From positions 1-34,838 of IMG/VR virus record IMGVR_UViG_3300005613_003241: DNA of 34,838 bases. One strand, written 5' to 3'. Positions within the stretch are counted from its first letter, which is position 1. Every line of letters starts with the position of its first letter. Shown piece by piece: positions 1-34,838 of this stretch. The notes under the pieces are model-generated. The model did no database searches, was not told the origin of the DNA, and saw only the letters and a list, made by a program, of their open reading frames with translations. The translations under genes were made by a program, and so were the position numbers. The DNA is from a virus.

Positions 1-562
1 GATGCACAAACTCCGCCCTACCCCCCGTGCCACCGCCTTTGAATAAGGCCAACCCTTCTCCGCCGACCCCCCCCCCCGCCTGTTCGGCGGCTACCCCGTC
101 TGGGTTTCCCCAGACGTGGTAGCCGTCGAACAGAGCCATATTCTGTTGCGACTCAATTTGCCGCTTGGTCATGTTCTTCGTGGGCAAGTTACCATTAGAG
201 AAGATGCAACAAAGCTGATTGGAACTGGCTATCCGATCACACATTACTGGCACTTCTAGGTCCGACTCGGTGAATAGCTGATGAACGGGGTGCGGACCCT
301 TCATGTTTGTCTGTAGTTCCCGGACATAAGCGAACTCACGCTTTCGCTCCTTTAGTTTCGATCGGTTGATCGTTTTAGGCTCTCCATCGAGTAAATACAT
401 AAAATCGTCACGACAAGACAAATACAGCACCACTCCCGGAAACGCCTTTTCTAGGGCAGGTCGTAGGAACTTGAGTTGGAGTACATATTCGGGACAATAA
501 CCGGCATAGAGAATACAGTATTTGTCCTTGATTTTGGCGTAATAGGGAAACGATATACTCAT
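1..562 (-). CDS. Hypothetical phage protein, partial (C-terminus beyond window edge)
   Basis: An open frame runs on the minus strand from ATG at 562-560 to the window edge without a stop, giving about 187 residues starting MSISFPYYAKIKDKYCILYA. I do not recognise the family with certainty. The N-terminal third (YAGYCPEYVLQLKFLRPALE, then VVLYLSCRDDFMYLL) has the alternating hydrophobic strand and helix pattern of a Rossmann or glycosyltransferase-type fold, and the next minus-strand phage genes also look sugar-transferase-like, so a sugar-related role is possible but unproven. No Shine-Dalgarno is visible before the ATG, which lies only 18 bases from the divergent plus-strand start at 581, so the two genes must share a compact divergent control region. 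Near the window edge the frame crosses an 11-base G run (C run on the plus strand). Confidence 0.6.
   Translation of the reverse strand, partial: MSISFPYYAKIKDKYCILYAGYCPEYVLQLKFLRPALEKAFPGVVLYLSCRDDFMYLLDGEPKTINRSKLKERKREFAYVRELQTNMKGPHPVHQLFTESDLEVPVMCDRIASSNQLCCIFSNGNLPTKNMTKRQIESQQNMALFDGYHVWGNPDGVAAEQAGGGVGGEGLALFKGGGTGGRAEFVH
67..77. repeat. Homopolymer run of 11 C (G on coding strand)
   Basis: Eleven consecutive C on the plus strand lie inside the partial minus-strand gene, where they encode a glycine run. The current frame stays open across the run to the window edge, and a second frame past the run is also open to the edge. Slippage here would therefore switch the C-terminus instead of ending the protein at once. 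Confidence 0.9.
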
Positions 563-580
563 GTAGTAAGGTAGTATGAC

Positions 581-1082
581 ATGAACCTATCGGATAAAGA
601 GAAAACTCAAAAGACTCATGAAGCTCTCAAATCGTTTACCGATCAGTTTGGACCTAACGACGTATACAAAGAGGCATTTTTTGATGTCTTACTGGAGATG
701 ATATATGGACAAGCCACCGGAAACGATCTTTTTGTATTTGGCGAGGAGAAACAAGAATGGAATGCGACTACTCTGCCATGCGGGGAGCGGGAAATGCCTT
801 CCTACGAGATTGACTGACTTCAACAGATTAGGTCTGGAACACAAGAAAGTTGCTGAAATCCAGAGCATTATCCAGAACAGTAAGATGCAATGGGAACCCT
901 GGATCGAGAGCGCCCCATCCTTTGCTAATTTGCTAACCAAACTACGGGCAAGAGGCTATAGCCGTTTACCAAAGACGAATGTAACCGAGGTTGATACACC
1001 TCATAACGTGATTTCAGAAGCCGCCATTCAGCGATTGCCTAATCAGAAAACGATGACAAGAAGAAGCAGTCGAACTATTTAA
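581..1082 (+). pseudogene. Small hypothetical gene, apparently frameshifted (581-817 plus 705-1082)
   Basis: Two overlapping plus-strand frames appear to be halves of one gene. The first, from ATG 581 with a plausible AAGG ribosome site just upstream, starts MNLSDKEKTQKTHEAL and reads naturally to about residue 60 before ending at 817. The second, in the +1 frame, has an unconvincing N-terminus but from about 810 on reads as ordinary protein (RLTDFNRLGLEHKKVAEIQS) and ends with TAA at 1080-1082. The joined product would be about 165 residues. The family is not recognised. Alternatives are two overlapping genes or programmed +1 frameshifting. The stop lies 7 bases before the right tip of the TnpB element, so the original 3' end may also have been altered by that insertion. 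Confidence 0.45.
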
Positions 1083-1089
1083 GTTTAGT

Positions 1090-1140
1090 GTGAACTACCC
1101 CGACCCTAAAGAGGTCGGAGCTTCCCGCTTCATCCTAAGC
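1090..1140 (-). ncRNA. Predicted omegaRNA 3' scaffold of TnpB element
   Basis: The minus strand at the end of tnpB forms a perfect 8-bp stem (one G-U pair) with a 7-base TCTTTAG loop, followed by GTAGTTCAC. This matches the conserved right-end architecture in which the omegaRNA scaffold ends in a TTCAC-type tip and the adjoining host DNA serves as guide. The expected guide is then the complement of about 1070-1089, the end of the plus-strand gene. The 5' end of the RNA cannot be placed and probably lies inside tnpB. Confidence 0.6.
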
Positions 1141-2213
1141 CGAGAGATAGTTCCCTCGGTTTTGTTTCTCAGTCTGCGGGCTTTACTTTCCGTAGTTCCT
1201 ACGGTAGCTGTTTTCTTACCTTGCAGCAAGATCATTTTCGCCGCATTCACATCCCGATCATGGTGAACACCACACTCAGGGCAATCCCACTCACGATCCT
1301 TCAATGCCAGGTCTTGTTTGATGAAATAACAATCGCTGCAAGTTTTACTTGATGGAAAGAACCGATCTATCTTTACGATAGTCCCACCATGCCAAGCTGC
1401 CTTATACTCAAGCTGTCGTGTCAGTTCACACCAACCACAATCTGAAATTGCTCCAGCAAGACAATGGTTTTTCATCATATTTTTGACAGTAAGACTTTCC
1501 AGATAGATGACTTGGTTTTCGTCAATCAACCTTCTTGTGGTTTGGTGCAAGTGATTATTCCTCACATCCTTTGCTTTCTGGTGTAGTCCCGCCAACTTGC
1601 GACGAAGTTTCTCGATTCGCTTGGACTTCTTGTTGGTGGTCTTGTGCCTCCGTTTGCTTAGTTTGCGTTGTGTTCTCTTTATTTTGTTCTTCAAGGACTT
1701 GAACGGTCTAATGTTCTCGTATTCCTTGCCATCACTGTCCACTACCAAAGTCTTGATCCCAAGATCAATGCCAATTTCCCTCTTTGTTTTCTTGTGCTGT
1801 TTGATTTCCTTCTCAACCATCAGCGTGCAATAGTATTGCCCACTCTTATTTTTTGTGATCGTAGCGAAGGAGATTTCTTCATTGACTGGTCGATGGACCT
1901 TGCACTTGATGCCTTCCAAGAACTTTGGAATTACAAGTCTGCCTTCGACCAGTCTGATGTTTTGCGGTACACGAAAACTTTGCTTGTCATGCTCATTCTT
2001 AAACTTTGGAAACTTGGCTCGTTTTTCAAAGAAATTACCATAAGCAGCATCCAAGTTCTTGATTGCTTGTTGCAGGCTTTGGCTATTAACTTCTTTTAAC
2101 CAGACCAGCCCTTTCTTGAGTTCCGTGAGTTCTTTGCAATCTCGGACAAAGTTGTTTGACCTTCCTGTTGTGAGGTATTCTTTCTTGCGTCGAGCGAGAA
2201 AATAATTATACAA
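1095..2213 (-). CDS. tnpB: TnpB-family RNA-guided nuclease, N-terminally truncated
   Basis: This is a 372-residue TnpB (OrfB, IS200/IS605 family; ancestral relatives of Cas12). RuvC-I is at IGIDLGIK (Asp150), RuvC-II at VIYLESL (Glu239), the zinc ribbon uses Cys292/295 and Cys311/314, and RuvC-III is at HHDRDVNAA (Asp321). The catalytic triad and all four cysteines are therefore present. The C-terminal codons overlap the right-end hairpin, as is normal where the omegaRNA comes from the 3' end of the gene. The start given is a TTG (MYNYFLARRK). The real N-terminus, typical of the family, is still readable upstream in frame (KFRLCPNKE, stop, RILLSKHFGCSRFLYNYF) but is interrupted by TAA at 2255-2253. 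The protein as drawn lacks about 30 N-terminal residues and is probably impaired unless translation restarts or the stop is read through. Confidence 0.9.
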   Translation of the reverse strand: MYNYFLARRKKEYLTTGRSNNFVRDCKELTELKKGLVWLKEVNSQSLQQAIKNLDAAYGNFFEKRAKFPKFKNEHDKQSFRVPQNIRLVEGRLVIPKFLEGIKCKVHRPVNEEISFATITKNKSGQYYCTLMVEKEIKQHKKTKREIGIDLGIKTLVVDSDGKEYENIRPFKSLKNKIKRTQRKLSKRRHKTTNKKSKRIEKLRRKLAGLHQKAKDVRNNHLHQTTRRLIDENQVIYLESLTVKNMMKNHCLAGAISDCGWCELTRQLEYKAAWHGGTIVKIDRFFPSSKTCSDCYFIKQDLALKDREWDCPECGVHHDRDVNAAKMILLQGKKTATVGTTESKARRLRNKTEGTISRLRMKREAPTSLGSG

Positions 2214-2252
2214 GAAGCGACTGCACCCAAAGTGCTTACTGAGCAGAATGCG

Positions 2253-2303
2253 TTATTCCTTGTTAGGACAGAGCCGAAACTTGTATGTATATTTTACTCT
2301 CAC
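2253..2303 (-). pseudogene. Detached N-terminal codons of tnpB with in-frame TAA
   Basis: Reading minus-strand codons in the tnpB frame from GTG at 2303 gives VRVKYTYKFRLCPNKE, then TAA at 2255-2253, then RILLSKHFGCSRFLYNYF joining the main TnpB frame. TnpB proteins normally have a glutamine at or near this position (PxKEQxxLLxKHFGC), so a single CAA-to-TAA change is the simplest explanation. Confidence 0.75.
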
Positions 2304-2337
2304 GAACTTATACAGAGTAATCGTGAGAGTTTTTTTG
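2296..2337 (+). terminator. Hairpin plus T-run: terminator or TnpB left-end hairpin
   Basis: A perfect 10-bp inverted repeat (ACTCTCACGA / TCGTGAGAGT) has a 15-base loop and is followed on the plus strand by seven T. This is an acceptable intrinsic terminator for plus-strand transcription. It also lies exactly where an IS605-family left-end hairpin is expected, just upstream of the original tnpB start, so it may be part of the element. The following stretch to 2420 holds only T-rich sequence and no gene. Confidence 0.5.
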
Positions 2338-2420
2338 CAGGTAATCTTGAAGAAATTTTTGGCGGACTGTTAATGATTAGCTTCACCTTGCATTGATTTG
2401 AGTTTTTTTTGATAACATTT

Positions 2421-2774
2421 TTAGTTCACGGGCATTCTGCTCACTTTAGTGTAAATCTTAGGCAACGAGAAGGACGTTGTTGCAAGTTCGATAATAAGGT
2501 TCAGATCGTTGATCTTTTTCACTTGGCCGCCAACTTCCTTGAATGTGCGAGTGCATCTTTGCACTTCTTCTTCGGACAAATCCGGATTGTGCTTTTCGAT
2601 TTGGTGTTGTAAACGATTGCGACCCAATCGTGATTCTACCGTCTCGCCAACCAGTTCTTCGAGATGTTTAGTGGCATTACAAGAATGCTTGGTCATGCAT
2701 TTGAATTCTGGCTGCTTTGAAAGCCAATACTTAAATTCAAAAATCGAAAAACTCGGGTCTCTATTAGTTGTCAT
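2421..2774 (-). CDS. Small hypothetical phage protein
   Basis: This is a 117-residue soluble protein starting MTTNRDPSFSIFEFKYWLSK. It is rich in charged residues, with a predicted helical centre (HLEELVGETVESRLGRNRLQ, then DLSEEEVQRCTRTFKEVGGQ) and no membrane segment. The start overlaps the end of the upstream 285-residue gene (GATGACAACTAA), indicating translational coupling and a shared function. I do not recognise the family. The downstream end abuts the left flank of the TnpB element, so the operon may have continued leftwards before that insertion. Confidence 0.65.
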   Translation of the reverse strand: MTTNRDPSFSIFEFKYWLSKQPEFKCMTKHSCNATKHLEELVGETVESRLGRNRLQHQIEKHNPDLSEEEVQRCTRTFKEVGGQVKKINDLNLIIELATTSFSLPKIYTKVSRMPVN

Positions 2775-3621
2775 CGAAAAACTCTACAAGTTTGTCCAAC
2801 TCTATGTATGATATATTTTCGTATTTCGGTCCACTGGAATGATCGACGACTTCGATTTTGTAATCTTCCTGTTGTTTAAGCCAATAGACCTGACCATCGA
2901 GTAACTGGTGCATGATATGGTGCTGCGGATACGTCCATAGGCCATTTGAGAGTTGTTCCATAGTGGGCCGACCCTCTTTCATCACATCGTCACAGCACAT
3001 AAAGGCCAATTTGCGGACATTGCATCTATGTGCGATACTAACGGCCCCGCAGATTGGATTACGGTAGTCATCGAGCGACTTAACAGCGGAACGCTTGCGT
3101 CCAAAACCGAGGTCACCTGTCGGAATGTAATAGAAACACGTGCCTTTGTATTTTTTGAGAAACAGAGGATTTGTTCTGATTGAGCAGATACAACGTGGCC
3201 GATAGTTATGTGAGGGAAGGAAAGACATACATTCGTTATAAGGATTGCTTACGAAATAGAAGTCTATTTTTCTCTTTACGGTACCATCTTTGCTGACATC
3301 CCATTTTGCTAGCACTCGGTTCGTGGCTATAATACGAACGTCGCTAGGGAGATCGTAGAGTATATGTTTCTTTTTGTTGAAGTCATAACCATCAGAAACT
3401 ATGATTACCTTCGGGAATGTCGGCAGAAATTCTGATCCTATTTCGGGGATTTGCATAGCCCGAATGTCCATCTCGTTCTGCATCAGTTGCCGGAAATCAT
3501 CACAAGAAGTTAGATTATTGATATCAATGGGCTGACATACTTGATTGAAGTCACGGACCCACAAACCCCCGTTTGTCAGGAGATATTGATTGCGGTTTCT
3601 ATGTTTCTTAATCTTAGGCAT
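2764..3621 (-). CDS. Phage protein resembling DUF115/sugar-transferase-type enzymes
   Basis: This is 285 residues from ATG 3621 (MPKIKKHRNRNQYLL). The frame is open a further 20 codons upstream, but those codons read through a TnpB right-end remnant, so the inner ATG is chosen. Strand-loop segments such as KVIIVSDGYDF, DVRIIATNRVLAKW and DFYFVSNPYNECMSFL suggest a Rossmann-like fold. This pattern recalls the MAF/DUF115 (6-hydroxymethylpterin pyrophosphokinase-like) and glycosyltransferase-type proteins seen in phages, so the family call is tentative. The only purine-rich stretch before the ATG is the remnant's GGGG, 3 bases beyond the element's GTTCAC tip, so the native ribosome site was probably displaced by the insertion. 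It is coupled to the downstream 117-residue gene. Confidence 0.6.
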   Translation of the reverse strand: MPKIKKHRNRNQYLLTNGGLWVRDFNQVCQPIDINNLTSCDDFRQLMQNEMDIRAMQIPEIGSEFLPTFPKVIIVSDGYDFNKKKHILYDLPSDVRIIATNRVLAKWDVSKDGTVKRKIDFYFVSNPYNECMSFLPSHNYRPRCICSIRTNPLFLKKYKGTCFYYIPTGDLGFGRKRSAVKSLDDYRNPICGAVSIAHRCNVRKLAFMCCDDVMKEGRPTMEQLSNGLWTYPQHHIMHQLLDGQVYWLKQQEDYKIEVVDHSSGPKYENISYIELDKLVEFFDDN

Positions 3622-3624
3622 GCT

Positions 3625-3760
3625 GTGAACTGCCCCGACCCTAAAGAGGTTTGGACTTCCTGCTTCGCCGTCAGTCGCCACTAACCAATGTTAGTTGTCT
3701 TACACCAACTCCACAGGCTTAATATCCCGTCGTCCCGGCGGTACAAATACCATTTTCAAT
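3625..3760 (-). mobile_element. Solo TnpB right end (decayed element)
   Basis: The segment 3625-3668 matches the right end of the TnpB element at 1090-1133 over 44 bases with roughly 8-9 differences, including the CCCCGACCCTAAAGAGGT core and the GTTCAC tip. Its hairpin has two mismatched pairs where the other is perfect, a sign of decay. Upstream on the minus strand a TnpB-like C-terminal peptide can still be read (PPGRRDIKPVELV), then a stop, then GEAGSPNL. No other part of the gene survives. The tip lies 3 bases from the ATG of the 285-residue gene. Confidence 0.65.
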
Positions 3761-3771
3761 TGGCTTAAAAC

Positions 3772-3798
3772 TAATCGCATTTGGTTTTCATGCGATTA
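3772..3798. other. Intergenic hairpin (9-bp perfect stem)
   Basis: TAATCGCAT and ATGCGATTA flank a 9-base loop. It lies between the solo TnpB right end and the conserved element at 3869-3954. It may be the left-end hairpin of the decayed IS605-type element, which would make that element about 175 bases long. It lacks a T-run, so it is not an obvious terminator. Confidence 0.5.
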
Positions 3799-3868
3799 AC
3801 CTAATATAGTTTTGAAGGAAACTTTTTGTATTAACGCAGCCAAGAATATACTCGATCGGTTTCTTAAC

Positions 3869-3954
3869 GGACCTTATGGTGCCGGTTTCAAACCTCTGTC
3901 TGAATTTCTTTTGATTTTCACACTTTCAGATTTTTGTAGATTTGGGGGAACGGT
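3869..3954 (-). promoter_or_regulatory. Dispersed conserved intergenic element, copy A
   Basis: Two blocks are conserved with copy B near 32.4 kb in inverted orientation. Block 1 (3869-3895) includes GTGCCGGTTTCAAACCT and block 2 (3914-3954) includes ATTTTCACACTTT and GGGAACGGT. Block 1 differs from its partner at 2 of 27 bases, and block 2 at about 5 of 41. The spacer between blocks is 18 bases here and 20 in copy B. The centre of block 1 is a small palindrome (GGTTT-C-AAACC). Both copies follow a gene end and lie about 210-250 bases upstream of the next gene in the same orientation, which suggests a leader, promoter or protein-binding site. The role is unknown. Confidence 0.65.
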
Positions 3955-3962
3955 GACGAAAG

Positions 3963-5855
3963 TTAACGCTTACATGGTGTGAGTGCAAAACAGTACTGGC
4001 TGCCATCTTCATCGGTCAAGAGCTTATCAATATCTAGCGTGATCTTGACTTCGGGATTCTCAATCCGCAACAATAACTCATCGGTATTCTCAATTCGCAA
4101 CGGCGGCAACGCCTCTGGGAAGCCCTCAACACTGATCGTATGAGGCATTCCTTCGACAGTGATGACAGAGGGAATATCGTGATCAACTACTAATACTGAT
4201 GGAATGCTGGTCGCTATGATATTGATTTCCCGAGGCGCATTACCCCAATCGACCGGAATGGCAGCAGGTAAAGAACTGGCATCGACTGAAATGACAGGCA
4301 TCGCCGAGGGCACGAGAACATGGATTTCTGATGGCATAGTTCCTACACCATGAACGTCAATGATACTCGGTATCGTCGGAGCGTCAAGTATGATCTTGCT
4401 CGGGAGAGTGTTTTCAATCGGTATCGGCGATATCTTGGGCGGCTCAATGATGATTTGAGATGGAATACCCAAGGTGTCATAATTAACCTCGGTCCTAGCC
4501 ACAGATATCTCATCGTCGAAGTCATAGTAGCCATCTTCCACCAACTGTCGCATATTGGGCGCAAAGCCCGCCCCACTGGCTGCGTCAGAACATGTACAAT
4601 TACAAGTCACCTCGACAGACAGAGTAGGTGGCGTACCCCAATCTACGCATAAACAATCACTTGGGCCAATTACACTAATCGAATCAGGCATTCCGGTGAT
4701 ATTTATAGTGCTTGGTATAGGCGGATCGACAGGTCCAAAACTGATGATCGATGGAATGTCTATAGGTCCGAAACTGATGATCGATGGAATACTCACAGGT
4801 CCAAAACTGATGATCGATGGAATGTCTATAGGTTCAAAACTAATGATCGATGGAATTTCTGGAACGATACTGATGACCGATGGGATCGTCCCTATAAGAC
4901 TGATAAATGATGGAATTGGTGGCTGTATTGAAATAATGCTCGGAACGTCAACAGAAAAACCAGGAATCGATATGTTGATATCAGGAGGTTCTATGTCTAT
5001 AGGCGGCAACACGATCGGCGGAATTGATATGTTGGGATCGGGTATTTCCGGGCTGATAATATCCAAATCGGGAATTATTACCTCTGGAATTGGTATCAAT
5101 ATGTCGCCGGGAGGTGTCGGTGACTCCGGTTCTGTCGAAACCGCCCGCTCAGTGTTCGTCATCACAATCTGACAATTAAGATTGTCAATAGTTACAACCG
5201 GATCAACAATTACGCCAGGAGGATATCGCTTTGTTCCCCCCTCCAACGTAGTCGACGATGTGCCATCACCGAAATCAAGTCTAAACTCGTTGAAATCGCC
5301 ATCGACATCAATACTGTATTCGATTAAAGTCCCCTCACAAAGATCGTCTTGCACAATTCTGTAAGAGAAGTCAACGTCCGGACAATTTCCATCATCCGGA
5401 CAGTCGTCTACATCCGCCTCCTCTAAACAACATATCAAAGTGTCAGTATCGTCACAATCCGCCCCACCTAAGTACTGCTCCACAGCAATGGTCGCAGTGA
5501 CTAACTGGTTGTGATGTTCCGCTATGACGAAACTTCGGATATCCGTACCATGTGGATTGAAGCAAGTCTCTTCCCCACCTAAATTACGAACACAATCTTT
5601 CAAGGTAATGACCTTGCCGTATGCGTTCTTTTCAACCGAATCGTAGTACAACAATTCCCCAGAGATATTCGCAAATCCATTGTCGGCCCATATTTCATCA
5701 TCACTTGATCGTATTGGCTGAATGCAAATTTCCCCAGCCCACGGCTCATTGTCCGAAGTTAACACTGTCTCCGTAGTATTATACACCAGAAAAAGTGTGT
5801 AGTCACTATCGATCGCATCCGGGTAAACGGGAATCGGTGGGAAGTTTATTGGCAT
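3963..5855 (-). CDS. Virion fibre/decoration protein with PKD-like domain and Ile-Pro-Ser repeats
   Basis: This is a 630-residue protein. Residues 1-130 form the N-terminal module shared with the two following genes (YPDAIDSDYTLFLVYN, then IAEHHNQLVTATIAVEQYLG). A PKD-like segment follows around residues 160-230 (EFRLDFGDGTSST). The rest is dominated by short hydrophobic repeats of about 11-13 residues, four of them nearly identical (IPSIISFGP), built around IPSxISV, with a cysteine-rich interruption (CLCVDWG, CNCTC). Such repeats suggest an elongated beta-solenoid or spiral shaft. A Shine-Dalgarno (AGGAA) precedes the ATG. It most likely forms a tail fibre or capsid/tail decoration anchored by the shared N-terminal module. 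The receptor and exact location are unknown. Confidence 0.7.
   Translation of the reverse strand: MPINFPPIPVYPDAIDSDYTLFLVYNTTETVLTSDNEPWAGEICIQPIRSSDDEIWADNGFANISGELLYYDSVEKNAYGKVITLKDCVRNLGGEETCFNPHGTDIRSFVIAEHHNQLVTATIAVEQYLGGADCDDTDTLICCLEEADVDDCPDDGNCPDVDFSYRIVQDDLCEGTLIEYSIDVDGDFNEFRLDFGDGTSSTTLEGGTKRYPPGVIVDPVVTIDNLNCQIVMTNTERAVSTEPESPTPPGDILIPIPEVIIPDLDIISPEIPDPNISIPPIVLPPIDIEPPDINISIPGFSVDVPSIISIQPPIPSFISLIGTIPSVISIVPEIPSIISFEPIDIPSIISFGPVSIPSIISFGPIDIPSIISFGPVDPPIPSTINITGMPDSISVIGPSDCLCVDWGTPPTLSVEVTCNCTCSDAASGAGFAPNMRQLVEDGYYDFDDEISVARTEVNYDTLGIPSQIIIEPPKISPIPIENTLPSKIILDAPTIPSIIDVHGVGTMPSEIHVLVPSAMPVISVDASSLPAAIPVDWGNAPREINIIATSIPSVLVVDHDIPSVITVEGMPHTISVEGFPEALPPLRIENTDELLLRIENPEVKITLDIDKLLTDEDGSQYCFALTPCKR
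4731..4862. repeat. Tandem 33-bp repeats (four copies) inside the fibre gene
   Basis: Four consecutive 33-base units start at 4731, 4764, 4797 and 4830 (core ATGATCGATGGAAT). Units 1 and 3 are identical. They encode the 11-residue repeat GP(I/V)xIPSIISF on the minus strand. Degenerate units continue on both sides. DNA-level identity higher than the flanking protein repeats suggests recent expansion by slippage or unequal recombination. Confidence 0.9.
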
Positions 5856-5898
5856 TTCGTTCCTATTCCATCAATGGAATATCTATGAGTGTGTCTCC

Positions 5899-6213
5899 TC
5901 AAACCTCAGAATAGTTCCTAATTCCATTAAAATCAGGTCTTTGGACATGACGGACTATATGCTCGTCACCAACAGTGACTTTCTCACAACACCAGAAAAA
6001 ACCTTTGTTCCGATTAAGCCGCTGTTGCCACACTTGTGAAGGCAATTTCATAAGTTCAATCTCATGATTGGAAGCTGCATTCAAATCACTGTCAGCGGTT
6101 AAACCGCAGTGCTGACGCTTGAACGTCTTTCCTTTTCTATTTGATTTATGGGTCCAACCACATTGGTTACACCGTTGAGAACGGAACTTGCTATCTTGTT
6201 CAATGTGTTGCAT
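5899..6213 (-). pseudogene. TnpB C-terminal fragment (zinc ribbon and RuvC-III)
   Basis: The 104-residue frame reads FRSQRCNQCGWTHKSNRKGK, then QHCGLTADSDLNAASNHEIEL. This is the zinc-ribbon and RuvC-III end of a TnpB family different from the one at 1095. The first cysteine pair is intact. The second pair has lost its first member (KRQHCG where KCxxCG is expected), so zinc binding is compromised. RuvC-I and RuvC-II are absent. The tail (GFFWCCEKVTVGDEHIVRHV) matches the usual end of this TnpB group. A hairpin at 6231-6255 immediately upstream may be the left end, which would make this an internally deleted element. It lies in the gap between two fibre genes and 43 bases upstream of the next start codon. 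Confidence 0.75.
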
Positions 6214-6230
6214 CGTATCATCTAATTATA

Positions 6231-6255
6231 GTGTCCGTGTGTGTTTCAAGGACAC
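6231..6255. other. Hairpin at probable left end of the TnpB fragment
   Basis: GTGTCC and GGACAC pair around a 13-base loop just upstream of the TnpB fragment and 10 bases from the end of the 725-residue gene. Its place and form fit an IS605-type left-end hairpin. It has no T-run. Confidence 0.45.
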
Positions 6256-6264
6256 GCATACTTT

Positions 6265-8442
6265 TCAGAATACCGTCATGACAAATTGTTCGTTAGCTGT
6301 AGGCCGAGCAGCCATACCCCTGAATGTCAAATCCACTTCGTTGAACTGAACGAAGGCATTTGGACTGTAATCATACGAAAGGTATGCCCGGTGATCTCCG
6401 TCCGATGCGGCCCGTAAAGATTGTGATGTCTCCGCAAAACCATCTACATTCTTGTCTTGCAAAGTACGGAACGCAGCCGAACCAATTCCGGGACCGCCTG
6501 TACTCCAAACATTCGTCGTCGGACTGTATGCCGCCACCTCACCACTGTTATTGAAGACATAAACCCCCGTGGAAAAGGGGACCATCTCGCATTCTGTACG
6601 AGCGGTACCGGCGATATCGGGCAGCTTTCGGATATCGGTAGCGATATCCGAAAGCGTGCCCTCCGTTTGATAGAAGTTCCTGATACGGAAGAAACCACCA
6701 GGACCCGCATCGTTACGTGCAAAGAACCCGTTTTCACCCAACAAACAGGCCCTATAAGTAGCCGGAGACGAGTCGGCATAATTGATAAGTTCGTCCGCCC
6801 CATTGATGTAGTTACTGGTCGTATAGGTGCTATCACTACTCACTAGTGTGGCCATATTATGCTGTGTGCGAGTTTGACTAATAGTTGTCGGTGATCCGGT
6901 AACCGTACCGGTGCCAAACAGAATGTAAATCGAACTTGGACTACTAAAACTGAACCAGTTCCAATTCTTATTTTGGGTCTCACCAACAGAGAAACCTGCG
7001 GATGTCCACGCCTCAATAAAGGGCTCAAATTGCTTGAACCGAATTCTGGTTGAGTTCTCTGCCCAATAAAGAATGGCCGAACCGCTATCTCCTGATGGTG
7101 TTGTGCCTTTGGGTGCCATTCCTACATTCCGTAAGAACAAGTTCCTCTGATACGTTTCATTCGGATAACCAGATGTGAAAGTATAGTCTCTGGTAACGGC
7201 CAATTCGGGCATTACCCCGGATTTGAAACTCTCGCTGATCAAACCGAACTCATAAGTACGAAGATTTTTACTAACGGATAAGGTACCTTTCGGCGAATCA
7301 AATGCCAACAACCAAAGATTCGTCCGTTCCACAACATTGATCGCTTCTTCGAGCGTTGTAATCCTATAGGCTCCAAGTTCAGTATCCACTCGCAACTTGA
7401 CATCATACAAACCACCGACAGAATAAATCGCTACTGCGGTTGGCGCATTCTGGTGCATGAGGTCATCTCCTAACATCCATGTGTATTCACAAATTTCGTC
7501 CAGGGGATCACCAGCAGGGTCTTTTTGTTCTCCATTATCCGTCACTTCGATATTGACAGCCAGATTGGTCCTCACTTTAGTAGGTGCAATAACGAAAGTT
7601 GCCTCATCTGGGGCCGGTGCCCTAGCAGTAAAAAATCCTGGAAAGATTATTGTATCCCGACCAAAGACATTCCCTATCTCCAGTGTTACATCGTAGTTCC
7701 CAGGTGTGAAATATGTGTGCGAAACAGTTCTGTCCTCGTCTGCCGGAGTTTCTAAGTCACCACAAGGAACGGCTCCGGGTGCGATAGGCGTTAGCGTTGG
7801 TGTCGGTGTACCCGAAGTTTGAGATATCACCGATATGCTTGAAACTGATATAATTGATGCCCCATCTCCAAAATCCCAAATCCACGAAGTGGGACCACGG
7901 AAGCTCTCATCAGTAAAAGTTACTGTCACTGGGACAATACCCAATGTCTTATCGGCGGTGAACCATGCCCTAGGCGAAAGAACCATCTTCCGCAAAAAGT
8001 TCAGACGGCCTGAAATTGTGTCACCGAACGGTAGTGCATCCATGGTTCCTTTGACACCTACGAACTCTTCGATGGCTATGAGTGCATCCTTGAGAGCATT
8101 GTGATGCGCAGAATAAACGTTCATCGTCACGTTCGTCAGTTTCTTAGGCTTGAATACGTCATCAAAGCCGGGCATGATCTCAAGATCGTCAAACGTCGTA
8201 TCCGTGTGTGAAGCGTACCAGAAAGACGTTGCTCGGAGTTCGGGATCACTGCACTGCTCTGTCAGCGTAATGATGCCGTTGGTCGGAAATCTATCCATCA
8301 TACCGACTTCCGCCAAGACTGTGATCGATGTATCGCCAGGATCGTAATCCTCCGTAAGCTCGACTCTCAATGCGTCATGTACCAGAAACAGGTTTTCGTC
8401 GGTATCCAAGGTTTCTGGGTAATTGGAACTAGTCGGAATCAT
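6265..8442 (-). CDS. Large virion fibre/receptor-binding candidate with PKD domains
   Basis: This is a 725-residue protein. Residues 1-130 are the shared N-terminal module (YPETLDTDENLFLVHDALRV, then SAHHNALKDALIAIEEFVGV). The first PKD domain spans about 155-280 (SWIWDFGDGA, then HTYFTPGNYDVTLEIGN), with a low-complexity SSISVISQTSGTPTPT insertion. A second PKD-like domain spans about 285-370 (YTWMLGDD, then GGLYDVKLRV). Residues 375-725 are rich in short strands with kelch or propeller-like phrases (GVYVFNNSGEVAAYSPTTN, HRAYLSYDYSP) and could be the receptor-binding head. The stop is 2 bases before the next gene's frame, indicating tight operon packing. The product is probably a tail fibre or baseplate-attached adhesin. 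Confidence 0.7.
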   Translation of the reverse strand: MIPTSSNYPETLDTDENLFLVHDALRVELTEDYDPGDTSITVLAEVGMMDRFPTNGIITLTEQCSDPELRATSFWYASHTDTTFDDLEIMPGFDDVFKPKKLTNVTMNVYSAHHNALKDALIAIEEFVGVKGTMDALPFGDTISGRLNFLRKMVLSPRAWFTADKTLGIVPVTVTFTDESFRGPTSWIWDFGDGASIISVSSISVISQTSGTPTPTLTPIAPGAVPCGDLETPADEDRTVSHTYFTPGNYDVTLEIGNVFGRDTIIFPGFFTARAPAPDEATFVIAPTKVRTNLAVNIEVTDNGEQKDPAGDPLDEICEYTWMLGDDLMHQNAPTAVAIYSVGGLYDVKLRVDTELGAYRITTLEEAINVVERTNLWLLAFDSPKGTLSVSKNLRTYEFGLISESFKSGVMPELAVTRDYTFTSGYPNETYQRNLFLRNVGMAPKGTTPSGDSGSAILYWAENSTRIRFKQFEPFIEAWTSAGFSVGETQNKNWNWFSFSSPSSIYILFGTGTVTGSPTTISQTRTQHNMATLVSSDSTYTTSNYINGADELINYADSSPATYRACLLGENGFFARNDAGPGGFFRIRNFYQTEGTLSDIATDIRKLPDIAGTARTECEMVPFSTGVYVFNNSGEVAAYSPTTNVWSTGGPGIGSAAFRTLQDKNVDGFAETSQSLRAASDGDHRAYLSYDYSPNAFVQFNEVDLTFRGMAARPTANEQFVMTVF
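6619..6661. repeat. Strong palindrome inside the 725-residue gene
   Basis: GCTTTCGGATATCG (6624-6637) and its exact reverse complement (6642-6655) flank a 4-base loop. GGGCA/TGCCC extend the stem across one bulged G, giving 19 paired bases. It lies wholly inside coding sequence (for SDIATDIRKLPDIAG). Confidence 0.9.
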
Positions 8443-8444
8443 GA

Positions 8445-9410
8445 TTAAACCACCACAATTGGATCATCTAGTATTACTCTGTTTAGTCTCTGGTCTGCGT
8501 AAATCACGAGGAGCGTAGGAGTGTAGCTACCAGCATCAGCATAAGTATGGGTAATCGTGTGAATGTCCGGGTCTTCGATCGTCACTTTGTTTCCATCACC
8601 GAAAGTCCAATGCCGGATGATGATATCGCCATCTGTTTGATCTACGAATTCAAATGTCGTTGATGTACTACCCATCTCGGGCGTTACGTACATGAAACCC
8701 AGGCCCTTGTCATTACTAATCTCAATGTAACTCGATTTCGTCGTAATGCATTGACCGCCAAGGGATGTCACGATACGAAGCTGAACAGAAAACTCTCCTT
8801 CGGTCAAGTAAGTATGAGTGGGGTGCAAGTCTGTTGAGTTTCCGCCGTCGCCGAAATCCCAAAGAAACCGCACTGCCTCACGATTAGAAAAATTCTGGAA
8901 CCGGACGGTCAAAGGAGCCATCCCTCGACGGGGATAACCACGGAAAAGCGATTTCGGGGATAAGTGTTTCACCTCCAATGCGCTTAGTCTGTGGTTGTAC
9001 GACCCTTCGGCCGGATTGTCCTTGATGCCAATGAAGCTCTCGACATTCAGGATCGCATCTTTGATCGCATTATGGTGCTCTGCCATTACCGCATTGGAAA
9101 TCTTGGTTCCAATCGGCCACCCATTCTGTCGAGAACCAGCAAAACCACGCTTTAGCTCCTTGAAAATACCCGTTGCCTTCTCGTCGTAGTACACCAACTC
9201 TTCGCCAACTGTCAACAATCCCTTGTCGGGAAAGCCACTAGCATTCTCTACGACGAGATAATTGCCGTTGTAGGTTATACTTTGCGTAAGTAAGGTCTCG
9301 GCGTTGTTACGAGCTTCATACAAGTCGTCTTCGGAGTCAATCGCTTCCGGGAATACCGATAGGTCGCCACTTTGGTACCCATCATCCAAGCTGCTCAGTC
9401 GATCCACCAT
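8445..9410 (-). CDS. Virion protein with shared N-terminal module and two PKD domains
   Basis: This is a 321-residue protein. Residues 1-130 carry the shared module in its clearest form (FPEAIDSEDDLYEARNNAET, GELVYYD-like GEELVYYDEKATG, then MAEHHNAIKDAILNVESFIG). Two PKD domains follow: about 150-230 (FLWDFGDGGNS, then HTYLTEGEFSVQLRI) and about 235-320 (RHWTFGDGNKVT, then HTYADAGSYTPTLLV). PKD folds in phages are usually exposed on virion surfaces and bind carbohydrate or host protein. The gene overlaps the end of the upstream coiled-coil gene by 29 bases and is followed 2 bases later by the 725-residue paralogue, so the proteins are probably made together and assembled at the same virion site. 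Confidence 0.7.
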   Translation of the reverse strand: MVDRLSSLDDGYQSGDLSVFPEAIDSEDDLYEARNNAETLLTQSITYNGNYLVVENASGFPDKGLLTVGEELVYYDEKATGIFKELKRGFAGSRQNGWPIGTKISNAVMAEHHNAIKDAILNVESFIGIKDNPAEGSYNHRLSALEVKHLSPKSLFRGYPRRGMAPLTVRFQNFSNREAVRFLWDFGDGGNSTDLHPTHTYLTEGEFSVQLRIVTSLGGQCITTKSSYIEISNDKGLGFMYVTPEMGSTSTTFEFVDQTDGDIIIRHWTFGDGNKVTIEDPDIHTITHTYADAGSYTPTLLVIYADQRLNRVILDDPIVVV

Positions 9411-10068
9411 CTGTTTCTTCCTTTTCCCTATGTAGGTCGTCCGACAGCTTTTCCTGCTTTGCGAAAAGCTCTTCGCCCTTCCGAATCAGCCCGTTAGTGA
9501 TTTCTTTGATTGGCATGCCCGAAGGTAGAACAAAAACCGACTTGAGCGTTTCGGCATCCGGCTTGTTTCCAAGCAAAAGCTGGGTTTCGATCTCTCTGGT
9601 TAGCTTGGCGTTCCAATACTCTGACTGGACCTCCAACGAATCCCAGTCCTTCGGTTCCTCGATTTCGCATAACTTCTCATAGAGCCCGATCAGGAAGTTG
9701 GCCTCATCCTCCTTGGCACGCATCTTGGCCTTGAAGTCCTCGATCTGATAATCCAAGACCTTCATCTGGCGACGAAGCTTGCGAATGTTCAACTGATCCA
9801 TTTCCTCAATCTGATCGGGATGTCGCTCCCCTTTGATCTGCTCGATATTGAATTCATAGACCCTGTACTGGTCATACGCCTCTTCCAACATCGTCATAAA
9901 CGACTCAATCTCATCTTTCCTACTAATCAACTCACCCTTACATGTCTGGATGCGGGCTTGGACGGTAGGTTCTTTGCCTATGACAAAGTATTGAAGCTGG
10001 AAGAAGCTGTGGCGGTTACGACGCCCCTCGGGAGCGATTTCATCTATTTTCTGTGAAAGTTCATTCAT
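9382..10068 (-). CDS. Coiled-coil phage protein of unknown role
   Basis: This is 228 residues starting MNELSQKIDEIAPEGRRNRH. Residues 45-165 are almost continuously charged and helical (IEQIKGERHPDQIEEMDQLN, RKLRRQMKVLDYQIEDFKAK), predicting a long coiled coil. The C-terminus is acidic and low in structure (HREKEETDGGSTEQLG). There is no signal peptide or membrane segment. It is the first gene of the minus-strand fibre operon, diverging from the plus-strand gene at 10123, and its 3' end overlaps the first PKD protein. It could be a structural spacer or an assembly chaperone for the fibres. The family is not recognised. Confidence 0.65.
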   Translation of the reverse strand: MNELSQKIDEIAPEGRRNRHSFFQLQYFVIGKEPTVQARIQTCKGELISRKDEIESFMTMLEEAYDQYRVYEFNIEQIKGERHPDQIEEMDQLNIRKLRRQMKVLDYQIEDFKAKMRAKEDEANFLIGLYEKLCEIEEPKDWDSLEVQSEYWNAKLTREIETQLLLGNKPDAETLKSVFVLPSGMPIKEITNGLIRKGEELFAKQEKLSDDLHREKEETDGGSTEQLG

Positions 10069-10122
10069 GTTTTTTCCTTTCTGTGCCGATACTAATGATA
10101 AGAGAGAAAAGGGAGGTACATT

Positions 10123-10641
10123 ATGGGAGCATTACAAGACTCTACAGTATATTTGAGTGGTCCAATTGAATTCGAGGACACGAGTAAACCTGATTGGCGA
10201 CCACCCGTAATCGAAGTGCTGTCAAAACGGTTTGGTATCAATGTTCATGACCCTTCTACTGATGAAAAACAAGGTCGTGCGCCACTGCTCGTCAAAGCCC
10301 TCGCAGAGGAACGCTATGACGATGCAGAAAAGATCGCTCGACTATTCGTCAAGAAAGATTTGGTCTTGATCGATCATAGCCACTTCCTAATTGCCTATGC
10401 ACCCCGAGGAGTTGCAACTACCGGCACGCCGTGTGAAACCCACTACGCAGTTAATGCAAAAAAACCCGTTTTTGTAGTCTGTGAAGAGGGGAAGCGATTT
10501 GCTCCAAGGTGGTACTTTGGGAATCTCAGACACAGATATATATACGGTTCTTGGGATGAACTTTACGAATATCTGCAAGAAGTTGATGATGGCAAACACA
10601 AAGACAATCACAGATGGTGGTTCGTCTATGAAATGATCTAA
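10123..10641 (+). CDS. Nucleoside 2-deoxyribosyltransferase-like protein
   Basis: This is 172 residues. The N-terminus VYLSGPIEF followed by DWRPPVIEVL and NVHDPSTDEK, then the central VKKDLVLIDHSHFLIAYAP and GTPCETHYAVNAKKPVFVV, match the fold of nucleoside 2-deoxyribosyltransferase-like proteins. In that family the loop after the first strand binds nucleoside, the D-x-x-x-x-D segment follows, and a glutamate near GTxxE is catalytic. Here Glu in GTPCETHYA would be that residue. The likely role is nucleotide salvage or base exchange during infection, although many phage members are untested. A strong GGGAGG ribosome site lies upstream. It is one of few plus-strand genes in the window. Confidence 0.7.
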   Translation: MGALQDSTVYLSGPIEFEDTSKPDWRPPVIEVLSKRFGINVHDPSTDEKQGRAPLLVKALAEERYDDAEKIARLFVKKDLVLIDHSHFLIAYAPRGVATTGTPCETHYAVNAKKPVFVVCEEGKRFAPRWYFGNLRHRYIYGSWDELYEYLQEVDDGKHKDNHRWWFVYEMI

Positions 10642-10667
10642 GAACGGTGTGGCCCCGAGGGGGACAT

Positions 10668-11179
10668 TTAAGCCGCTCTAGGCGTAATCAGCTTTTCAGC
10701 ATCGGCAAGAACATCGTCCATTTTGTCTCCAACAGGCGATCCCTCCCAATCTTCGTAGCCCTCTTCACCCAAACGATAATGAAGGTCCGCATTTACCCAG
10801 TCGGCGGATGAAACTGGTACCCAACCCCGCCACCATAATTCAACCCGCTCGGGCGGAATGACTTTTTCTACCGAAACAGATCGTTTGTCTTCAGGATCAG
10901 GTACCACCTCACCTATTTCCATTTTCGTTCGTAGCAGAATAGGAATAGGAGCCCAATCGCTCCTCTGCAAAGTATCCCTGAACTTCAACAGACCATAATA
11001 GTCGCTTGACTGGGGGCCTTGGCAAACATGACTTTGCCTATTGAAAATTCACCTAATCCGCCTCCCCAATGCGTCTCTTCGGAGGGAATCAATCCCTGCT
11101 CTCGGATTTGTGGAACCCGATCAGCTAATGTGACATGATAGTAGGTTTTCTCTTGATCTAGCCATTCCTTGAATTGCAT
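10668..11179 (-). pseudogene. ADP-ribosyltransferase-like phage protein, frameshifted
   Basis: Two minus-strand frames form one apparent protein. The first, from ATG 11179, begins MQFKEWLDQEKTYYHVTLAD and contains YYHVT, QGLIPSEE and VMFAKAPSQAT. The second continues as YYGLLKFRDTLQRSDW and IPILLRTKM and ends with TAA at 10668. The only start in the second frame is a TTG. One extra base near 10995-11003 would restore about 170 continuous residues. The YHVT...GLIP...(V/M)FA pattern resembles the NAD-binding half of RNA 2'-phosphotransferase (KptA) and small ADP-ribosyltransferase folds. That family call is tentative. Phage ADP-ribosyltransferases modify host proteins, but no target can be inferred. 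Confidence 0.5.
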
Positions 11180-11226
11180 AGTATACTATCTAGCCCTAAT
11201 GTATCAGAATAGTTCTCAGATGCCCT

Positions 11227-11307
11227 CACAGGCCCGTTAGCGCAAAGCAATCCCCAATCCGGCCCAGCGGCCGGATTGGGGATTGCGTGCGCTAGACGGT
11301 CTCTGTG
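11227..11307. other. Large structured hairpin in intergenic region
   Basis: In the 325-base gap between the methyltransferase and the ADP-ribosyltransferase-like gene, GCAATCCCCAATCCGGCC (11247-11264) pairs perfectly with 11269-11286 around a CAGC loop. Four further short stems continue outwards: TAGCGC/GCGCTA, CCGT/ACGG and CACAG/CTGTG, separated by small bulges. The whole 81-base region folds into one rod. No T-run follows, so it is not a standard terminator. It could be a stable non-coding RNA, an RNA-processing site or a DNA cruciform. Confidence 0.75.
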
Positions 11308-11367
11308 GGTCGTTCTTCAGAAGCTAGAAAAATCTACCATTCTGATTCCTGCTGTCTCCACAGGCAT

Positions 11368-11400
11368 TTATACTCTCCGTGGAACTCACGGCGAGTATAA
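11368..11400. other. Second intergenic hairpin
   Basis: TTATACTC-t-CCGTG pairs with CACGG-c-GAGTATAA around a GAACT loop, giving 13 pairs with one mismatch. It lies 60 bases from the larger hairpin, between 11180 and 11504, where no gene was found. No T-run follows. Together the two hairpins may form one non-coding RNA. Confidence 0.7.
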
Positions 11401-11504
11401 CTCGTTACTTTGAAAAAGTGCTGGCTTGGCTCTCACCAGTAGAGTATACCTAGTTCTATTTACAGATTTTCCCAGGTTTGGAAGGAACTATTGGCAACCC
11501 TTCC

Positions 11505-13115
11505 CTAAGAGTATATTTCGTCGAGTTGGGCCTGATATTCACTCGGATTGTACGGTTTATCGGACTTAATGCTATCAATGGCATCTTTGGTGATTTCGAT
11601 AGCTCGATTTTTGTTACCCGCCTTGACCCAATACGGATATGGCATTCTTTCGATATCCTTTCCTTGAATATTCCGAGTATGATTGATATAGCTTTTAAGC
11701 AAGCATGTCGCAAGGTTTGTGTTACACCAACCGATGATATAGTATAGTTCCTCTTTACCGACCCCCTCTAGGAGAAAACCGCAGGGCGAACTACTATCCA
11801 GAATATATCCTGGTGGAAGATATCGCATGAATATCGTATTAGAAATAAGCGACCATGTAAACCCTTCTCTTCCGAAGAATGGTGCCCCACCGACACCATG
11901 AAGATACCAGTTTCCGTTGCGCTTAAATGTTTTGACAACATCTCCATCATCCTTCCAGAAGATTACCCACCGAGGCGAATGAAAGAATTTGGTTTTTATA
12001 GCCTTGTTGTAGTACCGATAATCTGGATGGGGTAACATAACGACCAGTGGTGAAGATCGTTCGCTAATCTTGACATTTCTTTGGGTCGCCTTTTGCTGTT
12101 CTAACTCGATAATGTTTTGCTTTTTTTGTTCCGACAATTGATTCAATCTACTGCGGCCAAGTTCTTTTTCGAGAGTGATAGGGTCATCGAAGTACTCGAA
12201 CGAAAATGGTTCTTTGATCGTTGAATTCTCTCCGATATTCCGTATGAAATACGCATTCTTCCCGGTCGTCATTCCACTTGTACAGACGGCAAGATCGCCA
12301 ATTTTAGGTCCGTCAAAGTATCGGGCATCTTCATTTGTTATTGTCCACGAGAGATTGTCTGTGAGAAGCATGTTACGTCTCAAGATGGGCACATCATTTA
12401 AGATCAGTTTTTGGGACGGGTCACTCGTTTTTCCAAAATGAACGATTACCATTGGGTACGATGTTTCCTCTGAGAAGTAATCTAGGTTCTTAATGGATAA
12501 TTGCCCATGGTCTAGCAGATAGTGTCGTAACCCTTTCATGGTAGGGATGGTCAAGAAGCTATTACTACAGATGAATGTAATCTTTCCATTAGGTTTGAGA
12601 TGGTCGAAACTCTTGACGAAGAAGAAGCAATAGCTTTCTTTCTTGATCTTTTGCCCGTCTCGCAGGCCGTATTGCTTATCGAGAGCGTTTTGATGTTCGT
12701 AGTTAATGGTGGCCCCAAAGGGCGGATTTCCCACAACCAAGTCGAACTCTACGTCTGGTTCCCATAGCAAGAAGTCGCCACACATAAAATTGTGATCATC
12801 AGGAAGGTCACCGAACTCTCGTTTGATATTCTGGATCAGGCGATCAAAAAGAACGGGGTCTAGCTCAATTCCGTAGATATTCTCCCGAAGAATATGCCTT
12901 AGGCGAGTTTTCGCACTCCCTTCATACAACGGGAGGAACGCTCGAATTAGACTAAGTACAAACGAACCATCGCCACATCCGGGTTCTAGCACCTTCGACT
13001 TAACCGTTAATGGCAAATTGGACACTATCTTATTAGCGATAGATTGTGGCGTCAAGAATTGTCCTAATTGTGATTTCGCCGACCTCTCATGCTTGCGTTG
13101 CCGATTCGTAAACAT
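11505..13115 (-). CDS. Adenine-specific DNA methyltransferase (gamma class, Eco57I/TaqI-like)
   Basis: This is 536 residues from ATG 13115 (MFTNRQRKHERSAK), chosen because GGAGG lies just upstream and because upstream codons overlap a different gene. The N-terminus QLGQFLTPQSIANKIV is the usual entry of this family. Motif I (SAM binding) is VLEPGCGDGSF at about 41-51. The catalytic motif IV, NPPF, lies at 130-133 (VVGNPPFGA). The C-terminal half (about 230-536) is a target-recognition region with SPRWVIFWKD and NHTRNIQGKDIERMPYP, typical of Eco57I-type enzymes. It methylates the N6 of adenine in double-stranded DNA. No restriction partner is visible, so it probably protects phage DNA from host restriction or marks it. 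Confidence 0.88.
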   Translation of the reverse strand: MFTNRQRKHERSAKSQLGQFLTPQSIANKIVSNLPLTVKSKVLEPGCGDGSFVLSLIRAFLPLYEGSAKTRLRHILRENIYGIELDPVLFDRLIQNIKREFGDLPDDHNFMCGDFLLWEPDVEFDLVVGNPPFGATINYEHQNALDKQYGLRDGQKIKKESYCFFFVKSFDHLKPNGKITFICSNSFLTIPTMKGLRHYLLDHGQLSIKNLDYFSEETSYPMVIVHFGKTSDPSQKLILNDVPILRRNMLLTDNLSWTITNEDARYFDGPKIGDLAVCTSGMTTGKNAYFIRNIGENSTIKEPFSFEYFDDPITLEKELGRSRLNQLSEQKKQNIIELEQQKATQRNVKISERSSPLVVMLPHPDYRYYNKAIKTKFFHSPRWVIFWKDDGDVVKTFKRNGNWYLHGVGGAPFFGREGFTWSLISNTIFMRYLPPGYILDSSSPCGFLLEGVGKEELYYIIGWCNTNLATCLLKSYINHTRNIQGKDIERMPYPYWVKAGNKNRAIEITKDAIDSIKSDKPYNPSEYQAQLDEIYS

Positions 13116-13381
13116 CACCCTCCAACAGTGAACGAACTTCATTCCTAACTCTAATATCGGCAATATGATCGGTAAACTTGAGTTTATCTTCGATGCTTTT
13201 GATCCCTTTTCTGATATTTGGTGTCCAATTTTTCCGGTTACGCAAGTCTTCGGGCCGCCATGATTCACTCGATGTAGAACGATTCAGCGCATCGAGCATC
13301 TTCGCAAATTTTCTGTCTGTGGGTTAAGGGAAGGTCGCATGGAAAATCCACATCTGGAATCAAGTTGTCTAAATCGTTCAT
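13087..13381 (-). pseudogene. Small gene upstream of the methyltransferase, frameshifted
   Basis: From ATG 13381 the frame reads MNDLDNLIPDVDFPCDLPLT and then shifts. Removing one A from the run of four (plus 13309-13312) joins it to QKFAKMLDALNRSTSSESW and on to a natural end (RNEVRSLLEGDVYESATQA) at 13087, about 97 residues in all. The gene overlaps the methyltransferase start, whose Shine-Dalgarno lies inside it, so the two are translationally coupled. It has no recognised domain. It could be an accessory subunit or a regulator of the methyltransferase. The short homopolymer change may be a sequencing error. Confidence 0.55.
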
Positions 13382-13426
13382 TTCATTCTCACATTTCTAA
13401 AATCTAAAGGAATAATTCATTCACAA

Positions 13427-13957
13427 TCACATGACCCTGATACCCAGGATAGCCTTGAACTTGTAACCACACTTGACTGCTCGGTGTGCCCATATGAGTT
13501 TGACCTTGCTTAGGTCTCCTATTCCCTCATCCATCTTCCCAACATCTTTTAATACCCTCTTGTGCATAAAGATGCCGTTCATGGAGCCATCTACGAAATT
13601 CGTTTTTTTGCCAACGATCGGGAACATGATATCTTTGTCGTTATCGTTAAATACGACAAATTTCCTATAGAGGTAGGGTCTGATAGAGGAGGCGGCGAAG
13701 ATGAAAAAATTCCAGTTAGGTTTGGCCTTGAGCAGGCCCTTATTGATGAGTGATGTGTACGTACTACCACCTTTGATGGTTTCGCATATTCCTTTCATTT
13801 CATCCATTTCGGACTTCTTCGTTTTTTTAGGCGCTACACATAGACAAGGCACGTCATAGTATTTGCCAATCGATCTAATGGTAGACCGCAGGCCGGGTAT
13901 ATTGCACTCGGGACATAGGACTACGAACCCGAAGTCCAACTTCTTCAATTCATACAT
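13427..13957 (-). CDS. Glycosyltransferase-like phage protein
   Basis: This is 176 residues starting MYELKKLDFGFVVLCPECNI. The order of elements recalls a GT-A fold: FVVLCPECNIPGLRSTIRSI (strand plus helix), VPCLCVAPKKT, GGSTYTSLINKGLLKAKPNW, then FFIFAASSIRP where a nucleotide-sugar site would lie, and NGIFMHKRVLKDVGKMDEGI as an acceptor-side segment. A canonical DxD is not evident, so activity is uncertain. No strong ribosome site is seen. It lies between the methyltransferase cluster and a tail-fibre gene, 11 bases after the end of that fibre gene. It may glycosylate virion proteins or modified DNA, or be a non-enzymatic relative. Confidence 0.5.
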   Translation of the reverse strand: MYELKKLDFGFVVLCPECNIPGLRSTIRSIGKYYDVPCLCVAPKKTKKSEMDEMKGICETIKGGSTYTSLINKGLLKAKPNWNFFIFAASSIRPYLYRKFVVFNDNDKDIMFPIVGKKTNFVDGSMNGIFMHKRVLKDVGKMDEGIGDLSKVKLIWAHRAVKCGYKFKAILGIRVM

Positions 13958-13968
13958 AAGATGTCTTT

Positions 13969-14709
13969 TTAGGTAATCGGTTGGTCGAAATCGATCCTAA
14001 GCACATCACTGGATGTGATCGCTTTGTTCAGTGTAAACCTTCCGATGGTCGGATCGGTTTCACTGTAGTAATAACCACCAACCATAGTGGGACTTTTCGT
14101 AAGTCTCAGGCCGTTTAGGCACACACGCAAAGTACCGGCCGTATATGCTGTATCCACCGAACTAGTCTTGAATACAGTGAGGCTGGATACGTTGATTGGT
14201 GTTACGTCATAGCTATTTACAGTAATCAGTGATTTGGCAAAGGTTGTATCTGCAAGCACTTTGCCAGAGTTAAATCGCCACGCCACAGTATCCGAGTCTT
14301 CCAGGGCAAAAAGGGTACCGGCAGCAGGCCAAATCAATGTTGTCGATATTGTGTCAACTTGTATTGAAAGGTTCGTAGCGGCGCTATCAACAACACTCAA
14401 CTTAGATCGCTCGCCGTCCGTCATCCTGACGTAGCCACCTTCATCTATATGTTGTGAGATATCGTGCAACGCCTCGTCAATCGCCTCGGTTTTCAATGCC
14501 CCATTCGCTTCGATGGACTGGTTGAGCCTGTTAGCCAAGCTACCGGACGTTCCGACGGACTCCTCTATATTGTTTTGGTTAAGATCAACTTGAGCATTTA
14601 CTAAGAAAACCTGTGTACTGATCCCGTCGATCGGCAGATTGTCATAGTAGTGATGATAAGGCTGTAAAGGTTCATACCTCGGAATTGGAACTGAGTCTAA
14701 ATTCGGCAC
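13969..14709 (-). CDS. Tail fibre / virion structural protein
   Basis: This is 246 residues. The start is GTG at 14709, supported by AGGAG six bases upstream. Residues 75-105 contain HIDEGGYVRMTDGERSKLSV followed by ATNLSIQVDTIS, a signature often seen in phage tail-fibre and structural proteins just before the distal domain. The remaining 140 residues are strand-rich (LRVCLNGLRLTKSPT, YYYSETDPTIGRFTL, VLRIDFDQPIT), like a small beta-sandwich. There is no N-terminal module like that of the PKD proteins. It follows the DUF3008-like gene by 30 bases in the same operon. It is probably a short fibre attached to the baseplate. Confidence 0.7.
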   Translation of the reverse strand: MPNLDSVPIPRYEPLQPYHHYYDNLPIDGISTQVFLVNAQVDLNQNNIEESVGTSGSLANRLNQSIEANGALKTEAIDEALHDISQHIDEGGYVRMTDGERSKLSVVDSAATNLSIQVDTISTTLIWPAAGTLFALEDSDTVAWRFNSGKVLADTTFAKSLITVNSYDVTPINVSSLTVFKTSSVDTAYTAGTLRVCLNGLRLTKSPTMVGGYYYSETDPTIGRFTLNKAITSSDVLRIDFDQPIT

Positions 14710-14739
14710 TGTCTACTCCTATTATCGGCTAGTTAGCCC

Positions 14740-15132
14740 TCAATCTTTAGTCTTTTTCTTGCGAAAGAACTCATCTTCTTGACCAAAGGTAATGGCGGGT
14801 GCAAATTGTCGCCGAGCAGCCGGAATCGTATGTCGCTTGAAAAGGGCAACATCAGCGGTTGTTGTTCCAACTTCGTTGAAAAGGTCAGGGTCTCGTTCTT
14901 GAAGCCATTCTTCAAAGGAAACTTGTTCGGTCATCTTCTTTTTCTTGGGTTTCTTTCTATGAGGAATATCTTTATGCTTTGTCTTGGCCCAATCACCTAG
15001 TTTTTCGGTACTCATTTCACCGCCATAGATGTCTTTCGCTGCGCCCTTCAAGCTACCGGGAGCGATTTTGCCTTTCCGGGCGGCTCTAGCCATAGCGAAC
15101 GCCTTTTGTTGCACTTCTGATTCTGCTGGCAT
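14740..15132 (-). CDS. DUF3008-like small basic phage protein
   Basis: This is 130 residues. The N-terminal 60 residues (MPAESEVQQKAFAMARAARK, GKIAPGSLKGAAKDIYGG, DWAKTKHKDIPHRK) match the DUF3008 pattern of small phage-associated proteins that begin MPAxSxxQQ and end with TKHKxLP. A basic stretch (KKPKKKK) follows, then a second segment (SFEEWLQERDPDLFNEVG) and a basic tail. AGAGG lies upstream of the ATG. The function of the family is unknown, though its charge suggests nucleic acid or virion binding. It lies between the fibre gene and the homing endonuclease. Confidence 0.65.
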   Translation of the reverse strand: MPAESEVQQKAFAMARAARKGKIAPGSLKGAAKDIYGGEMSTEKLGDWAKTKHKDIPHRKKPKKKKMTEQVSFEEWLQERDPDLFNEVGTTTADVALFKRHTIPAARRQFAPAITFGQEDEFFRKKKTKD

Positions 15133-15150
15133 ATTACCTCTTCGTCGTTT

Positions 15151-16215
15151 TCATTTTTCTAGCGATTTCAGTATACGGCTAACAGACGCTTGATGGATGC
15201 ATAGTTGATTTGCAATTTGACTTTGCGTATAACGCTGTTTTCGTAATGAGAATACTTGATCTTTCACCTCTTTTGCTATACGTGGCCTACGGCATATCTT
15301 ACGTTTCGGCCTATTTTTCATATGATTCCAACGATCGCCGCTAAGAATCATAGAAACCATACTAGACGTAAGGTTCATCCTCCGGGCAATTTCTTTTTGC
15401 TGTAAAGAGTTATTTAACTCGTATATCTCTCGGACGTTAGTTTCAGTTAAAATAGAATTGTAATGCGTTTCGCCCCAATTCGGTGATTTGCAATACGTTT
15501 CTACATCAAGCTTATGCCGAAAACATGACCACTTTACATGCGGTCGTACCATATCTATGAAGTCAAAATACGATTTTCGACCTACGTAAATAATCGGTTT
15601 GTCATCTTTTGCTCTTACTTTGCTTATAATGTCCAGATCATCCCTTAATCGCTGTTGCAAGAAGATACATTCCCTCCATGCGAAACCTTGGGTATGAAGA
15701 ATGATATTAGCATCTTTTGCATCAGCCGAGCCGTCATCCATATACCAGACACATAAGGACAAAGCAGTTAATCTCAAATCAGTAGGCACGATTTTGACTT
15801 TCCGACCATTTCGTTTGACAAGATTGTTTTGGCTATCTCTGAGATACCATTTACGCCCTAATGACGTGAAAACGGGATGGCAATGAGTCGTATATACATA
15901 AGCTTTGTACGTATCTTCTTTCTGCTGGATATTGGTCGGTAAGCGATCTTTGTTATTAACAATAAGGTGCTTAGAACGCCGACTTCTCACATCACCATTG
16001 CTATATGGAGCCAATAATCTCTTGTGCCACTCCAAATATCCCTTTTTGTCATTTCCTCTACAATCATTCCAACTTTGTGTTTTTTGAAATTTCCAATTAC
16101 GATTTTTGCTTTCGATATGATGCAAAGAAGCATCCCCTAATAGAGAGCCTTCGATGATCTGTTTTTGGCTATCGGTCAAAGGTGGAAATGTTTTGAGGTA
16201 ATTGGCCCTTGGCAT
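15151..16215 (-). CDS. LAGLIDADG homing endonuclease with C-terminal helix-turn-helix repeats
   Basis: This is 354 residues. Two LAGLIDADG helices are visible: IIEGSLLGDAS at about 20-30 and TALSLCVWYMDDGSAD at about 150-165, with acidic residues (Asp28, Asp160/161) at the active-site ends. It is thus a single-chain, pseudo-symmetric enzyme. Unusually, residues 260-354 add two helix-turn-helix segments (QQKEIARRMNLTSSMVSMIL and YTQSQIANQLCIHQASVSRI). The enzyme would cut a long target site and spread by repair. It is free-standing, in the 102-base-scale gap region between the DUF3008-like gene and a tail gene, and no intron or intein boundary is seen. No ribosome site is clear. Confidence 0.88.
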   Translation of the reverse strand: MPRANYLKTFPPLTDSQKQIIEGSLLGDASLHHIESKNRNWKFQKTQSWNDCRGNDKKGYLEWHKRLLAPYSNGDVRSRRSKHLIVNNKDRLPTNIQQKEDTYKAYVYTTHCHPVFTSLGRKWYLRDSQNNLVKRNGRKVKIVPTDLRLTALSLCVWYMDDGSADAKDANIILHTQGFAWRECIFLQQRLRDDLDIISKVRAKDDKPIIYVGRKSYFDFIDMVRPHVKWSCFRHKLDVETYCKSPNWGETHYNSILTETNVREIYELNNSLQQKEIARRMNLTSSMVSMILSGDRWNHMKNRPKRKICRRPRIAKEVKDQVFSLRKQRYTQSQIANQLCIHQASVSRILKSLEK

Positions 16216-16234
16216 AATTTTTCGCTATCTATAA

Positions 16235-16876
16235 TTACAACATGCTGATGTGCCAGTTGATCGTTAGCTGCATCTGCGAAGTCTTGTTCAAATCAGGGAA
16301 CGTAATCATGCTGTATAGGTCTCCGTTCTTCATTTTCAAACCCATTTCATTCAAGGCATGGCCAACTAGTTCATCATATACCACCACTGACGTGAAAATG
16401 GCTTCCTGTGGAGAGGCCGTATCAATCGATGAGATGACGCTCTTCGTGAGCAATGTAGTTCCAAATAAGCCAGTTCTCGACTCATCGACGAACTTGGGCG
16501 TACTACCCGACGCACCGCTTGAACCGAATGTCATGGATTCGACGTAGAAATCATACGGGTCAGCGACTTCATTGGCCAGACTCTTCGCTAGCGCAATCTT
16601 GCCGTCTCTAAGGACGGTATTTCGCAGTTCGGAAATCTCTTGCGCACCATCTTTGTAGTCAATGACGAATTCTACATCGCCACGGGTGGTAGTTTCAACA
16701 TGCTGATTGCATACCTTGCGAACCTTTTCCTCATACATGCGACGTAAGATATCCCGAGGTCTATCATCATCCTCCATGGCTTCGACAAGAATGTGTAGTT
16801 GTTCATCTGATATTTCAGCAGGCGTAAGCATTTTTCGCCACTTCTCATATTCAAGCATTTCTTTGGTTACTTGCAT
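16235..16876 (-). CDS. Baseplate/tail structural protein
   Basis: This is 213 residues from ATG 16876 (MQVTKEMLEYEKWRKM). The AAGGA site is well spaced for this start, while a six-residue longer start would overlap the upstream gene. The N-terminal 85 residues are helical and charged. The C-terminal 130 residues are strand-rich with MTFGSSGASGSTPKFVDESR and DELVGHALNEMGLKMKNGDL, ending KTSQMQLTINWHISML. This recalls the globular domain at the end of several baseplate and tail-fibre connectors. It begins 2 bases after the gpI-like gene stops, so it is probably a baseplate-peripheral partner of that wedge. Confidence 0.65.
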   Translation of the reverse strand: MQVTKEMLEYEKWRKMLTPAEISDEQLHILVEAMEDDDRPRDILRRMYEEKVRKVCNQHVETTTRGDVEFVIDYKDGAQEISELRNTVLRDGKIALAKSLANEVADPYDFYVESMTFGSSGASGSTPKFVDESRTGLFGTTLLTKSVISSIDTASPQEAIFTSVVVYDELVGHALNEMGLKMKNGDLYSMITFPDLNKTSQMQLTINWHISML

Positions 16877-16877
16877 A

Positions 16878-19811
16878 CTAATCCTTCCAATCAATCTCTA
16901 TAGTTACTCCCTCTTGCTGCGATTGCACTTCGACGTTTTCATCCGATTTGTGATTTAAGAAGTGAGCGATTACGGACATGGGAGTCCTCGTCTCATTCTC
17001 AATCTCAACCCGATCGTTGTTCCGTCTATCAACAAACGAGAGTGTATCACCGTGAATTGTCACGGATTGTTTTGTGAATTGAACGATATCGAAGCTGACG
17101 GCGGTACCAGCTAGGCCCCAACTCTTCGTAGGTCCCGACAGAGTGACCTCATCAGCGTCAATTTCGACGATTTGATGGTATTTACCATCGATCAGTACAA
17201 GAAAGTTCTCCTTGAACTGACTGTTTTCCAATAATGGCCCCAGGGCATTCGTTCCATTGGAGATGGAGAGTGTTGTCTCATAATCGGTTGGGCTTGTGTC
17301 CAATGTCATGCCTCTCACATCAAGGTAACCCACGGCATTGTCTAACAAGCGTCTGTAGACATTTGCAGCCGTAACACCTACGGAACCGAAAGTCCACCCA
17401 TCCGTAATGTAGAAGTTCTCATCGTCGATGAACTCTCGGATTGGGTATTGAACCCCTCCGACAAGTAGGTAGTCACCGACCTCTACCCCATACCGGGTAC
17501 GGAAATCTGTTCCGCCGTTTACTTTCGCTCGACGGCCCACGTGTATCTGGCCGGTAGAACTTGGATCGCCCACAGGCGTACCAGTATCTGTTTGAAGTTG
17601 ATAAGTAATCCCCGTACGGTCTTGTAGATCGCCCCAACTACTCAAACTCAAGGAGTCGTCAGGAAACGAGTCTAGGATCGTATAAGTTCCAATGACGCCC
17701 GCAGGCGCTGTTACCTCGATTTTCCAACCGGGTTCAACATCCGAGAACCTGAAATCCGTATTCTCATCTGTGAATGCGAACACATTGTCTTCATCGATAC
17801 TTACTATGGAACCTGAAAATAGCTCATTCGAGAGCCGGAATGGGAAACCGGAGGTATTGAGCGGCCAACCAATCGTGTCAGGAAAACCCTGAACAATATC
17901 CACCGCATTTTTTCCAGGGTTCGTTACCTTGTATTCGCCGATATCCGGGCCTGAAAGTATTTCCAAGAGGTTGTTAGTCGTATCCAAGCCCGAAATGGTC
18001 ACATCAAACCGTACGCCGGGCGAATAAAGCACAATGGTATCATTTGTGCCCATGCCTGTACCCGATACCGGCGTACCAGCCAAGGCGAGGACATTCCTTC
18101 TCACAGCCGCATAATCGAGAAGACCATGCTTGATCGTACGTGAAAATACATCCTGACCGTTTGTCATCACGTCTTCAGGTGTAAATTGTACCAATATCTC
18201 AACTTCTTCTTGCTGTGGAACCATAACTTCGTTAATTGCTCCCTCATAGCTCAATGCGTGGAGCACAGCATGGAATGGTTTGTACTCATCTATAATCTCG
18301 GCGGCTTCCTCAAGGCGGACATCCGATAGTTCTTCGATCTCTACATCTACACTGATCTTGCTGCTAATCCCACAAGAACACTCATCTAAGAACGCTTTGT
18401 CCATATCACAAGGATCGGTAGAGTCTCGCAGACTACCGTTGTACTCTTCCATGTTGTAAATATTTTCCGAGAAGGGGAACTCCGTACGAAGCTGACCCCA
18501 AACAACATCCGGCTGCATTGGGTGCCTAGTTGGGCAAATGACATCGAACATGGTGTCCGTTTCCTCAATTAGGTGCACGTTCCAGTTTTTGAGTGGGTAG
18601 GTGATCTCTGCCTCATCTCGTTGGTCTGATAACGGCAATGAACGTATGTAATTTTCCACAGTTATGTCGTCAATAGGAGCGACTTGGTAAATCACACGTA
18701 CAATATCCCCATCTGCTAACTCGATGGGGGTCGGTGCGGTATCGCCTATCCATTTTAGTATATACAAAACATCGTCTGTGTCATATGTAATCTCTGCATA
18801 ACTATGCGCAGTAAGCGTTGTGTAGGTATCGGAGCCATTTGGCCTGAGATACAAGTCAAAGTCCGTCGTGTAGTAAGGGGTTTTGGCTAACTCAAATTCT
18901 GTTTGATCGTCGGTAACAGTGAAAGCTTCTTGCCATGTGTACGGTGACACCACCTGCCAATATTGTGTCAAACCATTAAATGAAATTCCGGCCTGTTCTA
19001 GCGCTTCTGATAACCCACTTAACGTGCCTTTCTTCTTGAACATCGGCACGGCCCGTTTCGTTTGCCGCCGCCAGAGAGTTACGTCGTTAGATCGCAGCTT
19101 TAGATTGAACAGATTAGACAAATATAATAGCAATCTCTCATGAATAGCATTGGCATCTAATAAATCAGCAGATGAGTTTGTCATATCCTCCAAAATAACG
19201 AAACCATCTGCAATCGCTTGGTTCATTGTCTCAACCACCGTCGGGGTTAAGTCTCCATCTCCTAGTTGTAATTTCAAGTATTCCGGGAGGTATCGCTCTA
19301 GCAAAGTTGGATATTTTGCCGGGTCGGTGCGATGATCGGGAAGGGTTGTGGTTACCGAGGTGTCCGCATCTAAATGGAAATTTAACGAGTTTTTGAGAGT
19401 ATCGCCCGCCATGAGCGGAGTCCATAACCAACAAAGGATGTAATCGCCCTCTCGGGCAAACTCCGGAACCCAAGTAACCTTAAACTGACCCGTATCTACT
19501 TTCGTGGCAACAGAAGCATCGGGATCAGTAGATAACCACAATGGATCGTCAGCATTACCAAAGACTTTGGCAACTTGTGCTTTGTTGTAGTACGTCGTTA
19601 GATCGATGATCTCCGAATCAGGTAATTCAATCTCATCTTCTAGGGCGATTGTCTTCTCTCTGTTGAACTCCCTCGCCAAGTAGTAAATAATGATCTGATT
19701 AACCTTGTATGGATCAACCAGATTTCCGTCACTATCTGTTGTACTTATCTCCAACAGAATGGTGTCGCTGGTCTTTGGCGATTCATCGAGTGTTTTAGGT
19801 TCTATCGTCAT
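16878..19811 (-). CDS. Large baseplate wedge protein, P2 gpI (tail protein I)-like
   Basis: This is 977 residues. The region at about 165-290 (LLERYLPEYLKLQLGDGD, LLLYLSNLFNLKLR, then RRQTKRAVPMFKKKGTLSGL and ALEQAGISFNG) matches the core of P2-like tail protein I, which joins the J/gp6 wedge to the fibres. The first 160 residues look like a beta-sandwich (WVPEFAREGDYILCWLW). Residues 440-530 carry a cysteine-containing stretch (DPCDMDKAFLDECSCG) and EIIDEYKPFHAVLHAL. The last 400 residues are strand-rich and may form a distal arm. The protein is much longer than P2 gpI (about 180 residues), suggesting a fusion or elaboration similar to T4 gp7. It lies directly downstream of the gp6-like wedge gene. 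Confidence 0.75.
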   Translation of the reverse strand: MTIEPKTLDESPKTSDTILLEISTTDSDGNLVDPYKVNQIIIYYLAREFNREKTIALEDEIELPDSEIIDLTTYYNKAQVAKVFGNADDPLWLSTDPDASVATKVDTGQFKVTWVPEFAREGDYILCWLWTPLMAGDTLKNSLNFHLDADTSVTTTLPDHRTDPAKYPTLLERYLPEYLKLQLGDGDLTPTVVETMNQAIADGFVILEDMTNSSADLLDANAIHERLLLYLSNLFNLKLRSNDVTLWRRQTKRAVPMFKKKGTLSGLSEALEQAGISFNGLTQYWQVVSPYTWQEAFTVTDDQTEFELAKTPYYTTDFDLYLRPNGSDTYTTLTAHSYAEITYDTDDVLYILKWIGDTAPTPIELADGDIVRVIYQVAPIDDITVENYIRSLPLSDQRDEAEITYPLKNWNVHLIEETDTMFDVICPTRHPMQPDVVWGQLRTEFPFSENIYNMEEYNGSLRDSTDPCDMDKAFLDECSCGISSKISVDVEIEELSDVRLEEAAEIIDEYKPFHAVLHALSYEGAINEVMVPQQEEVEILVQFTPEDVMTNGQDVFSRTIKHGLLDYAAVRRNVLALAGTPVSGTGMGTNDTIVLYSPGVRFDVTISGLDTTNNLLEILSGPDIGEYKVTNPGKNAVDIVQGFPDTIGWPLNTSGFPFRLSNELFSGSIVSIDEDNVFAFTDENTDFRFSDVEPGWKIEVTAPAGVIGTYTILDSFPDDSLSLSSWGDLQDRTGITYQLQTDTGTPVGDPSSTGQIHVGRRAKVNGGTDFRTRYGVEVGDYLLVGGVQYPIREFIDDENFYITDGWTFGSVGVTAANVYRRLLDNAVGYLDVRGMTLDTSPTDYETTLSISNGTNALGPLLENSQFKENFLVLIDGKYHQIVEIDADEVTLSGPTKSWGLAGTAVSFDIVQFTKQSVTIHGDTLSFVDRRNNDRVEIENETRTPMSVIAHFLNHKSDENVEVQSQQEGVTIEIDWKD

Positions 19812-19861
19812 AATTTACAGTCCAGCAGTCCCAAGTCTTTAGACTATGGGGTGGTTAACGA

Positions 19862-21415
19862 TCATTCATACGTAAATGAAACTGTTATCTGGTCAGGCCG
19901 AATGATTTCATAATATTGCGTAGTGACTTCGCTCCCCGAATTATCGGGATCGGTCGTTACAAAGGTTATGTCCGTTCGCTTAATCTCTCGAATATCCGAG
20001 AGCACTTTTACAATGTCGGCGTCTTTGAGATTGTCACCATAATCCCAATTTAGTAAGCCAAAGAAACCCGTCAGTCGTGTCTCGGCCCTAGCCTGAACCT
20101 CTTCTTGGAATTTCTTGAAAAAGTTGTCCATAGTGATCTCAACGATTACATCAACCTCAAGCACCGTACCGTCTTTGATGCATACATGATCTGTAATCAT
20201 TTTGTAATCATCCAACATATCAGCTAATTCAACTTTTAATCCGTCTGTGGCAATCTTTAAGCCGTTATCTCCATCTGCGGCTAAGACGAACAAATCAATC
20301 ACGTTACCTGCACAACCATGGTTTCGGAGTGCGGACGTAGACTTGCCTACCGAACCACTGAATGGCGTTGCAAACTGATCTGCTAATGTCTTGTAGTCGG
20401 TTCCCGTGACCGCACGCTGTTGCGTACGAAGATACGGCGGTAACTTCAAACGGATGTCTTTAATAGTGTCTCCGTTGTAACCGCCTTCGGCTTTCGTGTA
20501 GTTGGTGAACTCTACAGGAATTGAGATATCAAATCCTGGAATTGGGAAAGATCGCTGTCGCAGAATAACGTCGGATACAATGTTGCCAAATGTACCACCG
20601 CCACGGCGATAACTAATATCAATCGACGACCCACTCGGCGGAATAGCTCCCGCCCGGTTGTTGCCGAATGTTACAAAAGCTTCGTAGTCCGAATTAAACT
20701 GAATAAGATACTCACGTCTTGGTTCTGAGTCCGTGAAATAATCAACCCCCTCCCAACGTACTCCATCTACATCAAGTCTTACACTGTCATATATCACCGG
20801 TGATTCAAGTAATCGGAAACTTTGGTTTTGCAAACCCGTCCCAGAGAAACTGTCTACAAAAGTGCGGCCTTCCAATCCAACAATCGATGTGTTCGTAAAG
20901 CTTCCCGCAGGAATGATGAGGTTTTCATCAAAGATCGGATTGTTGTCCGAGTCGGCAGGAAATAATTCAAAGTCCGTTGGAATGTCATTTGCCACAACTG
21001 CCAAACGCACAGGTGCCGTCATCACCATGTCGGTATCAAGCAGACTACCAAGTGTTGCAGAGAAATTAGCCTTAGCGGCAATCGGTGGCGTAGGTTCAAA
21101 ACCTACCAACATCGCTAACCGAAAGGCGTTGTCAATCTCTGTCACGGTATCTATAAACACCTCGTTTGCTATTTGGTCCTGCTTGAACGAAAGCGTGTCA
21201 GCGATAAAAGCCCAGTTTTCTATCAACAAAAGAGCCAAAGATGACTCAATGAAATCATTAAAATCGTCAGCAAAACGCTCTTGCATGAATTCGACAAGAC
21301 GGGCCTTCATCGACCAAAAATCTTGATTGGTGTAGTTAACGCTAAACAACTTTGGCGTTCTAATCTCTTGCGATTGTGCGATCGGTGTCGAATCAAGATT
21401 ACAATTCTCTGGCAT
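19862..21415 (-). CDS. Baseplate wedge protein, gp6/J-like
   Basis: This is 517 residues. The N-terminal YTNQDFWSMKARLVEFMQER and the LLLIENWAFIADTLSFKQDQ segment, the EVFIDTVTEIDNAFRLAML helix, the YRRGGGTFGNIV turn, and the later KTLADQFATPF and LFVLAADGDNG segments are typical of the T4 gp6/P2 gpJ wedge family. gp6-type proteins form the inner ring of the baseplate, bridging the gp25-containing core and the peripheral wedge (gpI/gp7). Only a weak purine stretch precedes the ATG. The IsrB gene ends 30 bases upstream, so the native leader was probably replaced. Confidence 0.87.
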   Translation of the reverse strand: MPENCNLDSTPIAQSQEIRTPKLFSVNYTNQDFWSMKARLVEFMQERFADDFNDFIESSLALLLIENWAFIADTLSFKQDQIANEVFIDTVTEIDNAFRLAMLVGFEPTPPIAAKANFSATLGSLLDTDMVMTAPVRLAVVANDIPTDFELFPADSDNNPIFDENLIIPAGSFTNTSIVGLEGRTFVDSFSGTGLQNQSFRLLESPVIYDSVRLDVDGVRWEGVDYFTDSEPRREYLIQFNSDYEAFVTFGNNRAGAIPPSGSSIDISYRRGGGTFGNIVSDVILRQRSFPIPGFDISIPVEFTNYTKAEGGYNGDTIKDIRLKLPPYLRTQQRAVTGTDYKTLADQFATPFSGSVGKSTSALRNHGCAGNVIDLFVLAADGDNGLKIATDGLKVELADMLDDYKMITDHVCIKDGTVLEVDVIVEITMDNFFKKFQEEVQARAETRLTGFFGLLNWDYGDNLKDADIVKVLSDIREIKRTDITFVTTDPDNSGSEVTTQYYEIIRPDQITVSFTYE

Positions 21416-21445
21416 TACTTGTTTGCTTTCTGAAATCCACTAAAA

Positions 21446-22375
21446 TCAAAATGAATACACTAAACCACCAAATCTTTGTAGCAATCGTGTCTTGCTGTAA
21501 GATACGGAGAAATTATCGTTCCATTTAGTACGGAGTGTGATGCCATCGGCTTTCAGACTCCGAATTGAACCAACTACAGTTCCCCTCGTTCTATGACTGG
21601 ATTTCACTAAATCATAGTGACGAAAACCATTTTTCTCATTACAAGTCTTTGTTGGGTTACTTTCCCAAACTCTTGTCCGCTTTGGCTTTATCTGATATTC
21701 GCATCCAACGAGTTGGTTGCTTTCTACTATCGCACAAGCATCATGGCTATGTTTTTTGGTTAGGCCAAGATTTACTCTTGTTACTTTAGTGATATGCCCA
21801 AATGTCGTCTCATATATCAAACCTAACTTTTTAATTTGCTCTCTGAGATAAGTCTTACCAATCTCTACAAGAGAAAAGAATTTGCCATAAACATACTTCG
21901 CATGGTTAAAACTAACTTCTTCTACTTTTACTTTTTTGATGTTGAGTCTTTGGCTCAAATCGCAAATCACTCTAAGTATCGCTTCTTTTCTTTGTCTGAT
22001 ACTTGTAGCAATTTTGGACTTGATTCTATTATTGAATCTAGGTTGACGGTTTCTTAATCTAAACCGTCTTGCTTTACGATAATTCCTTCTTTGCTCTACT
22101 TTTCTACCCACATCCTGCCTGTGATCGAGTTGGCCGTGAAATACGACTTCATTGGTTTTGGTATTCTTGATAGCAGGGCCAACATACTTGGCACCGTCAT
22201 CCACACCAATCTCAAACTCACCAACAGGATTGTTCACTTTCCTATTGAGTTGAATCGTAAAGGGGACTACTTGCTTGACTTTCGCCCTACCTTCATGCAG
22301 CAGTTTTCTGCTGCGTGCCGGGTGCGTCGGCAACAATGGCTTGCCTTCACTATCAACTACAAAAACAATACTCAT
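21446..22375 (-). CDS. isrB: IsrB: HNH-less IscB-family RNA-guided nickase candidate
   Basis: This is 309 residues. The N-terminal PLMP domain reads VFVVDSEGKPLLPTHPARSR and LLHEGRAKVKQVVPFTI. RuvC-I is FEIGVDDGAKYVG (Asp59). An arginine-rich bridge helix follows at about 96-117 (RRNYRKARRFRLRNRQPRFN). RuvC-II is VKVEEVSF (Glu152/153). RuvC-III is HSHDACAIV (His211-Asp212). Only about 60 residues separate RuvC-II and RuvC-III, with no HNH domain, which defines IsrB as distinct from IscB. The C-terminal 95 residues match the target-interaction region (GFRHYDLV, RGTVVGSIRSLKADGITL, FSVSYSKTRLL). Characterised IsrB proteins nick one DNA strand under omegaRNA guidance. All three RuvC acidic residues are present, so this copy looks functional. 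It sits between two baseplate genes. Confidence 0.87.
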   Translation of the reverse strand: MSIVFVVDSEGKPLLPTHPARSRKLLHEGRAKVKQVVPFTIQLNRKVNNPVGEFEIGVDDGAKYVGPAIKNTKTNEVVFHGQLDHRQDVGRKVEQRRNYRKARRFRLRNRQPRFNNRIKSKIATSIRQRKEAILRVICDLSQRLNIKKVKVEEVSFNHAKYVYGKFFSLVEIGKTYLREQIKKLGLIYETTFGHITKVTRVNLGLTKKHSHDACAIVESNQLVGCEYQIKPKRTRVWESNPTKTCNEKNGFRHYDLVKSSHRTRGTVVGSIRSLKADGITLRTKWNDNFSVSYSKTRLLQRFGGLVYSF

Positions 22376-22580
22376 TTAAGAGTTTTCTCCTTTCGGGATA
22401 TTGGTGTCCTCGGCAATGTCGCCAACGAATTATCCAGAACTGGACAAATTCTGGCGTCCTCGTGTTGGCTGACGTAGTTGGACGTTTCACCCAAACAGCA
22501 AGGCTTAATTGCCAACTCGACCTCGACGCTTTTCAAACTATGTTTGATTTTAATGAATTTTCCCATTTGGTTGATTTCCA
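22376..22580 (-). ncRNA. Predicted omegaRNA (HEARO-type) of IsrB
   Basis: The 205 bases between the end of the small baseplate gene and the isrB ATG have no credible gene and contain nested stem-loops. CCAGAA/TTCTGG closes at 22434-22454. TTGG(G)/(T)CCAA closes at 22478-22494. CGTCC/GGACG can form a longer-range pairing with the same bases, suggesting a pseudoknot. Conserved-looking single strands include the minus-strand segment GTTGGCAATTAAGCCTTGCT. HEARO RNAs are known to lie directly upstream of IscB/IsrB genes with the guide at their 5' end. Here the guide would come from the end of the 22581-22907 gene. AGGAG lies at the 3' end of this region, 11 bases before the isrB ATG. Confidence 0.72.
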
Positions 22581-22907
22581 TTAACTGTTATTAGCGCCAA
22601 ATCTTTTTGCAAATTCTCCATAGTCCATCGTTGTCATGAACCGATAAGTCAAAACATCCTCTGCATGGTCGTAGTCTGTTGGTTCGCCATCCAATATATA
22701 GACGTTTACACGAGTTCGTATCCCTGGTTCCCTTTTCAAAATATGCTTTCCAAGCGGTATCTTCGTAGGAGTACACTCCGATAATTCCAGATACCGCCAC
22801 TTCGGTGGATTTTTTGAGTTCAAAACGACTACCGAAGACCCTAACCCGTCGGCCGGACCACCAATATACGTTGCGTCAAACTCATACCCATAACCCCCAA
22901 ATTGCAT
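22581..22907 (-). CDS. Small baseplate-operon protein, unknown
   Basis: This is 108 residues, MQFGGYGYEFDATYIGGPAD to the end GEFAKRFGANNS. It has a glycine-tyrosine-rich N-terminus and a central strand-rich part (KWRYLELSECTPTKIPLG, RTRVNVYILDGEPTDY). AGGAGG precedes the ATG. It lies between gp25 and the IsrB locus. The 22908 stop of gp25 directly precedes its start, so translation is coupled. I do not recognise it. Its position suggests a small baseplate-associated factor. Confidence 0.6.
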   Translation of the reverse strand: MQFGGYGYEFDATYIGGPADGLGSSVVVLNSKNPPKWRYLELSECTPTKIPLGKHILKREPGIRTRVNVYILDGEPTDYDHAEDVLTYRFMTTMDYGEFAKRFGANNS

Positions 22908-23342
22908 TTATGCTCCTCCTACCGGTATTTCTAATACAAGTTCCTGAACCTCTCGAATGTTTTCCGGGTCTAAGAACTCTATGCGTATTAGAAGAATGTA
23001 GTGTCTATCTTCTGTAGTTTGAGTAGGATCGAGGTCATCCCCATACTCGTCTTCGCCAGGCATGGGCGTGATACTTATATTCTCAATTACTACCCTGGGT
23101 TCCCATAAATTGATTTGATCGATTAACCTCTGGCGAATCTCTTGGACTAGGATATCATCATTTAGCTCGAAAATGAAGTCTCTCAAACTTACTCCGAAAG
23201 TAGGTAGCATCACCCGCTCGCCCCGATTTGTCAAAACCAGGGTGAGCAAATCGGATTTGATTTGCTCTAAGCCAAATTGTACATGAAAGTAACCACGAGC
23301 ATGCTGCTGAATTGGATATGGCATTCCTAAGAATTTTATCAT
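22908..23342 (-). CDS. Baseplate wedge protein gp25-like (GPW/gp25 family)
   Basis: This is 144 residues. The segment LEQIKSDLLTLVLTNRGERV followed by LPTFGVSLRDFIFEL and IRQRLIDQINLWEPRVVIEN is the hallmark of the GPW/gp25 family. LTNRGER-MLPTFG is the usual signature, and EPRV is the conserved C-terminal motif. gp25 sits at the centre of the baseplate wedge where the sheath initiates and contacts the gp6-like protein. A strong GGGGGAG ribosome site lies 6-8 bases upstream. It is transcribed directly after the gp5-like spike gene with 1 base between frames. Confidence 0.93.
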   Translation of the reverse strand: MIKFLGMPYPIQQHARGYFHVQFGLEQIKSDLLTLVLTNRGERVMLPTFGVSLRDFIFELNDDILVQEIRQRLIDQINLWEPRVVIENISITPMPGEDEYGDDLDPTQTTEDRHYILLIRIEFLDPENIREVQELVLEIPVGGA

Positions 23343-23343
23343 A

Positions 23344-25380
23344 TCAATCTCCCCCTGATGTTATCCACCCAAAAACCGGATTAAGAGTCACTGGACTAAC
23401 ACCTGCCGAAGCGTAAACCCGATCGCTAATTCCCACTCCACCGGACCATACAAGTACCGGGTACAAACACGGACTCTTCTTCGGATCAGGCGTTTCGCCA
23501 ATTCCGGCTCCTTCTGGTGGCGGGCAATCCTCACCAGCACCTAATATAATATATCTTTTGGCGTGATGAAATTCGACATCGCTAAGGTACACATAGGTTT
23601 CCAGAGTTTCGTGGATATCATGCCGAGAGACCGTCGTTAATTTGTTGGCCGGATATCCAGGTGTATCTTCAAGGCCAACAGTTTCGACCCAATCACCGGC
23701 ACTCTGTCCGATAAACTGACCACCTGTACGTAAAAGTACAAATCCGGGTTCCTGTGGTGGTGCTTCCTGCATCCGAAGGAGGTGTGGGCCATAGTCATTT
23801 TGCTTATTTGGTGCTAACAATTCTATGAATTGCTTCTCGGCCGTTTCGCCTTGGCCACTATCGTCACGCATAAGTAACTGAAGTCCGTAACCAGTCTTTA
23901 GTCGCACGAGCGCTTTGTTGGCTTTGGGTTCCGGAAAGCCCCCTTCTTTTCTATTTGGGCTCTTTTGATCATTACCATCATCCGACATCCACAGTTCATG
24001 ACCAGAAGTGCTGGCAATACGAATACCTCGTCTATCACCCGCCCTGCCGCTGTTTAACGTATGGTCATTCATCTCAATCTGATGACCAGTGGCCGTTTTA
24101 ATCTGAATACCGTTTGGCTCCCATTCGCCGGTTGTTAAGTGATTGAATTCACCCGCCCGCACATTCTTTTCATCCTCAACATCACTCATCTTGATCATAT
24201 GGCCCGTAGCGGTCTTCAGGTACATCTTGCCATAAAACTTATTCTCGCAACCGAATGGGAAGGGGCTCACTCCCCTCTCCCAATTAGGCGCTCCTTCTGG
24301 ATCGCTGACTTCATCATCCATAACAAAAACGTGTCCACTAATGGAAGATAGGAAAACCCCCGTTTGCTCTAGTTGGCATTTATTGTTTTGGGGTGTACAA
24401 GGACCTCGGAAAGCTCGCACCTCACTCTCGTGCTTGAATAGTTCATTCTTGCACCTGTCATATTCATGATCGCCACATTCCGGAGTTTCCGTATCTTTTC
24501 TACATCCCGAGCTATCTTCATCCAATGTCTTGCCGCAATCAATCCCTGTGCCTGCACCACCGGTGGCATTTGGGCCACATGAGCAAGCTTTGGGATGGGC
24601 GTGTTGACCAGCAGCATGCATATGATCATCCCACATTAGGAAAGTGGCCCCGCCACTTGAACCCAATTCAACACGCTTCCATCTATGATTGCAGTAATAG
24701 TTACCGTCATCGAATTTAAGACGATGCTTTTCGGGAGTCTTAATCTCATAGATGTGCGAAGGCGTTACCTTCCGTAGTGCTTCTGTGTCTTGCTCAAAGG
24801 CTTTAATATCATCAATGTCTTTGATGTTGGAGTTTTCGGTATTCGATGGAGGGAATACCTGCGACTCATCATTAGCGCCAACAAAATAACCTTTTCGATG
24901 ACCTTCATGGATACATTGATATTCCGGTATGCCATAACCCCAGTTATGAGGCGGTTCCCCTCGATCACGATTCCAAATAGTTCCTAGATAGAAAACAGCA
25001 CCACGGTTGCCACTCTCACAGAAAATGACAATCTCAGAGCCTGCTGGTGGCACCCACAATGCCCCGGAATCATCGAAACCACCAAGTACAGAAACAGAAT
25101 TAGCCCACGGAAGAGATTCGACAGGCGTATTCTTGTTAGACCACAATGGGTGATAAAACTTAACTCTTCCTTGTCCCCACGGGTCTTTTGTGTCCACGCA
25201 TAATGCAAGCCTCATTCCATATAGAGCATTACTTTGTACATCTAAACTCGAAGTTTTCTCAAGAGCAGATTGAACAGACCGGCTAGTATTGTAAGTAAAG
25301 TCACTAAGCATTTCCTCTAACGCCGTCAATCGACTGTCCATTTCGGGAATTTGTTGTACACTGTTAAGAAACCATGACAT
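23344..25380 (-). CDS. Baseplate spike protein, gp5/VgrG-like
   Basis: This is 678 residues. Residues 1-50 are coiled-coil-like (MDSRLTALEEMLSDF). An OB-fold spans about 55-140 (YGMRLALCVDTKDPWGQGRV, LPWANSV, then WVPPAGSEIVIFCESGNRGA and FYLGTIWN), as in gp5/gpV/VgrG spikes. From about 240 to 510 at least six copies of a motif GHxIxMxD(D) recur (GHVFVMDDE, GHMIKMSD, GHQIEMNDH, GHELWMSDD), the usual repeat of a triple-stranded beta-helix. A cysteine-rich insertion lies at about 266-335 (CSCGPN, DCGKT, GCRKD, ECGD), unusual for this family and perhaps metal-binding. No lysozyme domain is evident. It forms the membrane-piercing spike on the gp27-like hub. Confidence 0.85.
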   Translation of the reverse strand: MSWFLNSVQQIPEMDSRLTALEEMLSDFTYNTSRSVQSALEKTSSLDVQSNALYGMRLALCVDTKDPWGQGRVKFYHPLWSNKNTPVESLPWANSVSVLGGFDDSGALWVPPAGSEIVIFCESGNRGAVFYLGTIWNRDRGEPPHNWGYGIPEYQCIHEGHRKGYFVGANDESQVFPPSNTENSNIKDIDDIKAFEQDTEALRKVTPSHIYEIKTPEKHRLKFDDGNYYCNHRWKRVELGSSGGATFLMWDDHMHAAGQHAHPKACSCGPNATGGAGTGIDCGKTLDEDSSGCRKDTETPECGDHEYDRCKNELFKHESEVRAFRGPCTPQNNKCQLEQTGVFLSSISGHVFVMDDEVSDPEGAPNWERGVSPFPFGCENKFYGKMYLKTATGHMIKMSDVEDEKNVRAGEFNHLTTGEWEPNGIQIKTATGHQIEMNDHTLNSGRAGDRRGIRIASTSGHELWMSDDGNDQKSPNRKEGGFPEPKANKALVRLKTGYGLQLLMRDDSGQGETAEKQFIELLAPNKQNDYGPHLLRMQEAPPQEPGFVLLRTGGQFIGQSAGDWVETVGLEDTPGYPANKLTTVSRHDIHETLETYVYLSDVEFHHAKRYIILGAGEDCPPPEGAGIGETPDPKKSPCLYPVLVWSGGVGISDRVYASAGVSPVTLNPVFGWITSGGD

Positions 25381-25401
25381 TCATCCTCCTGCGACCTGTG
25401 T

Positions 25402-27030
25402 TTACCCTTGCGGTATTGGAATACCCGTTGTGTTGTTCGGATGTATTGTTGAGCCCGGTGTAGGTAACACCAACTTCAACGTAGTGGTATAGGTACCAAG
25501 ACGTATTTCATGCGACACTCCCACTACCCACCACTTCTTATTGCTCAAGGTTGGATTGCACGTACTTACCGCCACGGCCCCATCACCTTGAGTGCCAGAG
25601 GCTGCCCAATCTCCGCATGCGCCCCTTGCCTTTGTTGGAGCTATATGAAAGGGATTGATTACTATTATGGAGGCATAGGCAAACTTCATTAACAGAGGGT
25701 CATCGAGTACAGGATTTCCATGTATTCGCATTTCTGCCGTAACTGGTTCGTAGTTACGATTTGCCAACATATGTTCCGCATCAGCCTTTTGGGCCTTTTC
25801 TTGACCGTCTTTGCCATCCTCTTGCGAGATTTCATCAGGAGCATTTTCTGCTCGTGGACCACTAGTATTATTTTCGTTTGAACATTCGGAGTTTTGGCCT
25901 TCCAAAGCACAATCATATTCCTTCAGTTCGTAGCTTTTCGAGTTTTCTTTTTCGTGCGGAATTTTTGCAGTTTGCGTCGATCCTTCACCACCAAGCTTAG
26001 ATGCGTACATGAATGTCCACTTAATTGAAGGAGTAAAACTAATGACGTTGCCACACGGACCTCCATTTACCATGTAATTACCAATATGTATGTTATCACC
26101 TGAATTAGGGTCTGGTCCTTTCTCCTTATGAACTGGTTCGCTATATTCCCACATAACCAAAGTACTGACATCTTCCATATCATCCCAAGCCATCGTCACT
26201 CCTTTACCCCTTTCGGTGAGATGCGATTTAATCCATTCCCAAGCTACGTCTTCCGGATTTTGACCTTTAGCAAGATACTTCTTCTTGTATGGGTCCTCAA
26301 ACTTCCACATATCAATCTCGGGGTTTTGATCACGAGGATTTTTACCTGCCGAACGTGTTAAAAACTTAATCTGTTCAATTTTGGGACAAGTCTGCGTGAA
26401 TAATTTCCTAAGAGCATCCTTCAAATCCATTTTATCCACGTTATGATCACTTCCGTATTCCGCCTGATGAAGTGTTTCGAAAGAAAGAGTCATCAAGTCA
26501 TAACATTCAAGTACAAAAGTAAGAGTTTGTTCAAATTTAACATCAACCTTAATTACAACAAAATTGTGCACAGCGCTTCGTTGTACGATAACATGTCCGC
26601 CAGCGCTACATACGTCAGCCACCCAACCCCATTGTACCTTTATTTTATATTGGTCATTAGTAGTCTGTAGGCAATGGACCATCTTATCAAAAAACCTCTG
26701 GAATACACCACCTTCCTCATCTACAATTTCCACTATAACGCCACAACCATTAGATTGCCCATACTGAAAAGACTTAATGACTGCCCGATGCCCAAACTTT
26801 GCAGAACCAGGAATAGATTTGTTACCCACCGTAATCATTACAGGGTCTTTACCTATGATTTGCACAATTACGTATGGAGCAAACATAGCGGCCGTAGTCT
26901 GCGAGTTGGATGAGTCTTTGAGGTCTTGTGGAAGCGGAGGCAACCCACCCACGGTAATGGGCTTTGCGCTCCCGTTCGCTGCGAAGTTAGGACATGGGGC
27001 ACAATTTTGACGACCAGTATTTACTCCCAT
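25402..27030 (-). CDS. Baseplate hub protein, gp27/gpD-like
   Basis: This is 542 residues. Three features fit the gp27/gpD hub family: an early strand-rich domain (APYVIVQIIGKDPVMITVG, VIVEIVDEEGGVFQRFF), a QWGWVADV turn, and a late ADAEHMLANRNYEPVTAEMR IHGNPV-type segment followed by INPFHI and WWVVGVSHEIRLGTYTTTLK. The final GVSHxIxxGxYTTTLxLVLP is the usual end of this fold. A long acidic insertion at about 380-425 (ECSNENNTSG, DEISQEDGKDGQEKAQKADA) is low in structure. It lies between the spike and the gp53-like gene, the order expected for hub genes. It is placed at the tail tip, where it joins tube to spike. Confidence 0.72.
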   Translation of the reverse strand: MGVNTGRQNCAPCPNFAANGSAKPITVGGLPPLPQDLKDSSNSQTTAAMFAPYVIVQIIGKDPVMITVGNKSIPGSAKFGHRAVIKSFQYGQSNGCGVIVEIVDEEGGVFQRFFDKMVHCLQTTNDQYKIKVQWGWVADVCSAGGHVIVQRSAVHNFVVIKVDVKFEQTLTFVLECYDLMTLSFETLHQAEYGSDHNVDKMDLKDALRKLFTQTCPKIEQIKFLTRSAGKNPRDQNPEIDMWKFEDPYKKKYLAKGQNPEDVAWEWIKSHLTERGKGVTMAWDDMEDVSTLVMWEYSEPVHKEKGPDPNSGDNIHIGNYMVNGGPCGNVISFTPSIKWTFMYASKLGGEGSTQTAKIPHEKENSKSYELKEYDCALEGQNSECSNENNTSGPRAENAPDEISQEDGKDGQEKAQKADAEHMLANRNYEPVTAEMRIHGNPVLDDPLLMKFAYASIIVINPFHIAPTKARGACGDWAASGTQGDGAVAVSTCNPTLSNKKWWVVGVSHEIRLGTYTTTLKLVLPTPGSTIHPNNTTGIPIPQG

Positions 27031-27038
27031 CTCTCTCC

Positions 27039-27365
27039 TTAGAAGTTATATTGTGCAGGTATGCGAATAGTTAGATTCGCCTTATATTGGTACACATCAG
27101 CGAAACCATTGAATTGCATGATCTTCCACCACAAATCCACCGTACCATAAGCACGAAAAGAAGTTAAGTCTGGGCGATACTCCTCTCCAGCAGGTATAAC
27201 TGTTATCTGATCGTTTGTAGTAACGATCGCATCAGGTCTTTTGTATATCTCGAAGGTTAAGATGCCGTCTTCCCCATAAACGAGGACATCCGATTGTACA
27301 TACCGACTGGTAGCTGTAACGTACCCTGTTGCCCGTGTTGTTGATTTGCGAATGGGAATAGCCAT
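27039..27365 (-). CDS. Baseplate wedge protein, gp53-like
   Basis: This is 108 residues. The end of the protein (GEEYRPDLTSFRAYGTVDLW, then WKIMQFNGFADVYQYKANLT) has the layout of gp53-like baseplate wedge and LysM-linked proteins: the aromatic-rich DLWW(K) sentence followed by a domain that contacts the gp25/gp6 core. The start MAIPIRKSTTRATGYVTATS is polar. The 27367 end of the preceding gene is 1 base away. Its position beside the hub and initiator genes supports the call, although very short members can be misassigned. Confidence 0.65.
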   Translation of the reverse strand: MAIPIRKSTTRATGYVTATSRYVQSDVLVYGEDGILTFEIYKRPDAIVTTNDQITVIPAGEEYRPDLTSFRAYGTVDLWWKIMQFNGFADVYQYKANLTIRIPAQYNF

Positions 27366-27366
27366 T

Positions 27367-27927
27367 TTATAAACCTGACTTTAGGATTCTTTGTTGATTA
27401 GGAAGGCTATTTTGGCCCTCCGTTGCATACACAACATGCCATGATGTTTGCATCTGGAAATAATAAGGATACATGTAAGTTTTATTCCAAGCCACATTAG
27501 AAGGGTACGAAATACTGTAATTGTTTAGGACGACGCAAAGCGGAGTCTTGCTTAATAGCCAACCACATTTAATCGCACAAATCGGTGGCGGCTTATATGG
27601 CGAACCTTCCCGAGGATACAATGCACTTTGTAGTGCCCATACGTCTTCTTGATTTTCGTCAAAATCAGTCATCTCGATAACGATAAAATGAAGACGTATG
27701 CTAATTACTCGGTTGGCACTATGCGAAAAGGTTTTGATGGGCGAAGACCTACCGATGACGTTTACATCAGCATAATTGGCTTGCTTGGCATCAGATATTT
27801 CCGGCAATATCTTAGGTATAACCATATGCGGATCGCCCCCGGCGGGCTTGGGAATTTTGATCCAACACTGTTCCGGATTCAGTGGTAATAATCGACCGCC
27901 TGGCGATGAAGTAGCTAATGCTGTCAT
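27367..27927 (-). CDS. Tail-initiator / baseplate adaptor-like protein
   Basis: This is 186 residues. Residues 50-95 read VNVIGRSSPIKTFSHSANRV and ISIRLHFIVIEMTDF, the pattern of tail proteins that sit at the tube-baseplate junction, where SP(I/V)xxFxxxxxRxIxIxLxF is typical. The C-terminal KTYMYPYYFQMQTSWHVVYA is strand-rich. It comes directly after the tape measure gene, as initiator or distal-tail proteins normally do. I assign it to the tail-tube/baseplate adaptor class with moderate confidence. A LysM domain, found in some relatives, is not evident here. Confidence 0.55.
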   Translation of the reverse strand: MTALATSSPGGRLLPLNPEQCWIKIPKPAGGDPHMVIPKILPEISDAKQANYADVNVIGRSSPIKTFSHSANRVISIRLHFIVIEMTDFDENQEDVWALQSALYPREGSPYKPPPICAIKCGWLLSKTPLCVVLNNYSISYPSNVAWNKTYMYPYYFQMQTSWHVVYATEGQNSLPNQQRILKSGL

Positions 27928-27988
27928 TGTTCCTCATGTAAATGGTGTGCGTAACATTAGACTCACTATATATGAGCAAATTCGACGA

Positions 27989-30900
27989 TTATCCTCTTTG
28001 CGTCGGAGGACCTTGTATTGGCCCTCTTTGCGCAGCGTCCGAATAACGACTCTTATCCCAAGTATAGTATTTCGTTGCCGCTGGTCCTTTTGTGCGAGAT
28101 GCCGGGTCTCCCGCCTCGACAGTAGATGATTGTTCTTCGGTTCGCTGTTCTTCGATCCATTTAGCGAACGTTAAAAGATAGCCCTTCATATCGTCTAACG
28201 CTTTTAGCATTAGACCCGTGTTACTTCCCATATGGGACATATCTCGGGCCATTGCTTTCGTTTCTGCTGGTGTTGCCGCTCGATCCTTACGTAGACGATC
28301 GAGTACTTCTCCTTCTTTTGGTCCTTCTCCGGGTACAAGTGGCGTTACTTTTGCTTTTCCTCTGACCTTTGTTGAAGCGGCCGTAACTGCTGCGAAGCGT
28401 GGTGTTTTTGCACTCGTTGCAAACGATGCGCTGCTTTTTAATTCCTTTACGATGATTTTTTCTTTTTTGGCCTTATCTATCCCTTGTTTCTCTAGTCCAA
28501 TGTCTTTGACATAAGCTGTTCTTGGAGATTTGAATAAACCAAAAAGCCCTCCAAGCCATTTCATGCCTTTCAAACCAGCCCCTAGAGTCCAATTAGTAGC
28601 TGTTGCTATCCAAGGGGTAAGCCGAGAGAGTATATTTGAAACATGCGATTCAATCTGGACGATTTTCTCTTGCCAACTAGTGGCCGGAGAAGATATGGAT
28701 TGCATGCCTTTTTCTTGCGATTTCCTAGAGTCCTCCAACCTATTGATCATAGTTTTTCTATCGGTCGATGTACCTTGTATCGCTGCCAGAGTATCTTTCC
28801 AAGGAATTCGCTCACCCCTTTGTACGGCCCCTTGTTTTTTTAGTATCTTTTCCTGCTTTTCATTGGCCTCCCATGCGGACCTTATGGCAACTTTCTGTTG
28901 GTCGGCTGCTGTCATGTTTTGAAGTTTAGCTCTAGCCGCTTCGATGTCTTTGGCTTTCCCCTGCTGGACCAAAAAGGTTGCTAACGAGTCTGTCATCCTT
29001 TTACTGGGTGTCTCAAACGCAGTAACACCATCCCTTAACATATTTGTAGCTTCTCGCATTGTATCCGCACTCATTTTCATCTTACGAGTTTGTTCTGACA
29101 ATTTGGAGGCATAATCAAAGTGTCCGTCCTTTTCCTTTTGATGAATTTCTGCCATTCGGTCTGAGAAACTCATACCCGCCAATCGTTGCGCTTCCACAAA
29201 ACGCCCGTATTCATCTGCGCCCATATTGAATAACGCACCGGCTTTAAGATTAGCTACATTAACAGCATCAAGAGCGGCGGCGTATTCACGACTAGCCTTT
29301 TCAAATTCTTTGGTACCTACCTCAAACCCCCTCGCAACAGGATCGAGCTTATCCATTGCCCTATTCATGTCTGATACGCTTTTGATTTCGTCATGGAATC
29401 CGGCTTTTTTTAATGCAGTACCAAACTCGCCTTGGAAACCACGCAAATCTGCTTTTACATGCACATCGCCAAGTTCCGCCATTCCTCGTGACAATTCGGC
29501 CATCTTTTCAGTGTCACGTGCTATTCTGCCAGACATGACTTCTTGTACACTGATCCCTTCAATTCGGTCGGCGGCCATCAGCATAGCTCTTGCCATTTTA
29601 TCACCAGATTGTAGAGCTTCTATGAATCCAGTAGGTCCCGTCGTCAGAAGTTCTTGGAATTTACCCATTGGCTCCTCCACTCCAAGTTTCTTAGCCTCAC
29701 CTGCCAGTTTTACCATGTTGCCCATCGCTTCTTCGGTAAGCGTACCTGCATTTCGCATATTGGTCATGAATTTATATGATGATTCCACAACCTCTGCTAA
29801 GGCATCACCCGTTAGTCCGGTTGTTCTGGCGGCAAATTCTATGTGATCGGCAACGCCAATTAGGTGGTCGTCCGCAATACCCAATTCCATACTCCACTTA
29901 CGAGTCCACTCGGCAGTTTTCTTGGTATCAACCCCGAGCATCTTTCCATGGCGCATACCGATTAACGTCAACTTTGTGGCCTTTGTCCTACTCTTGATAC
30001 CTTTCTGCATTATCGCCAGTTCGGTTTCATACACTTTCCTGGTTTTTTCGCCTACCTTCAAAGCGATAGCTCGCATGTCTCTTCGATCTTTTTCACTGGC
30101 ATACATTTCGCCCTGGGTAAAGGCAATTTGATTAAGCTGTTGCTCAAACTGGAACGACTCTTTTATTGATTTCTTCCAATCGAAAGCCGCACTTATAGGT
30201 TCGTCAGCTATAAGAGACGTGAGTTCGTCGGCATACTTGACCGCTTTCTTGAAGAACCGTCCCATTTTCTTGAAGAAGCCACTTTCCTTTTTGGCACGTT
30301 TGGCAGCCTTTTTGTTAGCCTTGTCAAGATGCTCAAGATAAGTACCCATCAACTTATTACGTTCCCTCGCAGTCTTAACTTCGATAATATCGATTTCTAA
30401 TGACCTCTGTTTCGCTTTATGGGCCTTGGTATACAACTGTTGGTAATGCCCCGCCTTTGCGATGATTTCGCCTTGCGCTGCTAATCTTGCATTGACCCTC
30501 TTCTGTTCCTTCGCTGACAATACCCCCTCAGACAGGCCCATTCGTTTCCGAACATCCCCTTCCTCCATATAGGTCTCAAGACGTTGTCTCAGTAACCTAT
30601 GTCCACGAGTGAGAGAGCTAAGCTGTTCATTTCCCATAACCGACCAATATTCCTGGTCAGCGATCGTTTGTTTGACTATCTCTGCGATCTTTTTCCGAAG
30701 ACTAAGTTCCGGCCCAAGTGATTCTGACCTTGACCCGGGTCCAAATTTTGGCTCCGGTGGAGTAGGCTCTGATGTCGGTCCGGAAGGAGTTGGTGGCGGC
30801 GCACCGGTCGCTGCCGTAACTCCGGCTGCTATTTGTCCACTAATTTGATTTAATGTTTGGCCGAGAGCATGTACGGCTGATAATAGTTCGGGATACTTAA

Positions 30901-31342
30901 CCCAAATGGTTCCTTTATGAGTCAGTGCCGCTGCCGCACGTTGCATCGCATTCATGCCTGCCTGTAAGTTATTGGGCATCGCCTGTTTCATTCCCGATGC
31001 CACTTCACTCATGGAAGCACCGCCACTACCTAATGCCGGAATGGCTTTGGCCCCACCCCTACCTTTCATCTCTGCTCGCAATGCTTGTGTTGCGTCAATA
31101 TTCGCAGAAATAACAGCCGCCACTTGATTTAATTTCCCAGCAAGCTGAGCCTGCGATTGAATCGCAACCTTAGTTACTTGGGTTAATTTATCTGAAACTT
31201 GATTAGCGGCAGAAACCTTCTGGGTAAATTGACTTATGATTGCAGCAGCTTGACTACCACCGCCAGGATTGGTCGCACTACCCGACAGCGAAGCGGCTGT
31301 GGGTGTGTAAGACACCGTTCGTCCATGCGAATCTAGTGGCAT
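27989..31342 (-). CDS. Tape measure protein
   Basis: This is 1117 residues, the largest protein in the window and directly preceding the baseplate genes. Residues 1-130 are low-complexity and Ala/Gln-rich (AAAIISQFTQKVSAANQVSD). Residues 310-800 are long charged helices with many GxxxA and KKxxK segments (KAAKRAKKESGFFKKMGRFF, FNMGADEYGRFVEAQRLAGM). A hydrophobic region at about 925-965 (LTPWIATATNWTLGAGLKGM, KWLGGLFGLF) fits the membrane-interacting part found in tape measures. The C-terminus is charged and disordered (DRAATPAETKAMARDMSHM). Its length sets tail length, and it may be injected during infection. No peptidase or lysozyme motif is evident. Confidence 0.87.
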   Translation of the reverse strand: MPLDSHGRTVSYTPTAASLSGSATNPGGGSQAAAIISQFTQKVSAANQVSDKLTQVTKVAIQSQAQLAGKLNQVAAVISANIDATQALRAEMKGRGGAKAIPALGSGGASMSEVASGMKQAMPNNLQAGMNAMQRAAAALTHKGTIWVKYPELLSAVHALGQTLNQISGQIAAGVTAATGAPPPTPSGPTSEPTPPEPKFGPGSRSESLGPELSLRKKIAEIVKQTIADQEYWSVMGNEQLSSLTRGHRLLRQRLETYMEEGDVRKRMGLSEGVLSAKEQKRVNARLAAQGEIIAKAGHYQQLYTKAHKAKQRSLEIDIIEVKTARERNKLMGTYLEHLDKANKKAAKRAKKESGFFKKMGRFFKKAVKYADELTSLIADEPISAAFDWKKSIKESFQFEQQLNQIAFTQGEMYASEKDRRDMRAIALKVGEKTRKVYETELAIMQKGIKSRTKATKLTLIGMRHGKMLGVDTKKTAEWTRKWSMELGIADDHLIGVADHIEFAARTTGLTGDALAEVVESSYKFMTNMRNAGTLTEEAMGNMVKLAGEAKKLGVEEPMGKFQELLTTGPTGFIEALQSGDKMARAMLMAADRIEGISVQEVMSGRIARDTEKMAELSRGMAELGDVHVKADLRGFQGEFGTALKKAGFHDEIKSVSDMNRAMDKLDPVARGFEVGTKEFEKASREYAAALDAVNVANLKAGALFNMGADEYGRFVEAQRLAGMSFSDRMAEIHQKEKDGHFDYASKLSEQTRKMKMSADTMREATNMLRDGVTAFETPSKRMTDSLATFLVQQGKAKDIEAARAKLQNMTAADQQKVAIRSAWEANEKQEKILKKQGAVQRGERIPWKDTLAAIQGTSTDRKTMINRLEDSRKSQEKGMQSISSPATSWQEKIVQIESHVSNILSRLTPWIATATNWTLGAGLKGMKWLGGLFGLFKSPRTAYVKDIGLEKQGIDKAKKEKIIVKELKSSASFATSAKTPRFAAVTAASTKVRGKAKVTPLVPGEGPKEGEVLDRLRKDRAATPAETKAMARDMSHMGSNTGLMLKALDDMKGYLLTFAKWIEEQRTEEQSSTVEAGDPASRTKGPAATKYYTWDKSRYSDAAQRGPIQGPPTQRG

Positions 31343-31350
31343 AGTATTAT

Positions 31351-32019
31351 TTAGGCTTCACTTGTTGGCCGAGTTGCAGGTGACCCCGGTACAGTAGCAG
31401 GTATCCCAACTGTTGGCCGAAACACTTCTGGTCTAGGTTCGGCTATGGACTGTCTGGCTAACTGTTCAGCAGTTGGATTGACCTCTCGTTGTAGCTGCTG
31501 CCGGATCATTTCTCGGATTATCTTCATTTCCTGTGGATTAAAGGATCGCCGAATGGTCTCAAGTCGCCCAGAAGCATACTGGCAATCGAATAGTATGATC
31601 TTGCGAATTCCGGGTTTCTTATAGATGCGAAACGCTTGGGTTATATATGGATCGTGTTGAACTAATTTGTATTGGAATTGCTCATTACCACATTGCTTGC
31701 TCATCAAACTTGTCAGATAAGGCAATGTCAGGTAATGGATATTGATGCCGCCAATTCGTTCGTCTGGCTTTTTGTACTTACCAGCAACTAAGGTCAAAGG
31801 CTTTGGATCATGTTTCCAAAACAAGTACTGCATGATAATAAGATCGCCCTTCTTGATTTCCTCGTATGTAGCCCATCGCCATAAAGCACCTTCCGCCCCA
31901 CTACCCGCCCCAGTTGGGGCGGGTAGTGGGGGCGGCCCTGGCACTCCTGGTATTCCGGGCACCGGTGGTGCTCCTGGTGTTGGTAGTGCGTTAGCTGGAT
32001 TTCGTGGAAAAGTCGGCAT
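31351..32019 (-). CDS. Hypothetical virion/tail protein with proline-rich N-terminus
   Basis: This is 222 residues. Residues 1-45 are collagen-like and proline-rich (ALPTPGAPPVPGIPGVPG, PPPLPAPTGAGSG). The middle segment (GDLIIMQYLFWKHDPKPLTL, then GGINIHYLTLPYLTSLM and FRIYKKPGIRKIILFDC) is reminiscent of a family seen next to tape measure genes in T4-like and large phages, whose role I do not know. The C-terminus is helical and polar (EMIRQQLQREVNPTAEQLAR). It lies just upstream of the tape measure gene in the same operon, so an assembly chaperone or small tail component is possible. No ribosome site is seen before the ATG. Confidence 0.6.
   Translation of the reverse strand: MPTFPRNPANALPTPGAPPVPGIPGVPGPPPLPAPTGAGSGAEGALWRWATYEEIKKGDLIIMQYLFWKHDPKPLTLVAGKYKKPDERIGGINIHYLTLPYLTSLMSKQCGNEQFQYKLVQHDPYITQAFRIYKKPGIRKIILFDCQYASGRLETIRRSFNPQEMKIIREMIRQQLQREVNPTAEQLARQSIAEPRPEVFRPTVGIPATVPGSPATRPTSEA
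31893..31935. repeat. GC-rich palindrome inside the 222-residue gene
   Basis: CACTACCCGCCCCA (31899-31912) and its exact reverse complement (31915-31928) are separated by only two bases. The outer CCGCCC/GGGGCGG continues with one bulged base, about 20 pairs in all. It lies in the codons for PLPAPTGAGSGAEG. Confidence 0.9.
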
Positions 32020-32049
32020 AGGTTATTCGTATTCTGGGTACATATAGAT

Positions 32050-32361
32050 ATGAGCGAACCAGGTCAATTCTTTGAAGCAAAGCGCCGCATGGACCCGAGT
32101 AGTTACGACACCCGTTACTACAATGCGTTGATGGATATGGCCGGAGCCCTTGCCAAAATCTTCAGGAGATATTCCCGAGCGACACGCAAGGAGGCTTGGC
32201 GGTCGATCATCAGTAATAAAGGGAAGAAGGAGGTCAATCGACTACTTCTTGATCCTGATATCCCTATTACTAGGTTCCGAAGGATCGGAAGGGGTTTCAA
32301 AGAATGGCTCGATAGTCAGCCGCAACCGTTCCCAAAAATCTATAGAAATCTAAAAGTGTGA
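32050..32361 (+). CDS. Small basic plus-strand protein, unknown
   Basis: This is 103 residues, MSEPGQFFEAKRRMDPSSYD to YRNLKV. It is basic and helical (FRRYSRATRKEAWRSIISNK, RFRRIGRGFKEWLDSQPQPF), which suggests nucleic-acid or membrane-surface binding. It is divergent from the minus-strand 222-residue gene (30 bases between starts), so a shared control region must lie there, although no clear promoter or ribosome site is visible. Its last 12 codons lie inside block 2 of the dispersed element, so the C-terminus PKIYRNLKV may have been added by that element. Confidence 0.55.
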   Translation: MSEPGQFFEAKRRMDPSSYDTRYYNALMDMAGALAKIFRRYSRATRKEAWRSIISNKGKKEVNRLLLDPDIPITRFRRIGRGFKEWLDSQPQPFPKIYRNLKV

Positions 32362-32412
32362 AAATTAAACGATCGATAGATTTTTAGGTTTGAAACCGGC
32401 ATCGTAAGGTCC
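32325..32412 (+). promoter_or_regulatory. Dispersed conserved intergenic element, copy B
   Basis: This copy pairs with the element at 3869-3954 but in inverted orientation. Block 2 (32325-32365) and block 1 (32386-32412, containing AGGTTTGAAACCGGC) are separated by 20 bases. Downstream, a third segment at 32454-32471 is the exact reverse complement of 32335-32352 (18 bases), and the match continues imperfectly to about 32482. Copy B is thus bounded by inverted copies of its block 2. It follows the 103-residue gene and precedes the membrane-protein gene by about 210 bases, as copy A precedes its own downstream gene by about 250. Confidence 0.65.
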
Positions 32413-32499
32413 GGAAGAGTGTGAATTAACTGATTTTTTCTTGTAGGTTTCCCTAGATTTCTATAGATTTTGAGGGAACTGTTGTGAACCCCCTCTAGT

Positions 32500-32521
32500 G
32501 GACTAATTCTAGTCCGTTTTT
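32500..32521 (+). terminator. Weak intrinsic terminator candidate
   Basis: GGACTA/TAGTCC with a 4-base loop is followed by GTTTTT on the plus strand, and more T-rich sequence follows. It lies in the 259-base gap between the two plus-strand genes. The stem is short, so it may only attenuate transcription. Confidence 0.45.
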
Positions 32522-32623
32522 CGGCTATTTTTTCGGTTTTTGCCCCATATTCCGTTCCTGCGACTACCCTTATGCTATACTTTTGGTAGACAAGAATACC
32601 ATTGAACTCGAAAGGAGATAATG

Positions 32624-33421
32624 ATGTCCGACGAACGCCCCGGTGACCGAATACTGACGTACCTTGATACGAAGGTCAAGATCAGGCAGAGCTTGATAAT
32701 CTTGGCGTGTATAATAATCTTCGTGCCCCCTATAATGGTATGGGTGGCGGTTTCGGGTTTCTTCGCCAATACCAGAACAAATGTGGTGCGAATTAAAGAG
32801 ATGAATAGCAATGTCGTTTCTGGCACACCAGAGTTTCCATTCATCAAGTACGAGGATTATTACTCTCGGGATTATAGATGCTATGCGAAAGTCAGCACGA
32901 TCAAAGAGGCAGAAGATTTGTTACTTAGACGAGGTTACAAGTGCCGATATGTCTGGACTCGCATCTATAACGACGAATTGAACAATACCAATGATCTGGG
33001 TGTTACTTATGGCGAGTACAACGATTCACGCTACAAGACGTTCCTAACGAAAGGCAAACCCGGCTCTAAGTATGAGTCGGTTGTTATGATCGACATAGAT
33101 TATGGAGATCATGACAACTATCTGTTACAGTTTCGATATCAAGACAAGGATAACCCAATCAACTTCTCTCGTTTCGAGCGGATCAAATTACCCAAGAGCC
33201 CATATCTCGCTGAAACGGGCATGGGATGTCGATGTCCCTTTGAGTTTGCTTTGTACTCAACCCACTACAGTGGCCCCGGTAGGCTCGGTTCCCTTCTTGG
33301 CGAGAAATGGAATACCGGAGTCTACAATACTACGTTCTACGAAGAAGAAGTTGCAGAACAGAACAAAGAAGAAAAGAGAGAGTTAGAACGTCTGAAAAGG
33401 AAAGGACTTATCGCCCCTTGA
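32624..33421 (+). CDS. Single-pass membrane protein, unknown
   Basis: This is 265 residues from the second of two adjacent ATGs, because AGGAG lies 6 bases before it and only 3 before the first. Residues 22-47 form one strongly hydrophobic helix (QSLIILACIIIFVPPIMVW, then VAVSGFF), with a short basic N-terminus, so the rest should be outside the cytoplasm if the positive-inside rule holds. The large domain (50-250) is rich in Tyr and Asp with GMGCRCPFEFALYSTHY as a notable cysteine pair. The end is a charged helix (EEEVAEQNKEEKRELERLKR). I do not recognise the family. An envelope-located function such as lysis control or superinfection exclusion is possible but not shown. Confidence 0.65.
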   Translation: MSDERPGDRILTYLDTKVKIRQSLIILACIIIFVPPIMVWVAVSGFFANTRTNVVRIKEMNSNVVSGTPEFPFIKYEDYYSRDYRCYAKVSTIKEAEDLLLRRGYKCRYVWTRIYNDELNNTNDLGVTYGEYNDSRYKTFLTKGKPGSKYESVVMIDIDYGDHDNYLLQFRYQDKDNPINFSRFERIKLPKSPYLAETGMGCRCPFEFALYSTHYSGPGRLGSLLGEKWNTGVYNTTFYEEEVAEQNKEEKRELERLKRKGLIAP

Positions 33422-33890
33422 TGTCCAGTACCTTATTAGCGTAATCGGTTCCTGTACTTCGCATATTGACTTTACCTAGCGGATCAACCGTAGGCTGCGC
33501 ACGTTCGGCTTTGGCAGACCTCTCAAAGAACTCCTTTAGCTCCTTTACGACGGCTTCGATAATTTCTTTACCTCGCTTCTCATCATCCATCTGTTCTTCG
33601 CCGAGTAGGTCCTCGAACATTTTCTCTATTGGTACCGCATATGCTCTGCCATAGGGTTCTGTATCTTTATGTTTCTGGATACGATACGCCACTTCGCCAC
33701 CGATCTCATACATTCTCACTCCCTCGAAGGGTAGATTCCCTTCGGGACTTTGGACAAAGATATATGGCGAGCTTCGACTCTCTATCTTGTCAATGATTTC
33801 AAACCCGCCTTTTTCGAGAACCTGCCTCATCAAACCGAGATGACGCCGGGTATCCCGTTCCTTTTTGTCTACAAACTCACGAAACTGCAT
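33408..33890 (-). CDS. Hypothetical phage protein with MQFREFVD-type N-terminus
   Basis: This is 160 residues. It begins MQFREFVDKKERDTRRHLGL, a start style shared with the frameshifted gene at 10668-11179 (MQFKEWLDQEK). A central strand-rich part (FEIIDKIESRSSPYIFVQSP, VRMYEIGGEVAYRIQKH) is followed by a charged helix (DDEKRGKEIIEAVVKELKEF). The stop overlaps the convergent plus-strand gene by 14 bases. The ATG lies 4 bases after the stop codon of an IsrB-like fragment and lacks a recognisable Shine-Dalgarno, so that insertion may have removed it. The function is unknown. Confidence 0.62.
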   Translation of the reverse strand: MQFREFVDKKERDTRRHLGLMRQVLEKGGFEIIDKIESRSSPYIFVQSPEGNLPFEGVRMYEIGGEVAYRIQKHKDTEPYGRAYAVPIEKMFEDLLGEEQMDDEKRGKEIIEAVVKELKEFFERSAKAERAQPTVDPLGKVNMRSTGTDYANKVLDIKGR

Positions 33891-33894
33891 TAGC

Positions 33895-34275
33895 TTACGG
33901 GCAGGAAACCCCTAGGTCTTTAGCCTCGGGGAGGAACGCCCGCCTCCCATTATATGTTAAAAATTTGCAATCTTCTGATTTTGCACTTTGTGTCAACCTA
34001 ACGCCAGTTGAAACAGAATGCAAACTTATTCTTCCTTTGGAATTTCCGCCAACATAAACTATTCCATATTTAGTATGTTTGATCAAACTTCCTCTTTTCA
34101 ATCCCAGGCTCATAGTACCGCCATAGGGTCTGCGCCGACCTTTAGTTGATTGCAATCTGTGTAATTGCCTTCTGTGTAATCGAATCGGCGCAATACACAG
34201 AACTTGTTTGTTGTCTAGGTAGTCTCCACCTACTAGCATCTCCTCATCAACTGCTCGACACTGCTTGGGGCACAT
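33895..34275 (-). pseudogene. C-terminal fragment of an IsrB/IscB-type (RRXRR) protein
   Basis: This 126-codon frame matches only the region after RuvC-III in RRXRR-domain OMEGA proteins: RAVDEEML, then IRLHRRQLHRLQ, then RRRPYGGTMSLGLKRGSLIK, KYGIVYVGGNSKGRISLHSV and GVRLTQSAK. PLMP, bridge helix, RuvC-I and RuvC-II are missing, so it cannot be active. A right-end type hairpin (CCCCGAGG/CCTAGGGG, one mismatch, seven-base loop) lies at 33909-33931. The first five codons are probably not homologous, and the true junction lies near 34260. Its start overlaps the end of the partial gene to the right, whose C-terminus has apparently been replaced. It differs in family from the IsrB at 21446. Confidence 0.7.
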
Positions 34276-34838
34276 CGCATGATCTTTATGACATCACTTG
34301 GGTTACCCTGGTATGGCACGCTGTTGTACCACATACCTGGCATACTGCCTGCCAACTCTTGCAAGGTCTTATCACCGGCATTCAGATACAAGATACCTTC
34401 TCTTTGTTCCATGAACGGCACCTCTTCGGATTTTATTTCACCCCCAGCCGTCATTTCGCCGCCTTCACGCTTGTAGTTGATCGCATAGGCAAACAACGGA
34501 ATTACACTACCATCGTCATCAATCATGGCATCACGGAATTCGGACTGCTTCTTTCTGACAACTAGCCTTCCTTCTGTGTAGCCAGCCCTTAGACCCTCGG
34601 CAACGTCCCATCCGAACTGGTGGATTGTGCCGTTGTCTGGATCGACGACATGGACAATGAAGGCCCGCATGTTGAATTTGGTGGCAATAGACTCCAAACA
34701 CACACGACGACGCAACACCTTCTTTTCTTCTGGGGAACCTTCTTGCAACCGTTCTGCCTCTGGCTCGGCCAAGAACGCGGCGGGATCATCCTCTTGAAGT
34801 GTCCACATGCCAAGATCGATCTTGCCGCACGTCTTATA
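34233..34838 (-). CDS. Hypothetical phage protein, partial (N-terminus beyond window)
   Basis: The frame is open from the right edge to the stop at 34233, about 201 residues visible. An ATG at 34808 exists, but the ten upstream codons (YKTCGKIDLG) are open and read naturally, so the gene probably starts outside the window. The segments VLRRRVCLESIATKFNMRA, FIVHVVDPDNGTIHQFGWD, VAEGLRAGYTEGRLVVRKK and AMIDDDGSVIPLFAYAINYK look like a compact mixed alpha/beta domain, followed by PGMWYNSVPYQGNPSDVIKI. The last 15 or so residues (MRCAPSSVEQLMRRC) come from the IsrB-like fragment read in another frame, so the original C-terminus has been replaced. The function is not recognised. Confidence 0.6.
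   Translation of the reverse strand, partial: YKTCGKIDLGMWTLQEDDPAAFLAEPEAERLQEGSPEEKKVLRRRVCLESIATKFNMRAFIVHVVDPDNGTIHQFGWDVAEGLRAGYTEGRLVVRKKQSEFRDAMIDDDGSVIPLFAYAINYKREGGEMTAGGEIKSEEVPFMEQREGILYLNAGDKTLQELAGSMPGMWYNSVPYQGNPSDVIKIMRCAPSSVEQLMRRC

What the first reader, a model, noticed from the sequence alone, without database searches (positions are those of the whole stretch)
21430..22580. Intact-looking IsrB with HEARO-type RNA inside a phage baseplate operon
The protein has PLMP, bridge helix and all three RuvC acidic residues, with only about 60 residues between RuvC-II and RuvC-III, so no HNH. Directly upstream is a 205-base structured region without a credible gene. Few IsrB loci have been studied. 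This one lies between two essential baseplate genes, which suggests homing behaviour or an RNA-guided role in competition between co-infecting phages. The expected guide would come from the end of the 22581-22907 gene, which is phage sequence.
Basis: partly seen in the sequence, partly recalled or inferred. Interest (0 to 1): 0.88.

Follow-up and report, generated by a model that had tools for sequence, protein, structure and literature searches.

The report
Phage IsrB mobile element with guide-RNA scaffold
Inside a phage's tail-baseplate gene cluster sits a complete 1.2-kilobase mobile element that encodes a small RNA-guided nickase (IsrB) and its guide-RNA scaffold; related phages carry it at other sites, always just in front of a gene's start codon, so it looks like a phage parasite that spreads without breaking genes.

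Summary
The 309-aa protein (21446-22375, minus) is an HNH-less IscB/IsrB-superfamily protein with an intact D59/E152/D212 RuvC triad; its predicted fold matches DtIsrB best. The upstream region is a real structured RNA: a 223-nt scaffold with 12 covarying pairs and an H-type pseudoknot across seven sequences. It is not an Rfam HEARO: no hit at E<=10, while ten bacterial IscB loci score 83-159 bits. Seven related loci and one ORF-less deletion derivative occur in phage contigs. Comparing differing flanks and uninterrupted alleles defines a mobile element of about 1,169 bp (21428-22596, +/-2). At all six sites with both flanks, the insertion lies 6-12 nt before a start codon, at or next to a Shine-Dalgarno-like GGAG. 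Two related phages each lack the other's insertion. dN/dS is about 0.04-0.07. The left flank is usable as guide; a related phage has an uninterrupted allele matching it at 14/20 with the last 8 exact. RNA-guided nicking, homing or inter-phage competition is not shown. Viral IsrB/IscB was already known, so this is a new variant: phage-associated, no transposase, non-Rfam RNA, insertion at ribosome-binding sites.

The parts
21428..22596 (-). Whole mobile element (about 1,169 bp, ends +/-2 nt)
   Evidence: Blocks shared with L002, L005, L010 and L011 stop at these ends while flanks differ; empty alleles L050-L052
22376..22598 (-). omegaRNA scaffold (223 nt; its first GG lies in the flank)
   Evidence: 7-sequence covariation: 98.8% of cells paired, 12 pairs with changes on both sides, 0/500 shuffles as high; RNAalifold; z=-3.46; model R1 220.7 bits (the window is in the training set)
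22593..22598 (-). S1 helix 5' strand GGCGCU, next to the guide
   Evidence: Pairs with 22525-22530 (AGCGUC); A-U in relatives is C-G here
22525..22530 (-). S1 helix 3' strand AGCGUC
22476..22517 (-). Helix AGUUGG (22512-22517):CCAACU (22476-22481) with inner hairpin
   Evidence: Compensatory in L012 (AGACGG:CCGUCU) and L144 (AAGCGG:CCGCUU)
22418..22473 (-). Long helix GUC.GCCAAC:GUUGGCGAC enclosing the pseudoknot
   Evidence: 100% of cells paired, 2 pairs changed on both sides
22434..22459 (-). H-type pseudoknot: GGAC (22456-22459):GUCC (22442-22445) interleaved with CCAGAA (22449-22454):UUCUGG (22434-22439)
   Evidence: 5 of its 10 pairs changed on both sides, 100% of cells paired
21446..22375 (-). 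isrB, 309 aa: PLMP/RRXRR, RuvC-I D59, bridge helix, RuvC-II E152, HNH-less linker NHA..GKFFSLVEIGK, RuvC-III D212, C-terminal target-motif-interacting region
   Evidence: dN/dS 0.04-0.07
22597..22616 (-). Predicted guide region (20 nt up to and including the flank GG), the 3' coding end of the phage 108-aa gene; exact limits unknown
   Evidence: Position relative to S1 as in DtIsrB (PMC9581776); best match in L050 is its empty site, 14/20 with the last 8 exact; inference
21413..21427 (-). Right flank AGCAAACAAGTAATG: rest of the split site and start codon of the baseplate wedge gene
   Evidence: Joined to the left flank it reads ...RFGANK* with a TAATG overlap, as L050 reads RFGES*

Best explanation
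The locus is a compact OMEGA mobile element of tailed phages. Shown: an intact IsrB-type protein preceded by a conserved structured RNA, with well-defined ends; the element occurs at different places in related phages, at the ribosome-binding site of a downstream gene, so that neighbouring genes stay readable (the left end supplies a stop codon, the right end leaves or rebuilds a purine-rich stretch before the start codon). Inferred: the RNA is transcribed with about 20 nt of the upstream phage gene as guide, IsrB loads it, finds the uninterrupted allele in a co-infecting or newly replicated phage genome that lacks the element, and nicks the non-target strand there; recombination with the occupied genome then copies the element in (homing), or restores it after excision. 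First placement at a new site is inferred to need a transposase in trans (IS200/IS605-like TnpA), since none is encoded in the element.
For: IsrB fold and catalytic residues; covarying RNA directly upstream; purifying selection; seven related loci in different flanks and a deletion derivative, L144, that keeps most of the RNA and the right end without isrB at the same gene junction as L005; empty alleles L050-L052 for the window site, L134 and L141-L143 for the L005/L144 site, L212-L215 and the window itself for the L010 site; reciprocal absence: L007 (the L010 phage) has the wedge gene uninterrupted and the window has the L010 site uninterrupted; six of six two-flank sites lie 6-12 nt before a start codon; guide-to-empty-allele match 14/20 with exact 8-nt seed in L050, 18/20 for L144 to L143, 17/20 for L144 to L141.
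Against: No expression or activity data. Guide-to-empty-allele similarity is also expected simply because these are homologous phages. IsrB is a nickase (PMC9581776), and nick-driven homing is generally weaker than homing by double-strand breaks (general knowledge). No consistent target-adjacent motif could be read from six sites. L002 and L011 have no uninterrupted relative in hand. The site preference could partly reflect selection against gene disruption. L144 is a single contig.
Confidence: 0.62

Rival explanations
1. Non-autonomous IS200/IS605-type transposon: a Y1 transposase supplied in trans moves it by recognising hairpin ends and a GGAG-like target; IsrB only helps retain it after excision and plays no homing role.
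For: IscB/IsrB belong to IS200/IS605-like elements; the left end has subterminal hairpins; S1 joins flank bases GG to an internal strand, recalling the IS608 cleavage-site:guide pairing (PMC5934647); L144 keeps both ends without isrB; the L011 phage carries a full TnpA+TnpB element elsewhere.
Against: No Y1 transposase in the element, the window or seven of the eight other records (several are fragments); the L011 IS605 has different ends; a right-end hairpin is clear only in L011 and L144.
Confidence: 0.28
2. The element no longer moves; the IsrB:RNA complex has been taken over as a regulator or anti-competitor system of the phage.
For: One intact copy per phage record, strong purifying selection, late-gene location.
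Against: Different insertion sites in related phages, a deletion derivative, and no guide to a foreign target identified.
Confidence: 0.07
3. Inactive relic or chance ORF with fortuitous RNA folding.
For: No expression data.
Against: dN/dS 0.04-0.07, 0/500 shuffles reach the covariation, full-length ORF in all complete relatives.
Confidence: 0.03

Closest known systems
DtIsrB and other IsrB nickases (PMC9581776; PDB 8dmb)
   Same: PLMP + split RuvC without HNH, linker motif FNHA..GK.FS.VEIGK, best full-length fold match, RNA directly upstream
   Different: 309 vs about 350 aa; 223-nt vs 262-nt scaffold; outside the sampled IsrB clade in the N-terminal tree; lacks the HRRQLH/YGG stretch of the sampled bacterial IsrBs
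K2IsrB (viral-metagenome IsrB assayed in PMC9581776)
   Same: IsrB from a virus; shows that viral IsrB is not new
   Different: Sequence not available here, relation untested; insertion site and mobility not described in the passages read
HfmIscB and TbaIscB (PDB 9k2z, 9k30)
   Same: Closest N-terminal sequences (E=1.6e-44 and 2.1e-44); tree sister of the family is HfmIscB (92/79, not starred)
   Different: Annotated as IscB with inserts between the matched RuvC stretches; this family has no HNH
HEARO RNA RF02033 of IscB
   Same: Same place (5' of the ORF); by eye shared motifs CUACGU.A ... AACAU..CGAGG
   Different: No Rfam match at E<=10 against 83-159 bits for ten bacterial IscB loci
Free-standing intergenic homing endonuclease genes of phages (general knowledge)
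   Same: Single gene between structural genes, presence/absence polymorphism, conserved-junction targets
   Different: RNA-guided nickase architecture rather than protein-only site recognition

Membership tests
IsrB | PLMP/RRXRR N-terminus | tested here: met
   PF14239 E=4.9e-43
IsrB | Split RuvC with D/E/D triad | tested here: met
   D59, E152, D212 conserved
IsrB | No HNH; short linker | tested here: met
   60 residues from E152 to D212; IscBs have an HNH insert there
IsrB | IsrB fold | tested here: met
   Best PDB match 8dmb, E=5.6e-25
IsrB | Structured RNA directly 5' of the ORF | tested here: met
   transcription not tested
IsrB | Groups with known IsrBs in a tree | tested here: inconclusive
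   IsrB clade (100/98) excludes the family; family+IsrB not rejected (AU p=0.19), family+DtIsrB alone rejected (p=0.0007); 170 columns only
IsrB | RNA-guided nicking | not testable with these tools
   needs biochemistry
HEARO RNA (RF02033) | Match to the Rfam covariance model | tested here: not met
   None at gathering or E<=10; positive controls
IscB | HNH domain and NF040563 cut-off | tested here: not met
   171.1 vs 175 bits, no HNH
IS200/IS605 transposon | Y1 transposase in the element | tested here: not met
IS200/IS605 transposon | Subterminal hairpins; insertion 3' of a fixed short target without duplication | tested here: inconclusive
   Left hairpins present; right hairpin only in L011/L144; junction ambiguous by a few bases because purine-rich bases occur on both sides
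Homing element | Occupied and empty alleles in related genomes with a conserved target | tested here: met
Homing element | Super-Mendelian transfer in co-infection | not testable with these tools
   needs a cross

The most novel reading that the evidence does not exclude
A phage-only branch of HNH-less OMEGA elements that has given up its transposase and spreads between co-infecting phages by RNA-guided nicking of conserved ribosome-binding-site junctions, its ends terminating the upstream gene and restoring translation of the downstream gene: an RNA-guided counterpart of intergenic homing endonucleases, possibly an HNH-less line arisen separately from the known IsrBs.
Probability: 0.3. Interest if true: 0.8.

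Novelty: new variant of a known kind. Interest (0 to 1): 0.58.

Why it matters
What IsrB and IscB do in nature is mostly open. Here the natural test is unusually clean: well-defined element ends, occupied and empty alleles in related phages, a predicted guide and a catalytic triad to mutate. If it homes, it shows RNA-guided nickases working as phage parasites, and it gives a small nickase (309 aa) with a new type of RNA scaffold.

Tried and rejected
Rfam HEARO in the window and five relatives: no match. DNA-level search of phage and plasmid records: no match; protein search of named phages: only distant RRXRR proteins, <60% identity, none covering 80%. Scan of 84,980 bacterial and archaeal species: only relatives at <=46% identity (the search used two peptide patterns, so distant members may be missed). 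The 69-aa ORF 22372-22581 over the RNA: no family match and broken by indels in relatives. First boundary idea (insertion after the full GGAG, with a target code in S1): withdrawn in favour of GG|AG, because the three empty alleles L050-L052 all read GG-AG at that point and L144's right flank begins AGGG; bases remain ambiguous by about 2. Reading a target-adjacent motif from six sites: no clear consensus. Covariance model R1 against bacterial IscB/IsrB loci: nothing significant (best E=0.5). Searches were input errors; one search was a report with a format error.

Full report
WHAT IS THERE. The window is a whole IMG/VR virus record of 34,838 bp. On the minus strand, between a 108-aa gene (22581-22907; upstream of it a gp25-like baseplate wedge gene, PF04965) and a baseplate wedge gene (19862-21415; PHROG 219), lies a 309-aa ORF (21446-22375). 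It is an RRXRR/PLMP protein (PF14239 E=4.9e-43). The PDB relatives are HfmIscB, TbaIscB and DtIsrB. In an alignment of 25 IsrB and IscB proteins D59 and E152 are invariant and H209 and D212 nearly so; IscBs carry an HNH insert between E152 and D212, this protein does not. Its linker FNHAKYVYGKFFSLVEIGKT resembles DtIsrB's FNHARDRNGKYFSTVEIGKT. An AlphaFold2 model (mean pLDDT 78.9, pTM 0.69) has DtIsrB (8dmb) as best PDB match, E=5.6e-25 over 334 columns.

THE RNA. Rfam finds no HEARO (RF02033) in the window or five relatives, even at E<=10, though the same search detects HEARO upstream of ten bacterial IscB loci. Yet the upstream region is a structured RNA: the window sequence folds with z=-3.46, RNAalifold finds 36 pairs, 12 with compensatory changes, and a hand-drawn structure with an H-type pseudoknot keeps 98.8% of cells paired with 12 pairs changed on both sides, 0 of 500 shuffles reaching either value, and far above the slid controls. 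Caution: the structure was drawn from these seven sequences, and shuffles ignore relatedness. The S1 helix (GGCGCU:AGCGUC here, GGAGCUU:AAGCUUC in relatives) marks the scaffold's 5' end; by analogy with DtIsrB the guide lies just 5' of it, in the end of the 108-aa gene.

A MOBILE ELEMENT. Protein, RNA-pattern and alignment searches of 2.9 million viral contigs gave seven related loci (L002; L003, L004 and L005, which are nearly identical in element and flank; L010, also held as L007; L011; L012, cut by its contig end) and a deletion derivative, L144. Identity to the window protein is 67-85%. Homology stops sharply at both ends while flanks differ. L144 joins the RNA (through CGUUGGC) to the last codons of isrB and the right end, at the same gene junction as L005.

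EMPTY SITES. In L050-L052 (wedge protein 66-74% identical) the 108-aa gene runs straight into the wedge start codon; all three read GG-AG at the insertion point. Joining the window flanks gives ...AGATTTGG|AGCAAACAAGTAATG, i.e. RFGANK* with a TAATG overlap, parallel to L050's RFGES*. So the element's left end now supplies the last residues and the stop of the 108-aa gene (...RFGANNS*). L142 and L143 read AAGGAGGGTTAAA where L144 is occupied. L212, L214 and L215 have GGAG before the start codon where L010 is occupied. The L010 phage has the wedge gene uninterrupted and the window phage has the L010 site uninterrupted. Insertion lies 6-12 nt before the next start codon at all six sites with both flanks (window, L002, L005, L010, L011, L144). 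For L002 and L011 this rests on flanks alone. In L002, L005 and L010 purine-rich bases occur on both sides, so a short duplication and a rebuilt sequence cannot be told apart.

FUNCTION. dN/dS is 0.04-0.07 for the four pairs where dS can be computed (dS 1.7-3.0, near saturation, so the ratio is rough). The predicted guide's best match in L050 is its empty site (14/20, last 8 exact); L144's guide matches L143 18/20 and L141 17/20. This is what homing needs but also what homology alone gives. No Y1 transposase was found in eight of nine records; the L011 phage has a separate TnpA+TnpB element with different ends. Several records are fragments. The preferred reading is RNA-guided nicking of the empty allele followed by recombination; the main rival is transposition by a transposase in trans with IsrB aiding retention.

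PLACE AMONG KNOWN SYSTEMS. By architecture, residues and fold it is an IsrB. In an N-terminal tree it is its own clade, outside the sampled IsrB clade, sister to HfmIscB with support 92/79; joining it to all IsrBs is not rejected (p=0.19). Whether HNH was lost or never present is open. Viral IsrB/IscB is known: K2IsrB was assayed, and over 16% of HEARO/IscB fragments in one survey were likely viral. I found no description in the searched papers of a phage-specific IsrB family inserting at ribosome-binding sites, but subscription journals and preprints are mostly missing from that library.

Noticed in passing
window 33904-34275 (-): C-terminal remnant of a second IsrB of a different lineage (55.6% identity over 108 aa to IsrB locus L276), ending a few bases before the start codon of the next gene (33890): the same insertion habit.
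   Followed up: partly
window 1095-2213 (-): TnpB-like RNA-guided endonuclease (NF040570, 299.6 bits) with no Y1 transposase found in the record.
   Followed up: partly
window 15151-16215 (-): LAGLIDADG_2 homing endonuclease with helix-turn-helix stretches inside the same tail gene cluster; with IsrB, the IsrB remnant and TnpB this segment holds four mobile-nuclease genes or remnants.
   Followed up: no
window 11505-13268 (-): Eco57I-type N6 DNA methyltransferase in the tail gene region.
   Followed up: no
L216:1486-3186 (record of L011): Complete IS605-type TnpA+TnpB element in a phage that also carries the IsrB element.
   Followed up: partly
L144:2159-2490: ORF-less deletion derivative keeping most of the RNA and the right end with a near-perfect hairpin; possible stand-alone guide RNA or decaying copy.
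   Followed up: partly
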